Shown: positions 1 to 64,000 of the stretch, piece by piece
Position numbering within the stretch: the stretch's first letter is position 1
Layout of the letters: the number at the start of each line of letters is the position of its first letter
Origin: Sanguibacter sp. HDW7
Lineage (GTDB): Bacteria > Actinomycetota > Actinomycetes > Actinomycetales > Cellulomonadaceae
DNA length: 64,000 nt
Assembly (NCBI RefSeq): GCF_011300875.1
Contig: NZ_CP049862.1
Location: forward strand, 2,728,001-2,792,000
Reading direction: 5' to 3'
Program-made: the position numbers and the translations under genes
Notes under the pieces: generated by a model
Told to the model about the DNA's origin: nothing
What the model saw: only the letters and a program-made list of their open reading frames with translations
Database searches by the model: none

Positions 1-284
1 AGGGTGCGCATACGCTGGAGGATGGAGTGCGTCTCGGTGAGCGCACCCTCAGCGGTCTGGACGACGGAGATGCCGTCCTGGGCGTTGCGGACGGCCTGCT
101 TGGTGCCGCCGATCTGGGCACGCATGCCCTCGGAGATCGCGAGGCCCGCAGCGTCGTCGGCGGCGCGGTTGATGCGGAGACCCGACGAGAGCTTCTCGAG
201 CGAGCGCGAGAGGTCGCTCTGCGTGCTCGAGAGGTTGCGGTAGGCGTTGAGCGCCGCGACGTTGGTGTTGATCGAGAGAGCCAT
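1..284 (-). CDS. fliC: Flagellin, N-terminal part (cut by window edge)
   Basis: This is the start of the flagellin subunit that polymerises into the external flagellar filament. The 94 visible residues are the conserved N-terminal D0/D1 helix: [18 protein letters not shown] at the start, then [12 protein letters not shown] and [14 protein letters not shown], all flagellin hallmarks. The rest lies beyond the window. The ATG at 282-284 has a strong AAGGAGGAG ribosome site at 292-300. The gene follows the fliA-like sigma gene on the same strand across about 140 nt. On the minus strand, GCCCGATGA (positions 345-353) resembles the -10 of a FliA-type promoter, but I see no convincing matching -35. 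Confidence 0.95.
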
Positions 285-425
285 GGTGTTTCTCCTCCTT
301 GAAGTGGCCCGGAACCAGATGCCCGTCCGTGGGCTTCTGCTGTCCTCATCGGGCCTTGCCCGCGAGGTGTGAGGTTTTCCCGGAAGGAATTTGCGTGTGA
401 TTCCCGCGCACCCCTCCGTGCCCTC

Positions 426-1373
426 TCAGGCGAGCGCTGCGAGCGTGCCGGCCGTCTGTGCCGATGCGGCACCGAGGTGCCGCGCGGTGCGTGCGACGAC
501 GGCGGCGGCGTGGGCGGCCGGGACGGCTGCCGCACGCGAGGCAAGCACCGCCAAGTCGTTGCGGGCGGGGGCCGCGGTCTGACCGACGGCGTCGACGTAG
601 GCCCGGCGACGGCGCTGCGCGACGCCCGCGTGCGCCTCGTCGGCGCCGGAGCCCTGCGCCTCGAGGTGGGCGTCGAGGGCCTCGCGCATGAGGGAGGTGG
701 CCTCGGCACGGAGCTGGCTCACGCGCGACTGGGTGACGCCGAGGACGCCAGCGACCTCGGTGACGGTGCGGTCCTCGAAGTAGACGAGCTGGACGACGAG
801 GCGCAGCCGTTCGGGGAGCGCGGCGACGGCGGCGCGGAGGTACCGGAGCCTCTCCGTCGCGACGACGCTCGCCTCGGGGTCGGGGGCACGATCGGGCAGG
901 AGGTCGCTCACGGCACCGTCGAACGCTTCGATCGACAGGACGCGTCGGCCCGCGTCGTCGCGGGTCTGGTCGATCTCGCTCACGTCGACGCCGAGCGTCT
1001 GGGCGAGGTGTTCGCGGGTGGGGGTGCGACCGAGCTGCGCGGTGAGCTCCTCGGTCACGGTGGCGAGCCGGCGGACGCGGGAGCGGGTGCCGCGCGAGGC
1101 CCAGTCCATGGAGCGGAGCTCGTCGAGCAGCGCACCTCGCAGCCGGATCGCTGCATAGCGCGCGAAGGGGACTCCGGTCGCCGCGTCGTAGGCGACTGCG
1201 GCGCGGACGAGCGCGAGAGAGCCTGCCGACGCGAGGTCGTCGCGTGAGACATGCTGCGGGATCCGCGCTGCGATCTCATTGACGTGGTAGCCGATGAGAG
1301 GCAGATGGGTCTCCACGAGCTCCACCTGCTCGTCGTTGAGACGGGCGGTGCCTGAGGGGTTGCTGGCAAACAT
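426..1373 (-). CDS. fliA: FliA/WhiG-type sigma factor (sigma-28 family)
   Basis: RNA polymerase sigma factor of the sigma-70 family, flagellar/WhiG type, expected to transcribe late flagellar genes. Region 2 lies at about residues 15-95 (RDDLASAGSLALVRAAVAYD), region 3 at about 110-160, and region 4 at about 185-235 (ALPERLRLVVQLVYFEDRT, with the helix-turn-helix VAGVLGVTQSRVSQLRAEA). At 315 residues it is longer than typical family members (about 240-280). The last 70 or so residues form an Ala/Arg-rich tail with no recognisable domain. The ATG at 1371-1373 was chosen because homology begins soon after it; upstream in-frame starts exist and the ribosome site is weak. It sits between flagellin and the divergent flgN operon, so its targets are probably its neighbours. 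Confidence 0.88.
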   Translation of the reverse strand: MFASNPSGTARLNDEQVELVETHLPLIGYHVNEIAARIPQHVSRDDLASAGSLALVRAAVAYDAATGVPFARYAAIRLRGALLDELRSMDWASRGTRSRVRRLATVTEELTAQLGRTPTREHLAQTLGVDVSEIDQTRDDAGRRVLSIEAFDGAVSDLLPDRAPDPEASVVATERLRYLRAAVAALPERLRLVVQLVYFEDRTVTEVAGVLGVTQSRVSQLRAEATSLMREALDAHLEAQGSGADEAHAGVAQRRRRAYVDAVGQTAAPARNDLAVLASRAAAVPAAHAAAVVARTARHLGAASAQTAGTLAALA

Positions 1374-1835
1374 GTAAGGAGTGTGGGGGGGTGGCGCGGC
1401 TTTGCGGAAGGGACCGGCGCGATCGGAAGTGACGACCAACTTCACCCGCTCCATGGGTTGTTGCACCCAGAAACCGCGTGTTATCACGGGTCCACCGCCT
1501 CCGCAGGACGGGAGCACGAGGCTGAGATGAGTCAGAAATTGGCGCGGTTCGCCGCCGCACCCACCAGCACCTGAACAGCGCTTGACGCGTTCGTACCGTT
1601 CTGAACAAGTCTTGACCGCCACGAATCGCGCCAGCGCCACGAGAACTATCTGAAACGGCCTTCGACGTGCGATGACACCAGTGAAGCCTGAGCCTCCGCC
1701 CTCGTGCGGGACATAGGCTCGAAGCCCCTGCACCGACGGACGGTTCATGCCCGAACTCCTCACGTACGCAGAGGCGAGACCGATGAGACCACTGCACGGG
1801 CCCGACCGGCCCACGATCCAGGACGGAGACGAACG
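1374..1835. other. Gene-free divergent control region between fliA and flgN
   Basis: These 462 nt separate the minus-strand sigma gene from the plus-strand flgN operon. I see no credible ORF. The one notable structure is a direct repeat at 1571-1586 and 1601-1616, with a weaker third copy near 1650 (listed separately). I found no clear -35/-10 pair for either direction. The start of the flgN operon is supported by GGAG just before the ATG at 1836. Confidence 0.6.
1571..1616 (+). repeat. Direct repeat CTGAACA-N3-CTTGAC, 30-bp period
   Basis: CTGAACAGCGCTTGAC (1571-1586) recurs as CTGAACAAGTCTTGAC (1601-1616), 13 of 16 identical and exactly 30 bp apart. A looser copy, CTGAAACGGCCTTCGAC, begins at 1650. 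Its location in the divergent flagellar control region suggests operator half-sites on one face of the helix, roughly three turns apart. That role is inference; the binding protein is unknown. Confidence 0.5.
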
Positions 1836-2318
1836 ATGAGCATGGAGGGCCTCACCGCACTCCTGTGGCGCGAGCGGCGCCTCCTCGAGCTGCTCCTCTT
1901 CAAGCTCGACGTCGAGCAGCTGCTCCTCACCAACGGACGCAACCGCTGGCTCGCCCACGCGACGGACGAGGTGACGACCGTGCTCGACGAGATCCGCACG
2001 GTCGAGCTCGGCCACGCCGTCGAGTCCGACGCCGTCGCCGCCGGTCTCGGCCTCGCTCCCGGCGCAACCCTCGCGATGCTCGCAGCGGCAGCGCCGGCAC
2101 CGTGGGACACCGTCCTCGGCGAGCACCGCGACGCATTCCTCGAGCTCACGCACCAGATCGGCGCGCTCGCCGACGACAACCGTCGCCTCCTCACCGCCGC
2201 CCACCGGTCCGCCCAGGAGACCCTCCTCGCGGTCGACCGCACGGTCCAGACCTACGACGCCCAGGGACACGCCGGCAACGGCGTGGGTACCGCGACCCTG
2301 TTCGACGCAAGCCTCTAG
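1836..2318 (+). CDS. flgN: FlgN-type flagellar export chaperone
   Basis: A 160-residue, strongly helical protein. It opens with a leucine-rich helix (ALLWRERRLLELLLFKLDVE) typical of FlgN, the cytoplasmic chaperone that keeps the hook-filament junction proteins FlgK and FlgL export-competent. It lies directly upstream of flgK (12 nt gap) and flgL, its expected clients. The ATG at 1836 follows GGAGAC and fits the family start; an in-frame upstream extension to 1704 lacks homology. The gene ends with TAG. Sequence conservation in this family is low, so the call rests on size, the helical opening and context. Confidence 0.8.
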   Translation: MSMEGLTALLWRERRLLELLLFKLDVEQLLLTNGRNRWLAHATDEVTTVLDEIRTVELGHAVESDAVAAGLGLAPGATLAMLAAAAPAPWDTVLGEHRDAFLELTHQIGALADDNRRLLTAAHRSAQETLLAVDRTVQTYDAQGHAGNGVGTATLFDASL

Positions 2319-2330
2319 GAGCCCTCGACC

Positions 2331-3761
2331 ATGTCTTCCTTCTCGACGCTCTCGACCGCACTGAGCTCGCTGCACACGCAGCGGGCAGCGCTCGACGTCG
2401 CCGGTCAGAACATCGCGAACGCCAACACCGTCGGGTACACCCGCCAGCGCGCCGAGACCTCGTCGGTCTCGGCGACCGCCGCCGCGTCGCGCTTCTCCTC
2501 GGGGCTCACCGTCGGACAGGGCGTCAAGGTCACGGGCGTCGCGCGCCTCGGCGACATCTTCGCCGACGCACGCGTCCGGTCGTCGACGTCGCTTGCGGCG
2601 GACCTCGCAGCGCGCGCGACGACCCTCACGCGGCTCGAGTCGACGATCTCCGAGCCGGGCGACAAGGGGCTCTCCGCGCAGCTCGCCCAGTTCTGGGCCG
2701 GCTGGCAGGACGTCGCGAACTCCCCCGGCAGCCCCGCCCCGGGCCAGGTCGTCCTCGAGTCGGCGAACATCCTCGCCGAGGGCGTCGCGACGGGCTATCG
2801 CGCCGTGCGCACGCAGTGGGACGAGACCCGCGCGCAGTCGGTCGCGTACGTCGAGGAGGTCAACTCGGCAGCGGCCTCCCTCGCCGAGCTCAACGACGCG
2901 ATCCGCTCCGTCACCGTCTCGGGCGGCAACGCCAACGAGCTCATGGACAAGCGCGACCTGCTCTCGACGCAGCTTGCCGAGCTCACGGGCGCCACGACGC
3001 GGCTCCAGGAGGACGGCACCGTCACCGTCTCGGTCGGCGGCAACCACCTCGTCTCGGGCGACACCGCCTACCGCATCAACCTCGTCGGCTCGACGACCCT
3101 CGTGGGCGCCGCGGCCGACGGCCCTCGGCTCGAGTGGGAGCGCACCTCGGCCGGTCCTGTCACGCTCGACGGCGGCCTCCTCGCGGGCAACCTTGCGAGC
3201 CTCCAGGGCGAGCGCTCCGACCGCTCCGGCGGCGCGCTCGCCGAGGCCGCGGCCGCGTACAACAAGCTCGCGACCCAGCTTCACGACCGCGTCAATGCCG
3301 TCCACTCGACGGGCACGACGACGGTCGGCACGCCGGGCGGCAGCTTCTTCGCGCTCTCGGTCGACCCGGGCACCCCCGCGGCGCTCGGCCTCACCGTCGC
3401 CGTCAAGGACCCCGCCGACATCGCGGCGGGCGCGCCCGGCAACGGCGCCTACGACGGGTCGGTCGCCGACGAGATCGGCAGGATCGGTGCGTCGGCCGAC
3501 AGCCCCGACCGTGCCTGGTCCGCGTTCGTCGTCGACCTCGGTGTGCGGACGCAGGCCGCGATGCGGTCCGCGGAGGTCTCTGAGCAGTCCCGTCAGACGG
3601 CGTCGCTCGTCCGGCTCTCGGGCTCAAGCGTCGACATCGACGAGGAGACCGTCAACATGCTCGCCTTCCAGCGTGCCTACCAAGGCGCGGCGCGCGTCCT
3701 CACGACCGTCGACGAGATGCTCGACACCCTCATCAACAGGACCGGAGTCGTCGGACGATGA
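2331..3761 (+). CDS. flgK: Flagellar hook-associated protein 1 (FlgK)
   Basis: Hook-filament junction protein, exported and assembled outside the cell. The 476 residues have the diagnostic N-terminus (SSLHTQRAALDVAGQNIANA, then NTVGYTRQRAE) shared by rod/hook proteins. The C-terminal D0 helix ends in VNMLAFQRAYQGAARVLTTV and DEMLDTLINRTG. The variable centre (about 120-400) is shorter than in enteric FlgK, as often seen in Gram-positives. It has a 12 nt gap after flgN and a 4 nt ATGA overlap with flgL, so translation is probably coupled. Confidence 0.96.
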   Translation: MSSFSTLSTALSSLHTQRAALDVAGQNIANANTVGYTRQRAETSSVSATAAASRFSSGLTVGQGVKVTGVARLGDIFADARVRSSTSLAADLAARATTLTRLESTISEPGDKGLSAQLAQFWAGWQDVANSPGSPAPGQVVLESANILAEGVATGYRAVRTQWDETRAQSVAYVEEVNSAAASLAELNDAIRSVTVSGGNANELMDKRDLLSTQLAELTGATTRLQEDGTVTVSVGGNHLVSGDTAYRINLVGSTTLVGAAADGPRLEWERTSAGPVTLDGGLLAGNLASLQGERSDRSGGALAEAAAAYNKLATQLHDRVNAVHSTGTTTVGTPGGSFFALSVDPGTPAALGLTVAVKDPADIAAGAPGNGAYDGSVADEIGRIGASADSPDRAWSAFVVDLGVRTQAAMRSAEVSEQSRQTASLVRLSGSSVDIDEETVNMLAFQRAYQGAARVLTTVDEMLDTLINRTGVVGR

Positions 3762-4654
3762 GCCTCACCCGTGTCACCCACCAGATGTCGCAGACGACGG
3801 CGCTCGCGAACGTGCAGCGCAACCTCGCCGCGATGTCCAAGCTCCAGGGACAGACCTCGAGCCTGCGCCGCATCGAGAAGCCGTCGGACGACCCGGCAGG
3901 CACCGCGAAGGCCCTGCGTCTGCGCGCCGAACAGCGCGCGCTCACGCAGTACGACCGCAACGCGGCCGACGGCAAGGGCTGGCTCACCGCGGTCGACACC
4001 GCGATGCAGACGACGTCGACGCAGCTCATCCGTGCCCGCACGCTCGTCGTGCAGGCCGCAAGCTCGGGCACGACGACGACCGAGTCGGCCGAGGCGATCG
4101 CGCTCGAGATCGAGGCCGTGCGCGACGCGCTGCTCGGTCAGGCGAACGCGACGTACACGGGCCGCTCGATCTTCGCGGGGACCTCGGACGCCGACGCCGC
4201 CTACGCCGCGCAGCCCGACGGCACGTACTCGTACGCGGGCAGCGCGGGCACCGTCGACCGTCGCATCTCGGAGGACGTCACCGTCCGTGTCGACGCGGAC
4301 GGCGCGGCGCTCTTCGGCGACGCAACCGGCTCGGTCTTCGCCCTGCTCGACCGTGTCGCCGCGGACGTCCGCGCAGGCGCGGACGTGGGTCCCGCGATCG
4401 CCGAGATCGATGCCTGGCACAACCGGACGACGTCGGCGCTCGCGACGACGGGTGCACGCACGAACCAGATCGAGGCGCAGCTCTCGGTCAACGCGGGCTC
4501 GATGCTCTCCCTCAGGTCCGACATCTCCGCGGTCGAGGACGTCGACCTCGCCGAGACGCTCGTGCACCTCCAGGCGCAGGAGGTCGCTTACCAGGCGGCG
4601 CTCGGCGCAACGGCGCGCGTCCTCCAGCCGACCCTCCTGCAGTACCTGTCATGA
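3758..4654 (+). CDS. flgL: Flagellar hook-associated protein 3 (FlgL)
   Basis: Second hook-filament junction protein, 298 residues. The N-terminus (QTTALANVQRNLAAMSKLQG, then RRIEKPSDDPAG) and the C-terminus (DVDLAETLVHLQAQEVAYQA) match the flagellin-like D0/D1 helices of FlgL. It overlaps flgK by ATGA at 3758-3761 and fliW by ATGA at 4651-4654, placing it firmly in the flgN-flgK-flgL-fliW operon. Confidence 0.95.
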   Translation: MSLTRVTHQMSQTTALANVQRNLAAMSKLQGQTSSLRRIEKPSDDPAGTAKALRLRAEQRALTQYDRNAADGKGWLTAVDTAMQTTSTQLIRARTLVVQAASSGTTTTESAEAIALEIEAVRDALLGQANATYTGRSIFAGTSDADAAYAAQPDGTYSYAGSAGTVDRRISEDVTVRVDADGAALFGDATGSVFALLDRVAADVRAGADVGPAIAEIDAWHNRTTSALATTGARTNQIEAQLSVNAGSMLSLRSDISAVEDVDLAETLVHLQAQEVAYQAALGATARVLQPTLLQYLS

Positions 4655-5103
4655 CCGCCGTCCCACCCGCGCACACCGCCGCGGACGACCACGTGCGCCT
4701 CGTCGCGCCGCTGCTGGGTCTCGGCGGGACGCTCGACTTCACGCTCCGCGCCCTCGACGAGCACGGGACGGTGTTCGCGCTCCGCTCCGAGGACGCGTGC
4801 GACGACGCGCCCGGCACCCGGCTCTACCTCGTCCACGCAGCGGCGCACGTGGCGGGCTACGCGCCTGACACCACGGCCATGCACCTTGCGCTGCTCGGGG
4901 AGGACGGGGTCGCATCCTCCCCGGACGACATCGCGACGCTCGTCGTCCTCAACCCCGAGGGTGCCGACGGGGTCCCGACGGTCAACCTCCTCGCGCCCCT
5001 GCTCGTCGACACGCGGACACACCGGGCCGTCCAGGTGGTCCTCGAGGGCGACTGGCCCGTCCAGACCCCGTTGTCCCCCACCTCCGTCCGAAAGACCTCG
5101 TGA
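4651..5103 (+). CDS. fliW: FliW flagellar assembly factor
   Basis: A 150-residue cytoplasmic protein. In other bacteria FliW binds flagellin and also sequesters CsrA, linking filament assembly to flagellin translation. Family signatures visible are TRLYLVHAAAHVAGYAPD, a strand reading ATLVVLNPEG, the conserved TVNLLAPLLVDTRTHRAVQV, and VVLEGDWPVQTPL at the end. The ATG at 4651 overlaps the flgL stop. No csrA gene follows; the next gene is the HDOD protein, so the CsrA partner must lie elsewhere or be absent. Confidence 0.88.
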   Translation: MTAVPPAHTAADDHVRLVAPLLGLGGTLDFTLRALDEHGTVFALRSEDACDDAPGTRLYLVHAAAHVAGYAPDTTAMHLALLGEDGVASSPDDIATLVVLNPEGADGVPTVNLLAPLLVDTRTHRAVQVVLEGDWPVQTPLSPTSVRKTS

Positions 5104-6302
5104 ACACCGTGAACGTCGACACCGACATCCGCTTCGTCCGCATGCCGATGTACGACGCCACGGGCGTCGTCACGGGCTACTTCGTCACCCCGTCGAGCAC
5201 AGCGCTGATCCTGCGCCCCGACCTGTGGGCGGAGCTCGAGCTTGCGTACCTCAACCTCGACCTGCCGCGGCTCGCCCTCGACCGGACGGTGTTCCTCGTC
5301 CCGACGCCGCACATGGTCGAGGGCAAGATCGGCATCCCGCGTCACGCGGGGCGGATCGCGCTCGTCGTCACCCCCCTCACCCTCATGGTCCCGAACATCG
5401 CGGAGCACCTCGTGCGGCTGCGCCGCCGCGGCTACCTCCTTGTCCTCGGCGTCTACCGCGGAACCGAGAACCAGCTGGCCATGCTCGAGCTCTTCACGCA
5501 CGTCCTGCTCGACCAGAACCTCACGACAGAGGAGGCCGCCCGGGTCGCCGTGACGGCAGCCGGCGAGGGCGCCGTCGTCGTCGCACCGCGCCTCGTGACG
5601 GAGGGCGGCAAGGAGGAGCCGGTGCCTGGAGTCAGTGTGCTCCTGGGTACCCCGACCGCTGGCGTGGCCGTCGAGATCGGGGACGCAGAGCTCCTCCCCA
5701 ACGAGGTCGCGTGCCTCGAAGCCGTGCGGCTTCTCGGCGAGGCCGAGGTCGACGTCGAAGCCGTGGGCAGGGTGCTCGGTGCCGACCCCGCGCTCGTCCT
5801 GCGCGTGCTACGTCTCGTCAACGGCGCTGCGACGGGCCTCTCCCACCGGGTCGACTCGGTGCGGCGCGCGATCGTGCTGCTCGGCCCGGTCCAGGTGCAG
5901 GGTCTCGTCATGGCCTCGCTCGTCGCCTCGACGAGCGACCAGATCGACAACCTGTGGCTGCTCATCGCTCGTGGCATCACGTGCGAGCGGCTCTCCCCCG
6001 GCTCCGAGTCGGCATACACGGTCGGGCTGCTCTCGGCGCTCTCGACAGAACGTGGCATCCCCGCTCACGTGCTCGCGGAGCGTACCCGTCTGTCGGACGA
6101 CGCGTACGGCGCGCTCGTCCTGGGAGAGGGCCCCCTCGGCCACGTGCTCCAGGCGGTCGTCGCCCATGAGCGCAACGACTTCGACGCCGTCACAGCGATG
6201 GGGATCGAGGTCGACGACGTGACCCGCGCCTACTTCGACGCGATCCCGGAGGCTCTCGACGCGGTGCTCACGGCGCTCACGCCCTCGGGTGCCGAGCTCT
6301 GA
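5100..6302 (+). CDS. Degenerate EAL / HDOD domain protein
   Basis: A 400-residue cytoplasmic signalling protein. Residues 1-180 align by pattern with the N-terminal part of the EAL-HDOD (YuxH/CdgJ-like) family, but the EAL signature and the acidic metal ligands of active c-di-GMP phosphodiesterases are missing. It is therefore probably a catalytically inactive binding module. Residues about 190-385 form an HDOD domain (LLPNEVACLEAVRLLGEAEV, DPALVLRVLRLVNGAA, SVRRAIVLLGPVQVQGLVM). In other bacteria such proteins control motility. The GTG start at 5100 overlaps the fliW stop by GTGA, so it is co-translated with the flagellar operon. A GTG at 5109 is an alternative start. Confidence 0.8.
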   Translation: MNTVNVDTDIRFVRMPMYDATGVVTGYFVTPSSTALILRPDLWAELELAYLNLDLPRLALDRTVFLVPTPHMVEGKIGIPRHAGRIALVVTPLTLMVPNIAEHLVRLRRRGYLLVLGVYRGTENQLAMLELFTHVLLDQNLTTEEAARVAVTAAGEGAVVVAPRLVTEGGKEEPVPGVSVLLGTPTAGVAVEIGDAELLPNEVACLEAVRLLGEAEVDVEAVGRVLGADPALVLRVLRLVNGAATGLSHRVDSVRRAIVLLGPVQVQGLVMASLVASTSDQIDNLWLLIARGITCERLSPGSESAYTVGLLSALSTERGIPAHVLAERTRLSDDAYGALVLGEGPLGHVLQAVVAHERNDFDAVTAMGIEVDDVTRAYFDAIPEALDAVLTALTPSGAEL

Positions 6303-6330
6303 CGCGAGCGTCCCTGCTCGTCCGCCGACG

Positions 6331-6369
6331 GTGGCCGCTGCCCCCGGACATGCCCGGGGGAGCGGCCAC
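6331..6369. terminator. Bidirectional hairpin between convergent genes
   Basis: A long GC-rich inverted repeat: GTGGCCGCTGCCCCCGG pairs with CCGGGGGAGCGGCCAC across a short loop, with one bulge. It lies between the convergent HDOD gene (ends 6302) and the DUF3027 gene (ends 6423). There is no U-tract. Confidence 0.75.
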
Positions 6370-6422
6370 CCTGCGTCACCGCCCGCACGGGGCGGCAGGT
6401 GTCTCAGGCGTGGGCGGAGTCG

Positions 6423-7274
6423 TCAGGCGTCGGCCGTAGCGGTGCCGTCCGAGGCCTCGTCGTCCGGCTCAGCGGCGGCCGGGGCCTCAGCGACAGGCTC
6501 GACGACGGCCGCGCGCGGCATGTCGACGATCTCGATGCGCACCTCGTCGATGACGGGGTTCGGCGCGGGCCAGTCCGAGGGACGCGTGGGCACGTCGGTC
6601 TCCGAGTGCGCGCCGCAGCCGTGCTCGAACGCGACGACCTTGCCGTCGTCGGGCGACCACGGGTTCGTGCACACGCCGAAGACCTGACCGAGCGCACCCT
6701 GGAGCGGGACGAGGTAGCCGCACGAGAGGCACGCGTCGCTCGCGGCCTTCGCGCTCTCTCCGTGCGGGCCTGCGGCGCCGTCGTACCAGCGCTGCGCCGC
6801 CTCCTCGATGCCGTCCTCGGAGAGGACGCGCGTACGGGCCAGCGCCAGCTCGCCGATCGCGACCGCGTCGAGCTCCTCGTCGCCGCTCGGCTCCCAGCCG
6901 GCGGTGAGACGGGGGTCGTCCGCGACGAACGGCAGGACGTCGCCGGGACCGATGTCCCCGGGGCGGATCCGTTCGGACCACGGCAGCCACTCGGGCGCGA
7001 GGATCGCGCCGTCGCCGGGCAGCAGCTCGACCTCGCACACCGTCGCAGTGCGGCCGCGCGGCACTCGCGCGAGCGTCACCGTCCACGCCCAGCCCTGGTA
7101 GCCACCCATCGCGGCGGCGAATCGGTGCTCGACGAGACGGTCCTCGACCGTCACGGTGCCGAGGTGCTCACCGACGTGCGCCGGGATCTCTGCGACCTCC
7201 TCGGCGGCTGCGCGCGCGAGGTCGATCGCCGAGTCGAGCACGGCGTCAGGCTTGCGGCGGGCGGGACGCGTCAT
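6423..7274 (-). CDS. DUF3027 protein with four-cysteine zinc site
   Basis: An actinobacterial DUF3027 family protein of unknown function, 283 residues. A likely zinc-binding cluster is visible at about 205-255: CLSCGY, then FGVCTNPWSPDDG, then HGCGAHSE. The last 35 residues are a low-complexity Ala/Glu-rich tail. The gene lies 16 nt downstream of the cold-shock gene on the same strand, so they are probably one transcript. I chose ATG 7274; a GTG at 7289, just after the csp stop, would add five residues and cannot be excluded. Confidence 0.8.
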   Translation of the reverse strand: MTRPARRKPDAVLDSAIDLARAAAEEVAEIPAHVGEHLGTVTVEDRLVEHRFAAAMGGYQGWAWTVTLARVPRGRTATVCEVELLPGDGAILAPEWLPWSERIRPGDIGPGDVLPFVADDPRLTAGWEPSGDEELDAVAIGELALARTRVLSEDGIEEAAQRWYDGAAGPHGESAKAASDACLSCGYLVPLQGALGQVFGVCTNPWSPDDGKVVAFEHGCGAHSETDVPTRPSDWPAPNPVIDEVRIEIVDMPRAAVVEPVAEAPAAAEPDDEASDGTATADA

Positions 7275-7290
7275 CGTCGCGGTGGACACC

Positions 7291-7671
7291 TCAGGCCTCA
7301 AGGTTCTCGGCGACGGCACGCAGCAGGCTCGCGACCTTCGTGCCCGACGTCTTCTCGGGGTAGCGGCCACGTCGCAGGTCGTTGCCCAGACGGTCGAGCA
7401 CCTTGATGAGGTCCTCGACGATGATCGCCATGTCCTCGGCCGGCTTGCGCACGGCCTTGGCGACGGACGGCAGCGGGTCGGTGAGCGTCACCTGGAGCGC
7501 CTGCGGTCCACGACGACCGTCGGCGACGGAGAAGTCGACCTTCGCACCCGGCTTGACGACGGCACCCTCGGGCAGCGCCGAGGCGTGGAGGAAGACCTCC
7601 GAACCGTCCTCGGACGCGATGAAACCGAAACCGCGCTCGGCGTCGAACCACTTGACCTTGCCGCTGGGCAC
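7291..7671 (-). CDS. Cold-shock domain protein with C-terminal extension
   Basis: RNA/DNA-binding cold-shock protein. Residues 1-65 are a full CSD with RNP1-like KVKWFDAERGFGFI and RNP2-like SEVFLHAS. About 60 further residues (DLIKVLDRLGNDLRRGRYP) form a helical extension seen in a longer actinobacterial subgroup and absent from classical 67-residue CspA. The GTG at 7671 was chosen because GAGG at 7677-7680 is well spaced from it and the product then starts MPSGKVKWF. A GTG at 7677 would overlap that ribosome site. A -10-like TATCCT lies on the minus strand at 7733-7738, giving a leader of about 55 nt. Confidence 0.9.
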   Translation of the reverse strand: MPSGKVKWFDAERGFGFIASEDGSEVFLHASALPEGAVVKPGAKVDFSVADGRRGPQALQVTLTDPLPSVAKAVRKPAEDMAIIVEDLIKVLDRLGNDLRRGRYPEKTSGTKVASLLRAVAENLEA

Positions 7672-7792
7672 ACGCACCTCGTGGTGAAGAAGTAGGGGGA
7701 CGCGCGCGATACGCGCGACGTCATCTCCTACGAGGATAGCGGGCGGCGCGAGGTCCCGGAGGCACGGGCCACCTCGCGCCTAGGATCGTCGC

Positions 7793-8455
7793 ATGAACGC
7801 CTCAGCCCTCACCGTCGGTCGCGCCCACACGACGCTGAGCCAGGCGGTGTACGAGGCGCTCCGCGGTCAGATCGTCGACCGTGAGCTCCCGCCCGGCACG
7901 CGCCTCGTCGAGCGCGAGCTCGCGGACTCCCTCGACGTCTCACGGGTGCCGGTGCGCGAGGCGCTCAAGGAGCTCGTGCGCGACGGTCTCGCGGAGCAGC
8001 GAGGTCGTTCGGGCCTGTACGTCACGGAGCTGACGCGGGCCGACGTCGAGGAGATCACCGAGCTGCGCGGGCTTCTCGACGCGCTCGTGTTCCGGAGGCT
8101 CACGCGGATGCTCACGCCGTCGTCGCGGACGCTCGTCGACTCGTTGCTCGTGCGGACGTCGCGCGCGATCGCCGAGGGTCGTCACGCGGAGGCGGTGCTC
8201 CTCAACGGCGAGTTCCACACGCTGACGAAGGACCTCGCGGGGTCGCGGAGCCTCCAGGCGGTCATGGGTGTGCTCGACCCGCGGCTGCACTGGCTGCTCG
8301 CGCAGCACGAGGACGTCGCGGAGGTGCACCGGCAGCACGTCGCGATCTGGGAGGCGGTGCGGGCGGGCGACGTCGCGGCCGTCGACGCTCTTGCGGCGGA
8401 CCATCTCGCCGAGTCGGTGCGCATGATGCTGCAGGTGAACCCGGACCTGCGCTGA
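7793..8455 (+). CDS. GntR-family regulator, FCD (FadR-type) effector domain
   Basis: A 220-residue transcription factor. The N-terminal winged helix-turn-helix (about 15-75) reads QAVYEALRGQIVDRELPPGT, then RELADSLDVSRVPVREALKE, the GntR signature. The helical FCD ligand-binding domain follows (about 85-210), with metal-site-type histidines in EFHTLTKDL and HRQHVAIWEA. It sits immediately upstream of the same-strand allantoin/oxamate-type operon and is its likely regulator, with the ligand probably a pathway intermediate. The ATG follows the -10-like TAGGAT (7781-7786) by 6 nt with no ribosome site, so the mRNA may be leaderless. Confidence 0.88.
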   Translation: MNASALTVGRAHTTLSQAVYEALRGQIVDRELPPGTRLVERELADSLDVSRVPVREALKELVRDGLAEQRGRSGLYVTELTRADVEEITELRGLLDALVFRRLTRMLTPSSRTLVDSLLVRTSRAIAEGRHAEAVLLNGEFHTLTKDLAGSRSLQAVMGVLDPRLHWLLAQHEDVAEVHRQHVAIWEAVRAGDVAAVDALAADHLAESVRMMLQVNPDLR

Positions 8456-8479
8456 GCGCGGTCCCCTGCGCGTGCGCCG

Positions 8480-8501
8480 GGTCCCACCTGAGTCTGGGAC
8501 C
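8480..8501. terminator. Small hairpin after the GntR gene
   Basis: GGTCCCA (8480-8486) pairs with TGGGACC (8495-8501) around an 8 nt loop, 24 nt after the regulator stop and upstream of the operon promoter. It could end the regulator transcript. No U-tract follows. Confidence 0.45.
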
Positions 8502-8526
8502 TCCGGCCTAGGCCGTTCCCCCTCGT

Positions 8527-8536
8527 TGGTATACCG
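8527..8536. promoter_or_regulatory. Candidate GntR operator TGGTATACCG
   Basis: A perfect 8-bp palindrome GGTATACC (8528-8535), followed by a related TACCGTAC, sits 45 nt before the first gene of the operon. It falls within the spacer of a plausible promoter (TTCCCC at 8516, TACCGT at 8540). FCD-type GntR proteins commonly bind short palindromes of the form TGGT-ATA-CCA, so this is the best candidate site for the adjacent regulator. Binding is inference. Confidence 0.45.
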
Positions 8537-8580
8537 TCTACCGTACACGGACGCCATCAACGAGGAAGGCCACACGTCCC

Positions 8581-9192
8581 ATGCGTGAACCCACCACCGA
8601 CCAGCTCGCCCTCAGCTACCTCGAGGCCGCCGCGGCCGGCGACCTCGCCGCGGTTCAGCAGGCGCTCACCGACGGCGTCGACAAGGACGCCGTCGACCAC
8701 GAGGAGGCCAGCGCCATCCTCCGCGCCGCCCGCGGCGGCCACCTCGACGTCGTCGACGCCCTCATCGCCGCCGGGGTCGACGTCGATCAGCAGGACCAGA
8801 CCTGCTTCAACCTCTTCGTCCTCGGCTGCATCACCGACCAGATCGAGCTCGTCCGCCGAGCCGTCGAGGCCGGCGCCGACATGCGCGTCCTCACCCGGTT
8901 CGGCGGCAACGGGCTCACCCCCGCCGCCGAGAAGGGCCACCTCGAGATCGTCCGCTACCTCCTCGAGAACACGCGGATCAACGTCAACCTCACCAACACG
9001 CTCGGCTGGACGGCCCTCATCGAGGCCATCACGCTGCGCGACGGCGGCCCCGTCCAGCAGGAGATCGTCCGCCTCCTCCTCGAGCACGGCGCCAAGCCCG
9101 GCATGACCGACGAGCTCGGCCGCACCCCGCTGCAGCTCGCCGAGGACCGCGGCTTCACGGAGATCGCCGACATCATCCGCGAGCACTCCTGA
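8581..9192 (+). CDS. Ankyrin-repeat protein heading the AllFGH operon
   Basis: A 203-residue protein built of about five ankyrin repeats (AILRAARGGHLDVVDALIAA, GLTPAAEKGHLEIVRYLLEN, GRTPLQLAEDRGFTEIADII). There is no signal peptide or membrane segment, so it should be a cytoplasmic protein-binding scaffold. AGGAAGG 13-19 nt before the ATG is the ribosome site. It is only 4 nt upstream of allH. It has no known enzymatic role in oxamate or allantoin catabolism; a scaffold for the transcarbamylase subunits is a reasonable inference from co-transcription only. Confidence 0.85.
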   Translation: MREPTTDQLALSYLEAAAAGDLAAVQQALTDGVDKDAVDHEEASAILRAARGGHLDVVDALIAAGVDVDQQDQTCFNLFVLGCITDQIELVRRAVEAGADMRVLTRFGGNGLTPAAEKGHLEIVRYLLENTRINVNLTNTLGWTALIEAITLRDGGPVQQEIVRLLLEHGAKPGMTDELGRTPLQLAEDRGFTEIADIIREHS

Positions 9193-9196
9193 CCTC

Positions 9197-10033
9197 ATGG
9201 ACCTCACCGCACCGCTCGCCGTCGACACGGCGGCACGAGCAACGCTCGCAGCCGGAGGCACCGCCCACGTGCACTCCGCCTTCGAGCGCGCGGTGAACCT
9301 CGTCGCCCCCGACGGCACGGTCCTCACGCTCGCGGACCCGTCCCTCGGGACGGGCCCGCGAGCCGTCGGCGTGCACGCACCCTGTGCGCTCGGGCTCGCC
9401 CCCGGCGACGCCGTCACGCTCGGCACGGACGCGCTCGGCACACCGCACGGCTCCGTCCCCGTCCCGACACGGGTCGTCGACCACGCCGTGCCCGCGCTCG
9501 CCCCACGGCCCGAGGCCGTCGCGGCCGTCCAGCACCTCGTGCGACGCACCGCGACCGCGCCGCTCGGCTCGTGGGAGGAGCGCACCGCGCGCACGCTCAC
9601 GGACCGGCTCGCGACGCTCGTCGCCGCGCTCGCCACGCGCGACGACGACCACGTCGACCGTGCGGTCGCCGCGCTCGTCGGGCTCGGCCACGGGCTCACC
9701 CCGACGGGCGACGACATGCTCTGCGGCCTCCTGCTCGCCACGCACCTGCAGTCGCCCGCCGTCGCGTACCGCACGACCCTCGTCACCGCGGTCCGCGCCC
9801 ACCACGGTGCCACCGTCCCGCTGTCCGCGACCTTCCTCGAGGACGCGTGCGGCGGGCGAGCGCGCTCGCAGGCGCTCGACCTCGTCCACGCCCTGCACAC
9901 CGGCAGCCACGTCACCGACGCGGTCCACGCCGTCCTCAGCATCGGGCACTCCTCCGGGCACGACCTCCTCACCGGGCTCGTCGCCGGCCTCACGGGCCTC
10001 GTCGACACCCGCCTCACCGAAGGAACAGCATGA
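9197..10033 (+). CDS. allH: AllH-like protein (DUF2877), oxamate carbamoyltransferase subunit
   Basis: DUF2877 protein of 278 residues. In E. coli the equivalents of this gene and the next two (ylbF, fdrA, ylbE; now allH, allF, allG) have been assigned to oxamate carbamoyltransferase, which splits oxalurate into oxamate and carbamoyl phosphate. The family core is visible at about 150-235: ALVGLGHGLTPTGDDMLCGL, a Thr/Asp-rich signature, and SIGHSSGHDLLTGLVAGL near the end. It overlaps the following allF by ATGA at 10030-10033. The product assignment follows the gene neighbourhood and family. Confidence 0.8.
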   Translation: MDLTAPLAVDTAARATLAAGGTAHVHSAFERAVNLVAPDGTVLTLADPSLGTGPRAVGVHAPCALGLAPGDAVTLGTDALGTPHGSVPVPTRVVDHAVPALAPRPEAVAAVQHLVRRTATAPLGSWEERTARTLTDRLATLVAALATRDDDHVDRAVAALVGLGHGLTPTGDDMLCGLLLATHLQSPAVAYRTTLVTAVRAHHGATVPLSATFLEDACGGRARSQALDLVHALHTGSHVTDAVHAVLSIGHSSGHDLLTGLVAGLTGLVDTRLTEGTA

Positions 10034-11577
10034 CCATCCACCGCTCCGTCAGGAAGAACACCTACGTCGACTCCGTCTCGCTCATGTCGATCTCGACGAA
10101 GGCGAACCAGATCGACGGTGTCACCCAGGCGTTCGTCGCCATGGGCACCGCCATGAACAAGGAGGTCCTCGCCAACCTCGAACTGCTCACCGACGAGCTC
10201 GAGGCCGCGACCGGCGGCGACCTCATGGTCGTCCTCGAGGTCACGGACGGCACCGACCTCGACGCCGCGCTCGGCGCCCTCGGCGACCTGCTCGACCGCA
10301 AGAACACCGGCGCCACCGCCGCCGAGACGCGCTACCGCACGCTCGACGGGGCGCTCGGCGCCCACCCCGACGCCAACCTCGTCCTCATCTCCGTCAACGG
10401 CGCCTTCGCCGCCCGCGAGGCCCAGAAGGCCCTCGTCGCCGGCAAGAACGTCATGATGTTCTCCGACAACGTCTCGGTCGCCGACGAGCGCGCGCTCAAG
10501 GAGCTCGCGCACGACAAGGGCCTGCTCATGATGGGTCCCGACTGCGGCACCGCGATCCTCGGCGGCGTCGCCCTCGCGTTCGGCAACGCCGTGCGCCGCG
10601 GCAACATCGGCGTCGTCGCCGCGTCCGGCACGGGCGCCCAGGAGGTCTCCGTCCGGGTCCACGACTTCGGCGGCGGCATCTCCCAGCTCATCGGCACCGG
10701 CGGTCGCGACCTCAGCGAGGAGATCGGCGGCATCACGATGATCGACGGCATCCGCGCGCTCGCCGCCGACCCGGCCACCGACGTCATCGTCCTCGTCTCC
10801 AAGCCGCCGGCACCATCCGTCGAGGACGCGGTCCTCGCCGTCGCGGGCGAGGCCGGCAAGCCCGTCGTCGTCGCGTTCCTCGGCTCCGCCCGCTCCGAGT
10901 CCCCGTACCCGAACGTCACGTTCGCGTCCGGGACCAAGCCCGCCGCGCTCGCCGCGGTGCTCGCGACCGGCGTCGACGAGTCGACCCTCGACCTCCACTC
11001 GCTCAACTGGCCGCTCATCGAGGAGGTCCGCGGCAAGCTCGCCCCCGAGCAGCGCTACGTCCGCGGCCTCTTCTGCGGCGGCACCCTGTGCGACGAGTCG
11101 ATGTTCGCCGCGATCGCGAAGTACCCCGGCCACGTGTGGTCGAACATCCAGAAGGACCCCGCGTTCGTCCTCGGTGCCCACGACGCGCCGCGGGAGCACA
11201 CGTTCATCGACTTCGGCTCCGACGAGTACACCGACGGCAAGCCCCACCCGATGATCGACCCGTCCAACCGCCTCGCCGCGATCGTCGCGGCCGCGAAGGA
11301 CCCCGAGGTCGGCGTCATCGCCCTCGACTTCGTCGTCGGCCTCGGCTCGCACACCGACCCCGTCGGTGTGACGCTTCCCGCGATCGAGGAGGCCCAGGCG
11401 ATCGCCCGCGAGCGCGGCCACCACCTCGAGATCCTCGGCTACGTCCTCGGCACCGACCTCGACACCCCGTCGGTCGCCGAGCAGGTCGCCCAGCTCGAGG
11501 CCGTCGGCGTCACCATCGCCTCGTCGTCCACCAACACGGGCCTGCTCGCCCGCGAGTTCGTCGCCAAGGAGAACTGA
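10030..11577 (+). CDS. allF: FdrA/AllF-type acyl-CoA-synthetase-fold subunit
   Basis: A 515-residue FdrA family protein, related to the alpha subunit of succinyl-CoA ligase. It contains a Rossmann-type region (LLMMGPDCGTAILGGVALAF, IGVVAASGTGAQEVSVRVHD) and the DFGGGISQLIGTGGRDLSE segment typical of FdrA. The C-terminal ligase-like domain includes CGGTLCDESMF and GVIALDFVVGLGSH. It is the presumed carbamoyl-transfer subunit of oxamate carbamoyltransferase together with AllG and AllH. It overlaps both neighbours, by ATGA with allH and by a one-base TGATG with allG. Confidence 0.85.
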   Translation: MTIHRSVRKNTYVDSVSLMSISTKANQIDGVTQAFVAMGTAMNKEVLANLELLTDELEAATGGDLMVVLEVTDGTDLDAALGALGDLLDRKNTGATAAETRYRTLDGALGAHPDANLVLISVNGAFAAREAQKALVAGKNVMMFSDNVSVADERALKELAHDKGLLMMGPDCGTAILGGVALAFGNAVRRGNIGVVAASGTGAQEVSVRVHDFGGGISQLIGTGGRDLSEEIGGITMIDGIRALAADPATDVIVLVSKPPAPSVEDAVLAVAGEAGKPVVVAFLGSARSESPYPNVTFASGTKPAALAAVLATGVDESTLDLHSLNWPLIEEVRGKLAPEQRYVRGLFCGGTLCDESMFAAIAKYPGHVWSNIQKDPAFVLGAHDAPREHTFIDFGSDEYTDGKPHPMIDPSNRLAAIVAAAKDPEVGVIALDFVVGLGSHTDPVGVTLPAIEEAQAIARERGHHLEILGYVLGTDLDTPSVAEQVAQLEAVGVTIASSSTNTGLLAREFVAKEN

Positions 11578-12998
11578 TGACAGTCACCGACCTCTTCACC
11601 AGCCCCAAGGTCGTCAACCTCGGCCTCGACATGTTCGCCGACGACGTCGCGAGCCAGGGCGGCACCGCCGTCCGCATGGACTGGACGCCGCCGGGCGGCG
11701 GCGACCAGGCCGTCGTCGCCCAGCTCCGCGCCCTCGAGGAGCCGACCGTCGCCGCGACCATCGAGGCCGCGAACGCGGAGGCCTACCAGCGGATCGTCTC
11801 GGCGCAGCCCGTCCTCACGGGCTTCGGCCGCGCGCTCGACGTCGTGCCCGGCATGACGCCGACGACGATCCTCCACGCGGGCCCGCCCATCGCGTGGGCG
11901 GACATGAACGGCCCCATGAAGGGCGCGATCACCGGTGCGCTCGTCTTCGAGGGACTCGCGAAGGACCTCGACGAGGCGTACGAGCTCGCCGGCTCGGGCG
12001 ACATCACCTTCGACCCGTGCCACGAGCACGGTGCCGTCGGCTCGATGGCCGGCGTGACGAGCCCGAGCATGTTCATGCACGTCGTCGAGAACCGCACGCA
12101 CGGCAACACGTCGTACACGAACCTCTCCGAGCAGCTCTCGAAGATCCTCCGCATGGGTGCCAACGACCAGTCGGTCGTCGACCGCCTCGTGTGGATGCGC
12201 GACGTCCTCGGCCCCATGCTCGCCGAGGCCATGACCCTCAACACCGACGGCATCGACCTGCGGCTCATGATGGCGCAGGCCCTCCACATGGGCGACGAGT
12301 GCCACAACCGCAACGTCGCCGGGACGACGCTCCTCGTCCAGGCGCTCTCGCCCTACCTCGTCGAGACGTCGTTCTCGACGCAGGACAAGGTCGACGTCCT
12401 CAACTTCGTCGCGTCGTCCGACTACTTCTCGGGCCCGACGTGGATGGCGGCGTGCAAGGCGGCGCTCGACGCCGCCGAGGGCATCGAGGGCTCGACGGTC
12501 CTCACGACGATGGCCCGCAACGGCGTCGAGTTCGGCATCCGCGTCGCGGGCCTGCCCGGGCAGTGGTTCACGGGCCCCGCGCAGCAGGTCATGGGTCCGA
12601 TGTTCGCGGGCTACAAGCCCGAGGACTCGGGCCTCGACATCGGCGACTCCGCGATCACCGAGACGTACGGCATCGGCGGCTTCGCGATGGCCTCCGCACC
12701 CGCGATCGTCGCGCTCGTCGGCGGCACCGTCGACGAGGCGATGGGCTACTCGCGCACGATGAACGACATCACGACCGGCAACAACCCCAACGTGACGATC
12801 CCCGCGCTCGACTTCATGGGCGTCCCGACGGGCATCGACGTGCGCAAGGTCGTCGAGACCGGGGTCCTGCCCGTCATCAACACGGCGATCGCCCACAAGG
12901 ACGCCGGCATCGGCATGATCGGGGCGGGGATCGTCAACCCGCCGACGGAGGCGTTCACGAAGGCTCTCACGGCCATCGCCTCCCGCTACACCGCCTGA
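11577..12998 (+). CDS. allG: AllG-like protein (DUF1116, YlbE family)
   Basis: A 473-residue DUF1116 family protein, the third presumed subunit of oxamate carbamoyltransferase. Conserved blocks are ILHAGPPIAWADMNGPMKGA, FDPCHEHGAVGSMAGVTSPS, QALHMGDECHNRN and TGNNPNVTIPALDF, with many His/Cys/Asp residues suited to a metal or carbamoyl-phosphate site. The ATG shares one base with the allF stop, so translation is coupled. Length matches the family. Confidence 0.87.
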   Translation: MTVTDLFTSPKVVNLGLDMFADDVASQGGTAVRMDWTPPGGGDQAVVAQLRALEEPTVAATIEAANAEAYQRIVSAQPVLTGFGRALDVVPGMTPTTILHAGPPIAWADMNGPMKGAITGALVFEGLAKDLDEAYELAGSGDITFDPCHEHGAVGSMAGVTSPSMFMHVVENRTHGNTSYTNLSEQLSKILRMGANDQSVVDRLVWMRDVLGPMLAEAMTLNTDGIDLRLMMAQALHMGDECHNRNVAGTTLLVQALSPYLVETSFSTQDKVDVLNFVASSDYFSGPTWMAACKAALDAAEGIEGSTVLTTMARNGVEFGIRVAGLPGQWFTGPAQQVMGPMFAGYKPEDSGLDIGDSAITETYGIGGFAMASAPAIVALVGGTVDEAMGYSRTMNDITTGNNPNVTIPALDFMGVPTGIDVRKVVETGVLPVINTAIAHKDAGIGMIGAGIVNPPTEAFTKALTAIASRYTA

Positions 12999-13028
12999 CC
13001 GCTCCCGGGCGGGTCCACCCCTTCCCCC

Positions 13029-13056
13029 GGCGCCCCGCCCCTCACGGCGGGGCGCC
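13029..13056. terminator. Perfect 11-bp hairpin inside the operon
   Basis: GGCGCCCCGCC (13029-13039) and GGCGGGGCGCC (13046-13056) pair perfectly around a 6 nt loop, between allG and the permease. There is no U-tract. It may be a partial terminator, an mRNA stabiliser or a processing site. Confidence 0.5.
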
Positions 13057-13075
13057 ACCCCTCACGGAAAGCAGA

Positions 13076-14734
13076 ATGATGTCCACCACCACACCGCTGT
13101 GGCGTCGCGGCGACTGGGCCGCGTACTTCGGGCTCTTCTCGAACAACCTCACCAACCTCCTCACGATGATCGCGCTGCTCGTCGGCGTCGTCGGCCTGCC
13201 GACGTCGATGGTCATCGGTCGCATCGCGCCCGCCTTCGGCCTCGCCGTCATGCTCGCCGCGATCGCGTACGTCGTCTTCGCGCGTCAGCTCTCGAAGAAG
13301 ACGGGGCGCAACGACATCACGGCGCTGCCGTCGGGCCCGAGCGCCCCGTCGATCTTCACCGTGACGTTCCTCGTGCTGCTGCCGATCTACACGACGACGC
13401 AGGACGCCGAGCTCGCGCTCAAGGTGGGTCTCGTCTGGTGCTTCATCGAGGGCCTCATCCTCTTCGTCGGCGCGTTCTTCGGCGACCTGCTGCGCCGCGC
13501 GATCCCACGGACCGTGCTGCTCTCGTGCCTCGCCGGCCTCGGCCTGCTGCTCCTCGCGATGAACCCGATGCTCCAGGCGTTCTCGACGCCGATCGTCGCG
13601 TTCGTCGTGCTCGCGCTCATCTTCATCAACTGGTTCGGCAAGCAGCCGATGTTCCGCAAGATCCCGACCGGCCTGCTGCTGCTCGTCGTCGGCACGGCCC
13701 TCGCCTGGGTCTTCGGCTTCCAGTCGCCCGACGCGATCCGCGAGGGTCTCGCTGCCGCGGGCTTCTCCCCGCCGACGCTCCACGTGACGAACTTCGTCTC
13801 GGGCATCTCGGTCGCGGGCCCCTACCTCGCCTCGGCGATCCCCCTCGCTCTCGCGAACTACGTCTTCGACCTCGAGAACATCGAGGGCGCGCACGCCGCG
13901 GGCGACCCGTACCCGACCAAGCGCGTCATGCTCGCCAACGGCTCGGCCTCGATGGTCGGCGCGCTCTTCGGCAACCCGTTCCCCGTCACGGTCTACGTCG
14001 GCCACACCGCGTACAAGGAGATGGGCGCGGGCATCGGCTACACGCTGTTCTCCGGCATCACGATGTTCGTCGTCGGAGTGTTCGGGCTCGGCTCGTTCCT
14101 CCTCGGCGTCATCCCCATGGCGGCGATCGCACCGATCCTCATCTACATCGGTATCGTCACGGCGAACCAGGTGGTCCGCGAGACACCAAAGCTCGAGGTC
14201 CCCGTGATCTTCGTGGCCCTCTTCCCGTGGATCGGCAACTGGGCGCTCACGCTCGTGGGCAACACGCTGAAGTCGGCCGGCACGAACGCGGGCACCGTCG
14301 GCACCGAGGCCCTGACGAAGGCGGGCGTCGAGTACAGCGGCCTCTACGCGCTCGGCAACGGCGCGCCGCTCGCCTCGCTCCTGTGGGGCTGCATCGCGAT
14401 CTTCGCGATCCGCAACCGCCCGCTGCGCGGTGCGGCGTTCGCGGTCGTCGCGGCGGTGCTGTCGTTCTTCGGGGTCATCCACCAGAACGCCCCCGTCCTC
14501 GGCGGCGAGCGCCCCACGGAGTTCCTCACGGCGTACCTGCTCGTCGCGGCCCTGTTCGTCGTCAAGCACTTCCTCAACGTCCGCAAGGGCACGATGACGA
14601 CCTACGACGACGGCGTGCCGTCCGACGCGGTCGTGGCCCACGCCACGACGCCCGCACCGGTGCTCGTGCCCACGGTCGACGGCGAGGCGGAGGCTGCGGC
14701 CGACGTCCCGGCCGAGACCCCGTCGAAGGACTGA
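13076..14734 (+). CDS. NCS2-like nucleobase permease
   Basis: An integral membrane transporter of 552 residues with about twelve hydrophobic segments, resembling the xanthine/uracil (NCS2) permease superfamily. It has the family-type loop NDITALPSGPSAPSIFTVTF and charged residues within the helix region NYVFDLENIEGAHAAGDPYP. In this operon the expected substrate is a purine breakdown product such as allantoin, oxalurate or oxamate (inference). Two ATGs occur at 13076 and 13079; GGAAAG precedes them. The C-terminal 45 residues are a cytoplasmic Ala/Pro/Asp-rich tail. Confidence 0.78.
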   Translation: MMSTTTPLWRRGDWAAYFGLFSNNLTNLLTMIALLVGVVGLPTSMVIGRIAPAFGLAVMLAAIAYVVFARQLSKKTGRNDITALPSGPSAPSIFTVTFLVLLPIYTTTQDAELALKVGLVWCFIEGLILFVGAFFGDLLRRAIPRTVLLSCLAGLGLLLLAMNPMLQAFSTPIVAFVVLALIFINWFGKQPMFRKIPTGLLLLVVGTALAWVFGFQSPDAIREGLAAAGFSPPTLHVTNFVSGISVAGPYLASAIPLALANYVFDLENIEGAHAAGDPYPTKRVMLANGSASMVGALFGNPFPVTVYVGHTAYKEMGAGIGYTLFSGITMFVVGVFGLGSFLLGVIPMAAIAPILIYIGIVTANQVVRETPKLEVPVIFVALFPWIGNWALTLVGNTLKSAGTNAGTVGTEALTKAGVEYSGLYALGNGAPLASLLWGCIAIFAIRNRPLRGAAFAVVAAVLSFFGVIHQNAPVLGGERPTEFLTAYLLVAALFVVKHFLNVRKGTMTTYDDGVPSDAVVAHATTPAPVLVPTVDGEAEAAADVPAETPSKD

Positions 14735-14775
14735 CCCCTCGACCGGCGGCGCCTCACCGCCGGCCACCCCTCCCC

Positions 14776-14808
14776 GGCACCGCCCGCGCCGCCGGCGCGG
14801 GCGGTGCC
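14776..14808. terminator. Perfect 15-bp hairpin between permease and carbamate kinase
   Basis: GGCACCGCCCGCGCC (14776-14790) pairs without mismatch with GGCGCGGGCGGTGCC (14794-14808) around a 3 nt loop. It lies 42 nt after the permease stop and 25 nt before the carbamate kinase ATG. No U-tract is present. It could separate expression of the kinase from the genes upstream. Confidence 0.55.
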
Positions 14809-14833
14809 CCCGTTCCACCCCTTAGGAGTTCCC

Positions 14834-15772
14834 ATGCGCATCGTCGTCGCCCTCGGTGGCAACGCGATCTCCCGCCGCGGCGAACCGATCACGATCGAGA
14901 ACATGCGGGCCAACCTCCGCACCGCCGCGGGCCCCCTCGCCGAGGTCGGCTGCGAGCACGAGCTCGTCATCACGCACGGCAACGGGCCGCAGGTCGGCCT
15001 CCTCGCGCTGCAGAACGCGGCCTACCCCGACGTCCCTGCCTTCCCGCTCGACGTGCTCGGCGCACAGACCCAGGGCCTCATCGGCTACCTCATCGAGCTC
15101 GAGCTCCGCAACGCGCTCGCGGGCCGCAAGATGCTCACGACGGTCCTCACGCTCGTCGCGGTCGACCCGGCCGACCCTGCGTTCGCCGACCCGACGAAGC
15201 TCGTCGGCCCCGTCTACACGGCCGAGGAGGCCGCGCGGCTCGAGTCCGAGCGAGGCTGGACGTTCCGGCTCGACGGTGACGCACCGCGGCGCGTCGTGCC
15301 GTCGCCCCGTCCCCAGCGGGTCGTCCAGGTCGACTCGGCACGCAGGCTGCTCGCGGGCGGGCACATCGTCGTGTCCTCGGGCGGCGGCGGCGTGCCTGTC
15401 GCGATCGCCGAGGACGGCACGTTCTCGGGCGTCGAGGTCGTCGTCGACAAGGACGCGTCCTCGGCGATGCTCGCGGGCGCCCTCGAGGCGGACATGCTCG
15501 TCCTCGCGACCGACGCCGACGCGGTCATGCTCGACTGGGGCACGCCGCAGGCGCGCGCGATCGCCGAGATCACGCCGGATGCGCTCGAGGCGTACGACTT
15601 CGCGGCGGGGTCGATGGGCCCGAAGGTCGAGGCCGCGTGCCGCTTCGTGCGGAGCGGGCGGGGCAAGGCCGTCATCGGACGGCTCTCCGACCTGCCCGCG
15701 ATCCTCGCGGGAACCGCCGGAACCGTCGTGCGCGAGGGCGTCGAGGGCGGGGAGATCCTGCGCGAGGCCTGA
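14834..15772 (+). CDS. arcC: Carbamate kinase
   Basis: Converts carbamoyl phosphate and ADP to carbamate and ATP; the last, energy-yielding step of this operon. It has 312 residues, as usual for the family. Signatures: MRIVVALGGNAI at the N-terminus, ITHGNGPQVG (nucleotide/substrate loop), DVLGAQTQGLIGY, SSGGGGVPV, VVVDKDASSAMLA and the C-terminal SMGPKVEAACRFV. AGGAG at 14824-14828 serves the ATG at 14834. Its function here parallels E. coli AllK (YbcF) rather than arginine-deiminase ArcC, judged by neighbours. No arcA or arcB is present. Confidence 0.93.
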   Translation: MRIVVALGGNAISRRGEPITIENMRANLRTAAGPLAEVGCEHELVITHGNGPQVGLLALQNAAYPDVPAFPLDVLGAQTQGLIGYLIELELRNALAGRKMLTTVLTLVAVDPADPAFADPTKLVGPVYTAEEAARLESERGWTFRLDGDAPRRVVPSPRPQRVVQVDSARRLLAGGHIVVSSGGGGVPVAIAEDGTFSGVEVVVDKDASSAMLAGALEADMLVLATDADAVMLDWGTPQARAIAEITPDALEAYDFAAGSMGPKVEAACRFVRSGRGKAVIGRLSDLPAILAGTAGTVVREGVEGGEILREA

Positions 15773-15793
15773 GCGCGCACGGGACATGACCCT

Positions 15794-15828
15794 GCGGCGG
15801 GCGGCCCTGGACCGGGGCCGCTCGCCGC
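15794..15828. terminator. Hairpin after carbamate kinase
   Basis: GCGGCGGGCGGCCC pairs with GGGCCGCTCGCCGC around a 7 nt loop, 22 nt after the carbamate kinase stop. It is probably the operon terminator. It lacks a U-tract, like the other hairpins in this window. Confidence 0.6.
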
Positions 15829-15903
15829 ACGTTTCGCTCACGGCGTGACAACTTCTTTGCCCATGCTTTGCGCGGACCCGCGCACCTCCGTGATGATCAA
15901 GGG

Positions 15904-17961
15904 GTGACACCCGCACGCACCGTCCTGCCCCTTCGTCGCGCCATCGTCGGCGGGATCTTCGCCGTGGTGGCGCTCGTCGCGCCTGCGGCCACGGCGTCAA
16001 CGCTCGCCCAGGTGCCGAGCACGGCCGACGCCGTCGTCGCCCCTGCCGCGCTGCCGGCGCTCGCGCCGCAGCGCCTCACGCAGCCCGTGACGAACCCCGA
16101 CGGCGTCCTCGACAGCTCGCAGGTGAGCGACATCGAGGACCAGCTCAAGAGCTTCGCCGACGCGACGAACTTCGAGCTCTTCGTCGTCGTCACGAAGACC
16201 TTCGACGGCCAGGACGGCGAGACCTGGGCGCAGCAGACGGGCGAGACGTCGCGCTTCGGAGGCACTCAGTTCGTCCTCGCGGTCGCCTCCGAGGACCGTC
16301 AGATCGGTCTCGGCGCCGCAGACGACTTCTCGCCAGAGGCTCGCGACCAGATCCTCGCCGACGCCCGCGACGCGCTGCGCGACGACTTCAACTACCTCGC
16401 GGCGGTCGAGTCGACGGTCGCAACGCTCGAGGCCGTCGCCGACGGATCCTTCGACGCAGCTGAGCCCGGTGCGCCCGGCACGTCCGGCCCCACGGGCACG
16501 TCAGGCTCCGGCACGTCGTTGCTCGTCGTCGTCGTGCTGCTCGGCATCGGCGTCGTCGTCATCGTCGCGATCGTCCGGTCCCGCAAGCGCAAGGCGGTCG
16601 GCGGCCCGCAGCAGGCGCCCCAGGTCTCGCTCGAGGAGCTGCGCAAGCGCGCCGGCAGCGCGCTCGTCGCGGCGGACGACGCCGTGAAGTCCTCCGCCGA
16701 GGAGCTGAGCTTCGCCCAGGCCCAGTTCGGTCTCCAGGCCACCGACCAGTTCACGGCCGCCGTCGACGCGGCCCGCTCGGACGTGCAGAGGGCCTTCCAG
16801 ATCCAGCAGCTCCTCGACGACGAGGTCCCCGAGCCGGACCACGTCAAGGGCCAGATGCTCACCGACATCCTCGCGCTCTGCGAGAAGGCGTCGGCCACCC
16901 TCCGCGCCCAGGAGACCGCGTTCCAGGAGCTGCGCGACATGCAGTCGCGCCTGCCCCAGCACCTCGCGGAGCTCGACCAGCGCGCGAGCGAGGTCCGCGC
17001 GCGCGTCCAGACGTCGCGCGTCGCGCTCGGCGAGCTCACGCGCCGCTACCCGGTGACCGCCCTCGCGTCGATCCTCAAGAACCCCGACCAGGCCGTCGAG
17101 CTGCTCGACGGCGCGGCCGAGTCGATCCGGGAGGCACGCGCGGACGTCGACAAGGACGACCGGCCGACCGCCGTCGTCCGCACCCGCGCCGCACAGCTCG
17201 CCGTCGGGCAGGCCGCGACGCTCCTCGACGCCGTCGACGGTGCAGGCGCAGAGCTCGACTCCGCCGCACCCCGGCTCGTCAGCGCGATCGCGTCGATCAG
17301 CTCCGACGTCACCGATGCCAAGCGCCTCGCGCACTCCAACGCGGCCGTCACCCCCTACGTCACGCGCGCCCAGGCCGCGATCACCGCGGGCCGCAGCGCC
17401 CAGTCGGGCGGCGACCCGCTCGCTGCCCTGCGCGAGCTCACGGCTGCCGAGGCCGCGATCGACGAGGCGCTCGCGCCGCTGCGCGCCGCGGACGAGCAGA
17501 TCCGTCGGGCCACCGCGATGCTCGACCAGGTCATGGGCCAGGCCGACGCGATGATCCGCGGCACCGACGACTTCATCAACACGCGCCGCGGCGCCGTCGG
17601 GCCGACCGCCCGCACCCGCCTGGCCGAGGCGATCCGGCACATGCAGGACGCCCACCAGAACCGCGCCACCGACCCGCAGCGCGCCCTCGCGGCCGCGCAG
17701 CGCGCCCTCGACCTCGCCCGGTCCGCACGCGACATCGCCCAGAGCGACGTCGACCGCGGCAACGGCTTCGGCGGCGGGAACGGCTTCGGCGGCGGCAACA
17801 ACGTCGGAGGCATGATCCTCGGCGGCATCATCCTCGACTCCCTGCTCCGTGGCGGGGGTGGAGGCGGAGGGGGCTTCGGCGGAGGCTTCGGCGGAGGCGG
17901 AGGATTCGGTGGAGGCGGAGGCGGAGGCGGCTTCGGCGGAGGCGGGGGCACCTCGTTCTGA
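15904..17961 (+). CDS. TPM-domain membrane protein with Gly-rich tail
   Basis: A 685-residue protein. An N-terminal signal segment (about 8-30) is followed by a TPM domain at about 50-180 (VTNPDGVLDSSQVSDIEDQL, GLGAADDFSPEARDQI). A hydrophobic span lies at about 200-225 (LLVVVVLLGIGVVVIVAIV), then basic RSRKRK. A long helical, coiled-coil-like region (230-600) follows, and the tail is almost only Gly and Phe. TPM proteins are linked to membrane protein repair and processing. The pspA gene downstream supports a membrane-stress role. A GTG at 15904 is the likely leaderless start: TTGCGC (15868) and TGATGA (15891) form a 17-bp-spaced promoter just upstream. Confidence 0.8.
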   Translation: MTPARTVLPLRRAIVGGIFAVVALVAPAATASTLAQVPSTADAVVAPAALPALAPQRLTQPVTNPDGVLDSSQVSDIEDQLKSFADATNFELFVVVTKTFDGQDGETWAQQTGETSRFGGTQFVLAVASEDRQIGLGAADDFSPEARDQILADARDALRDDFNYLAAVESTVATLEAVADGSFDAAEPGAPGTSGPTGTSGSGTSLLVVVVLLGIGVVVIVAIVRSRKRKAVGGPQQAPQVSLEELRKRAGSALVAADDAVKSSAEELSFAQAQFGLQATDQFTAAVDAARSDVQRAFQIQQLLDDEVPEPDHVKGQMLTDILALCEKASATLRAQETAFQELRDMQSRLPQHLAELDQRASEVRARVQTSRVALGELTRRYPVTALASILKNPDQAVELLDGAAESIREARADVDKDDRPTAVVRTRAAQLAVGQAATLLDAVDGAGAELDSAAPRLVSAIASISSDVTDAKRLAHSNAAVTPYVTRAQAAITAGRSAQSGGDPLAALRELTAAEAAIDEALAPLRAADEQIRRATAMLDQVMGQADAMIRGTDDFINTRRGAVGPTARTRLAEAIRHMQDAHQNRATDPQRALAAAQRALDLARSARDIAQSDVDRGNGFGGGNGFGGGNNVGGMILGGIILDSLLRGGGGGGGGFGGGFGGGGGFGGGGGGGGFGGGGGTSF

Positions 17962-18095
17962 CGAGGGGCGGGCCCGCCCGCACCACCCGCACCCGGCGCA
18001 CACCCCGATCGCCTGCACCTGCGGGCACACAGACCGACCGGCCCTGGCCGGCGAGCACGACCAGAGCACGACCTACCTTCGAGAGAGGCGACACC

Positions 18096-18854
18096 ATGGC
18101 TGAGAAGCAGACGATCTTCGGGCGCGTGGCCCAGCTGGCCAAGGCCAACATCAACGCGCTGCTGGACAAGGCCGAGGACCCGCAGAAGATGATCGACCAG
18201 CTCATCCGCGACTACACGAACAACATCGTCGAGGCCGAGCAGGCCGTCGCGCAGACCATCGGCAACCTGCGTCTCGCCGAGCAGGACCACCAGGAGGACC
18301 TCAACGCCGCGCAGGACTGGGGTGCCAAGGCCATCGCCGCCTCGGTGCGCGCCGACCAGCTCCGCACGCAGGGCAACGCCGCCGAGGCCGACAAGTTCGA
18401 CAACCTCGCGAAGGTCGCCATCTCCAAGCAGATCGCCGCGGAGGGCGAGGCGAAGTCCGCCGAGCCGATGATCGCGTCGCAGCGTGACGTCGCCGAGAAG
18501 CTCAAGTCGGGCCTCGCCCAGATGAAGGACAAGCTCGGCGACCTCAAGGTCCGCCGCGACCAGCTCGTCGCGCGCCAGAAGTCCGCGCAGGCGCAGACGG
18601 CCGTCCAGGGTGCGATCTCGTCGATCAACGTGCTCGACCCGACCTCGGAGCTCTCGCGCTTCGAGGAGAAGGTGCGCCGCGAGGAGGCGCTCGCGCTCGG
18701 CCAGGCCGAGGTCGCGGCGTCGTCGCTCGACTCGCAGTTCGCCGAGCTCGAGCTCGACGCGGGTCAGATCGAGGTCGAGGCGCGCCTCGCCGCGCTGAAG
18801 AACCGTGCGCTCGGCGGCACGCAGGCCGCGCAGATCGAGGCCCCGGAGGCCTGA
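18096..18854 (+). CDS. pspA: PspA/IM30 (ESCRT-III-like) membrane-stress protein
   Basis: A peripheral membrane protein that oligomerises to protect damaged inner membrane. All 252 residues are helical and coiled-coil-prone, with the family start FGRVAQLAKANINALLDKAE and DPQKMIDQLIRDY (helix 1, PspA signature). Gln/Ala/Glu heptads follow. Length matches the actinobacterial family. GAGAGAGG precedes the ATG. It lies 134 nt downstream of the TPM gene on the same strand, a pairing that fits a shared membrane-maintenance role. Confidence 0.92.
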   Translation: MAEKQTIFGRVAQLAKANINALLDKAEDPQKMIDQLIRDYTNNIVEAEQAVAQTIGNLRLAEQDHQEDLNAAQDWGAKAIAASVRADQLRTQGNAAEADKFDNLAKVAISKQIAAEGEAKSAEPMIASQRDVAEKLKSGLAQMKDKLGDLKVRRDQLVARQKSAQAQTAVQGAISSINVLDPTSELSRFEEKVRREEALALGQAEVAASSLDSQFAELELDAGQIEVEARLAALKNRALGGTQAAQIEAPEA

Positions 18855-18868
18855 TCTCGCTCTCTCGA

Positions 18869-18915
18869 CGGATTGACGCCTTCCACCCGTTTGACGGGTG
18901 GAAGGCGTCAATCCG
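18869..18915. terminator. Perfect 22-bp hairpin after pspA
   Basis: Two perfectly complementary 22 nt arms (18869-18890 and 18894-18915; left arm starts CGGATTGACGCCTTCC) flank a TTG loop. The hairpin starts 15 nt after the pspA stop. It is unusually long and perfect for a terminator and has no U-tract. Confidence 0.75.
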
Positions 18916-18976
18916 TGCCGGGGTGAGTTCCGCGCCAGGGCCCTTCCCCTGCTCGGCGCGCCGCTAGGGTGGGGGC

Positions 18977-19549
18977 ATGACCCCCGGCGCAGCACCCCGC
19001 AAGACCTACCTCCTCGTCGACGGCGAGAACATCGACGCGACGCTCGGCGTCAACGTCCTCGGGCACCGCCCGAGCCCCGACGAGCGCCCCCGCTGGGACC
19101 GCATCACCGAGCACGCCGCGGACGCGTGGGGCCAGCCGGTCCACCCGCTGTTCTTCCTCAACGCGACCTCCGGCTCCATGCCGATGCCCTTCGTCCAGGC
19201 GTTGCTCGCGATGGGCTACACGCCCATCCCGCTGTCCGGCGGCCCGGGCCTCAAGGTTGTCGACATGGGTATCCAGCGCACCCTCGAGGCGCTGATCCCC
19301 CGCGACGCGGACATCCTCCTCGCGAGCCACGACGGCGACTTCATCCCGCAGATCGAGGCCCTCATCACGCCGGGCCGCCGTATTGGCGTCCTGTGCTTCC
19401 GTGAGTTCGTCAACTCCCGCATGGCCGAGCTCGGCGATCGGGGCGTGGAGTTCTTCGACCTCGAGTACGACGTCGCCGCGTTCAACACACCGCTGCCGCG
19501 CGTCCGCATCATCCCGATCGAGGAGTTCGACCCGCTGCGCTTCATCTGA
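18977..19549 (+). CDS. NYN-domain (LabA/PIN-like) putative RNase
   Basis: A 190-residue NYN family protein, a PIN-like nuclease fold. The characteristic acidic residues are visible: YLLVDGENIDATL near the N-terminus, KVVDMGIQRTLEAL in the middle and DILLASHDGDFIPQIEAL toward the C-terminus. These give a presumed metal site of Asp residues for RNA cleavage. The ATG lies 6 nt after a -10-like TAGGGT (18965-18970), suggesting leaderless translation. It is flanked by the pspA terminator and a repeat doublet, so it is a single-gene unit. Confidence 0.85.
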   Translation: MTPGAAPRKTYLLVDGENIDATLGVNVLGHRPSPDERPRWDRITEHAADAWGQPVHPLFFLNATSGSMPMPFVQALLAMGYTPIPLSGGPGLKVVDMGIQRTLEALIPRDADILLASHDGDFIPQIEALITPGRRIGVLCFREFVNSRMAELGDRGVEFFDLEYDVAAFNTPLPRVRIIPIEEFDPLRFI

Positions 19550-19580
19550 GCGAGCCCTCTCCCCCTCGGATCCTCCTCCG

Positions 19581-19628
19581 ACTCGTAGCGCCCCTGCACG
19601 CTCCCGAGCGTGCGGGGGCGCTACGAGT
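19581..19628. repeat. Palindromic intergenic repeat, copy A
   Basis: Two 22 nt arms (19581-19602, 19607-19628) that begin ACTCGTAGCGCCCCTGCAC pair with one G-U wobble around a 4 nt loop. The arm core GACTCGTAGCGC-TCC-TGCAC recurs at copies B, C and D. This copy lies 32 nt after the NYN-domain gene and may also act as its terminator. Confidence 0.8.
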
Positions 19629-19642
19629 TCCTCCCCCTGCGC

Positions 19643-19693
19643 GACGCGTAGCGCTCCTGCACACTCGCCGCGTGTGCGACGGTGCTACGAGTC
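19643..19693. repeat. Palindromic intergenic repeat, copy B (degenerate)
   Basis: Left arm GACGCGTAGCGCTCCTGCAC (from 19643) and right arm ending GTGCTACGAGTC (to 19693) match the copy A family, with several unpaired positions. It starts 14 nt after copy A, forming a doublet. Confidence 0.7.
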
Positions 19694-19750
19694 GGGTGGT
19701 TGTCAGCATGGCTTCAGCCGGTTCCCAGGAATCGGGCGCATGCTGGACGC

Positions 19751-20473
19751 ATGACCGAGCCCGAGGCCTCCATCCTCGTCGTCGACGACGAACCCAACAT
19801 CCGTGAGCTCCTCGCGACCTCTCTGAGGTTCGCGGGCTTCGAAGTGCGTTCCGCCCCCGACGGCAGCACCGCGCTCCGCCTCGCGCGCGAGGCCACGCCC
19901 GACCTCGTGCTGCTCGACGTCATGCTCCCGGACATGGACGGTTTCACCGTCACCCGGCGCCTGCGAGAGAAGGGCCAGACCATGCCGGTCCTCTTCCTCA
20001 CGGCGCGCGACGACACGCAGGACAAGATCACGGGCCTCACCGTCGGCGGCGACGACTACGTCACCAAGCCGTTCAGCCTCGAGGAGGTCATCGCGCGGAT
20101 CCGCGCGGTCCTGCGCCGCACGCGCGCCCTCGAGGCCCAGGACGACACGGCCAAGCTCCGCCTCGCCGACCTGGAGCTCGACGAGGACACGCACGAGGTC
20201 CACCGCGCCGGCCGCCTCGTCGAGCTCTCGCCGACCGAGTTCAAGCTGCTGCGCTACCTCATGCTCAACCCCAACCGCGTGCTGTCGAAGGCGCAGATCC
20301 TCGACCACGTCTGGCAGTACGACTGGTCGGGCGACATGAACATCGTCGAGTCGTACATCTCCTACCTGCGCCGGAAGATCGACGTCGCGGGCCCCGACGG
20401 TCAGGCGCCCGTCCCGCTCATCCACACCAAGCGCGGCGTCGGGTACATGCTGCGGGAGCCGCAGGGCGCATGA
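19751..20473 (+). CDS. OmpR-family response regulator
   Basis: A two-component transcription regulator of 240 residues. The receiver domain (about 8-120) has ILVVDDEPNIRELL with the acidic pocket, phospho-acceptor Asp in LVLLDVMLPDMDGF, the Thr in FLTAR and the Lys in VTKPFSLEE. The winged-helix effector domain (140-235) contains VELSPTEFKLLRYLMLNPNR and ESYISYLRRKID. It resembles mycobacterial TrcR/MprA-like regulators. The ATG overlaps nothing upstream; the next gene, its kinase, overlaps its stop by ATGA. Confidence 0.93.
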   Translation: MTEPEASILVVDDEPNIRELLATSLRFAGFEVRSAPDGSTALRLAREATPDLVLLDVMLPDMDGFTVTRRLREKGQTMPVLFLTARDDTQDKITGLTVGGDDYVTKPFSLEEVIARIRAVLRRTRALEAQDDTAKLRLADLELDEDTHEVHRAGRLVELSPTEFKLLRYLMLNPNRVLSKAQILDHVWQYDWSGDMNIVESYISYLRRKIDVAGPDGQAPVPLIHTKRGVGYMLREPQGA

Positions 20474-22149
20474 GCCTCCCGCCCCCGCCTCCTCCGCCGC
20501 CGGAGCCCGACGGCTCTCCCACGCTCCCGGACCCCGCCGACGCGACGGCTCCGGACGCGTCGACCCCGGACGTACCGGCGTCCGCCGCACCTGCCACGGC
20601 AGCGCCGACCGGCTCCCCGGCGACGACGTCCGGCCCGGGCATCACGCCCGACACCATCCCGACGCGCGACGAGCACGGCCTGACGACCGGCCTGCCTGCC
20701 CTCGCGAGCCGGGTGACGCTCAGCACGCGCATGGTCGTGCTCCTCGTCGTCACCCTGACGGTCGGTCTTGCCATCTCGACGGTCGCGGCGACCGCCCAGC
20801 TGCGCTCGCACATGCTCGCGCAGGTCGACGAGCAGCTCACGGTCGCGCTGCGTTCGAGCGAGGGCATGCCTCTCAACGACCTCGTCCGGTCGATCAACCG
20901 GACCGCGCTCGAGTCAGACCTCCAGCTCTCGCTGCAGATCGATGGCCGGCAGGTGTCTCCGCAGGAGCTGCACGAGCCGCGCTGGGGGACGCCGGACGTA
21001 CCCCTGTTCTCGGCGACGTCGAAGCAGCTCGACGGTCTGCCCTTCACGCTGGAGGGGGACTCCTCGCCCGCGGGTGTGGGGACGCAGTGGCGCGCGGTGG
21101 CACGCCCCGTCGTGGGGGCGGGCGACAGGTTCATCGGGGCGATCGTCGTCGCGCTGCCGGTGGCACCCGTCACCCAGACGACGTCGGAGCTCGGCAAGGT
21201 CCTCGCCCTCGTCTCGGTGGTTCTCGTCGCGGCGGCGGCCTCGCTCGGCTACCTCGCGGTGCGCAGGTCGCTGCGCCCGCTGCGACAGATCGAGGCGACG
21301 GCCCGACGCATCGCCGACGGCGACATGTCGAGCCGCATCCCGGACATGCCGTCGACGACGGAGGTCGGCTCCGTCGCGCAGAGCCTCAACGTCATGCTCG
21401 GCCGCATCCAGGAGTCGTTCGACGCCCGGGCCGCGTCGGAGGCGCGGATGCGGCGCTTCGTCGCGGACGCGAGCCACGAGCTGCGGACACCGCTCGTCTC
21501 GATCCGCGGCTACGCCGAGCTCTACCGCATGGGCGCGGTGACGACACCCGAGCAGACGTCCGAGACGATGGGCCGCATCGAGTCGTCGGCCGTGCAGATG
21601 GGGACGCTCGTCGAGGACCTGCTGGCGCTCGCGCGGCTCGACGAGCAGCGTCCGCTCGCGCTGCAGCAGGTGGACCTCGTCGAGGTAGCGGCCGACGCCC
21701 TCGCGGACCTGGGAGCGATGGATCCGACGCGCACGACGTCGCTGGTCCTCACGGGTCCCGACGGTGAGGAGCCGGTTCCGGACGACGGCTCGCCGCTGCT
21801 CGTCGTCGCGGACGACGCTCGGCTGCGGCAGGTCTTCACGAACCTCGTGGGCAACGTCCAGCGGCACACGCCCGCCGGCTCGCCCGTGGAGATCGTCCTG
21901 TCGTCGGACGGTCAGGTCGCGCGTGCTGCCGTGCGCGACCACGGGCCGGGGATCCCGGCGGAGCACCGCGAGGCGGTCTTCGAGCGGTTCCACCGTGTCG
22001 ACGCGTCGCGGAACTCGTCGTCGGGCGGCTCGGGGCTCGGTCTCGCGATCGTCAGATCGATCCTCCGGGCGCACCGGGGCGACATCATCGCCACGGAGAC
22101 ACCTGGGGGTGGGGCGACGTTCGTCGTGACGGTGCCGCTCGCAACCTGA
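20470..22149 (+). CDS. Sensor histidine kinase (TrcS-like)
   Basis: Membrane sensor partner of the preceding regulator, 559 residues. A Pro/Ala-rich cytoplasmic N-terminus (1-75, starting MSLPPPPPPPPEPDG) is unusual. TM1 is at about 88-108, an extracellular sensor domain at about 109-235, TM2 at about 240-260 and a HAMP at 262-315. HisKA contains the phospho-acceptor in DASHELRTPLVSIRGYAE. The HATPase domain has LRQVFTNLVGNVQRHTP, RDHGPGIPAEH and SGGSGLGLAIVRSI. It overlaps the regulator gene by ATGA. The signal it senses cannot be read from sequence. Confidence 0.93.
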   Translation: MSLPPPPPPPPEPDGSPTLPDPADATAPDASTPDVPASAAPATAAPTGSPATTSGPGITPDTIPTRDEHGLTTGLPALASRVTLSTRMVVLLVVTLTVGLAISTVAATAQLRSHMLAQVDEQLTVALRSSEGMPLNDLVRSINRTALESDLQLSLQIDGRQVSPQELHEPRWGTPDVPLFSATSKQLDGLPFTLEGDSSPAGVGTQWRAVARPVVGAGDRFIGAIVVALPVAPVTQTTSELGKVLALVSVVLVAAAASLGYLAVRRSLRPLRQIEATARRIADGDMSSRIPDMPSTTEVGSVAQSLNVMLGRIQESFDARAASEARMRRFVADASHELRTPLVSIRGYAELYRMGAVTTPEQTSETMGRIESSAVQMGTLVEDLLALARLDEQRPLALQQVDLVEVAADALADLGAMDPTRTTSLVLTGPDGEEPVPDDGSPLLVVADDARLRQVFTNLVGNVQRHTPAGSPVEIVLSSDGQVARAAVRDHGPGIPAEHREAVFERFHRVDASRNSSSGGSGLGLAIVRSILRAHRGDIIATETPGGGATFVVTVPLAT

Positions 22150-22253
22150 GCGTGCCCGGACCGTGTCCAGGACGTGACCGGATCGACTGCACGAGCGTGC
22201 CGGACGCGGGTAGGGTGGCAGTTTGTCAGTTGTTGCCCGAGGAAAGCTGTCCC

Positions 22254-23078
22254 ATGAGCGTGTCCTACGTGGACGCCCCGCAGTGGTTGTTCTCGTCCTG
22301 GTCCCGCGCCACCGCAGAGGCTGGTGCGACAGCCTCCCCCGAGCGTGTCCGTCAGATCGGCGAGGCCCTCCTCGCCCGCTGGTGCGACCCTGCCCGACGC
22401 TTCCACGACCTGCGTCACCTCGCCGACGTCCTCAACCGTGTCGACGAGCTCGTCGAGGAGACGCACGAGCCCGCGCTCGTGCGCCTTGCCGCCTGGTACC
22501 ACGGCGCGATCTTCGACGCGGAGACGAAGGCGACGTACGAGGCCCGCGGCGGCGAGAACGAGACGGCGAGCGCGGTCCTCGCGCACGAGCAGCTCCTCGG
22601 GCTCGGTGTGCCTGAGCGTGCGGCGAACCGCGTCGCGCAGCTCGTCACGGCGCTCCTGCGCCACGCCCCGGACCCCGCCGACTTCGACTGCGCCGTGCTG
22701 TGCGACGCGGACCTCGGAATGCTCGCTGCAGAGCCGCAGCGCTACAAGTCGTACCTCGCGGATGTCCGCAAGGAGTACGAGCACATCCCCGACCGCGACT
22801 TCGTGCGCGCACGCGTGGCGATCCTCACCCGGCTCCTCGAGCGCCGCGCGCTCTTCTCGAGCCCGCTCGGCGCCGCATGGGAGGACGCAGCCCGGCAGAA
22901 CGTCCAGGGCGAGCTCGTGCGGCTGCGCAAGGAGTGGGCCGCGCTCGGTGAGGACCCGGCTGACCTCGACCGGCCCCTCACCGAACGCCCCGCGCTCACG
23001 GCGGCGATCCCCGTCGTCCACGCGCCGGCGGAGCGTGCTGCTGCTGCACCGTTCGACGACGAGGACGACGAGGACTGA
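22254..23078 (+). CDS. HD-domain phosphohydrolase-like protein
   Basis: A 274-residue protein resembling the predicted metal-dependent HD-superfamily hydrolases (COG4339 type). His/Asp motifs: RRFHDLRHLADVLNR, AAWYHGAIFD (a His-Gly in place of the usual His-Asp), ENETASAV and VLCDADLGMLA, then YKSYLADVRKEYEHIPD. The C-terminal 45 residues are low-complexity and end in an acidic DDEDDED stretch. The ATG at 22254 has AGGAAAG upstream, and a -10-like TAGGGT is at 22211. It converges with the WXG100 gene, leaving only 9 nt. The substrate is unknown. Confidence 0.8.
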   Translation: MSVSYVDAPQWLFSSWSRATAEAGATASPERVRQIGEALLARWCDPARRFHDLRHLADVLNRVDELVEETHEPALVRLAAWYHGAIFDAETKATYEARGGENETASAVLAHEQLLGLGVPERAANRVAQLVTALLRHAPDPADFDCAVLCDADLGMLAAEPQRYKSYLADVRKEYEHIPDRDFVRARVAILTRLLERRALFSSPLGAAWEDAARQNVQGELVRLRKEWAALGEDPADLDRPLTERPALTAAIPVVHAPAERAAAAPFDDEDDED

Positions 23079-23087
23079 GCCGCTGGC

Positions 23088-23378
23088 TCAGCGCTGGAAA
23101 ATGCGTCCGGCGTCGGCCTCGGCGGTCTCGTAGATCGTCGAGGCGCTCCCGAGCGCGCGACCGATCGAGTCGAGCGCGTCCTCGAGCTGCTGGCGCGCGG
23201 CGTCCCACTCCGCGAGGACGGCCGCGAAGCCGGCGGCGGACGCCCCCTTCCACACCTGGTCGAGCTCACGCAGGTGGACCACCATGGCGGCGGCCTCCCC
23301 GCTGATCACTCCCCTGCTCGTCTGCACCTTCTGCGACGCCGTCGCGACCTGGCTCGCGTCCACCTCGAAGCTCGACAT
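23088..23378 (-). CDS. WXG100 (EsxA-like) protein
   Basis: A 96-residue helical-hairpin protein of the WXG100 family, typically exported by type VII (ESX) secretion. The turn motif is VWKGASAAGFAAVLAEWD, with the W-x-G at about residues 43-45. Flanking helices carry regular Val/Ala/Leu spacing, and there is no signal peptide, as expected. AGGAGG stands before the ATG. No ESX ATPase or partner Esx gene is in the window, so its secretion system must be elsewhere. Confidence 0.88.
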   Translation of the reverse strand: MSSFEVDASQVATASQKVQTSRGVISGEAAAMVVHLRELDQVWKGASAAGFAAVLAEWDAARQQLEDALDSIGRALGSASTIYETAEADAGRIFQR

Positions 23379-23539
23379 GGGCTACCTCCTGGAGTCGTGC
23401 CCCGGCCGTGCGCCAGGGACGTCGAGGACGCTAGGCGCTCATGGGGCACGCGTCCCGGGGCCCGTCCGGATCCGTGGACGGCCTCCCCCGGACCAGTGCC
23501 TGTGGGCGGGGTCGCGTCACCGGCGGGCATGCGGCACGG

Positions 23540-23581
23540 CGAAGGCCGCCGCCCGGGCGCGAGCCCGGCCGACGGCCTTCG
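23540..23581. terminator. Hairpin downstream of groL
   Basis: CGAAGGCCG (23540-23548) pairs with CGGCCTTCG (23573-23581). The enclosed GCCCGGG-type inner stem can extend the structure. It lies about 70 nt after the groL stop on the minus strand. Confidence 0.65.
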
Positions 23582-23653
23582 TGGTCCTGCATGCTCCCTG
23601 CCGGGAGCGGGTGCTCCCTCACAGGAGCGGGTACGACGCGGGTGCAGCGTGGG

Positions 23654-25378
<1,725 letters not shown>

Positions 25379-25420
25379 TCACCTTGCGACCCTGGGTGGT
25401 CCCCTCGACCCGGGCGACGA

Positions 25421-25447
25421 CTGTCACTCACGGGTCGAGAGTGCTAA
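25421..25447 (-). promoter_or_regulatory. CIRCE operator 1 (HrcA site), one degenerate half
   Basis: On the plus strand, CTGTCACTC (25421-25429), 9 nt spacer, then GAGTGCTAA (25439-25447). The right half matches the CIRCE consensus TTAGCACTC-N9-GAGTGCTAA perfectly; the left half keeps only CACTC plus one T. It lies about 145-170 nt upstream of groL. Confidence 0.85.
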
Positions 25448-25455
25448 CGCCATTA

Positions 25456-25482
25456 TTGGCACTCGCCGTGGCCGAGTGCAAG
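25456..25482 (-). promoter_or_regulatory. CIRCE operator 2 (HrcA site)
   Basis: TTGGCACTC (25456-25464), 9 nt spacer, GAGTGCAAG (25474-25482). It differs from the consensus at few positions and keeps the required 9 nt spacing. Only 8 nt separate it from CIRCE 1, so the two sites form a tandem array. The second site lies 6 nt from the stop of the neighbouring oxidoreductase gene. Confidence 0.85.
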
Positions 25483-25487
25483 ACGGA

Positions 25488-26996
25488 TCAGGTCACGTCC
25501 GCGCTCGGCGGACAGGCCCCGCCGCGACCGTCCTCGCGCCCTCTTCGCCGCAGCAGGGACGCCGCAGCGAGATGGCCCGACATGCCATGGACGCCCGGTC
25601 CGGGCGGGGTGGCGGCGGAGCCGAGCACGACGAGCCGCCCGTCGACCTTCCCGAGCAGGTACGGGTCCGCTGCGAGTCGCGGCCGCGCGAGCATCTGCCA
25701 CGCCGTGACGGCCCCCGTGGCGATGTCCCCGCCTGCGAGGTTCGCGTCGTGCTCGACGAGTCGCGCGGCGGGCAGGCAGCGCGTCGCGACGACGCGGTCG
25801 CGCACGTCGGGCGCGTACCGGGCGACGTGCGCGAGGACGTCGTCGGTGACGTCGCGGCCGGAGCCGGCGGGCACGTGCGCGTACGCCCAGACGACGCGGA
25901 GGCCGTCGCGCTCGCGTGACGGGTCCCAGCGGGTGGGGTCGCCGAGGAGGACGACGGGCCGCTCGGCGTGGCGCCCCGCCCTGACGTCGGCCTGCGCCCG
26001 ACGGATCTCCTCGACGGCGCCCGCGACGTGGACGGTGCCCGCGCGGGCGACGTCGGGGTCGCGCCACGGGACGGGACCGTCGAGCACGAGCTGGACGACG
26101 GCCGCGCCGGGCCCGGGACGGAATCGGCTCAGGGCGGCCTCGACGTGCCGGGGCAGGCCGGCACCGACGATGCCGAGGGCGTCCGGGACGCTCGTCGAGA
26201 GGACGACGTCGGCACCGCGCGGCAGGTCGGCGAGGCGTGTGACGCGGCGGCCGGTGGTCACGGCGACGTCGTGGCGGGTGAGCTCGGCGAGCAGCGCCGC
26301 GACGAGAGTGCCCGAGCCGCCGACCGGCACGGGCCAGCCGCCCGTGTGCGCGAGGGTACCGAGGAGAAGACCTGTTCCGGTCGCGGCGGGCGACGCGAGC
26401 GGTGCGAGCGCGTGGACGGCGACGCCCGCGAGGAGCGCGCCCGCCCGACCGCCGCGGGGCGCCGACGCGAGGCCCGCGGCGAGCGCGGCGGCGGCCCGCG
26501 CGCGAGCCCGGGCGCCGCGCGGTCGCGCAAGGTTGCGACGGTCGTCGAGGAGCAGGGCCGCGAGGGCGTCGGGGCTCCCGACGAGCGGCGCGAAGGTGCG
26601 ATGCCATGCAGCTCCCTCGCCGTCGAGGCGCTCGACGGTCGTCGCGAGGTCGCGGTGCGCGAGCACCGCACCACCTGGCAGCGGGTGCGCGTAGGAGACG
26701 TCAGGGGTCACGAGACTCACGCCGTGCGCGTCGAGGTCGACCGAGCGCAGGAACGGCGAGGCGAGCGCGAGCGGATGCACCGCCGAGCACACGTCGTGCG
26801 GCAGCGCCGCGACCCGCTCGGCATCGACCCCGCCGCGCACGACGAGACCGTCCCGACCCAGCGGCACCGTCCGAGCGCCACCGCCGGGAACGTCCTCCGC
26901 CTCGAGGACCTCGACCGCGAGGCCCGCGCGCGCGAGCGTCAGTGCGGCCGCGAGCCCGTTCGGGCCCGAGCCGACGACGACGGCGTCAGCGCGCAT
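25488..26996 (-). CDS. CrtI/phytoene-dehydrogenase-like FAD oxidoreductase
   Basis: An NAD(P)/FAD-dependent oxidoreductase of the phytoene desaturase/PYROXD2-like group, 502 residues. The FAD-binding Rossmann motif is at the N-terminus (VVVGSGPNGLAAALTLARAG, then VLEAEDVPGGGARTV). A central GGSGTLVAALLAELTR and a C-terminal LVVLGSAATPPGPGVHGMSG complete the FAD domain. There is no crt cluster nearby, so a carotenoid substrate is not supported. Transcribed toward the groL promoter region; its 3' end abuts CIRCE 2. A CTCCTT sequence after the ATG on the plus strand gives an AAGGAGG ribosome site. Confidence 0.83.
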   Translation of the reverse strand: MRADAVVVGSGPNGLAAALTLARAGLAVEVLEAEDVPGGGARTVPLGRDGLVVRGGVDAERVAALPHDVCSAVHPLALASPFLRSVDLDAHGVSLVTPDVSYAHPLPGGAVLAHRDLATTVERLDGEGAAWHRTFAPLVGSPDALAALLLDDRRNLARPRGARARARAAAALAAGLASAPRGGRAGALLAGVAVHALAPLASPAATGTGLLLGTLAHTGGWPVPVGGSGTLVAALLAELTRHDVAVTTGRRVTRLADLPRGADVVLSTSVPDALGIVGAGLPRHVEAALSRFRPGPGAAVVQLVLDGPVPWRDPDVARAGTVHVAGAVEEIRRAQADVRAGRHAERPVVLLGDPTRWDPSRERDGLRVVWAYAHVPAGSGRDVTDDVLAHVARYAPDVRDRVVATRCLPAARLVEHDANLAGGDIATGAVTAWQMLARPRLAADPYLLGKVDGRLVVLGSAATPPGPGVHGMSGHLAAASLLRRRGREDGRGGACPPSADVT

Positions 26997-27407
26997 GGGG
27001 ACCTCCTTCTAACGGGGCCTTCGTGCCGCGCAGGACCGACGGGACCCGCTGTGGCACAACGGATCACTGCTGACGTCCACGCTAGATCAGACGCCGCGAG
27101 GTCACGCGACAATCCCGTTCGGTGCTCCACCAAGACCTCTCCGGGGCTCAGCGCACCGCACCGCTCGGCGCGACCCACCTTCAGTCAGCAGCGATGCGTG
27201 ACACACGCCCGCGAGGATCGCGGGCGAGGTCGTTGCGCAGGACGCCGCCCGACGACCTCGAATGGATGGGGGCGGATCGTGAGACCAACTCTCAGCGGCG
27301 CTGGTCAGCACCGGGGTTGAGTATCCCCCGTCCGTGCAGCAGTCCCGTACATCCTTCCAACTCGGGAGGGTGCGGCAAGAGATCTGGGGCCTTCAACCTC
27401 AACTGAG
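26997..27407. other. Gene-free 411 nt stretch at the island border
   Basis: This stretch lies between the oxidoreductase start and the 3' end of the small immunity-like gene. It is visibly less GC-rich than the flanks from about 27050 on. I see no convincing ORF, tRNA, integrase site or long repeat. It presumably holds the oxidoreductase promoter and marks the left edge of the accessory island. Confidence 0.5.
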
Positions 27408-27644
27408 CTACTCAGGTCGGTAGGTACCCCGAAGAACCTCGCCGACTTGTTGTCGCAGCGCCCGAGCCTCCTCGGGAGTGATTCCCAGCCGGGTCTGAAA
27501 CTCCCATGCCTCGATCGTCTCTAGCTCCTCGTTAAGCGCGCCAGCAACTCCGACCAGCTCTTCGCGAGTCGCTGTGATCACGAACTCGTCGTCGGCGACC
27601 TCTTGATCGCCAACCCAAGGAACCTCCGGCTGAAGCAGTCTCAT
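27408..27644 (-). CDS. Small acidic protein, probable immunity to the RHS toxin
   Basis: A 78-residue, acidic, helix-rich protein (VITATREELVGVAGALNEEL, ITPEEARALRQQVGEVL) with no match I recognise. It starts 13 nt after the stop of the RHS toxin domain on the same strand, the classic position of a polymorphic-toxin immunity gene. A well-spaced GAGGGG precedes the ATG. The ORF is intact although the toxin gene is broken. Function is inferred from position only. Confidence 0.6.
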   Translation of the reverse strand: MRLLQPEVPWVGDQEVADDEFVITATREELVGVAGALNEELETIEAWEFQTRLGITPEEARALRQQVGEVLRGTYRPE

Positions 27645-27657
27645 CGAATACAGCCCC

Positions 27658-28640
27658 TCACGGCACGTTGAGGAAGTAATCGTAGCCGTCCGTGGTCCGG
27701 AAGGCCGTGCCCCCATCAGCAGCCTTCGGGTTCCGAATCACGATGGTCCCATCTCGCCAGTAGGCCGTCCGACCGCTGCTCAGGGAACGCCTCTCACCAT
27801 GAGCCACCACGTCCTCGAGGTGGGATGCGAACTGCGATCGCGTCGTGATCCCGGGGAACTCTGCCTTGTCGATCACGTGCTTCTGGAACGCGTGGCCTCC
27901 GGAGTTCTCCTAGCCAGTCAACTGCGCCCGCAGCCGCACATCGTTGACGGCATTGTCAGCGCCAGATCCTGCTTTTGCGGCCTTCGCCGGCGGCGCCTTC
28001 GGCTTCGCGACCTCGCGAACCTTCGAGACCGCCGACTTGACTGCAGCCTACCCTGCCCGCCGCCGACGACACAGGACGCGCCAACGCCGCCGACGGTCGA
28101 GCCAACGCCACACCAGCCACCGACCCCACACCACCCGCAGCAGCACCCAACGCGGTATCCCGCGCCAACCCGCTCCAGGAGAACGGCGCAACCTTCTGCA
28201 CCTTCGTCTTCCACAGGTTGGCCACCGCACCACCAGCAGCACCCGCCGCGATCCCACAACCGATCGAGCCCACACCACCGGTCGCAGCCATGCACCCGGT
28301 GAACGCCACACCAGTGACCACCGCAGAGACGATCTCCGCCTGATACCGGTTGACCCAGCTGCTCGCACCCTTCCACGCGCTCGACACCCCAGACGTGATC
28401 GACTTCCAGAACAGCCCCGACGGGTCCGCCCACGTCATCGGGTTGTGCCCCGCATACACGTACGCGTTGAACTGCGCCGGCTCCCCCGGACTGAGCACCG
28501 GGTCCACCGAGACGAACAACCCCACCAGCTCGTCGTAGTACCGGGCCCCCAACAACGTCAGACCCGTCGCATCATCACGGGTCTTGCCCAGGAACTGCCG
28601 CTCACCAGGCACCGACGCGCTCGAGGACCCCGCACGCGCC
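27658..28640 (-). pseudogene. RHS-repeat toxin remnant (5' truncated, frameshift, nonsense)
   Basis: Remnant of an RHS polymorphic toxin. The RHS-associated core reads GERQFLGKTRDDATGLTLLG, ARYYDELVGLFVSVDP and NPMTWADPSGL (about 28,430-28,625). A Gly/Ala-rich hydrophobic linker follows. Near 28,050 the frame shifts. The new frame (KSAVSKVREVAKPKAPPAKA) continues into RLRAQLTG, then a TAG stop at 27910-27912, then ENSGGHAFQKHVIDKAEFPG and the toxin domain ending GTAFRTTDGYDYFLNVP. The domain has the Arg/Tyr/Ile-Arg-Asn pattern (SSGRTAYWRDGTIVIRNPK) common at the ends of RHS/CDI toxins. The 5' repeats are missing entirely. An intact immunity-like gene follows. Confidence 0.82.
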
Positions 28641-28743
28641 GCCCCGCACGGACGAGCGTCACCGGGGTCGCGAGCCCGTTGGGCCCGAACCTCACGACGG
28701 TGACGTCGATGTCACCTCTCCGCGACCTCCACTCGTCACTCCG

Positions 28744-31236
28744 TCACAGGAAGCGCGGGAACACCTCGGCAAACGTGTCGATCATGCCGACGGCCCACCG
28801 GGCAAGGTCGTCGATCTGCGCCGGGTCACGCCAGTCGCCCTCGCGTCGGACGAACACCTGGGCGGACTTGTACCTCTCGTCGTTCTTCCACTCGAGCCCG
28901 AAGCCAGCCTCGCGCTCGATCTCCTCGCGTCGCGCCGAGAGCTTCGCGAAGAGGTCCTTGTCATCGAGGATGTAGAACGCAACGAACACGGCGGGCTCCC
29001 GCGACGAGAGTGAGAGTTCGACGACCACGCCCGGCCGCCCGATGCTCACGTCGACCGAGTACTGGCGCCGTGGCGCGGGCCACCGCTCGATCGACGTCGA
29101 GGCCGCGGCACCCAGGTCGACGACCCGCTGCTGGAAGGCCTTACGATCCGCCCCCAGCGGCCCGTCTGCGCTGCGGCGCCGCTCGGTTCCGCGCCTACTG
29201 GTGGCATGCCCTCTCTCGACCTCGAGCCCCGCCCGCGCGGCGAGGTCGTCGGCCGGGAGGAACGCGTCGGGGCGGGCACATCCGTCGTCGTCGAGCTCGA
29301 GCCCCTCGGCCTCGAGGCGTGCGCGGACGCCGTCCGCCTCGCCGGCGCCGAGGCGCCCGTCGCTTCCGAGCACACGCCACACGCCAGGCAGGGTGCCGCC
29401 GGCGACTACCTGCGCGACAGTTCCAGGAGCGACGCCCGCGACGAGCGCGACCTCGTCGAGGGCCGTCCACCGACCCGCAGGGATCTCGGCGACGATCGCG
29501 GAGACCTGGCGTCGCAGGATCGAGGGGTCTTCCGTTCCGACGAGGCTCTCGTCCGGCCCGGGCCACAGTGCGACGAGCTGCTCGGCCATGGCTGCACCCC
29601 GCGCACGGATCTCGGAAAGTCCCCACGACTCGTGCTCGGCGATCACCTGGTTCATGCGCAGCCCGCTTGAGCCGAGCATCTCGCGCTTTTCCGCGAACAC
29701 CCGGTTGCTAAGCTCGCTGTTGTAGCCCGTGAGCGTGAGGTTGCCGAGGGTGTGCACGATCCGCTCGTGCTCGGCGACGACGTCAGCCCCCGCAGGAAGG
29801 CTCGGCTCGAAGGCCGCGCGCACTGCAGAGCTCATCGTCTGGGGCAGCACGTGCTCGATCGTGAGGTTCGCGGGATTGACGACCTCCTTGAGCCCGTAGG
29901 ACGCCTCGAGCCACTGGAGGATGAGCTTGCGCTGCGGTCCGCGCCCTTGCCAGTAGAAGGGCACGCTCGTCACTGCCTCGCGCACCTGCGCGTCGGACGC
30001 GAAGTGCTTGCGGCCCCGGGAGAGAAAGTCCCGCAGGGCGACGTCGGGCTGTTCCCCATCGGCGACGGCTCCGACCGCTTGGAGGAGCGTCCGGTTGAGC
30101 CCCGCGGTCGCGCGTCCCACGACGATCCGGCGCACGAAGTAGGACTCGAGATACGTGAGCGCCCGCGCCGTCTGCTCGCTCGTCGCGGTCCCGGAACGAA
30201 GTCGGTCGAGGATCTGCATGACGAGCGGGTAGGCGGTCGTCGAGCCCTACGCCTTGATGCGTTCGAGCCGACCGCGCACCTCGGCGTCGGGCTCGCGGGA
30301 CGGGTCGAGAATCGTGGCGAGCAGATCGCCGAGCTGCGCGATGCGCTGGACCTCGGCCTCGATGTCGTCAGGTCCGGTGAACCGCTCGAGTCGCCTCTGC
30401 TGCCCGACGTACGTGTCGGACTGCGCCGCGCGCTCGTCCGTCTGTACAAGGTCGAGCCAGAAGAGCAGCTCGAGGTTGTCGGGACCGAGCTTCTTCTCGA
30501 GCGGCAGCCAGACATCGGCGTAGACCGCCTCGCTGCGCTCGCCAAGCCTCATGAAGAGGTAGTTCTTGAGGAGGTCCGACTGCGCGAGCCGCAGACCAGT
30601 GTTGTTGAGGGACTCGAAGATCCGGTGCGCGTTGTCGTCCTTCTCCGCCGTGACGACCACGAGCGAGAGGCCTCGCACGACGGCGGTCTCGATCTCCTCG
30701 AGGTCGTGCGGGTCGTCAGGGTCGTCGGCCGCGGCGATCCACGCTCGGAAGTGGTTGTAGGCGGAGCCGACCTTGTCGCTGCCACCCGCGTCGGCTGCCG
30801 CGCGGACGACCGCGAGGTGGGCGTCCCTGTCCTTGAGCGTCGGCAGAAGCTTGGGCGGCGTGCCCCTGTCGTAGACGTTCGCGAGGTACTGCGCCTGGAT
30901 CCCGTCCGCGCGCGCATCGTCACCGGTGCCACGGAGGTGGTCACGTAGCGCGGCGAGCAGCAGCGACAGCGTCGTGAGCCGCTGCTGGCCGTCGACGACC
31001 AGCAGTCTGGCAACGCCGACGAGCTCGAAGTCGGGGCTCTGCGCGAGCACGAGGGACCCGATGAAGTGCGTGAGCGCCGGGTCGGTGCGCCGGGCGGCCG
31101 TGAGGTCGATGATGTCGTTCCAGAGCTGGGCGCACTGGGAGTGGCCCCACGAGTACGGCCGCTGGTAGAGCGGGACCTGGTACTGCTTCCTGCCTTCGAG
31201 CACCCCGGAGAGGTCCGTCTCTGCTGCCTTGACCAC
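28744..31236 (-). pseudogene. GmrSD-like DUF262-DUF1524-DUF4268 gene split by an amber codon
   Basis: A GmrSD-type restriction/defence protein that would be 830 residues if the in-frame TAG at 30247-30249 were a sense codon. Part 1 (329 aa, GTG 31236) is DUF262, with QVPLYQRPYSW and the nucleotide motif VVDGQQRLTTL. Part 2 contains the HNH-like DUF1524 nuclease (NLTIEHVLPQT, HTLGNLTLTGYNSELSN) and a C-terminal DUF4268 (about 100 aa, ending WAVGMIDTFAEVFPRFL). The reading frame is open across the stop: RLERIKA-stop-GSTTAYPLVMQILD. Trp (TGG) is the likely original codon. GGAGA precedes the GTG. Either inactivated by a point mutation or a sequencing error. Confidence 0.88.
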
Positions 31237-31379
31237 TGACTCGTCTCCCTCGCTCCACTGCGATCTTCGCGCTCACCGTACCGGCCGCGCCCGCCATGCA
31301 CCGCACCCTGCCACGCATCACCGACATCCCCGCCGGACGCCCCGCCCCGACGTCCGTCCGGAACGGATACGGTCGTCCC

Positions 31380-32756
31380 ATGCGTGCACGCCTGGGGGGT
31401 CGGGTCGTCGGCCTGTCGGCCGCCGCCCTCCTTGCCGCGACCGCGCTCGTCTCGGCGGCCGGCGCAACCTCGGGCGGCGTCGACCGCAACGCGATCGAGC
31501 TGTACTCCGACGGGCTCGTCGTCACGCCCGAGGGTGTCGCGACCGTCGCGCCCGGCACCACGCAGCAGTACCTGCCGGGAACGCGCGTGCCCGACGAGCC
31601 GGACGCCACCCCCGAGCGCCGGGCTGCGCTCGCGGCGCTCGCGGCCGAGCAGCGCGCGTGGCTCGACGCGGGCACCGTCCCGGGCGCGGGCACGCGCTTC
31701 GAGGAAATGTCGCGGGGTGCGCTAGCGGACCTGCACGCGCTCGTCGCGGACGACGGTGCCGTGCCGGCCGCGCTCCACGAGCGCTGGGGCTACGCGTGGC
31801 CACGCGACAACGCGTTCGTCGCGGCGGCGCTCGCTCGGACGGGCCACGTCGACGACGCGGTGCGGGTGCTGGGCTTCCTCGCACGCGTGCAGGCCGACGA
31901 CGGCTCGTTCGAGGCCCGCTACACGCTCGACGGCGAAGGTCCCCCTGACGGGCGCGCCCCGCAGACGGACGGCACGGGCTGGGTCCTGTGGTCCCTCGGG
32001 CAGGTGCTCGCGGCGACGCCCGAGGGTCCAGCGACGTCACCCACCGACGTGTCGCCGTCAACCTCCCCCTCCCGCACCGATGTCGCCCTCGGCCTGCGCG
32101 GCCTGCTCGAGCGTGCGACGGACCGCGCGCTCGAGCTCACGGACTCCGGGCGGCGCCTGCCCCCTGCGTCTCCCGACTACTGGGAGGTGCGGGAGAAGGT
32201 CACGACTCTCGGCACTGCCGCGCCGCTGCTCGCGGGGCTCGAGGCCGCCGCGGAGGCGTGGGCGGTGCTCGAGGAACCTGACCGCGCCCACGAGGCCGCC
32301 GAGGCCGCCGCCGCCCTGCGCGCGCTCATCGAGGACGAGTTCGGAGCGCGCGGCTATCCGCGGCGCGTGACGGGCGGTCCGCGGGACGCCGCGACGGCGT
32401 TCGTCCTTCCGCCCTTCGTCGCCTCACCGCTCGCGGGCGCGGAGGCCGCGTGGCGCGGCAGTGTCGACCCCATGCGTCGTCCCGCGGGCGGCCTCGCACC
32501 GGGCGGCTCGTGGCGGCCCGACGGCATCTCGTGGACCCCGCAGACGACGCTCTACGCACTCACGGCGGCAGCGGTCGGCGACCGCGGCACGGCCGAGCAG
32601 TGGCTCGGCTGGATCGACGCGCACCGCACGTCGTCGGGTGCGATCCCGGAGAAGGTGCTCGCCGACGGGTCTCCGTCGGCCGTCGCTCCGCTCGCCTGGT
32701 CGAGCGCGAACGTCGTGCTCGCGCTCGACAGGCTCGACGCCCTCCCTGCGGGCTGA
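31380..32756 (+). CDS. Secreted GH15-like (glucoamylase-type) protein
   Basis: A 458-residue exported protein. A signal peptide (about 1-30, LSAAALLAATALVSAAGA) is followed by an (alpha/alpha)-barrel-like domain. Its GH15-type motif is RWGYAWPRDNAFVAAAL; others include QADDGSFEARYTLDG, DYWEVREKVTTLGTAAPL and a final LAWSSANVVLALDRL. GH15 enzymes release glucose from starch-like chains or trehalose. Without visible catalytic Glu assignments I call it GH15-like only. ATG 31380 follows a -10-like GATACG by a few nt, so it may be leaderless. Confidence 0.75.
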   Translation: MRARLGGRVVGLSAAALLAATALVSAAGATSGGVDRNAIELYSDGLVVTPEGVATVAPGTTQQYLPGTRVPDEPDATPERRAALAALAAEQRAWLDAGTVPGAGTRFEEMSRGALADLHALVADDGAVPAALHERWGYAWPRDNAFVAAALARTGHVDDAVRVLGFLARVQADDGSFEARYTLDGEGPPDGRAPQTDGTGWVLWSLGQVLAATPEGPATSPTDVSPSTSPSRTDVALGLRGLLERATDRALELTDSGRRLPPASPDYWEVREKVTTLGTAAPLLAGLEAAAEAWAVLEEPDRAHEAAEAAAALRALIEDEFGARGYPRRVTGGPRDAATAFVLPPFVASPLAGAEAAWRGSVDPMRRPAGGLAPGGSWRPDGISWTPQTTLYALTAAAVGDRGTAEQWLGWIDAHRTSSGAIPEKVLADGSPSAVAPLAWSSANVVLALDRLDALPAG

Positions 32757-32843
32757 GCTACCGACGCGTCACCCACGCTGGCCTGCCCACGCCCGACGGC
32801 CCTACGCCCGCCGGTGCACCCGCCGCGGACGTGCCCGGACGCA

Positions 32844-32886
32844 CGACGGCGCTCGGCAGCGGTAGTGCCGCTGCCGAGCGCCGTCG
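32844..32886. terminator. Perfect 19-bp hairpin between convergent genes
   Basis: CGACGGCGCTCGGCAGCGG (32844-32862) pairs perfectly with 32868-32886 around TAGTG. It lies between the GH15-like gene and the cold-shock gene, which converge, so it probably serves both. Confidence 0.8.
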
Positions 32887-32910
32887 CGGAAGTCCTGCGT
32901 GGCGGCCGGA

Positions 32911-33114
32911 TCAGACCGGGCGGACCTGCTCGGCCTGCGGCCCCTTGGTGCCCTGACCGACCTCGAACTCGACGTTCTGGCCCTCGTCGAGGCTCCGGTA
33001 GCCGTCGGACTGGATCGCGCTGAAGTGAACGAAGAGGTCCTGTCCGCCGTCGGCCGGGGTGATGAACCCGAAGCCCTTCTCAGCGTTGAACCACTTGACC
33101 GTGCCCTGCGCCAT
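32911..33114 (-). CDS. Cold-shock protein, CspA type
   Basis: A 67-residue single-domain RNA chaperone: [18 protein letters not shown] holds RNP1 (KGFGFI), [10 protein letters not shown] holds RNP2, and the typical [10 protein letters not shown] ends it. AAGGAG precedes the ATG at 33114. An upstream in-frame extension to 33267 has no similarity. It is a second, classical cold-shock gene, distinct from the longer one at 7.3-7.7 kb. Confidence 0.95.
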
Positions 33115-33299
33115 GTACTGCTCCTTGCTCGTGTCTCGCGTGCGCCCACGCCCATCGTCGGGTCGTCGACACCGCCAGCCTAGGGGAACCACCTGCTCCG
33201 AGGAAAGGGTTCGTCCGCCCGGGCCAAGGGTCGGCAAAGCCCGGACGCGCGTCGACCCCGACGGCACAGGCCGCCGGGGTCGACTCGGAGCGCTCGAGG

Positions 33300-33959
33300 T
33301 CAGTTCACGAGGACGACGGAGACCGCTCCGCGCAGGCTCTCGACGAGCGTCACTGTGTCGATGCCGAGGTCCTTGGCCACCTGCTTCGCCTCGTCCTCGT
33401 TCTCCGCCGCGCGGTACCAGACGGACGTCGTGGCGGGCTTGCTCTGGCCGCTCGGGAAGTTCTCGCCGACGACGTTCGTCCAGCCGGCGCTCTTGAGCGT
33501 CGAGACGCGCCCTGCGGCGAGGCCCTGGGTGCTCGTCGCGTTGAGCACGCGGATCGCGGTCGAGCGGTCGATCTCGACGGCCGACGGCTCGTCCGTGGGC
33601 TCGTCCGTGGGCTCGTCGGTCGGCTCGTCCGTGGGCTCGTCGGTCGGCTCGTCCGTGGGCTCGTCGGTCGTCGGCTGCTCCGACTCCTCAGGCGTCGTCG
33701 TCGGATCGGTGGGCGTCCCGGCGGTCGTCGACGTCGTGCTCACGGTGGTCGGGGCCGGCGTCGTGCCGGGCACCTTGGGGTGCCCCTGCGCGGTGAACCA
33801 CGTGACGAGCCCCGCGGCGAGCGCGGCGCAGACGAGGACGACGACGAGGAAGGGCCACACCCGGCTCCACGTCGACCGTCGGGAGTGGTGGATGCCCAGC
33901 GCATGGGTATCGTCGAGCTCGGTGTCGAACTCGTCGTTCGGGTAGGGGTAGCCGCTCAC
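33300..33959 (-). CDS. LytR_C-domain membrane protein with TDEP repeats
   Basis: A 219-residue single-pass protein. A cytoplasmic N-terminus (1-33) is followed by a TM segment at about 36-56 ([19 protein letters not shown]). A Thr/Pro-rich spacer comes next, including seven TDEP units. The LytR C-terminal domain occupies about 130-219 ([39 protein letters not shown]). This domain is found in cell-wall proteins of actinobacteria, often with LCP enzymes, but no LCP domain is present here. The protein probably acts at the outer face of the membrane. Confidence 0.85.
33586..33669. repeat. Seven tandem 12-bp repeats (TDEP coding)
   Basis: The unit GGCTCGTCCGTG alternates with GGCTCGTCGGTC, seven copies without gaps, inside the LytR_C gene. 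Copy-number change would alter spacer length by four residues without breaking the frame. Confidence 0.9.
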
Positions 33960-34053
33960 GTGGACAGGCTACCGGTGCGCGCGCTCGGATCTGCGTCGAC
34001 GAGGCAGGTCAGCGCTTGGAGAGGTTGCGAAGATCCGGGGACGCCGCTCGCGC

Positions 34054-34386
34054 TCAGGCCTCGGCGCCGAGCCGGCGCTGGCTGCGTGCACGGTGGCGGC
34101 TCGAGCGCAGGCGCCGCAGGCGCTTGACGAGCATCGGGTCGAGGGCGAGAGCCTCGGGGGTGTCGATGAGGGCGTTGAGCACCTGGTAGTACCGGGTGGC
34201 GGGCAGGTCGAAGAGCTCGCGCACCGCCTGCTCCTTCGCACCCGCATACTTCCACCACTGGCGCTCGAACGCGAGGATCCTCTCGTCCCGCTCGCTGAGG
34301 CCCGACGGACGGTCCGCGGCGTCGGACGCGACGGCGTCACCCAGGGGAACGTCGTGGTCGTCGGGAACCGCGTGCAGCTCGGCCAT
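34054..34386 (-). CDS. DUF3263 protein
   Basis: An actinobacterial DUF3263 family protein of 110 residues. The conserved core is LSERDERILAFERQWWKYAG, then KEQAVRELFDLPATRYYQVL and NALIDTPEALALDPMLVKRL. The YYQVLN and basic C-terminus (RRLRRLRSSRHRARSQRRL) suggest a helix-turn-helix-like DNA- or nucleic-acid-binding protein, but function is unknown. The ATG at 34386 follows GGGGAG. A preceding GTG is in frame. Divergent from the ung gene. Confidence 0.85.
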   Translation of the reverse strand: MAELHAVPDDHDVPLGDAVASDAADRPSGLSERDERILAFERQWWKYAGAKEQAVRELFDLPATRYYQVLNALIDTPEALALDPMLVKRLRRLRSSRHRARSQRRLGAEA

Positions 34387-34523
34387 CACTTCTCCCCTCG
34401 TCTCGTCTCACCGTCGTCCGGCCTGCGGCCGTACGGCTCTGATCGTACGCGCGAAGCACACCGGTGTCATTCCTCCCTGTCACGGCCGCCTGCACGCCAC
34501 GGTCTGCCGGTAGCGTCGACCTC

Positions 34524-35219
34524 GTGCCCCTCCTCGACGACGTCCATCCCACCTGGGCCCGGGCGCTCGCACCTGTCGCCCACCACCTCGCCGACCTCGA
34601 CGCGTTCCTCGACGCCGAGGCCGCCGCCGGCCACGAGGTGCTTCCGCCGCGCCACCAGGTCATGCGCGCGTTCGCGCGTCCGCTCGACGACGTGCGCGTG
34701 CTCGTCGTCGGGCAGGATCCCTACCCCACCCCCGGGCACGCGCACGGCCTCGCCTTCTCGTGCGAGCCGCACGTGCGGCCGCTGCCGCGCTCGCTGCGCA
34801 ACGTCCTCGACGAGCTTGCGGCGGACACGGGGGTCGCCGACGCGACGAGCGGCGACCTCTCCGCCTGGGCAGACCGCGGCGTGCTCCTCCTCAACCGCGT
34901 CCTCACCGTGCGCGCGGGCGACGTCGGCTCGCACCGCGGCCACGGCTGGGAGCAGGTGACCGACCACGTCGTCGACGTGCTCGACGTCCGGCCGGAGCCT
35001 CTCGTCGCGATCCTCTGGGGCAAGGACGCCGAACGCCTCTCACCGCGGCTCGCGCGCCACCCCGTCCTCGTCTCGGCGCACCCGAGCCCGCTGTCCGCGC
35101 GCCGCGGCTTCCTCGGCTCCCGGCCCTTCTCACGCGCGTCCGCCGCGCTCGCTGAGCAGGGCGCGGCGCCGGTCGACTGGTCCCTCGCCCCCGCTGCGGG
35201 TGCAGGATGGTTCCTGTGA
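34524..35219 (+). CDS. ung: Uracil-DNA glycosylase, family 1
   Basis: Removes uracil from DNA in base-excision repair. It has 231 residues with the complete family 1 motif set: VVGQDPYPTPGHAHGLAFS (catalytic Asp in GQDPY), LLLNRVLTVRAG, ILWGKDAERL and HPSPLSARRGF (the His-Pro-Ser intercalating loop). The GTG start at 34524 is 7 nt after the -10-like TAGCGT (34511-34516), suggesting a leaderless mRNA. It gives the expected N-terminus. The SGNH gene downstream overlaps its end by 13 nt. Confidence 0.95.
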   Translation: MPLLDDVHPTWARALAPVAHHLADLDAFLDAEAAAGHEVLPPRHQVMRAFARPLDDVRVLVVGQDPYPTPGHAHGLAFSCEPHVRPLPRSLRNVLDELAADTGVADATSGDLSAWADRGVLLLNRVLTVRAGDVGSHRGHGWEQVTDHVVDVLDVRPEPLVAILWGKDAERLSPRLARHPVLVSAHPSPLSARRGFLGSRPFSRASAALAEQGAAPVDWSLAPAAGAGWFL

Positions 35220-36091
35220 CGACCGAGCTACCCCCCACGACCCCGCCCGCGCCCCGCTGGCACCGCTACGTCGCGATCGGCGACTCCTTCACCGAGGGCC
35301 TCTGGGACCGCGAGGCCGAGGGGTCCGACGCATGCCGCGGCTGGGCCGACCGCCTCGCCGAGCACCTCGACGCGCGCACGCCCGGCGGCACCGAGTACGC
35401 CAACCTCGCCGTCCGCGGCCGCCTGCTCGGCCCGATCCTCACCGACCAGCTCCCCGCGGCGCTCGACCTGCAGCCCGACCTCGTCTCGATCGTCGGCGGC
35501 GGCAACGACATCCTGCGGCCCGGCGTCGACGTCGACCGGCTCGCCGACCGTCTCGAGAACGCCGTCGTGCGTGTCCGCGAGACCGGGGCCGACGTCCTGC
35601 TCGCCACCGGCGTCGACGCCGACGGCTCGGCGCTCCTGCGCCTCACCAGGCCGCGCGTCGCGACGTTCAACGCGCACGTGTGGTCGATCGCGCGCCGCCA
35701 CGGTGCGTTCGTGCTCGACCAGTGGGGCATGCGCTTCATCAAGGACTGGCGCCTCTGGGACGTCGACCGCCTCCACCTCACGAGCGAGGGCCACCGGCGC
35801 GTCGCCGAGGGCGCGCTCGAGGCCCTGGGCCTCGAGCCGACCGACCCCGCGTGGAACACGCCGCTCGACGCACCCGACACCGAGGCCTGGGCCGTGCGCG
35901 CCCGCGAGAACGCTGTGTGGATGCGGCAGCACGCGCTGCCGTGGATGCAGCGGCGGCTCACAGGGCGCTCGTCGGGCGACGGCCGCAGCGCCAAGCGGCC
36001 CGCGCCCGCAGCGCCCGGTTCCGGTGCAGCAGGGGAACACGCGGCAGGAGCGCCCAGGGACAGCGCCGGCTCAGGAGCAGACGAAGCCTGA
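35207..36091 (+). CDS. SGNH/GDSL hydrolase
   Basis: A 294-residue esterase/lipase-like enzyme. Block I is VAIGDSFTEGLWD (catalytic Ser), block III-like NLAVRGRLLG then VGGGNDILRPG (oxyanion Asn), and block V VDRLHLTSEGHRRVAEG (Asp-x-x-His dyad). There is no signal peptide, so it is cytoplasmic or peripheral. A 50-residue C-terminal tail is low-complexity. The ATG at 35207 overlaps ung; a GTG at 35216 is an alternative. Its 3' end overlaps the convergent secreted-protein gene by 21 nt. Confidence 0.9.
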   Translation: MVPVTTELPPTTPPAPRWHRYVAIGDSFTEGLWDREAEGSDACRGWADRLAEHLDARTPGGTEYANLAVRGRLLGPILTDQLPAALDLQPDLVSIVGGGNDILRPGVDVDRLADRLENAVVRVRETGADVLLATGVDADGSALLRLTRPRVATFNAHVWSIARRHGAFVLDQWGMRFIKDWRLWDVDRLHLTSEGHRRVAEGALEALGLEPTDPAWNTPLDAPDTEAWAVRARENAVWMRQHALPWMQRRLTGRSSGDGRSAKRPAPAAPGSGAAGEHAAGAPRDSAGSGADEA

Positions 36092-36883
36092 GCCGCCGGC
36101 CCGGTTCTCCTTGATCGGCACGAAGACGTTGGTGTTCCACGCGGCGACGTCCGCGACGATGACGGGCAGCGTCGAGCACGACGTCCCGGGCACCGCGACC
36201 AGGTTGCCCGGCCCGACCCCCGTCGTCGTCCACCTCCAGCCCGACGGCATGCCGACCGCGGTAGAGAAGTCGAGCGTCACCCGGACGATCTCGCCCGCGC
36301 CGTAGTCAACCGTCGGGGCGACGACCGTGAAGTAGGCGTTGGCCTCGCGGTTCGGTGCGGCGCCCCACGAGTTGTTGACACGGAAGTCCGTCAGGCTGCA
36401 CGGCTTGCCGGTCACAGTGCCCGACGCGGTGCGCACGACGCATCCGGTCGTCACCTGCGGCGTGAAGGTCCAGGAGGCCGGCACGGGCCAGCCGTCGAGC
36501 GTCGCCCAGACGGAGCCTGCCGTGGTCGTCGGCGGGACGAACGCGGGGACGGTCACAGTGAAGGCGCCTGACGCGACCGCCGCGGCCGGCTGCGCGACGA
36601 CCACCTGCGCCCATGCCGTCCCGGTACGACCCGCGACCCGGACGGTCCCGAGGGTGCAGCCTGACGGGACACCTGAGACCCGGACGCGGGTGTAGGTGCC
36701 GCCCGCGCTCGCCGTGCCGTCGGGCGTCACGGCGACTGTGGCGCTGCCGCAGCGGGCCACGCTCGTCGCGACCGCGCGCGTGGGGCCGACGAGCGAGAGC
36801 TGGCTCGCGCTCGCCGTTCCGGTACCGAGCAGCAGGGTCGCGAGGATGACGGCAAGCCACGCCCCTGCGGTCCGTCGCGACAT
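36071..36883 (-). CDS. Large secreted partner of the SipW-type peptidase
   Basis: A 270-residue exported protein. A signal segment (about 5-27, GAWLAVILATLLLGTGTASA) ends with the ASASQLSL motif also seen in the small paralogues at this locus. The mature part is Ser/Thr/Val-rich with spaced Cys (ARCGSATV, SGCTLGTV, TTGCVVRT, KPCSLTDF, GTSCSTLP, final FVCS), suggesting disulfide-stabilised beta domains. There is no sortase motif or anchor. It shares one base with the signal-peptidase stop (TGATG), so it is co-translated. Probably a surface or extracellular-matrix component; no named family recognised. Confidence 0.65.
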   Translation of the reverse strand: MSRRTAGAWLAVILATLLLGTGTASASQLSLVGPTRAVATSVARCGSATVAVTPDGTASAGGTYTRVRVSGVPSGCTLGTVRVAGRTGTAWAQVVVAQPAAAVASGAFTVTVPAFVPPTTTAGSVWATLDGWPVPASWTFTPQVTTGCVVRTASGTVTGKPCSLTDFRVNNSWGAAPNREANAYFTVVAPTVDYGAGEIVRVTLDFSTAVGMPSGWRWTTTGVGPGNLVAVPGTSCSTLPVIVADVAAWNTNVFVPIKENRAGGSGFVCS

Positions 36884-37596
36884 CACAAGAGGGCCTTGTC
36901 GTCGTCGGGCAGGGTGAGGCCGTCCTCGACCGGCGCGTCGCCGTACCTGGCGTCGACCGGGGCGTCGTCGGCGAGATCGTCGTCCGCGGTGTCGTCCGCG
37001 GTGTCGTCCGCGGTGTCGTCCGCGGTGTCGTCCGCGGTGTCGTCCGCGGTGTCGTCCGCGGTGTCGTCGCGAGGGCCTTCGGCCTCCGCGCGACCCCGTG
37101 GGTCCTTGTCGGGCCACAGGAAGAAGGCCGCGGCGATGAGCAGACAGCTGAGCCACACGACGGGGTTCGCGAGCGACGTCAGTACCGTGCCGACCCTAGG
37201 CACGTGGAGGACCGCACTGCCGAGGACCTGCTCGTCCGTCGGGTGGAACGGGTCGTCCGCCGGGTTGTTGTCGCCGCGGAGCACCCATCCGGAGGAGTCG
37301 CCGCCCACGATCCGGTGGATGACGCGCCCGCCCTGGGTCTCCGGGGTCGCGTAGACGACGATGTCACCCACGGCGGGGTCGGCGCACCGGGAGACGACGA
37401 GGTCCCCGGTGTAGAGGGTGGGTTCCATCGAGTGGCCGCTGACGATGGTCAGGGTCGTGCACCCGCCGAGCTGGACCGGCCAGACGAACCACAGCGCGAC
37501 GACCAGCAAGGGCCACAGCAGAACGTTCACGAGCACGCGTCGTACCCGGTGCGCACGGTGGGCACCGGGTACGACGGGCTCGTGAACGTCGGTCAT
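36883..37596 (-). CDS. sipW: SipW-type (ER-type) signal peptidase I
   Basis: A membrane-bound signal peptidase of 237 residues. TM1 is at about 23-42, the catalytic Ser in IVSGHSMEPTLYTGDLV (about 45-70), and a His in GGRVIHRIVGG in place of the bacterial Lys, the mark of the ER/SipW subtype. DNNPADDPFHPTDEQVLG is the last conserved box, and a second TM is at about 145-165. The acidic tail carries the DDTA repeats. The genes on either side encode likely substrates. It starts 4 nt after the upstream small secreted gene, with which it is translationally coupled. Confidence 0.88.
   Translation of the reverse strand: MTDVHEPVVPGAHRAHRVRRVLVNVLLWPLLVVALWFVWPVQLGGCTTLTIVSGHSMEPTLYTGDLVVSRCADPAVGDIVVYATPETQGGRVIHRIVGGDSSGWVLRGDNNPADDPFHPTDEQVLGSAVLHVPRVGTVLTSLANPVVWLSCLLIAAAFFLWPDKDPRGRAEAEGPRDDTADDTADDTADDTADDTADDTADDTADDDLADDAPVDARYGDAPVEDGLTLPDDDKALL
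36980..37068. repeat. Tandem 12-bp repeats (TADD coding)
   Basis: Six perfect copies of GTGTCGTCCGCG (36989-37060) with partial copies on both sides, in the tail of the sipW gene, encode seven Asp-Asp-Thr-Ala units. Perfect identity points to recent expansion or active slippage. Each step changes the tail by four residues and keeps the frame. Confidence 0.9.
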
Positions 37597-37600
37597 GCGC

Positions 37601-38029
37601 TCAGTAGATCGTCAGGGCCCAGTTGGTGATCGACTCGGGCGCAGCGATGCTCGCGATGTTCGCGGAGATCGACGTGCCGCTCACGGCGCCGGTCGAACCG
37701 AGCTTCGTCCAGGACGACGCGCCGTTGACGGAGTAGGCGATCTCGTAGTGCTTGCCGCCGCACGCGCCCTCGATGCCCGTGAGGTCGACCGTCGAGCCGG
37801 ACCACGGGTTGGTCGTCGACGAGGTGAACGTCGGTGCGCCGTAGGAGACAGTTACGGGCGCGGTGCCCTGGCAGCCCGCGTCGACCGCGACATTGCCTGC
37901 CTGAAGCTGGCCGGAGCCCCAGACGAGGTCGAGCTGCGAGGCCGAGGCGAGCGAGAGGCCCGCGACGCCGACGATCGCGAGGGCGATAGCGGCGGCACGA
38001 CGAGGGCGACGGGAGGTGGTGGAGGACAT
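37601..38029 (-). CDS. Small SipW-dependent secreted protein (paralogue 1)
   Basis: A 142-residue exported protein. Basic TSRRPRRAAAI is followed by a hydrophobic segment and the cleavage-region motif LASASQLDLVWGSGQLQAG. The mature beta-rich domain has Cys pairs in DAGCQGTA and GACGGKHYEIAYSV, and ends NWALTIY. It resembles the alternate-type signal-peptide proteins found next to SipW in actinobacteria (recollection). It heads the operon with sipW and the large secreted gene. GGGAG precedes ATG 38029. Confidence 0.72.
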   Translation of the reverse strand: MSSTTSRRPRRAAAIALAIVGVAGLSLASASQLDLVWGSGQLQAGNVAVDAGCQGTAPVTVSYGAPTFTSSTTNPWSGSTVDLTGIEGACGGKHYEIAYSVNGASSWTKLGSTGAVSGTSISANIASIAAPESITNWALTIY

Positions 38030-38420
38030 AGTTGCTCCCAAACGTGGGTGGTAGGTGGTCACGGCACGACGGCCGACGAGCACGGGGGTGCTGGTCGGGA
38101 TCGGCAGTCCGCGACGAGATGCGCCACACCTCGCGGCGCGGCGGCGCTCACGCTACGCACCGTCCCGGCGCAGGTGAAAGCCGCTTGGCGGACCTGATAG
38201 GTCCTTCCACCTAGACCGTTCAGCGGGATCCCGCAGGCACTTCCGGATGCGCGCAGCAAGTTTGGGTGATAAGAGACTTGCTTGATTCGCCACGGACAGG
38301 GCATCTAGGGCGTGAAAAATCCGCCGAGGCAGGCAGGACGTGACTCGCGCCACTCTGTCGCCCGCGCCCATATTCACCCGCTCCGCGAGGCTGTCCGGGA
38401 GCCTCGAGGCGTGTCCGCCC
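38030..38420. other. Gene-free 391 nt upstream of the SipW operon
   Basis: No ORF is supported. It probably holds the promoter and a long leader for the minus-strand SipW operon. It contains a cluster of nested palindromes (38172-38234, separate entry). Locally AT-richer DNA near 38260-38330 includes TAGAT-like -10 sequences on the minus strand. I could not fix the promoter. Confidence 0.55.
38172..38234. promoter_or_regulatory. Nested palindromes: possible structured leader RNA or operator
   Basis: An outer stem AGGTG (38172-38176) with CACCT (38208-38212) encloses two hairpins: CCGC-TTG-GCGG (38181-38191) and GGACCT-GAT-AGGTCC (38190-38204), which share two bases. The 12-bp palindrome GCGGGATCCCGC (38223-38234) lies beside it. 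Read on the minus strand it would be part of the 5' leader of the small secreted gene, about 145 nt upstream of its ATG. It fits no riboswitch consensus I know. Confidence 0.4.
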
Positions 38421-38852
38421 TCAGTAGATCCTCAGGGACCAGCCGGTGATCGCCTCAGGGTTACCCACGCCCTCGAGGCTCACCGTGAGCGACGACCCTG
38501 AGACGACTCCGACCGTGCCGAAGCGCTTCCACGACTCCGAGCCGTCGGTCGAGTAGGCGACCTCGTAGGTCCTGCCCGCGCACGCCTCCGCGATGCCCGC
38601 GAACTCGACGGTCGCGACACGCCAGGGATCCTCGCCGACCGCCGCGACGACCGGTGCACCGTACGCGACGACAACCGCGTCCCGGTCCTGGCAGCCCGCG
38701 GTCGCACGAACGCTGCCTTGCTGGAGACTGCCTGTGCCCCACGGGAGGTCGAGCCACGTGGCCGAGGCGAGCGAGAGCCCTACGACCCCGGCAAGCGCGA
38801 CGAGGGCCGCTACGACGCGCCGCGCACGGCGCGGGTCGGTGGCGCGGAGCAT
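38421..38852 (-). CDS. Small SipW-dependent secreted protein (paralogue 2)
   Basis: A 143-residue paralogue of the preceding protein. It has basic DPRRARR, a hydrophobic segment, the cleavage motif LSLASATWLDLPWGTGSLQQG, two Cys (TAGCQDRD, EACAGRTYEVAYSTDG) and the end GWSLRIY. Positions of Cys, Trp and the terminal Tyr are conserved between the two, so they arose by duplication. GGAGGTGA precedes ATG 38852. It lies between the SipW operon and the sensor kinase gene and has its own 147 nt upstream region. Confidence 0.7.
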   Translation of the reverse strand: MLRATDPRRARRVVAALVALAGVVGLSLASATWLDLPWGTGSLQQGSVRATAGCQDRDAVVVAYGAPVVAAVGEDPWRVATVEFAGIAEACAGRTYEVAYSTDGSESWKRFGTVGVVSGSSLTVSLEGVGNPEAITGWSLRIY

Positions 38853-38999
38853 CGTCACCTCCAGGGACTCTGAATGGCGCGTCGATCGCGGCTCACGCCT
38901 CCGTCGAGCACGTCTGGTTCTCACTATCGGTCACCGCCAAGCATCGTGTAGGCCTGCACCGCGCGCGACCGCCACAGACCTCGCACGACGCTCACGAGG

Positions 39000-40211
39000 T
39001 CACTCGTTCGACGGCAGATGGCCGAGCCCGGTGATCTTCTCCCGCGTCACGGGGATCCGCGCCCACAGGTGCGCATGGTGCAGCGCCGTCCCGTCGACCT
39101 CGCCCGACGTGATGCGCGACGCCTCGACGTCCGAACCCAGGACGAGCGTCCCGCCCGCTAGCTCGACCCGCTCACGCAGCCGGCGCGTGCCCGAGCCGTG
39201 CGTCGCCCGGTGCACGTCGACGGCTGCACCGTTGTTGGCGACGTCGACGATGATCGTCGCGTCGCCCTCGAGGTCGATCGACACGTCGAACGACGTCGCG
39301 TGCCCGTGCCGCAGCCCGTTCGTCACCGCCTCCTCGACGATCCGCACCACGAGCAGGCGGTCCGCAGGCCGCACCTCCGAGTTGCCGGGGTCGTCGAGCT
39401 TTCGCAGCCGGTCGCCGATGTGGAGCCGGGTCGCGATGCCCGTCGGCAGGCGCCGCAGCAGCATGCGTACCGCAGGCACGACGCCGATCTCGATGCCCTC
39501 CGGGTAGAGCATGCGGCTCGTCGCCCGCACATCGTTCTCGCGGATGTCCTCGAGGTCGTTGCGCAGCGCGACGAGCGGTGCGATGTCCTCCTCGCTGCGG
39601 TCGCGCCGACGCGCCTCCGTGATGAACATGTCGACCTGCACCGTCGCGATGACGAGACGCTGCTGGAGACTGCCGTGGAGCCCCTCCGCGATCGAACGTC
39701 GGACGCGCACCTCCTCGGTCTCGAGCGTGCGCAGCGCGAGCTCGCGCTGGTAGGCGGCGTCGGCCGCGAGCCTGGCCTCGAACCGCTCGCCGCGGCGCAC
39801 GGAAGCGTAGGCGAAGCCGAGGCACGCAGCGCCCAGGCAGAACGCGAACCCTGAGATCGTCTCGACGCTGAGGATCCCCGGAGCCTCAGGGAGCTCGTGC
39901 GCGAGGACGAAGAGCCCGAGCCGCATCCCCGCCGCGATCGCGGACGCGAGGACGATCCCCGGCAGCGCCCCCCCCAGCCGACGCGCCCGGTAGGCGGGGA
40001 CGACCGCGAGGACGAGCGCGAGGACGACACCCGTGAGAACGTTGATGAGGAACCGGGTCCACGACGTGACGATCGCGGCCGGCAGCTCGAAGAATCCCTG
40101 TGCCCACAGGTAGGCGCCCGTCACCGTGTAGAACGTCGTGATGATGACGAGGGACGCGACGACGTGCGCGAACCTGTCACGACGGTCCTCGACGGGGGTG
40201 GTGGTGCCCAT
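39000..40211 (-). CDS. Membrane sensor histidine kinase (NarL/LuxR-system type)
   Basis: A 403-residue kinase with about four N-terminal TM segments (15-145) and no large sensor domain, so it may sense the membrane itself. The dimerisation/phospho-acceptor helix reads RRSIAEGLHGSLQQRLVIAT (His in GLHG), matching HisKA_3-type kinases. The HATPase region has VRIVEEAVTNGLRHGHATS and a reduced G-box (HGSGTRRLRERVELAGG). It is divergent from its LuxR-type regulator. ATG 40211 lies 5 nt after GATACT with no ribosome site, so the mRNA is probably leaderless. Confidence 0.85.
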   Translation of the reverse strand: MGTTTPVEDRRDRFAHVVASLVIITTFYTVTGAYLWAQGFFELPAAIVTSWTRFLINVLTGVVLALVLAVVPAYRARRLGGALPGIVLASAIAAGMRLGLFVLAHELPEAPGILSVETISGFAFCLGAACLGFAYASVRRGERFEARLAADAAYQRELALRTLETEEVRVRRSIAEGLHGSLQQRLVIATVQVDMFITEARRRDRSEEDIAPLVALRNDLEDIRENDVRATSRMLYPEGIEIGVVPAVRMLLRRLPTGIATRLHIGDRLRKLDDPGNSEVRPADRLLVVRIVEEAVTNGLRHGHATSFDVSIDLEGDATIIVDVANNGAAVDVHRATHGSGTRRLRERVELAGGTLVLGSDVEASRITSGEVDGTALHHAHLWARIPVTREKITGLGHLPSNE

Positions 40212-40215
40212 GCAC

Positions 40216-40250
40216 AAGTATCACCACATGCCGTCACCTACGGGAGTACC
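40216..40250 (-). promoter_or_regulatory. Leaderless promoter of the sensor kinase gene
   Basis: On the minus strand, GGTACTCCCGT (40250 down to 40240), 17 nt, then GATACT, 5 nt, then the ATG at 40211. The same arrangement in mirror image precedes the regulator gene. The 11-bp block is in the -35 position, so it is either the -35 of an alternative sigma factor or an activator/repressor site. Confidence 0.65.
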
Positions 40251-40330
40251 CGGGCACGGCACTCTCCGAACGGCGCCACAAGGGCGCTCCTGGGTGAGCC
40301 ACGCGCCCCGCACGGGGGACGTTCGGCCCA

Positions 40331-40364
40331 GGTACTCCCGTCCTGGCCCGTCAGACGCGATACT
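40331..40364 (+). promoter_or_regulatory. Leaderless promoter of the response regulator gene
   Basis: GGTACTCCCGT (40331-40341), 17 nt, GATACT (40359-40364), 6 nt, then ATG 40371. Block, spacer length and -10 are identical to those of the divergent kinase gene. The two blocks form a perfect 11-bp inverted repeat across the intergenic region. Confidence 0.65.
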
Positions 40365-40370
40365 GGGGCG

Positions 40371-41036
40371 ATGGAGAACGGTGGAGGTACCCTGCGCGTC
40401 GCGGTCGTCGAGGACCACACGCTGTTCCGCAGCATGCTCGAGCACCTTGTCACCGAGGTCTCGGACATGTCGCTCGTCTGCTCGGTCGAGACCGCGACGG
40501 AGGCGCGGGCCCGCATCACGCCGGGCTCGACCGACGTCGTCATCCTCGACGTCGACCTGCCCGACGGCAACGGCATCGGGCTCGGCATGCTGCTGTGCCG
40601 CGCCGATCCCGCGCTCAAGATCGTCCTGCTCTCCGCACAGGACGCGATCGACCTCATGCTCGACCTCCCGCGCGACATCGCCGGCAGCTGGAGCTACCTG
40701 TCGAAGACGTCGACGAACGACTCCGACTCCCTCCTGCGGGCGGTGCGCATCGCCGCCGCGGGCGGCTCGACCCTCGACCCGGTGCTGCTCGAGCGCATGA
40801 GGCCGCGCGCCGGCTCACGCGTCGCCCAGCTCACCGACCGTCAGTACTCGGTCCTGCGACTGCTCGCGTCCGGCCTGTCGAACGCGGGGATCGCGCACGA
40901 GCTCGGCATCGCCGAGAAGTCCGTGCAGAACCACGTCAACGCCGTCTACTCGACCCTCGGCATCGACGCCCACCCCGACCGCAACCCCCGCGTGAGCGCA
41001 GCACTCCAGCTCATCGAAGAGACCGGGCCCGCCTGA
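40371..41036 (+). CDS. LuxR-family response regulator
   Basis: A 221-residue regulator. The receiver domain (8-125) has VAVVEDHTLFRSMLEHLV, phospho-acceptor Asp in VVILDVDLPDGNGIG and the Lys in YLSKTSTND. The GerE/LuxR helix-turn-helix is at about 150-205 (LTDRQYSVLRLLASGLSNAG, then AEKSVQNHVNAVYSTLGI). It pairs with the divergent kinase. The neighbouring SipW secretion genes are the nearest candidate targets (inference). No ribosome site precedes ATG 40371. Confidence 0.9.
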   Translation: MENGGGTLRVAVVEDHTLFRSMLEHLVTEVSDMSLVCSVETATEARARITPGSTDVVILDVDLPDGNGIGLGMLLCRADPALKIVLLSAQDAIDLMLDLPRDIAGSWSYLSKTSTNDSDSLLRAVRIAAAGGSTLDPVLLERMRPRAGSRVAQLTDRQYSVLRLLASGLSNAGIAHELGIAEKSVQNHVNAVYSTLGIDAHPDRNPRVSAALQLIEETGPA

Positions 41037-41055
41037 CGGGTCGCCTCGGGGGACG

Positions 41056-41095
41056 ACGCGGGCCCCGGAACCCGCAAGGGTTCCGGGGCCCGCGT
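41056..41095. terminator. 18-bp hairpin between regulator and tRNA-Thr
   Basis: ACGCGGGCCCCGGAACCC (41056-41073) pairs with GGGTTCCGGGGCCCGCGT (41078-41095) around GCAA. It can end both the regulator transcript (plus) and the tRNA transcript (minus). Confidence 0.8.
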
Positions 41096-41100
41096 GCGCG

Positions 41101-41173
41101 AGCCGCCTGTCGGGTTCGAACCGACGACCTTCGCTTTACAAGAGCGGTGCTCTACCAGCTGAGCTAAGGCGGC
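41101..41173 (-). tRNA. tRNA-Thr (anticodon TGT)
   Basis: A 73-nt cloverleaf: acceptor GCCGCCT pairs with AGGCGGC, discriminator T; D arm GCTC...GAGC; anticodon loop CTTGTAA (anticodon TGT, reads ACA/ACG); T arm GTCGG-TTCGAAC-CCGAC. The anticodon stem has one C-A mismatch at its outer pair. CCA is not encoded. It reads ACN codons ending in purines, rare in this G/C-biased genome except ACG. Confidence 0.97.
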
Positions 41174-41253
41174 GCGTCCTCACGGACGTGCGGCCACGAG
41201 TGTAGCGGCCCCGGCGGGCGCGGCCGTGACGACCGTGCCCGCCGGGGATCGCG

Positions 41254-42081
41254 TCAGCCCTTCTTCGCGGCGTCGACCGCGGCGCGCAGCTGCGTCTGGT
41301 CGCGCCAGTCGCCGTTGAACTTCGTGCCCCCGACGACGATAGTCGGGGTCGAGAAGATCCCGTCCTGCGTGTGCAGCTTGGTGTCGGCACTCGCCTTCTC
41401 CGTCTGGGAGCCGACCCAACGGGCGTACGTCTTGTACGCGTCGAGGTTCGCGATCGCGTCGGAGACCGCGGCGGGCACGCCGACGCTCTTCGCGATGTCG
41501 GCAATCTCGCGGTCCGTCAGACCCTTGGAGTTCTCCTCCGGCTGCTTCGCGAACATCGCGGTGTTGAACGCGTCGAACTTCTCGGGCGCCTTCTCTGCGA
41601 CGTACACGGCAGCAGCGGCCGCACGCGAGGAGAAGGCCGTACCCGACGACAAGCGGTCGAGGATCGTCACCGGGTGGATCACGAGCGTGATGTCGCCGGC
41701 CTCGCGCATCTCCGCGAGGAGCGAGGAGTTCGTCTCCTCGAAGACTCCGCACCACGGGCACATGTAGTCGAGGTAGACGTCGACGACGGGAGCCCCCTCG
41801 TTCGACGTGCCGGCAACCCCGTCCTTGCCGAGCGAGATGCCGCCGGACTCGGCGACGACCGACGGCGTCGCGAGCGCGCCGGGCTCGGGGAGCTTGGTGG
41901 GGCGCGAGGCGATGACCGCCCAGACGATCGCGGCGACGAGCGCGAGGACGGCGACGCCGAAGACGGCGATCGTGATGGTCTTGACGCGCTTCTCGCGCGC
42001 GGCCTGCTCGGCGCGCATCGTGGCGGCGAGGGCGCGCGCGCTGTCGCGGCTCGGGACGGTGGCGGGCTTCTTCGAGGACAT
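41254..42081 (-). CDS. Membrane-anchored DsbA-like thioredoxin-fold protein
   Basis: A 275-residue oxidoreductase. A basic N-terminus is followed by a TM anchor at about 38-60 (TITIAVFGVAVLALVAAIVW). The thioredoxin/DsbA domain is at about 80-270, with the active-site CPWC in VYLDYMCPWCGVFEE and the cis-Pro loop GIFSTPTIVVGG. It probably forms or isomerises disulfides in exported proteins, such as the Cys-containing SipW substrates nearby (inference). AAAGGA precedes ATG 42081. Confidence 0.88.
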   Translation of the reverse strand: MSSKKPATVPSRDSARALAATMRAEQAAREKRVKTITIAVFGVAVLALVAAIVWAVIASRPTKLPEPGALATPSVVAESGGISLGKDGVAGTSNEGAPVVDVYLDYMCPWCGVFEETNSSLLAEMREAGDITLVIHPVTILDRLSSGTAFSSRAAAAAVYVAEKAPEKFDAFNTAMFAKQPEENSKGLTDREIADIAKSVGVPAAVSDAIANLDAYKTYARWVGSQTEKASADTKLHTQDGIFSTPTIVVGGTKFNGDWRDQTQLRAAVDAAKKG

Positions 42082-42140
42082 GGAAGGTCCTTTCCGGGTG
42101 GTTCGAGGTGTGCGGGGCTGGTCGTGCGGGTGCGAGCTGG

Positions 42141-42692
42141 TCAGGCAGCGAGCACGGGCGGGCCCCGGCGCACGGGCACCGGTCCGCCGACGCGCACGCG
42201 GGCGCGCCGGAGAAGCGGCCGCGGCGCGAGGCGCACACGACCGAGAGGGGTGACGACAGGGGCCGTCGCGGGCTGGACGAGGCGGCGGCCGACGACGGCG
42301 CGCACGGTGCGCAGCGTCGTGCGCAGCGCGGCAAGGAGTCCACCCGCGACGACGAGCAGGAGCATCTGGGCGAGCAGCACGGGCACGGCGATCGTCGCGA
42401 GGACGACGGCGACGTCGCCCGGCGCACCGCCGAGCGCGAGCGTGCCGTCCGCGCAGGCCGCGTCGGCACGAACCATCGCGAGGTGCGTCGCCCACCACGC
42501 CGGAGCGCCGGTGCCGCTCACGCAGCGCGAGACGACGGAGATCCCGGCGTCACCGAGCGCGAATGCGAGGTGCAGGCTCGCCTGGACGGCGAGGTAGCCG
42601 AGCACGAGGGCGGCGCCGACGACGCGCGTGACGAGCGCGACCGCACGGAGGCGCGCGGAGGCGCCGCCGGAGGGGGTCGTCATGCTGCGCAC
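42141..42692 (-). CDS. Small membrane protein of unknown function
   Basis: A 183-residue protein I do not recognise. It has about three hydrophobic spans: VALVTRVVGAALVLGYLAV, a weaker one and VAVVLATIAVPVLLAQMLLL. A soluble loop with two Cys (SRCVSGTG, DAACADGT) follows TM1. The C-terminal 55 residues are Arg/Val/Pro-rich. GTG 42692 lies 6 nt after TATCCT (minus strand, 42699-42704), an apparent leaderless start; an ATG at 42683 is the alternative. It lies 59 nt upstream of the DsbA-like gene on the same strand and may share its transcript. Confidence 0.6.
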   Translation of the reverse strand: MRSMTTPSGGASARLRAVALVTRVVGAALVLGYLAVQASLHLAFALGDAGISVVSRCVSGTGAPAWWATHLAMVRADAACADGTLALGGAPGDVAVVLATIAVPVLLAQMLLLVVAGGLLAALRTTLRTVRAVVGRRLVQPATAPVVTPLGRVRLAPRPLLRRARVRVGGPVPVRRGPPVLAA

Positions 42693-42741
42693 GGGGTGAG
42701 GATACTGCAGCAGCCTGCAGAATGCCTGGGAGCGACCTGTG

Positions 42742-44847
42742 TCAGGACAGATTGGGCGGCCCGCCGAGCGGCGACCAGAAGATCGGCATGCCGACAGCGA
42801 CGAGCAGCACGCCCACGCCCGTGAGCGCGAGCGCGACGAGCACGACGAAGAGAGTGCCGCCCCGCCCGGGCGCGAGGTGCCCGAGGATGGTCCGCGCGCC
42901 CCAGCGTGTCGACCAGCCGAGCGGCCCGAACCACACGAGCAGCAGCCACACGAGCCCGACGACCGCGAGCGCCGCGACGAACACCCACGTCGCGTTCGTC
43001 GTGCCCTCGGCGGGGGCGACGAACGCGCCGTGCCCACGCTCCCCCAGCTCGTGCGTCGAGACGACGATGCGGTTTGTCTGTAGGAGCCACCACAGCGGCC
43101 CGCCGAACATGGCCGCGACGGCCCCCGCGACGAGCAGCGCCGGCAGGAGCGTGAGCCCCGCCTTGAGGAGGTACCAGGGGTAGGAGATCGTCGCGCGTGC
43201 CCCGTCGGCGCGTCCGCGGCCGCGGGCCGCACGACGCGTCCGCACCGCGTCCGACGTCACGCCGACCGAGCGCACCAGGACGACGATGACGACGATCGCG
43301 AACATCGCGACGACGGGGAAGAGCCCGAGCGCGAACGCGGCCGGGACCGCGAGCGCGAGGACGGCGACGGGCCGACGGGCGTGCTCGACGTCGTCGGGCA
43401 CGCCGTCGCCGTCGGCGTCGTGCGTGCTCGCGACCTCGTCGCCGAGCGGGTCACCCTCCCACGCAGGCTCGAGCGCCGTGTGCTCCTCAGCGGACGGCGC
43501 GACAGACGCGTCGTCCATCCGGGCCGGCAGCACCTCGGTGCGCGGGGCGTACGGGTTCACCGGGACGACGGCCGTGGCCTCCGCCGGGGGCGACGGGACG
43601 TCGTCGGCGGGGAGCGCGCGCGTCGAGCCGTCGGCGCCCGCAGGCAGCGGCGTCGTCGCACCCGCGTCGGGGGCGGGCACGGCGAGCGTCGGGTCGATGC
43701 CGTGCGAGGCCGCAGCGGCGGCGGCCGCGAGCGCGACGCCGCCGGTCGGGACGGCACGGCCCGCGACGACGTCGTCGAAACCGGGCAACGGCGGTACCTC
43801 GGGCTCGGGGGCGGGTGCGGGCGTGCCGAACGCGCCCGTGGGGACGCGCAGGACGTCGGTGCGGCCGTCGTTGGCGGGGCCGGGACTCGTGGTCACGCGC
43901 GGCCCCGCGCCGGAGCCGTACGGCCCCGTGCCCTCGTGCTCGACGACGCGCGCGTCCGGCTCTGCCGGGCGCTCGTCGGCGTCGGAGCGCGCGGCGTGCC
44001 CGACGAGGAGCGCCGCAGGGACGGCCGCGTGGGTCTCCCCCGCCTCGACGGCCTCGCGCAGGGCTTCGACGACGTCGTCGGGCGACGTCCGGGCGGACGG
44101 GTCCGTGACGAGCGCACCCCGCAGTGCGGCGGCCGTGAGCGGGCCCGCCCCGCCGAGGTCGACGTCGCCCGCGCGCACGCGGCCGAGCACGGCCTCGAGC
44201 GGGCGCACGCCGAAGGGCGCGCGGCCCGTGACGGCGAACGCGATCGACGCGGCCCAGCCCCACCAGTCGCCCGCGGGCGACGGGGCGGCGCCGTCGAGGA
44301 GCTCGGGCGCGAGGTAGCCGGGCGTGCCCATGACGAAGCCGTGCGACGTCACGCGAGCGTCCGTGACCGCCTGCGCGATACCGAAGTCGATGAGCACGGG
44401 CCCGTGGTCCGCGAGGAGGATGTTCGACGGCTTGACGTCGCGGTGAACGAGCCCCGCGTCGTGCACCGCGTGGAGCGCGCGGGCGAGCTTCTCCGCGAGC
44501 TCGAGCGTGTCGTGGGCGTCGAGCGGGCCGCCGCCGAGGACCTCGTCCTCGAGGCTCGGGCCGTCGACGAGCTCGGTGACGACGAACGCCTCGTCCGCGT
44601 CGACCTCCGCGTCGAGCACCGTGACGAACGCGTCGTCCTCGACCTTGCGCAGCGCCGCGACCTCGCGCACGAGGCGCTCCCGGGCGCCGTCCGTCGCGGC
44701 GAGGGAACGGTGGAGGACCTTGAGCGCGACGGGTGTCCCGCCGCCGTCGACCGCGCGGTAGACCGTGCCCGACGCCCCGGCGCCGAGCACCTTCTCGATC
44801 GTGTAGCCGCCGACCTCGTCCCCGGCCGTCCGTTCGTTGCGCTCCAT
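42742..44847 (-). CDS. PknB-like Ser/Thr protein kinase with TSP3-like loop
   Basis: A 701-residue membrane kinase. The kinase domain (about 14-265) has the Gly loop VLGAGASGTVYRA, Lys in VALKVLH, catalytic HRDVKPSNILL, DFGIAQ and GTPGYLAPELL. An Ala/Pro-rich linker follows. The stretch DADGDGVPDDVEHA just before TM1 (about 490-505) looks like a thrombospondin-3/EF-hand-like Ca loop. The C-terminus has about four TM segments (510-695) rather than PASTA repeats, unlike PknB proper. -10-like TAGGTT is near the ATG. Substrates unknown. Confidence 0.88.
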   Translation of the reverse strand: MERNERTAGDEVGGYTIEKVLGAGASGTVYRAVDGGGTPVALKVLHRSLAATDGARERLVREVAALRKVEDDAFVTVLDAEVDADEAFVVTELVDGPSLEDEVLGGGPLDAHDTLELAEKLARALHAVHDAGLVHRDVKPSNILLADHGPVLIDFGIAQAVTDARVTSHGFVMGTPGYLAPELLDGAAPSPAGDWWGWAASIAFAVTGRAPFGVRPLEAVLGRVRAGDVDLGGAGPLTAAALRGALVTDPSARTSPDDVVEALREAVEAGETHAAVPAALLVGHAARSDADERPAEPDARVVEHEGTGPYGSGAGPRVTTSPGPANDGRTDVLRVPTGAFGTPAPAPEPEVPPLPGFDDVVAGRAVPTGGVALAAAAAAASHGIDPTLAVPAPDAGATTPLPAGADGSTRALPADDVPSPPAEATAVVPVNPYAPRTEVLPARMDDASVAPSAEEHTALEPAWEGDPLGDEVASTHDADGDGVPDDVEHARRPVAVLALAVPAAFALGLFPVVAMFAIVVIVVLVRSVGVTSDAVRTRRAARGRGRADGARATISYPWYLLKAGLTLLPALLVAGAVAAMFGGPLWWLLQTNRIVVSTHELGERGHGAFVAPAEGTTNATWVFVAALAVVGLVWLLLVWFGPLGWSTRWGARTILGHLAPGRGGTLFVVLVALALTGVGVLLVAVGMPIFWSPLGGPPNLS

Positions 44848-45060
44848 GCTCGCAACCTAGCCGAGCGGGTCCGCAGGCGCGCCCGGCACACGCCGTCGGC
44901 CCGGGGCGAGGGACCGAGCGCCATGACTTCTCCCTGGGACGGTCAAGGATTGTCAAGGTACGATCGTGGACGGATCCGACGCCCGCGCGCGACGTCCATC
45001 GGGACGACCGGCGCGCCGCAGCCGTCGGGACTCGACGCACGACGGAGGAGCGGAACGTTC

Positions 45061-46581
45061 ATGACCGAGGACCTCACCCACGCACCCACGCCCCCGAGCG
45101 CCTCAGCGCCCGACGACGGCTACGACCTCGTCGTCGTCGCCAACCGGCTGCCCGTCGACCACGCGGTCGACGCCGACGGCAGCTCCGTGTGGCGACGCGC
45201 CCCCGGCGGGCTCGTCACCGCGATCGCGCCCCTCATGGAGGCCGACGAGGGCGCGTGGGTCGGCTGGGCCGGTGCGCCCGACGTCGAGCACGAGCCGTTC
45301 GACGCGGGCGGCATCCGCTGCGTGCCCGTCACCCTCTCCTCGGGCGACGTCGAGCGCTACTACGAGGGCTTCTCCAACGACACGCTCTGGCCGCTCTACC
45401 ACGACGTCATCGCTCCGCCGAGCTTCCACCGCACCTGGTGGGAGACCTACCAGGAGGTCAACGAGCGCTTCGCGCGCGCCGCCGCCGAGGTCGCGGCGCC
45501 CGGCGGTGTCGTCTGGGTGCAGGACTACCAGCTCCAGCTCGTCCCCGCGATCCTGCGCCGCCTGCGGCCCGACCTCCGCATCGGGTTCTTCGACCACATC
45601 CCCTTCCCGCCCGTCGAGATCTTCGCGCAGCTCCCGTGGCGCAACCAGGTGCTCGAAGGACTGCTCGGCGCGGACGTCGTCGGGTTCCAGCGCAAGGCGG
45701 ACGCCGCGAACTTCCTGCGCGCCGTCCGCCGTCTCACCGACCGTCAGACGCGACGACACCACGTGCTCGTGCCCACCCCGGACGGCGGCACGCGCGAGGT
45801 GCGCGCGGGCGCCTTCCCCATCTCGATCGACGCCACCTCGTTCGACGCCCTCGCCCGCACGCCCGAGGTCCAGGCGCGCTCGCGCGAGATCCGCCACGAG
45901 CTCGGCAACCCCGAGGTCGTCATGCTCGGTGTCGACCGTCTCGACTACACCAAGGGCATCCGCCACCGCATCAAGGCGTTCGGGGAGCTCGTCACCGACG
46001 GCAGCATCGACGTCGCGTCCGTGACCCTCGTCCAGGTCGCGAGCCCCAGCCGCGAGAACGTCGGCGCGTACATGCAGCTCCGCGAGGAGGTCGAGGGGCT
46101 CGTCGGGCGCGTCAACGGCGAGGTCGCCGACTTCGGCCACACCGCCGTCCACTACATGCACCACTCCTACCCGGCCGAGGAGATGGCGGCGCTGTTCTGC
46201 GCGGCCGACGTCATGCTCGTCACCTCGCTGCGTGACGGCATGAACCTCGTCGCCAAGGAGTACGTCGCGGCCCGCTCCGACGAGTCCGGCGTCCTCGTGC
46301 TCTCCGAGTTCACGGGTGCCGCCGACGAGCTCGGTCGCGGGGCGCTCCTGTGCAACCCGCACGACATCGACGGGCTCAAGGAGACGATGATGCGCGCCGC
46401 GTCGATGCCGCGGCGCGAGATGCGCACCCGCATGCGCCGCCTGCGCCGGCAGGTCCTCGAGAACGACGTCGCGCTGTGGTCCCGCACGTTCCTCGACGTG
46501 GTCCGCGACCGCGCGACGCACGCCGACCTGTCGCTCGAGGAGCGTCACCCCGACTCCTACGCCGACGAGACGCTCGCGTGA
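45061..46581 (+). CDS. otsA: Trehalose-6-phosphate synthase
   Basis: GT20 glycosyltransferase making trehalose 6-phosphate from UDP-glucose and glucose 6-phosphate. The 506 residues include VVVANRLPVDHAV, WVQDYQLQLVPAILR, RIGFFDHIPFPPVEIF, VDRLDYTKGIRHRI and VTSLRDGMNLVAKEYVA. The first 20 residues are a short hydrophilic extension. GGAGGAG precedes ATG 45061. otsB overlaps its stop by GTGA, a classic two-gene trehalose operon for osmoprotection. Confidence 0.96.
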   Translation: MTEDLTHAPTPPSASAPDDGYDLVVVANRLPVDHAVDADGSSVWRRAPGGLVTAIAPLMEADEGAWVGWAGAPDVEHEPFDAGGIRCVPVTLSSGDVERYYEGFSNDTLWPLYHDVIAPPSFHRTWWETYQEVNERFARAAAEVAAPGGVVWVQDYQLQLVPAILRRLRPDLRIGFFDHIPFPPVEIFAQLPWRNQVLEGLLGADVVGFQRKADAANFLRAVRRLTDRQTRRHHVLVPTPDGGTREVRAGAFPISIDATSFDALARTPEVQARSREIRHELGNPEVVMLGVDRLDYTKGIRHRIKAFGELVTDGSIDVASVTLVQVASPSRENVGAYMQLREEVEGLVGRVNGEVADFGHTAVHYMHHSYPAEEMAALFCAADVMLVTSLRDGMNLVAKEYVAARSDESGVLVLSEFTGAADELGRGALLCNPHDIDGLKETMMRAASMPRREMRTRMRRLRRQVLENDVALWSRTFLDVVRDRATHADLSLEERHPDSYADETLA

Positions 46582-47375
46582 CGGCGCTCCCCGCGGACCT
46601 CAGGGAAGCGCTCGACGACCTCGCCGCGCTCGCCCGCGCCGGACGGACGGTCGTCGTCGCGTCCGACTTCGACGGGGTCCTCGCCGACCTCGTCGACGAC
46701 CCCGAGTCGTCCCGGCCCCGGCCCGAGGCCGCCGCGGCTCTCGCCCGGCTCGCGACCGCGGGTCCGCACGCCGTGCTCGCGCTCGTCTCGGGCCGCGACG
46801 TCGTGACGCTCGCCCGCCTGTCCGGTGCGCCCGCCGGGACGGTCCTCGTCGGCTCCCACGGCGCCGAACGTGGCGTCGTCGCGCCGGACGGCACGCTCGA
46901 CGCCCGCCCCCTCGACCTTCCCGCTGCCGACGCCGACCGTCTCGCCGCCGTCGTCCGCGTCCTCGAGGACGTCGCCGAGCGCGCCGAGGGCGCCTGGGTC
47001 GAGCGCAAGCCGACGTCGGCGGTGCTCCACGTGCGGCTCGTCGCTCAACCTGCCGCCGAGGACCTGCGCTCCGAGGCGCTCGAACGCGTCCGCGCGCTCG
47101 GCGTCGACGCGATGCTCGGCAAGGACGTCGTCGACTGCAACGTCGTCGCGACCTCCAAGGGCGCCGCGCTCACGGCGCTCGGCGCCGAGACCAGCGCCGC
47201 CCGCACCCTCTACCTCGGCGACGACGTCACCGACGAGCGCGCGTTCGCCGCGCTCGGTCCGGACGACGTCACCGTGCGCGTCGGGCCCGGCGAGACCGTC
47301 GCCCGCTTCCGCGTCACCGGGACCACCGACGCCGCCGCCGTGCTCGCGCACGTCGGAGATGCGATCGTGACCTAG
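46578..47375 (+). CDS. otsB: Trehalose-6-phosphate phosphatase
   Basis: HAD-family phosphatase that removes phosphate from trehalose 6-phosphate. The 265 residues show motif [14 protein letters not shown] (nucleophile Asp), motif [16 protein letters not shown], the Lys in [11 protein letters not shown] and [11 protein letters not shown], and motif [19 protein letters not shown] 46578 overlaps otsA. An upstream in-frame extension lies inside otsA and is rejected. Confidence 0.94.
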
Positions 47376-47392
47376 GTCCCACGTGGTACGTC

Positions 47393-47405
47393 CCACAACT
47401 TGTGG
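47393..47405. promoter_or_regulatory. Palindrome CCACAA-C-TTGTGG upstream of the ABC ATPase gene
   Basis: A perfect 13-bp palindrome 130 nt before the msmK/ugpC-type gene and 17 nt after otsB, in the only control region of this gene. It could be a repressor operator. There is no direct evidence. Confidence 0.3.
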
Positions 47406-47535
47406 CATCATGGGCGACGAACCTCGCGCAGACGCGCGGTTCGTGTCAGAGACGACGCACAATCGAATCAGCACTGACACTCTTCACAACGGATCGTCCG
47501 GCACGTACCTGCCGGTGAAGGGAACGGTTACCACC

Positions 47536-48660
<1,125 letters not shown>

Positions 48661-48673
48661 CGATCTGACGCAC

Positions 48674-48709
48674 GCAGGGGCGGTCCGGCACACGCCGGGC
48701 CGCCCCTGC
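48674..48709. terminator. Hairpin after the ABC ATPase gene
   Basis: GCAGGGGCGGTCCGGC (48674-48689) pairs with GCCGGGCCGCCCCTGC (48694-48709), with one G-U, around ACAC, 13 nt after the stop. Confidence 0.78.
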
Positions 48710-48789
48710 GGCATTCCCGCTCCCTATGCTGGGACGTGGGTGCCTCGCCGCACCCACGTCCGCCACGCCGCGACCGAACGAGGACACCC

Positions 48790-50055
48790 GTGCCCCACCA
48801 GCGCCTGCAGATCACCGCAGCCGACCCCGACCCCGCGCTGCTCGACCTGCCCTGGAACATCCCGCTCGAGGAGTGGCCGGCCGACCGCCTCGCCGCCCTC
48901 CCCCGCGGTATCTCCCGCCACATCGTGCGGTTCGCGCGGCTCTCGGGCGGCATCATCGCCGTCAAGGAGATCGGCGAGACCGTCGCGCACCGCGAGTACG
49001 AGCTGCTGCGCCAGCTGGGCCGCATCGGCGGCGTGCCGTGCGTCGAGCCCGTCGGCGTCATCACGGGTCGCACGTCGGACGACGGCGAGCCCCTCGAGGC
49101 CGTCCTCATCACGCGCCACCTGCAGTTCTCGCTGCCCTACCGTGCCCTCTTCAGCCAGGAGCTGCGCCCCGAGACCGCGACGCGTCTCATCGACGCGCTC
49201 GCCGTGCTGCTCGTGCGTCTGCACCTCACCGGCTTCTACTGGGGCGACGTCTCGCTGTCGAACACGCTCTTCCGGCGCGACGCCGACCGCTTCGCCGCCT
49301 ACCTCGTCGACGCCGAGACCGGTGACCTCCACGCGAGGCTCACCGACGGGCAGCGCAACTACGACGTCGACCTCGCCCGCACCAACATCATCGGCGAGAT
49401 GATGGACCTCATCGCGGGCGAGTACATGGACGAGGACACCGACATCATCGCGATCGGCGACGCCCTCGTGCAGCGCTACAACGAGCTGTGGGCCGCCCTC
49501 ACCGACGAGGAGACGTTCGGCGCCGCCGAGCGGTGGCGCGTCGCCGCCCGCGTCGAGCGCCTCAACGGGCTCGGCTTCGACGTCGGCGAGCTCGAGATGA
49601 CGACCGACCTCGACGGCACCAAGGTGCACATCCAGCCGAAGGTCGTCGAGGCCGGGCACCACTCCCGCCGCCTGCTGCGCCTCACCGGGCTCGACGTGCA
49701 GGACAACCAGGCACGCCGCCTGCTCAACGACCTCGACGAGTACCGCGCCGCGGCCGACCGCCAGGGCGAGGAGGAGCAGTTCGTCGCGCACGACTGGGTG
49801 ACCGAGGTCTTCGAACCGACCGTCCGGGCCGTGCCGCGCTCCATGCGCGGCAAGCTCGAGGCCGCGCAGATGTTCCACGAGATCCTCGACCACCGCTGGT
49901 ACATCTCCGAGAAGCAGCGGCGCGACGTGCCGATGCCGGAGGCCGTCGCGAGCTACGTCGCGAACGTCCTCGCGCACCGGCGCGACGAGCAGCGCCTGCT
50001 GGGCCTCGCTCCGGAGGACGCAGCGCTCCAGGAGGACGGCGGCAGCTGGGGCTGA
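48790..50055 (+). CDS. DUF4032 protein, protein-kinase-like fold
   Basis: A 421-residue actinobacterial DUF4032 protein. The first 230 residues resemble a lipopolysaccharide-kinase/small-molecule-kinase fold: IAVKEIGETVAHREYELLR (Lys and Glu), VEPVGVITGR, LLVRLHLTGFYWGDVSLSNT (HxxGxxxxDxxxxN-like catalytic loop) and AYLVDAETGD (DFG-like Asp). The C-terminal DUF4032 region ends DHRWYISEKQRRDVPMPEAV. GTG 48790 follows AGGA at good spacing and gives the family N-terminus LQITAADPDPALLDLPW. Substrate unknown. Confidence 0.82.
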   Translation: MPHQRLQITAADPDPALLDLPWNIPLEEWPADRLAALPRGISRHIVRFARLSGGIIAVKEIGETVAHREYELLRQLGRIGGVPCVEPVGVITGRTSDDGEPLEAVLITRHLQFSLPYRALFSQELRPETATRLIDALAVLLVRLHLTGFYWGDVSLSNTLFRRDADRFAAYLVDAETGDLHARLTDGQRNYDVDLARTNIIGEMMDLIAGEYMDEDTDIIAIGDALVQRYNELWAALTDEETFGAAERWRVAARVERLNGLGFDVGELEMTTDLDGTKVHIQPKVVEAGHHSRRLLRLTGLDVQDNQARRLLNDLDEYRAAADRQGEEEQFVAHDWVTEVFEPTVRAVPRSMRGKLEAAQMFHEILDHRWYISEKQRRDVPMPEAVASYVANVLAHRRDEQRLLGLAPEDAALQEDGGSWG

Positions 50056-50091
50056 CGGGCCCCGCCGGCCCTACCTCCACCCTCACGACGG

Positions 50092-50132
50092 ACCGACGCC
50101 TCCCGACCATCGCATGGTCGGGAGGCGTCGGT
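50092..50132. terminator. Perfect 19-bp bidirectional hairpin
   Basis: ACCGACGCCTCCCGACCAT (50092-50110) pairs perfectly with 50114-50132 around CGC, between the convergent DUF4032 and rlmB genes. Confidence 0.8.
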
Positions 50133-50147
50133 GCGTCGAGGACCGGG

Positions 50148-51137
50148 TCAGGCCTGGCGGCGGGTGCGTGCGACCTCGTAGAGGGCGATGCCCGCGGCGA
50201 CGCCCGCGTTGAGCGACTCGGTCGCCGAGTCGATCTCGATCGACGTGATCGCGTCGCACGTCTCACGGACGAGGCGAGCGAGGCCCTTGCCCTCCGAGCC
50301 GACGACGAGCACGAGCGGGTCGTTCGCGTACGGCAGCGCGTCGATCTTCGTCTCGCCGCCCGCGTCTAGCCCGACGACGAAGCAGCCCGCCTTGCGGGCC
50401 TCCTCGAGCGCACGCACAAGGTTCGTCACGCGCGCGACGGGCAGGCGCGCCGCCGCACCGGCGGACACCTTCCACGCCGACGCCGTCATCTGCGCCGCAC
50501 GCCGCTCGGGCACGAGCACGCCGTGCGCGCCGAAGGCCGCGGCCGAGCGCAGCACGGCGCCGAGGTTGCGCGGGTCGGTGATCTGGTCGAGCGCGACGAT
50601 GAGCGGCGCACGCCCGGACGCCGCTGCGGCGTCGAGCAGGTCGTCGAGGTCCGCGTACTCGTACGGCGGCACCTGCAGCGCAACGCCCTGGTGGATCGCG
50701 CCGTCCGTGAGACGGTCGAGCTCGGTGCGCGTCACCTCGAGGAGGTTGACGTTCCGCTCGACGGCGATCTGGAGGATCTCCTTGGTGCGGTCGTCCTGCT
50801 CGAGACGCGAGGCCAGGTAGAGGCTCGTCGCCGGGATGTCCGCGCGCAGCGCCTCGAGGACCGAGTTGCGGCCCGCGACCATCTCGTGGGTCGACGAGCG
50901 TCCGCCTCCGGTGCGACGCCCGGCCTGCGCGCCCTTGCCCGCGGGGCGCTGCGGCGAACCCTTCGACGCTGCCGCCTTGCGCTTCGCGGCGACGTGGTAC
51001 GAGCGGTCCTCTGCCTTGGGCGTCGGGCCCCTGCCCTCGAGGGACTTGCGGCCGTGGCCGCCCGTGCCGACGGTGGGGCCCTTCTTGGATCCCGCCTTGC
51101 GGACCGCTCCGGGTCGCTTCGCCTTGCCTGCTGCCAT
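50148..51137 (-). CDS. rlmB: SpoU-family 23S rRNA 2'-O-methyltransferase (RlmB-like)
   Basis: TrmH/SpoU methyltransferase, 329 residues. A basic Lys/Gly-rich N-terminal extension (1-85) precedes the substrate-binding domain (MVAGRNSVLEALRADIPATS) and the knotted SAM-binding domain with motif 1 DQITDPRNLGAVLRSAAAFG, motif 2 LVVGSEGKGLARLVRE and motif 3 SLNAGVAAGIALYEV. It probably makes Gm2251 in 23S rRNA. ATG 51137 shares one base with the cysS stop; actinobacterial cysS-rlmB linkage is usual. The basic extension is common in high-GC species. Confidence 0.92.
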   Translation of the reverse strand: MAAGKAKRPGAVRKAGSKKGPTVGTGGHGRKSLEGRGPTPKAEDRSYHVAAKRKAAASKGSPQRPAGKGAQAGRRTGGGRSSTHEMVAGRNSVLEALRADIPATSLYLASRLEQDDRTKEILQIAVERNVNLLEVTRTELDRLTDGAIHQGVALQVPPYEYADLDDLLDAAAASGRAPLIVALDQITDPRNLGAVLRSAAAFGAHGVLVPERRAAQMTASAWKVSAGAAARLPVARVTNLVRALEEARKAGCFVVGLDAGGETKIDALPYANDPLVLVVGSEGKGLARLVRETCDAITSIEIDSATESLNAGVAAGIALYEVARTRRQA

Positions 51138-52570
51138 CAGAGGTCCTTCGGTGAGTCGGTGGCGAGGGACCAGCGGGCCCCCGTCGGAGAGTCCTCGACG
51201 ACGACGCCGGCCGCCGTGAGACGGTCGCGCACGGCGTCGGCCGTCGCGAAGTCGCGGTCCGCGCGCGCCTGCGCGCGGCGGGCCAGCTCGGCCTCGACGA
51301 GGACGTCGAGAGCGCGCTGCGCCCGGTCGTCGCCCGCTGTGCCCGCCCACGTGGGAGAGGCCGGGTCGAGCCCGAGGACGTCGAGCATGACGCGGACGTC
51401 GAGGAGCGCCGCGCGCAGCGCCGCGCCGTCGCCCGCGGCGAGCGCGGAGTTGCCTGCGCGCAGCGCCTCGTGGACGGCCGCCAGCGCGACCGACACGTTG
51501 AGGTCGTCGTCCATCGCGTCCGCGAACGCCTGCGGGACGGCCGCTGCCGCGACATCGTCGGCCGTCACGGAGACGTGCTCCGCGGCGCGCTCGACGAAGC
51601 CCTCGAGCCGCGCCCACGTGGCCTCGGCGTCGACGAGGGTCTCGTCGGTCCACTCGAGCATCGAACGGTAGTGGACGGTCGCGAGCGCCCAGCGGACGGC
51701 GGCCGGACGGGCGTGCTCGAGGAGCTCGGCGACGCCGAGCCCGTTGCCGAGCGACTTGCTCATCTTCGTGCCACCCTGCGTCACCCACGCGGAGTGCATC
51801 CAGTGCTGCGCGAAGCCGAGGCCGGCCGCGCGCGACTGCGCCTGCTCGTTCTCGTGGTGCGGGAAGCGCAGGTCGAGGCCGCCGCCGTGGATGTCGAAGC
51901 TGTCGCCGAGGTAGCGGCGGGCCATCGCGGAGCACTCGAGGTGCCAGCCGGGCCGGCCGGGGCCGAAGGGCGTGGGCCACGAGGCCGTCGCAGGCTCGCC
52001 GGGACGGTTGGCCTTCCACAGCGCGAAGTCGTGCGGGTGGCGCTTGCCGTGCGCGTCCGCGGTCTCCTCGGCCGGCTGGAGGTCCTCGCGGCGCTGGCGC
52101 GTGAGCGAGCCGTACTCGGGGAACGAGCCGACGTCGAAGAACACGTTGCCGGGCGTCGTCCTGTACGCGTGGCCGCGCTCGACGAGCCGCTCCATGAGGT
52201 CGACCATGTCGGTGACGTGACCCGTCGCGCGCGGCTCGTACGTGGGACGGTCGACGCCGAGCGCGTCGTACGCCTCTGTGAACGCGCGCTCGAAGAGCGC
52301 GGCGTGCGCCCACCACGGCCGCCCCGCGGCCTCGGCCTTCGCAAGAATCTTGTCGTCGATGTCCGTGACGTTGCGGACGAGCGTGACGTCGAGCCCGCCC
52401 CGGCGCAGCCAGCGCACGAGCACGTCGAACGCGACGGCCGCGCGCATGTGCCCGACGTGGGGCGCGCTCTGGACCGTCGCGCCGCACAGGTAGATGCCGA
52501 CCTTGCCCGGCTCGAGGGGCGTGAGGTCGCGCAGCTCGCGCGCGGCGGTGTCGAAGAGGCGGAGAGTCAC
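51137..52570 (-). CDS. cysS: Cysteinyl-tRNA synthetase
   Basis: Class I aminoacyl-tRNA synthetase charging tRNA-Cys; 477 residues. HIGH motif variant in [19 protein letters not shown], zinc ligands [18 protein letters not shown] and [10 protein letters not shown], and KMSKS in [13 protein letters not shown] 52570 lies 7 nt after TAGGGC with no ribosome site, so translation may be leaderless. It is coupled to rlmB by a one-base overlap. Confidence 0.95.
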
Positions 52571-52624
52571 GGGCCCTAGCCTATCGGGCGCGCCCGCGCA
52601 GGCCCGCCGCGCGGCGTCCGCGGC

Positions 52625-53809
52625 TCAGCCGAACGTGCGTCCCTCGCCGCGGTACGTGGGCACGCTGCGCTCGATCCGGTCACCGCGGACGAGATGGACG
52701 ACGTCGAAGCGCTCCATGAGCTCGCCCGCCTTCGCGTGGCGCAGCCACACGCGATCGCCGACCGCGAGGTCCGTCCCGCGCGGCAGACGCACGGGCGTCT
52801 GGACCTCGCCCGCACCCTCGGAGCCCGTGAGGCGCAGCCCGGCGGGCGCCGTGAGGCGCGGCTCGCGCGCGTGCCCGGGCGGGCCCGACGCGATGTACCC
52901 GCCGCCGAAGAGCGTCGCGAGACCGGGCGCGGGACGACGCACGACGTCGAGCCCGAAGAACGCCGACGGGCGCGGTTCGAAGCTCCGGTAGCCGTCGAAC
53001 AGACCCGGCACGTAGAGACCCGAGCCTGCCGTGACCTCGGTGACCGCCGGGTCCGCCGAGCTCGTCGCGAGCGAGCCCGAGCCGCCCGAGTTCACGAGGC
53101 TGAGCCCGCGCCCCAGCACGTCCTCGACCCCAGCCCTCACGACCCCGCGGCGCCGGTCGAGGTCCGCGACCGAACGCGCCTTGACGAACCGCACGGCCGG
53201 GCTCGCGTCGGGCAGACCAGCGACCTGCGCCTCGTAGAACATGAGCCCGCCGACGACGAGCCCCGGCAGAAGGTCGACAGCGCGGGCGACGCGCACGACA
53301 TCGCCGACCTCGTGCAGCGGCGAGCGGCGCGTGCCGAGATGCACGCGGAAGCGCCCGACGCCCGGACGCCACGACGCGTCGACGTCGAGGCACACGCGCA
53401 CGTCGGGGCCGTCCGTCCCCGCGAGCGCGTCGGACGCGAGGCGCGCCTGCGCGACGTCGTCGACCATGAGCGTCACCGCGGCCCGCGCCGCGGGCGAGGC
53501 CGCGAGCGCCGCGAGCGCCCTCCTGTCGACGACCGGGTAGCCGAGCAGCACGTCGTCGTGGCCGTGCTCGACGAGCCACAGCGCCTCGGCGAGCGAGAAC
53601 GCCATGATCCCCGCCCAGCCCGGCCGCGCGAGGACGTGGTCGAGGAGCGTGCGCACGCGCACGGACTTCGATGCGAGGCGCACGGGCGTGCCGCCCGCAC
53701 GCCGGACGAGGTCGTCGGCGTTGGACTCGAGGACGTCGAGGTCGACGACGGCGAGCGGAGCGGGCAGGTGGGCCGTCGCGGCGTCGAGACGGGCGCGCAG
53801 GGTGCTCAT
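52625..53809 (-). CDS. Alanine-racemase-fold PLP enzyme (D-threonine aldolase-like)
   Basis: A PLP-dependent enzyme of 394 residues. The N-terminal TIM barrel has PLAVVDLDVLESNADDLVRR, a PLP Lys in RLASKSVRV (about residue 48), VCLDVDASWRPGVGRFRVHL and a phosphate-binding NSGGSGSLATS. The C-terminal domain is the D-serine-dehydratase-like type, including VDRVWLRHAKAGELMERFDV, whose His and Cys-like positions bind a metal in relatives. It could be a D-amino-acid aldolase or deaminase; substrate unknown. The divergent oxidase gene starts 70 nt away. Confidence 0.82.
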   Translation of the reverse strand: MSTLRARLDAATAHLPAPLAVVDLDVLESNADDLVRRAGGTPVRLASKSVRVRTLLDHVLARPGWAGIMAFSLAEALWLVEHGHDDVLLGYPVVDRRALAALAASPAARAAVTLMVDDVAQARLASDALAGTDGPDVRVCLDVDASWRPGVGRFRVHLGTRRSPLHEVGDVVRVARAVDLLPGLVVGGLMFYEAQVAGLPDASPAVRFVKARSVADLDRRRGVVRAGVEDVLGRGLSLVNSGGSGSLATSSADPAVTEVTAGSGLYVPGLFDGYRSFEPRPSAFFGLDVVRRPAPGLATLFGGGYIASGPPGHAREPRLTAPAGLRLTGSEGAGEVQTPVRLPRGTDLAVGDRVWLRHAKAGELMERFDVVHLVRGDRIERSVPTYRGEGRTFG

Positions 53810-53878
53810 GCCGCCGAACATACCGCGACCTGCGCGTGGGTCGTTGACCACGGGGCCATCGAGGTCCGATAGTGCGGT

Positions 53879-55246
53879 GTGGCCATCGACGTCCTCTCCC
53901 GCGCCCCCCGCTCGCACGCCCCCGGCCCCGACGGCCTGTGGCGCAACTGGTCGGGCTCCGTCACGTGCCGCCCGACAGCCTTCGTCGAGCCGTCCGACGC
54001 GGACGACGTCGCCCGGCACGTCGGGCAGGCGGTGGCCGACGGCCGCGGGGTGCGCGTCGTCGGCGGCGGGCACTCCTTCACGCCGCTCGTCGCGACGGAC
54101 GGGGTCCTGCTGGGGCTCGACCGGCTCGCTTTCGTCGACGAGCCCGTGCCGCTCGCGGTGCCTGAGGGCCGCGCGACGCACACGGTGCGCGTCGGCGCGG
54201 GACTGCGGCTGCACGACCTCAACCTCGCGCTCACGCGGCTCGGCCTCGCGATGGGCAACCTCGGCGACATCGACCACCAGAGCGTCGCGGGTGCGATCTC
54301 GACGGGCACGCACGGCACGGGCGGCGTCGCGGCGGGCCTGTCGACGCAGGTGCGGGGTGTCGAGCTCGTCCTCGCCGACGGCACGCGCGTCACCGCGTCC
54401 CAGACCGAGCGGCCCGAGCTCTTCGAGTCCGCGCGCCTCGGTCTCGGCACGCTCGGCGTCCTCACGGCGGTGACGCTTGCCGTCGAGCCCGCCTACGTCC
54501 TCGAGGCGGTCGAGGAGCCGTGGCCCCTCGACCGTGTGCTCGACGGGCTCGAGGACCTGCTCGCCGCGAACGAGCACGTCGAGTTCTACTGGTTCCCCCA
54601 CACGCGCCGCGCCCTCACCAAGCGCAACAACCGGCGTCCCGTGTCCGACACCCCGCTCGGGCGCGTGCGCGGGCTCGTCGACGACGAGCTGCTCTCCAAC
54701 GGCCTCTTCGAGGTCGTCAACCGCGTCGGCCGCCTCGCGCCGCGCGCGATCCCCCGACTCAACGCGGTGAGCGCCCGCGCGCTCGGCGCGCGCCGCTTCA
54801 CGGCGCCGTCGCACGAGGTGTACGTCTCGCCGCGGCGCGTGCGCTTCCGCGAGTCCGAGTGGGCCGTCCCCCACGAGGTGCTACTGCCGGTCCTCGCCGA
54901 GATCGACGCGTGGATCGAGTCGTCGGGCGAGACCGTCTCGTTCCCCATGGAGGTGCGCTTCGCGGCGCCCGACGACGTGTGGCTCTCGACCGCTCACGGC
55001 CGGCGCACCGCGTACGTCGCCGTCCACCAGTTCTGGCGGACCGACCCCACGCGGCTCTTCGCGGCCGTGCAGCGGATCATGGTCGCGCACGGCGGCCGAC
55101 CGCACTGGGGCAAGGAGCACGCCGCCGGCATCGAGCACCTCCGGAGCGTCTACCCGCGGCTCGGCGACTTCCTCGACGTGCGTGCGGGCGTCGACCCCGA
55201 CGGCGTCTTCCTCAACGCGCACGTGCGGCAGGTGCTCGGACTGTGA
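53879..55246 (+). CDS. FAD-linked sugar-lactone oxidase/dehydrogenase
   Basis: A VAO-family flavoprotein, 455 residues, of the L-gulono-1,4-lactone/D-arabinono-1,4-lactone oxidase group. The PP-loop VRVVGGGHSFTPLVATDG binds FAD. AMGNLGDIDHQSVAGAISTG and THGTGGVAAG follow. The C-terminal ALO domain contains VEFYWFPHTRRAL, SFPMEVRFAAPDD and HWGKEHAAG. It resembles the mycobacterial gulonolactone dehydrogenase. GTG 53879 lies 5 nt after GATAGT, a leaderless start. YjbR-type gene overlaps its end by GTGA. Confidence 0.88.
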   Translation: MAIDVLSRAPRSHAPGPDGLWRNWSGSVTCRPTAFVEPSDADDVARHVGQAVADGRGVRVVGGGHSFTPLVATDGVLLGLDRLAFVDEPVPLAVPEGRATHTVRVGAGLRLHDLNLALTRLGLAMGNLGDIDHQSVAGAISTGTHGTGGVAAGLSTQVRGVELVLADGTRVTASQTERPELFESARLGLGTLGVLTAVTLAVEPAYVLEAVEEPWPLDRVLDGLEDLLAANEHVEFYWFPHTRRALTKRNNRRPVSDTPLGRVRGLVDDELLSNGLFEVVNRVGRLAPRAIPRLNAVSARALGARRFTAPSHEVYVSPRRVRFRESEWAVPHEVLLPVLAEIDAWIESSGETVSFPMEVRFAAPDDVWLSTAHGRRTAYVAVHQFWRTDPTRLFAAVQRIMVAHGGRPHWGKEHAAGIEHLRSVYPRLGDFLDVRAGVDPDGVFLNAHVRQVLGL

Positions 55247-55635
55247 GCCCCGACGCCGGGCCAGGTCCGTCCGTCCGCGCGCTGCGGGAGCTCGCGCTCG
55301 CGCTGCCCGACGCCCGCAGCGACTTCCCCTTCGGGCCCGACGCCGAGGCGTTCCGCATCCACGGCCGCATGTTCGCCCTGCTCTCGAGCTCGCCCCGGGT
55401 GAGCGAGGAGCACGCGTTCGTCAACCTCAAGGTGGAGCCCGTGCTCGTCGACGGCCTCGTCGCGGCGCACGACGACGTCCTGCCCGGCTGGCACATGAAC
55501 AAGCGGCACTGGGTGTCGCTCGTCCTCCACGACGACCTCGACCCCGAGCTGCTCGGGCAGCTCCTCGAGGACTCCTACGACCTCGTCGTCGCGAAGCTGC
55601 CGCTCGCGCTGCGGCCCCTCACGCACCGCGGCTGA
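55243..55635 (+). CDS. YjbR/MmcQ-family DNA-binding protein
   Basis: A 130-residue CyaY-like fold protein of the MmcQ/YjbR family: LALALPDARSDFPFGPDAEA, FRIHGRMFALLSS, VNLKVEPVLVDGL and the conserved PGWHMNKRHWVSLVL, ending LLEDSYDLVVAKLP. The family is thought to bind DNA, with uncertain biology. GTG 55243 overlaps the oxidase stop. Confidence 0.88.
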   Translation: MSPDAGPGPSVRALRELALALPDARSDFPFGPDAEAFRIHGRMFALLSSSPRVSEEHAFVNLKVEPVLVDGLVAAHDDVLPGWHMNKRHWVSLVLHDDLDPELLGQLLEDSYDLVVAKLPLALRPLTHRG

Positions 55636-55656
55636 GCCCGGGCGTCGGCCGCCCGC

Positions 55657-56547
55657 TCAGCCCTCGTCGGGCTGGATGAAGTCCGCGCCCGTCACCCAGC
55701 GCAGCCCCGAGAACGCGTCGTGCGCGATCGACAGCTCGACGAGCGAGCCGCTCTCCGTGAAGCGCCCGTAGCAGGACTCGGCCGTGCTGCCGTGCGTCGC
55801 CGCACGGCAGCCGTCCCACACGACACCCGTCGGCGGGTCACCGTCGAACCGCTCACGAACCTGCGTCGCGGCGTAGAACCCGACGTCGTACAGCCGCGCC
55901 TCCACCCACGCGTCGAACACGCAGCGCCCCGCGGACTCGGCCGTCACCGACGCGGGTGTGCCCGGGCAGCCCGGCGCGAGCTCCGCGGCAGGATCGGCGC
56001 CGAGCGTCCGGACGCGCTCGAGAGCGGACGCACCGCCGCCCTCGTCGGGGTTCCGCAGCAGCGCGTCGGCGTCGCCGCGCGTGAGGATCGCAGCGTTCGG
56101 TCGGTCACCGCACGCGAGCACGTACTCCGGCTCCATGTCGTTGTCACCGGCGAGGCCGGGCAGGAGCGCCAGCACGACCCGCGCGCCCTCGGCCGTCGCG
56201 TAGCCGAACGCGCGCGTCGCGCCAGCCGTCTCCGTGGCCGTGAGCTCGACGGGATCGGTCACGGTGAGGCTGCACGCCTCCGCGGCGAGCGCGCGTGCCG
56301 CACAGTCCTCGTCGACGAGGAACGTGTTGCGGGCGGCCGCGTCCTCGTCCTCCGCGATGACCGGACAGTCGAGCGGCGTGCGGTCGCCCGTCGTGAAGTG
56401 CGGCAGAGTCATCGGGGTCGTCGTCGACGGGGCGGGCGTCGTCGACGACGGGCCGGAGGGGCTCCCCGCAGGGTCCGCACACCCGACGAGCGCGCTCGCC
56501 GCGGCCGCGAACGCAATCGCGAGGAACGTCGCGCGACGGCGGAGCAT
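55657..56547 (-). CDS. Putative lipoprotein with paired cysteines
   Basis: A 296-residue lipoprotein. The signal peptide ends in the lipobox SALVGC (Cys at about 23), followed by a Ser/Thr/Pro-rich spacer. The extracellular domain has at least six further Cys (LDCPVIAED, EDCAARALAAEACSLTV, ACGDRPNAA, PGCPGTPAS, GRCVFDAW, DGCRAATHG, ESCYGRF), so it is probably disulfide-rich. I do not recognise the family. GGGAGG precedes ATG 56547. Confidence 0.75.
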   Translation of the reverse strand: MLRRRATFLAIAFAAAASALVGCADPAGSPSGPSSTTPAPSTTTPMTLPHFTTGDRTPLDCPVIAEDEDAAARNTFLVDEDCAARALAAEACSLTVTDPVELTATETAGATRAFGYATAEGARVVLALLPGLAGDNDMEPEYVLACGDRPNAAILTRGDADALLRNPDEGGGASALERVRTLGADPAAELAPGCPGTPASVTAESAGRCVFDAWVEARLYDVGFYAATQVRERFDGDPPTGVVWDGCRAATHGSTAESCYGRFTESGSLVELSIAHDAFSGLRWVTGADFIQPDEG

Positions 56548-56639
56548 GGCAACCTCCCGCGGAGACGGCTCCCGGACACCCTCGCCCGGTGCCCCGAGCC
56601 TAGACCCGGCGCCGGTGGCCGGACAACGAGGGCACAGCC

Positions 56640-56822
56640 CTAGTCGACGCTACGGTTCCGGCCCGGACGCAGCGAGAACGACAGGAGGATCGTCGCACCG
56701 ACGATCGCAGAGACCGTCGTCAGCATGTCCGAGCCCCACGGCCGGACGATCTCGCGGTACGCGAGGTAGAGCAGGCCCACGCCGCCCACGAACGCCACGA
56801 TCCTTGGTCCGAGTCCCTGCAC
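56640..56822 (-). CDS. Small two-TM membrane protein
   Basis: A 60-residue hydrophobic protein with two spans (IVAFVGGVGLLYLAYREIV, then VSAIVGATILLSFSL) and a basic C-terminus. GGGGGAGG stands 4 nt before GTG 56822, a strong ribosome site that supports a real gene. It has no known family. It lies between the lipoprotein and ispF on the same strand. Confidence 0.55.
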   Translation of the reverse strand: MQGLGPRIVAFVGGVGLLYLAYREIVRPWGSDMLTTVSAIVGATILLSFSLRPGRNRSVD

Positions 56823-56912
56823 GCGTCCTCCCCCGTCGGCACCGCTGTCCCGTGCATCCTGCCCGACGCTCGTAGCCTCCGCACGTCGGGGCGCCCACGG
56901 CGCCGGGAGCCC

Positions 56913-57422
56913 TCAGACGGCGACGACGAGCGCCGTCGCGACCGCGAGGATTCCCTCGCCCCTGCCGGTGAACCCGAGACCGTCCGTCGTCGTCGCGCTC
57001 ACCGTCACGGGAGCGCCGCACGCCTCCGTGAGCGCCGCCGCCGCCTCGGCACGGCGCGGGCCCAGGCGCGGACGGTTGCCGACGACCTGAACCGCGACGT
57101 TGCCGATCTCGAAGCCCGCGGCCCGCACGCGTCGCGCGGCCTCGGCGAGCAGCACCGTGCCCGCCGCGCCCGCCCACTCCGGCTCGGAGGTCCCGAAGTT
57201 CGAGCCCAGGTCGCCCAGGCCCGACGCCGAGAACAACGCGTCCGCGGCCGCGTGCGCGGCGGCGTCCGCGTCCGAGTGACCTGCGAGGGGCCGCTCGCCC
57301 GGCCAGCTGAGGCCCGCGAGCGCGAGGTCGCGCGTGTCGTCGTCGGCCGCCCAGGCGTGGACGTCGACGCCGATGCCCGTGCGCGGCAGCGGGAACCCGC
57401 GACGTGCGTCGTCGGTGGTCAT
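56913..57422 (-). CDS. ispF: 2-C-methyl-D-erythritol 2,4-cyclodiphosphate synthase
   Basis: Fifth enzyme of the MEP isoprenoid pathway; 169 residues. Zinc ligands in GIGVDVHAW (Asp, His) and [20 protein letters not shown] (His-Ser-Asp). [17 protein letters not shown], a CDP-binding [12 protein letters not shown], and [15 protein letters not shown] complete the fold. ATG overlaps the ispD stop by 4 nt, so the two are one operon. Confidence 0.95.
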
Positions 57423-58207
57423 GGGGTGGTCTCCTCGTCGTGCGTGGGAACGGGGGTCTGCTCCGCGAGGAGCAGGCTCGCGAGCGCAATGTCGCGGCGC
57501 GTCGTGATCTTCAGCGCGAGGTCGTCGCCCTGCACAGCGTGCACCCGGTGCCCGGCGCGCTCGACGAGCGTCGCGTCGTCGGTCGCAGCCGTCGCCTCGT
57601 CGGAGCCGTCGACGCCCGCCGCGCGGGAGGCGGCGTGCGCGGCGTCGAGCGTCGCCCGGTCGAAACCCTGCGGGGTCTGGACGATGCCGAGCCCCGTCCG
57701 AGGCGTCGCGCCGAGCGCCGGCGTGCCGCCGTCGGGCAGCCGGCCACCGACGAAGGCGCCGTCGACGACGGTCTGGAGGGAGTCGACGACGGGCACGAGC
57801 GGCGTCACGGCGACGTGCCCGGCGGCGACGGCGCGCGCGACGCGCGCGACCACTGCGGGCGGTGTGAGGGCACGGGCCGCGTCATGGACGAGCACCGTGC
57901 CGTCGCCCGGTGGCAGCGCCGCGAGGCCCGCGGCGACCGATGCCTGACGGCTCGCCCCGCCCCGGACGACGGTGACGTCGGGCAGGGTTCCGTCGGGGAG
58001 CCGCAGCCCGACGAGCGCCGCGCGCACGTCCTCGACATGAGCGGCCGGAGCCGTGACGACGAGCGTCGTCACCTCGCCCGACGCGAGCAGACGTCGCGCG
58101 GCGTGGACGAGCAGGGGGACGTCGTCGAGCGGGACGAGGGCCTTGGGGAGCGTCGACCCGAGGCGGGAGCCGGAGCCGGCGGCCGTGAGGATCGCGGAGC
58201 GGAGCAT
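57419..58207 (-). CDS. ispD: 2-C-methyl-D-erythritol 4-phosphate cytidylyltransferase
   Basis: Third step of the MEP pathway, joining CTP and MEP. The 262 residues have the CTP-binding [63 protein letters not shown] and [18 protein letters not shown]. The C-terminal 20 residues are a variable tail. The pathway partner ispF follows with a 4 nt overlap. carD lies upstream, separated by the repeat doublet and the carD terminator. Confidence 0.94.
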
Positions 58208-58240
58208 GCCCCGAACCTACCGCCCCGCCCAGCTCTCCCC

Positions 58241-58290
58241 GACTCGTAGCGCTCCTGCACACGCCGGAGCGTGCAGGAGCGCTACGAGTC
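58241..58290. repeat. Palindromic intergenic repeat, copy C (perfect)
   Basis: Arms GACTCGTAGCGCTCCTGCAC (58241-58260) and its exact reverse complement (58271-58290) flank a 10 nt loop. The arm is the same sequence as in copies A and B, 38 kb away. It lies 33 nt upstream of ispD (minus strand), between ispD and the carD terminator. Confidence 0.85.
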
Positions 58291-58303
58291 GAGAAGCTGG
58301 AGC

Positions 58304-58352
58304 GACTCGTAGGGCTCCAGCACCATCGAACCGTGCTCCGGACCTACGGGTC
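58304..58352. repeat. Palindromic intergenic repeat, copy D (degenerate)
   Basis: Left arm GACTCGTAGGGCTCCAGCAC (58304-58323) differs from copy C at two positions. The right arm (58333-58352, ending CTACGGGTC) is more diverged. It begins 13 nt after copy C, giving a doublet of the same order (perfect, then degenerate) as copies A and B. Confidence 0.7.
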
Positions 58353-58372
58353 GCGGAGGGGACCGCCTCGAC

Positions 58373-58411
58373 GGAAGGAGCCCCGCACCGGGACGGTACG
58401 GGGCTCCTTCC
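58373..58411. terminator. carD terminator
   Basis: GGAAGGAGCCCCG (58373-58385) pairs with CGGGGCTCCTTCC (58399-58411). An inner ACCG-GGA-CGGT stem sits within. It starts 19 nt after the carD stop on the minus strand. Confidence 0.85.
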
Positions 58412-58429
58412 GAGCATGCGAGGCGCGCG

Positions 58430-58912
58430 TCAGGACGCGAGCACCTCGTCGAGGATGGCCTCGGCCTTCTCCTCCTCGGTGTGCTCGGCAAGAGCGAGCT
58501 CCGAGACGAGGATCTGGCGCGCCTTCGAGAGCATGCGCTTCTCGCCGGCCGAGAGGCCCCTGTCGGCGTCGCGGCGCGAGAGGTCACGGACGACCTCTGC
58601 CACCTTGATGACGTCACCCGACGCGAGCTTCTCGAGGTTGGCCTTGTAGCGGCGGGACCAGTTGGTCGGCTCCTCGGTGTAGGGCGCACGGAGCACCTCG
58701 AACACCTTGTCGAGCCCCTGCTGGTCGACGACGTCGCGGACACCCACGAGGTCGACGTTCTCTGCAGGGACCTCGATCGTCAGGTCGCCCTGGGCGACCT
58801 TGAGCTTGAGGTAGACCTTGTCCTCTCCCTTGATCGTCCGAGTCTTGATCTCCTCGATCAGCGCAGCACCGTGGTGCGGGTAGACGACGGTCTCCCCCAC
58901 TGAGAAAGTCAT
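58430..58912 (-). CDS. carD: CarD-type RNA polymerase-binding regulator
   Basis: A global regulator that binds RNA polymerase beta subunit and stabilises open promoter complexes, notably at rRNA promoters. The 160 residues have the RNAP-interacting Tudor-like domain ([38 protein letters not shown]) and the helical DNA-binding domain ([36 protein letters not shown]), where a Trp contacts the -10 region. AAAGGGG precedes ATG 58912. It is a single-gene unit, essential in mycobacteria. Confidence 0.95.
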
Positions 58913-59129
58913 TGGATTGGATCCCCTTTCGCGGACAACCATCTTACCACGAAAAAGGGCGGAATCACGGGGGCCGTCCGGCCTCGTGCACGCTCCGTGG
59001 ACATGGCCCGGCGCTCCGACCACCGTCGTAGCACTAGGGTTGGACCGGGACACCCCTACCACACGACCACCGCGACCTCCTGGGACCCACGTCCGGAGCG
59101 CACCGCGGAACGAGCATCCAGGAGCACAC

Positions 59130-59591
59130 GTGAACCGCCTGCAGACCCGCACCGGCCGCGGGGCCGCCGCCGCCCTCTCCCTCGCTGTCGTCGCGGGCCT
59201 CGCCGCCTGCTCGCCCATCACGACGCACCGCCCGTACGCAGCGTCCGACGGCATCCGTGTCGATGTCGCCTCGGGCGTCACCGTCGAGAACCTTCTCGTG
59301 CTCACGTCGGCGAAGGGCGCCCCCGGTGCCGTCCAGGCCGGCCTCGTCAACGCCACCGCCGCCGACGTCACGATCGCGATCGACACGCTCCGCTTCGACG
59401 TCCCCGCCGGCTCCACCGTCATCCTCGGCGGCGAGTCCGGCGAGACCGCGAGCCTCGCCGCCGTCGACGTCGCGCCCGGCGCCGTCCTGCGCGTCGCCGT
59501 CGGCACCCCGGACGACGCGACGCAGGTCCCCGTGCCCGTCCTCGACGGATCGCACGCCGACTACGCGCCGTACGTGCCCGCCGCGTCCTGA
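59130..59591 (+). CDS. Small lipoprotein upstream of the pst operon
   Basis: A 153-residue lipoprotein: signal peptide with [16 protein letters not shown] (lipobox LAAC), then a domain rich in Val and Thr ([60 protein letters not shown]). It may be a beta-sandwich. AGGAG at 59120 stands 5 nt before GTG 59130. A -10-like TAGGGT is near 59034. Function unknown. Convergent with pstB. Confidence 0.78.
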
Positions 59592-59605
59592 CGCTCCCGC
59601 GAACG

Positions 59606-59648
59606 ACGCACGAGCCCCGGCACCCTGAGGGTGCCGGGGCTCGTGCGT
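59606..59648. terminator. Perfect 20-bp hairpin after the lipoprotein gene
   Basis: ACGCACGAGCCCCGGCACCC (59606-59625) pairs without mismatch with 59629-59648 around TGA. It ends the small lipoprotein transcript and faces the pst operon terminator. Confidence 0.85.
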
Positions 59649-59704
59649 TCCTAGGTCCCGCCTGCCGCGACCGTGGACGGCGACCGCGACGGACCGGACG
59701 ACGC

Positions 59705-59728
59705 CCGGCCGCGATGGGGTACGGCCGG
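59705..59728. terminator. Hairpin downstream of pstB
   Basis: CCGGCCG (59705-59711) pairs with CGGCCGG (59722-59728) around a 10 nt loop, 23 nt after the pstB stop on the minus strand. It is weaker than the facing hairpin. Confidence 0.5.
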
Positions 59729-59750
59729 ACGTCGCCAGGTCATGCGGGAC

Positions 59751-60530
59751 TCACCCGAAGCGGCCCGAGATGTAGTCCTCCGTCGCGGGGACGGACGGCG
59801 ACGAGAACATCGTCGGCGTGTCCGCCATCTCGATGAGCCTGCCCGGCTGCCCCGTGCCCGCGATGTTGAAGAACGCCGTGCGGTCCGAGACGCGCGCCGC
59901 CTGCTGCATGTTGTGGGTGACGATGACGATCGTGTAGTCGTTCTTCAGCTCGCTCATGAGGTCCTCGATCGCGAGCGTCGAGATCGGGTCGAGCGCGGAG
60001 CACGGCTCGTCCATGAGGAGCACCTGCGGCTCGACCGCGATCGCACGCGCGATGCACAGGCGCTGCTGCTGGCCGCCCGAGAGCGACGAGCCCGGCTTGT
60101 CGAGACGGTCCTTCACCTCGTTCCAGAGGTTCGCGCCACGCAGCGAGCGCTCGACCGTGTCGGCCGCTTCCGAGCGCGAGATCCGCTTGTTGTTGAGGCG
60201 GACGCCCGCGAGGACGTTGTCCGCGATCGACATCGTCGGGAACGGGTTGGGGCGCTGGAAGACCATGCCGACCTGGCGGCGGACCTGCACCGGGTCGACC
60301 TCGGACGCGTAGAGGTCCTGGCCGTCCATGACGGCGCGCCCCTCGACGCGCGCGCCCGGGATGACCTCGTGCATGCGGTTGAGCGTGCGGAGGAACGTCG
60401 ACTTGCCGCAGCCCGACGGGCCGATGAGGGCGGTGACCGAGCGAGGCTCGATCGCCATCGACACGCCCTCGACCGCGAGGAAGTCTCCGTAGTAGACGTC
60501 GAGGTTCTCGACGTCGATGCGCTTGGACAT
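59751..60530 (-). CDS. pstB: Phosphate ABC transporter ATPase
   Basis: ATP-binding subunit of the high-affinity phosphate importer; 259 residues. Walker [34 protein letters not shown] (Q-loop), signature [17 protein letters not shown], Walker [21 protein letters not shown] and the H-loop [13 protein letters not shown]. It follows pstA across 21 nt on the same strand, the last gene of pstSCAB. No phoU follows in this window. Confidence 0.97.
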
Positions 60531-60551
60531 GGGAGGAGGCCTTTCGGTGGC

Positions 60552-61610
60552 TCAGCGGCCGGTCTTGGGGCTGAACGCCCGCGAGATGCCACGCGCCACG
60601 AGGTTGAGGAGCATGACGATGAGGATGAGGGTGAGGGCTGCGGCCCAGGCACGGTCGACGCCCACGCCGCCCTGCTGGTACTGCGAGTACGCGAACACCG
60701 GCAGCGTGGCCATGCGCCCCTCGAAGACGTCCCAGTTGGTGCGCGTGATCATGCCGACCGTGATGAGCAGCGGCGCCGTCTCGCCGATGACCCGGGCGAT
60801 CGCGAGCATGACGCCCGTGACGATGCCGGCGACCGACGTCCGCAGGACGACCTTGAGGATCGTCAGCCACTTCGGCACGCCGAGCGCGTACGACGCCTCA
60901 CGGAGCTCGTTCGGCACGAGGCGCAGCATCTCCTCGACGGACCGGATGACGACGGGCGTCATGAGGACCGCGAGCGCGACCGCCCCCATGAGCCCCGAGC
61001 GGTATGCAGGGCCCATGACGAGCGTGAAGAGCGCGAACGCGAAGAGGCCGGCGACGATCGACGGGATGCCCGTCATGACGTCGACGAAGAACGTGATGCC
61101 CTTGGCGAGCGGGCCGCGCCCGTACTCGACGAGGTAGATCGCGGTGAGCAGGCCGATCGGCACCGAGATGAGCGTCGCGGTGAGCGTCACCATGAGCGTG
61201 CCGACGATCGCGTGCGCAACGCCGCCCGACGTCATGTCGCCGAAGATGCCGACCATGTCAGTCGTGAGGAACGTGCCCGAGAAGAGGACGAGGCCGCGCG
61301 AGCCGACCGTCCACAGCAGCGAGACGAGAGGGACGAGCGCCAGCAGGAACGCGACCGTGACGAGCGTCGTCGCGAGCCGGTCCTTCGCGCGGCGCGGACC
61401 CTCGACGTAGCGGGACGCCGCCGTGAGCGCGATCGCGTGGAGCAGGGCGGTGAGCGCGGCGACCGTCGTCGGCGTCGGCTCGCCCGTGAGGGCGAGCCCG
61501 CCCCCGGCGACGAGCGCCGAGCCTGCGAGCGAGGCCCACGGCGCCCAGCGCGGCAGACGGTTGCCTGTGAGGGAGAGAGCAGAGCTCGCGGTGGCGGTAG
61601 CGAGGGACAT
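60552..61610 (-). CDS. pstA: Phosphate ABC transporter permease PstA
   Basis: Membrane subunit, 352 residues, with about seven or eight hydrophobic segments and the permease-ATPase contact loop NELREASYALGVPKWLTILK, then IARVIGETAPLLITVG. TGIPSIVAGLFAF is the other PstA hallmark. The first 100 residues form an extra N-terminal region with two or three hydrophobic spans. ATG 61610 shares one base with the pstC stop. Confidence 0.94.
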   Translation of the reverse strand: MSLATATASSALSLTGNRLPRWAPWASLAGSALVAGGGLALTGEPTPTTVAALTALLHAIALTAASRYVEGPRRAKDRLATTLVTVAFLLALVPLVSLLWTVGSRGLVLFSGTFLTTDMVGIFGDMTSGGVAHAIVGTLMVTLTATLISVPIGLLTAIYLVEYGRGPLAKGITFFVDVMTGIPSIVAGLFAFALFTLVMGPAYRSGLMGAVALAVLMTPVVIRSVEEMLRLVPNELREASYALGVPKWLTILKVVLRTSVAGIVTGVMLAIARVIGETAPLLITVGMITRTNWDVFEGRMATLPVFAYSQYQQGGVGVDRAWAAALTLILIVMLLNLVARGISRAFSPKTGR

Positions 61611-62719
61611 CAGTTGGCTCCGGAGAACTCGGCCCGGCGGGCGATGATCCAGCGCGCGACCATGTTGACCGCGAGCGTGATGACGAAGAGCGCGAGGCCC
61701 GTGGCGATGAGCACCGACACCGACAGGCCGGAGGCCTCCGGGAACTTCGCGGCGATGTTCGCCGCGATCGACTGGTGCTGGCCGGGCTTGAGGAGGAAGA
61801 ACGAGAAGAGGTACCCGGGCGAGAGGATCATGAGGACCGCCATCGTCTCGCCGAGCGCGCGGCCCAGGCCGAGCATCGACGCCGAGACGAGTCCCGAGCG
61901 ACCGAACGGCAGGACCGCCATACGGATCGTCTCCCAGCGGGTCGCGCCGAGCGCGAGCGCCGCCTCCTCGTGGAGGACGGGCGTCTGGAAGAACACTTCG
62001 CGCGAGACCGCAGTGATGATGGGGATGATCATCACCGCGAGGACGGTCGCGGCCGCGAGCACGTTGCGCGCGGGCGCCGTGTAGCCGGCGAACAGCGGGA
62101 TGAACCCCAGCGCGTCCGAGAGCCACCGGAAGATCGGGTCGAGCACGGGTGCGAGCCACAGCGCGCCCCACAGGCCGTAGACGACCGACGGGATCGCGGC
62201 GAGCAGGTCGATGACGTACCCGAGCGCCTGTGCGGCGCGGCGCGGCGCATAGTGCGTGATGAACAGCGCGATGCCGAGCGACAGCGGCACCGCGAGCGCG
62301 AGCGCGAGGAGCGCCGAGAGCAGCGTGCCGAAGACGAGCGGGCCCACGTACGTGAGCAGCGACTGACCGTTCATCCAGGAGATCTTCGCGAGCTCGTCAG
62401 GGCTCGCCGTGAGCGCGGGCCACGCCCGCATGACGAGGAAGCCTGCGACGGCCGCGAGGACGACGAGGATGAGCACACCCGTCGCGCCCGAGACGCCCTT
62501 GAAGATCTTGTCGGCGACGCGCGAGGCGCCGCTCGCGCGCAGGGAGACCGCGGGTGCGGCCGCCTGAGCGGGGTTCGGGACCCGGCGGTCCACGTCCGTG
62601 GGCCCGGGCGCTGCCCAGGCCGAGCTGTCGTCGTGCATGTCCTCGTCCATCGTCGCGTCGTACGTGCGGCGGCCGTCCGCCGGCACCCCTGCGGGGGTGC
62701 CGGCGGCGGCGGTCGTCAT
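61610..62719 (-). CDS. pstC: Phosphate ABC transporter permease PstC
   Basis: Membrane permease partner of PstA, 369 residues. Signatures: IDLLAAIPSVVYGLWGALWL, the EAA-type loop HEEAALALGATRWETIRMAV and GRALGETMAVLMILSP. A 70-residue hydrophilic N-terminus precedes the first TM. I chose ATG 62719 because third-position G/C is coding-like from there but not further upstream. A GTG at 62794 would add 25 residues. The 79 nt gap to pstS contains short GC hairpins. Confidence 0.9.
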   Translation of the reverse strand: MTTAAAGTPAGVPADGRRTYDATMDEDMHDDSSAWAAPGPTDVDRRVPNPAQAAAPAVSLRASGASRVADKIFKGVSGATGVLILVVLAAVAGFLVMRAWPALTASPDELAKISWMNGQSLLTYVGPLVFGTLLSALLALALAVPLSLGIALFITHYAPRRAAQALGYVIDLLAAIPSVVYGLWGALWLAPVLDPIFRWLSDALGFIPLFAGYTAPARNVLAAATVLAVMIIPIITAVSREVFFQTPVLHEEAALALGATRWETIRMAVLPFGRSGLVSASMLGLGRALGETMAVLMILSPGYLFSFFLLKPGQHQSIAANIAAKFPEASGLSVSVLIATGLALFVITLAVNMVARWIIARRAEFSGAN

Positions 62720-62798
62720 GGCCCCGCGAGGGGCCTGCCCACCGTCCTCGACGGCGGCGTCCGGGAGTGGTCCGCCCGGGAGGGGGGTGGGCACGGGG
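62720..62798 (-). promoter_or_regulatory. pstS-pstC junction with small hairpin
   Basis: GGCCCC-GCGA-GGGGCC (62720-62735) lies directly before the chosen pstC ATG. Intergenic hairpins after pstS are common and can stabilise pstS mRNA or reduce pstC-A-B expression relative to the binding protein. The role here is inference. Confidence 0.4.
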
Positions 62799-63944
62799 TC
62801 ACTTCACCGAGATCGAGTCGATCGCGGCCTGGATCTTCGTGCGCAGGTCCGCCGAGATCGGCGCGGAGCCCGCGACGTCGGCCTGCGCCGAGCGGGCCTG
62901 GCCCTCCTCCGAGGCGACGTACGTGAGGAACGCCTTGACGTTGGCGACGTCCGCGGCGTTCTCGTAGACCGAGCACGCGATGTCGTAGGAGACGAGGACG
63001 ACCGGGTAGGCGCCGGCGGCCGTCGTCGTGCGGTCGAGCTCGATGACGAGGCGCTTGTCCGTCGCACCCTCGGCGGCGGGCGACGCGTCGACGACCTTGG
63101 CCGCGGCCTCCGCGGAGTACGGGACGTACGCGTCCCCGACCTTGACCGCGATGGTGCCGAGGTCACCGGCGCGCGAGGCGTCGGCGTAGCCGATCGTGCC
63201 CTCGGCCGCCTTGACCGTGTCGACCATGCCCGACGTGCCGTTGCCCGACTGACCGCCCGAGACGGGCCAGTCGCCCGACGGCTCGTGCGTCCACGCGCCC
63301 TCGCCGGCCGCGGCGAGGTACTCGGTGAAGTTCTCGGTCGTGCCCGACTCGTCGGAGCGGTTGACCGGGATGATCGCGAGGTCCGGGAGCTCGACGCCCT
63401 CGTTCTGCGCGGCGATCGCCGGGTCGTTCCACTTCGCGATCTTGCCGTCGAAGATCTGCGAGATCGTCTTCGCGTCGAGGTTGATGTTCGCCGCCGAGAC
63501 CTGCGGGAGGTTGTAGATCACCGCGATGGGCGAGATGTAGACGGGAAGCTCGAGGGCCTCGCCGCCGAAGCAGCGCGTGGCGGCTGCCGTGATCTCCTCG
63601 GGCTTGAGCGCCGAGTCGGAGCCTGCGAAGAGCGTCGAGCCCGCGAGGAACTGCTCGCGGCCCGCGCCCGAGCCGGCACCGTCGTAGGAGAACTGGACGT
63701 CCGGGGCGAGGTCCGCGAAGCCCGCGGCCCAGCCCTCCATGGCCTTGCCCTGCGACGAGGCGCCGGCGCCGGCGAGCGTGCCGCTCAGCCCGGCCGGGGC
63801 CTCGGAGGTCGTGTCACCGGAACCGGTGGAGCCGGTGGCGCCGGGGGTCGTCTCGTTCGAGTCGCTGCAGGCGGCGAGAGCGAACGCGAGGGCGCCGACG
63901 GCCACGAGGGACCCGGCGCGACGGCTGGTGCGGCTGATGCTCAC
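62799..63944 (-). CDS. pstS: Phosphate-binding lipoprotein PstS
   Basis: Extracellular phosphate receptor, 381 residues. Signal peptide with lipobox ALAAC (Cys at about 26), a Ser/Thr/Gly-rich linker, then the binding domain with TLAGAGASSQGKAMEGWAAG, the phosphate loop SYDGAGSGAGREQFL, FAGSDSALKPEE, DSDESG-type NRSDESGTTENFTEYL and SGGQSGNGTSGMVDTVKA. GTG 63944 follows AGGATGGAA. It heads pstSCAB. The 56 nt left upstream in the window contain an inverted repeat GCAGG-CACAAGA-CCTGC but no clear Pho box. Confidence 0.95.
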   Translation of the reverse strand: MSISRTSRRAGSLVAVGALAFALAACSDSNETTPGATGSTGSGDTTSEAPAGLSGTLAGAGASSQGKAMEGWAAGFADLAPDVQFSYDGAGSGAGREQFLAGSTLFAGSDSALKPEEITAAATRCFGGEALELPVYISPIAVIYNLPQVSAANINLDAKTISQIFDGKIAKWNDPAIAAQNEGVELPDLAIIPVNRSDESGTTENFTEYLAAAGEGAWTHEPSGDWPVSGGQSGNGTSGMVDTVKAAEGTIGYADASRAGDLGTIAVKVGDAYVPYSAEAAAKVVDASPAAEGATDKRLVIELDRTTTAAGAYPVVLVSYDIACSVYENAADVANVKAFLTYVASEEGQARSAQADVAGSAPISADLRTKIQAAIDSISVK

Positions 63945-64000
63945 TGGAGTTCCATCCTGAAGTCTGTCGCCGCAGGTCTTGTGCCTGCGATCTACCTCGG

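Follow-up and report, generated by a model that had tools for sequence, protein, structure and literature searches.

Within the window we analyzed, a 64-kb stretch (C1:2728001-2792000) of the 3.35-Mb genome of Sanguibacter sp. HDW7, a sensor histidine kinase gene and a response regulator gene are transcribed away from each other, and both are preceded by the same short element. The features of the locus, numbered from the first base of the window, are as follows:

39000..40211, minus strand: sensor histidine kinase, predicted leaderless start (HATPase_c below cut-off, H-box by pattern)
40217..40222, minus strand: -10 hexamer GATACT of the kinase gene
40240..40250, minus strand: 11-bp block GGTACTCCCGT, kinase arm, -39 to -29 from the A of ATG
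40251..40255, minus strand: GCCCG, block extension, kinase arm
40326..40330, plus strand: GCCCA, leftward block extension, regulator arm (4 of 5 bases alike between the arms)
40331..40341, plus strand: 11-bp block GGTACTCCCGT, regulator arm, -40 to -30 from the A of ATG
40359..40364, plus strand: -10 hexamer GATACT of the regulator gene
40371..41036, plus strand: NarL/LuxR-type response regulator (receiver and GerE helix-turn-helix, by Pfam), predicted leaderless start

The regulator matches the Pfam models Response_reg and GerE, both above their cut-offs, and residues E14, D15, D60, S88 and K112, whose functional roles we presume, are invariant in all 13 aligned orthologues. Its sequence points to a DNA-binding family with an intact phospho-acceptor, as autoregulated two-component operons require. 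In the kinase, HATPase_c lies marginally under its Pfam cut-off (25 vs 26.4 bits), no HisKA_3 match was listed by Pfam, and the best NCBIfam match, UhpB, is far under its cut-off. Both proteins score below the cut-off of every NCBIfam model shown for either, the regulator reaching 71 bits against the NarL equivalence model, whose cut-off is 250. The kinase has an H-box (RRSIAEGLHGSLQQ), and a loose pattern found one in 31 of 31 loci. In all 31, the histidine presumed to accept the phosphate is followed by G, S or A, at a position that, according to the accessible part of PMC3510030, is usually acidic in HisKA_3 kinases (the DxxxQ motif) and needed for phosphatase activity in NarX. This kinase family may be one without ordinary phosphatase activity.

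Ahead of each gene, GGTACTCCCGT is followed by 17 nt, GATACT and a short gap, which is 6 nt long for the regulator (GGGGCG, before the ATG at 40371 on the plus strand) and 5 nt for the kinase (TGTGC, before the ATG at 40211 on the minus strand). An earlier note, made from the letters of the window, had placed this element before both genes, and its positions were correct to the base. Its description of the two 11-bp blocks as reverse complements 80 nt apart was confirmed as well, and the identity of the arms is even longer, extending past the 11-mer to GCCCnGGTACTCCCGT (15 of 16 positions, at 40326-40341 and 40255-40240). As it also stated, neither ATG is preceded by a ribosome site, with the qualification that GGGG stands 2 nt upstream of the regulator ATG, too close for a usual site. 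The -35 hexamer at the usual spacing is TCCCGT, unlike the consensus TTGACA. The block forms no clear palindrome; the sites of dimeric regulators are usually palindromic.

Beside the kinase gene lies a minus-strand cassette (36071-38852) encoding a signal peptidase, a larger protein that looks exported and two small ones that look secreted. The peptidase, which scores above the cut-off of NCBIfam TIGR02228, is of the archaeal/SipW type, and a relative, in some cases a weak match, occurs within the fetched flank in 23 of the 30 loci L066-L095; of the seven misses, L078 and L080 have just about 1.5 kb on that side, and Flavimobilis rhizosphaerae and Sanguibacter hominis are among the other five. 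Near the C-terminal end of the peptidase gene (about 36960-37070, minus strand), the predicted protein contains a run of repeated TADD units. The two-component pair may control this cassette, and no near copy of the block was found before it in the window. A literature search for SipW with Cellulomonas returned only work on Bacillus subtilis, and one with signal-peptide terms only work on Bacillus.

Leaderless promoters and the added block

Judged by sequence, both genes appear to have the leaderless sigma-70-type promoters of Actinobacteria, with a -10-like hexamer 4-8 nt before the start and no Shine-Dalgarno sequence. Leaderless genes in Actinobacteria have TANNNT some 12 bp ahead of their start codons, and roughly 20% of actinobacterial genes are predicted to be leaderless, according to the accessible part of PMC3160421; compared with what is described there, the HDW7 genes are alike in having a -10 hexamer 5-6 nt before both ATGs and different in forming a divergent pair, both predicted leaderless, with a second shared element.

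Among the regulator's orthologues, a set comprising the best 80 of at least 264 confirmed candidates, a -10-like hexamer (NATAnT) lies 4-8 nt before the start codon in 36 of 37 upstream regions, and the 37th (L087) has a 9-nt gap. The block accompanies it in two of these 36, HDW7 and F. rhizosphaerae, and is missing from 34. A further regulator set, from partly overlapping genomes, has the hexamer in 16 of 16 and no plus-strand ACTCCCG within 140 nt upstream. At loci L066-L099, ACTCCC in either direction occurs within 260 nt upstream in 6 of 34, one being F. rhizosphaerae; the other five have it once each, at -250 in two loci and at -230, -103 and -19 in the rest, counted from the aligned start. 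Because the regulator genes of relatives share the -10 hexamer and the leaderless start without the block, we regard the former as ordinary and the block as the extra. The Cellulomonas kinases (L070-L095) have a plausible start with a Shine-Dalgarno-like stretch in at least 16 of 26 loci, by eye, and no strict -10 pattern among the up to seven start candidates listed per locus, the starts being uncertain. Within the HDW7 genome, GATACT stands 5-7 nt before an ATG six times, against one in the control, and at least two of the four genes outside the pair look truly leaderless by eye, without ACTCCCG at this spacing.

These comparisons weigh on the possibility that the block is a core promoter element, that is, a -35 variant read by the housekeeping or an alternative sigma factor. 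Its exact position and the 17-nt spacer on both sides fit that role, but each of the two genomes with the block at this locus has exact copies of it at just two promoters, and both the 34 block-less regulator regions with a strict -10 and the other predicted leaderless genes of HDW7 with GATACT speak against it; we consider such an element improbable. The alternative sigma factor that the earlier note had offered as one explanation is unlikely, since exact composites of block and -10 are confined to this pair in both genomes, inexact ones stay at control level, and block-less relatives have a similar -10 for the regulator gene in the corresponding position. A further reading, of the blocks as an mRNA hairpin, is excluded if the genes are leaderless, because the blocks would then not be transcribed from these starts.

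Likeness of the arms and occurrence elsewhere

Dinucleotide shuffles of the 136-nt stretch that separates the -10 boxes yielded an equal-offset run of at least 11 in 10 of 20,000 trials (15 at a slip of one base and 36 at two), a figure that applies to this pair alone, the 64-kb window having offered its reader many other gene pairs. Over 45 positions, the arms agree at 24 in HDW7 (1 of 2000 shuffles as good) and at 22 in F. rhizosphaerae (8 of 2000); in three Plantibacter loci, they are not clearly alike beyond shuffles. The shuffles bear out the earlier judgment that such identity is unlikely to arise by chance and support the conclusion that the element shared by the two predicted leaderless promoters, at the -35 position of each, is non-random.

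In F. rhizosphaerae, ACTCCCG is present on both arms at unchanged spacing, and the neighboring bases differ (kinase arm, GGACTCCCGG; regulator arm, GCACTCCCGT). This conservation is only partly independent because the two species are close: the regulators are 95% identical, and 158 of 233 columns are alike across the intergenic region and about 30 nt of each gene. Such closeness, and the many pairs from which a reader scanning 64 kb could choose, would suit a chance likeness between upstream regions rich in GC that the sister species shares through common descent alone. The rarity of equally good shuffles and the persistence of the core on both arms, though about one-third of the columns differ, argue the other way, and we rate such an accident as very improbable.

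The earlier remark that the block was not seen elsewhere in the window stands, as there is no exact GGTACTCCCGT besides the two, and the 11-mer with up to two mismatches occurs at 18 places, counting these two, where 18.3 would be expected. Genome-wide, the exact 11-mer is found three times in HDW7, twice at the pair and once at C1:2935396; this third copy has no -10 at 15-19 nt and lies near the guessed start of an opposite-strand gene, which, from its sequence, we take to encode a phosphate-transport accessory protein. Allowing one mismatch gives 36 places (the three exact included) vs 66 in backward controls. The composite ACTCCCG-N19-ATACT is exact at two places in HDW7, both at the pair, and within two mismatches at 46 (the two included) vs 40 in backward controls; F. 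rhizosphaerae has two exact matches, both at this locus, and one with a single mismatch, against zero in the controls. Across 221 genomes of the family, exact composites lie at seven places in five genomes, four of them the mirrored pairs of this locus in HDW7 and F. rhizosphaerae and the other three singletons in three genomes; the backward controls also sum to three.

The genome scan for block plus -10 suggested in the earlier note accordingly led back to this pair and added no further genes. Searches for a regulon with the composite and with the mismatched 11-mer (in HDW7; the composite also in F. rhizosphaerae) gave no clear excess over backward controls, a null that covers this promoter spacing, with weaker or differently spaced sites outside its reach. 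The element belongs to this gene pair in two species, and to no detectable regulon at this spacing. One candidate for a second pair, the mirrored near-copy GGTTCTCCCGT (C1:3274063 and 3274094), is by eye a terminator-like hairpin stem between two genes. The hairpin spans C1:3274063-3274104 (L179), downstream of a gene that, from its sequence, we presume to be inositol-phosphate-synthase-like.

Promoter layouts among sister species

The genus includes F. rhizosphaerae, Flavimobilis marinus and S. hominis, and the block is found at this promoter pair in two of its six genomes, the other four having another layout. Conservation, which the earlier note had asked about, thus extends to one of the five other genomes of the genus and fails in four. 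The block is absent from the other four genomes of the genus (F. marinus, S. hominis, G002 and G003) and from S. suarezii and G229; the neighboring Sanguibacter group lacks it in both genomes with an orthologue at E<=1e-84, and the Cellulomonas loci examined lack it at this position.

In F. marinus, S. hominis, G002, G003, S. suarezii and G229, the six block-less sisters, kinase and regulator alike are predicted to be leaderless, with a -10-like hexamer 6 nt ahead of each start codon, and the opposed hexamers lie 14-15 nt apart (L067, L068, L069, L009, L010 and L180; in G229 by eye), compared with 136 nt in HDW7. At 14-15 nt, the -10 box of either gene reaches into the -35 slot of its counterpart, which would leave hardly any room for two polymerases simultaneously. 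In Escherichia coli, opposed and mutually exclusive promoters share one -10 element, according to the accessible part of PMC12825309 (on Salmonella, see also PMC10268837). Set beside that account, the opposed promoters of the sister loci would likewise admit one polymerase at a time, whereas their -10 boxes are separate, as are those of HDW7. A bidirectional promoter with a shared -10 was therefore rejected for HDW7 and the six sisters alike.

A palindrome common to the sisters was sought between their -10 boxes; the sequences differ, and no common operator was found there. Taken singly, F. marinus and one further sister genome are symmetrical at 12 of 15 positions (78 and 62 of 2000 shuffles as good) and S. 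suarezii at 8 of 14 (66 of 2000), and S. hominis and its sister at 4 and 6 of 15 (1665 and 871 of 2000).

The regulator itself has hardly changed: its recognition helix, EKSVQNHVNA.Y.TLGI, which we place by presumption from the family, differs at no more than two residues within the genus. In a tree of 19 regulator proteins (midpoint root, with Plantibacter on one side; G229 left out), both block-bearing species are nested within the overlapping-promoter set; the key forks are moderately supported, at 80/75 and 85/82. Because of this nesting, separated promoters with twin blocks are probably the derived state.

A candidate operator for joint control

The existence of the element, its non-randomness, its confinement (at this spacing) to the pair and its recurrence in one sister species are computed results, on which the following proposal builds. 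We infer that a protein binds the blocks, which would be twin copies of one operator, each lying over the -35 of a leaderless housekeeping-type promoter, so that one protein at both blocks would set the kinase and regulator genes to the same level. Its likeliest identity would be the pair's own phosphorylated response regulator, acting either as an activator from a class II-like position overlapping the -35 or as a repressor that blocks polymerase. An element restricted to the pair and kept in two species speaks for local joint control and against an alternative sigma factor, and it most likely lets the pair switch on and off together.

The earlier note had proposed, as one of two readings, that the LuxR-type regulator binds at the -35 position of both promoters and thereby regulates itself. 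Shared, non-random elements at that position are supported and autoregulation is plausible, but orthologues with block-less promoters have almost the same recognition helix, and for this reason we give autoregulation through the twin operator only an even chance. If the regulator does bind the block, the protein has stayed almost constant through a turnover of its site. A third-party transcription factor recognizing ACTCCCG at -35 and controlling the pair jointly would account for a site that changes between species beside an almost constant regulator, and all evidence for a real joint site counts equally for it. A third-party regulator would normally have other targets, however, and in HDW7 no excess of the element at this spacing was seen, and the 11-mer with up to one mismatch is scarcer than in backward controls; we find such a factor rather unlikely. 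For autoregulation by the pair's own regulator, too, no second target of the element was found at this spacing in the HDW7 genome.

Autoregulated divergent two-component systems with NarL/FixJ-family regulators are a known kind. The HDW7 locus resembles them in its divergent kinase and regulator genes, its twin sites over the -35 and its regulator family, and differs in that the site is present twice, one copy per gene at equal spacing, and not shared between the two, in that the block is non-palindromic and in that the site here is a candidate. The E. coli NarL heptamer is TACYYMT, as given in the accessible part of PMC4886647; TACTCCC matches it at six of seven positions, a loose resemblance, but the kept core is ACTCCCG, and F. 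rhizosphaerae does not retain the heptamer's first base. Searches of the literature with the block strings gave no title on such a system among the matches listed; those for overlapping leaderless promoters gave none relevant by title among the matches listed, and those for Flavimobilis nothing on this system by title. No paper on leaderless divergent two-component promoters was found, subscription journals and other names being outside these searches. Autoregulated divergent two-component genes and leaderless actinobacterial promoters are already known, and the layout here is unusually tidy.

Part of the interest lies in split and overlapping layouts that occur under one regulator. The locus offers a compact, testable case in which two-component promoters change between sister species, six overlapping and two split with twin sites, while the regulator stays almost constant, and it provides a first candidate operator for a kinase/regulator pair accompanied by a SipW-like signal peptidase gene. 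Tentatively, and as a possibility we would not yet call probable, an ancestral pair of mutually exclusive promoters may have split in the lineage of HDW7 and F. rhizosphaerae, each half receiving a copy of a new operator, so that competition between kinase and regulator gave way to equal joint control. If true, this would make the rewiring of a two-component circuit visible between sister species whose regulator is nearly unchanged.
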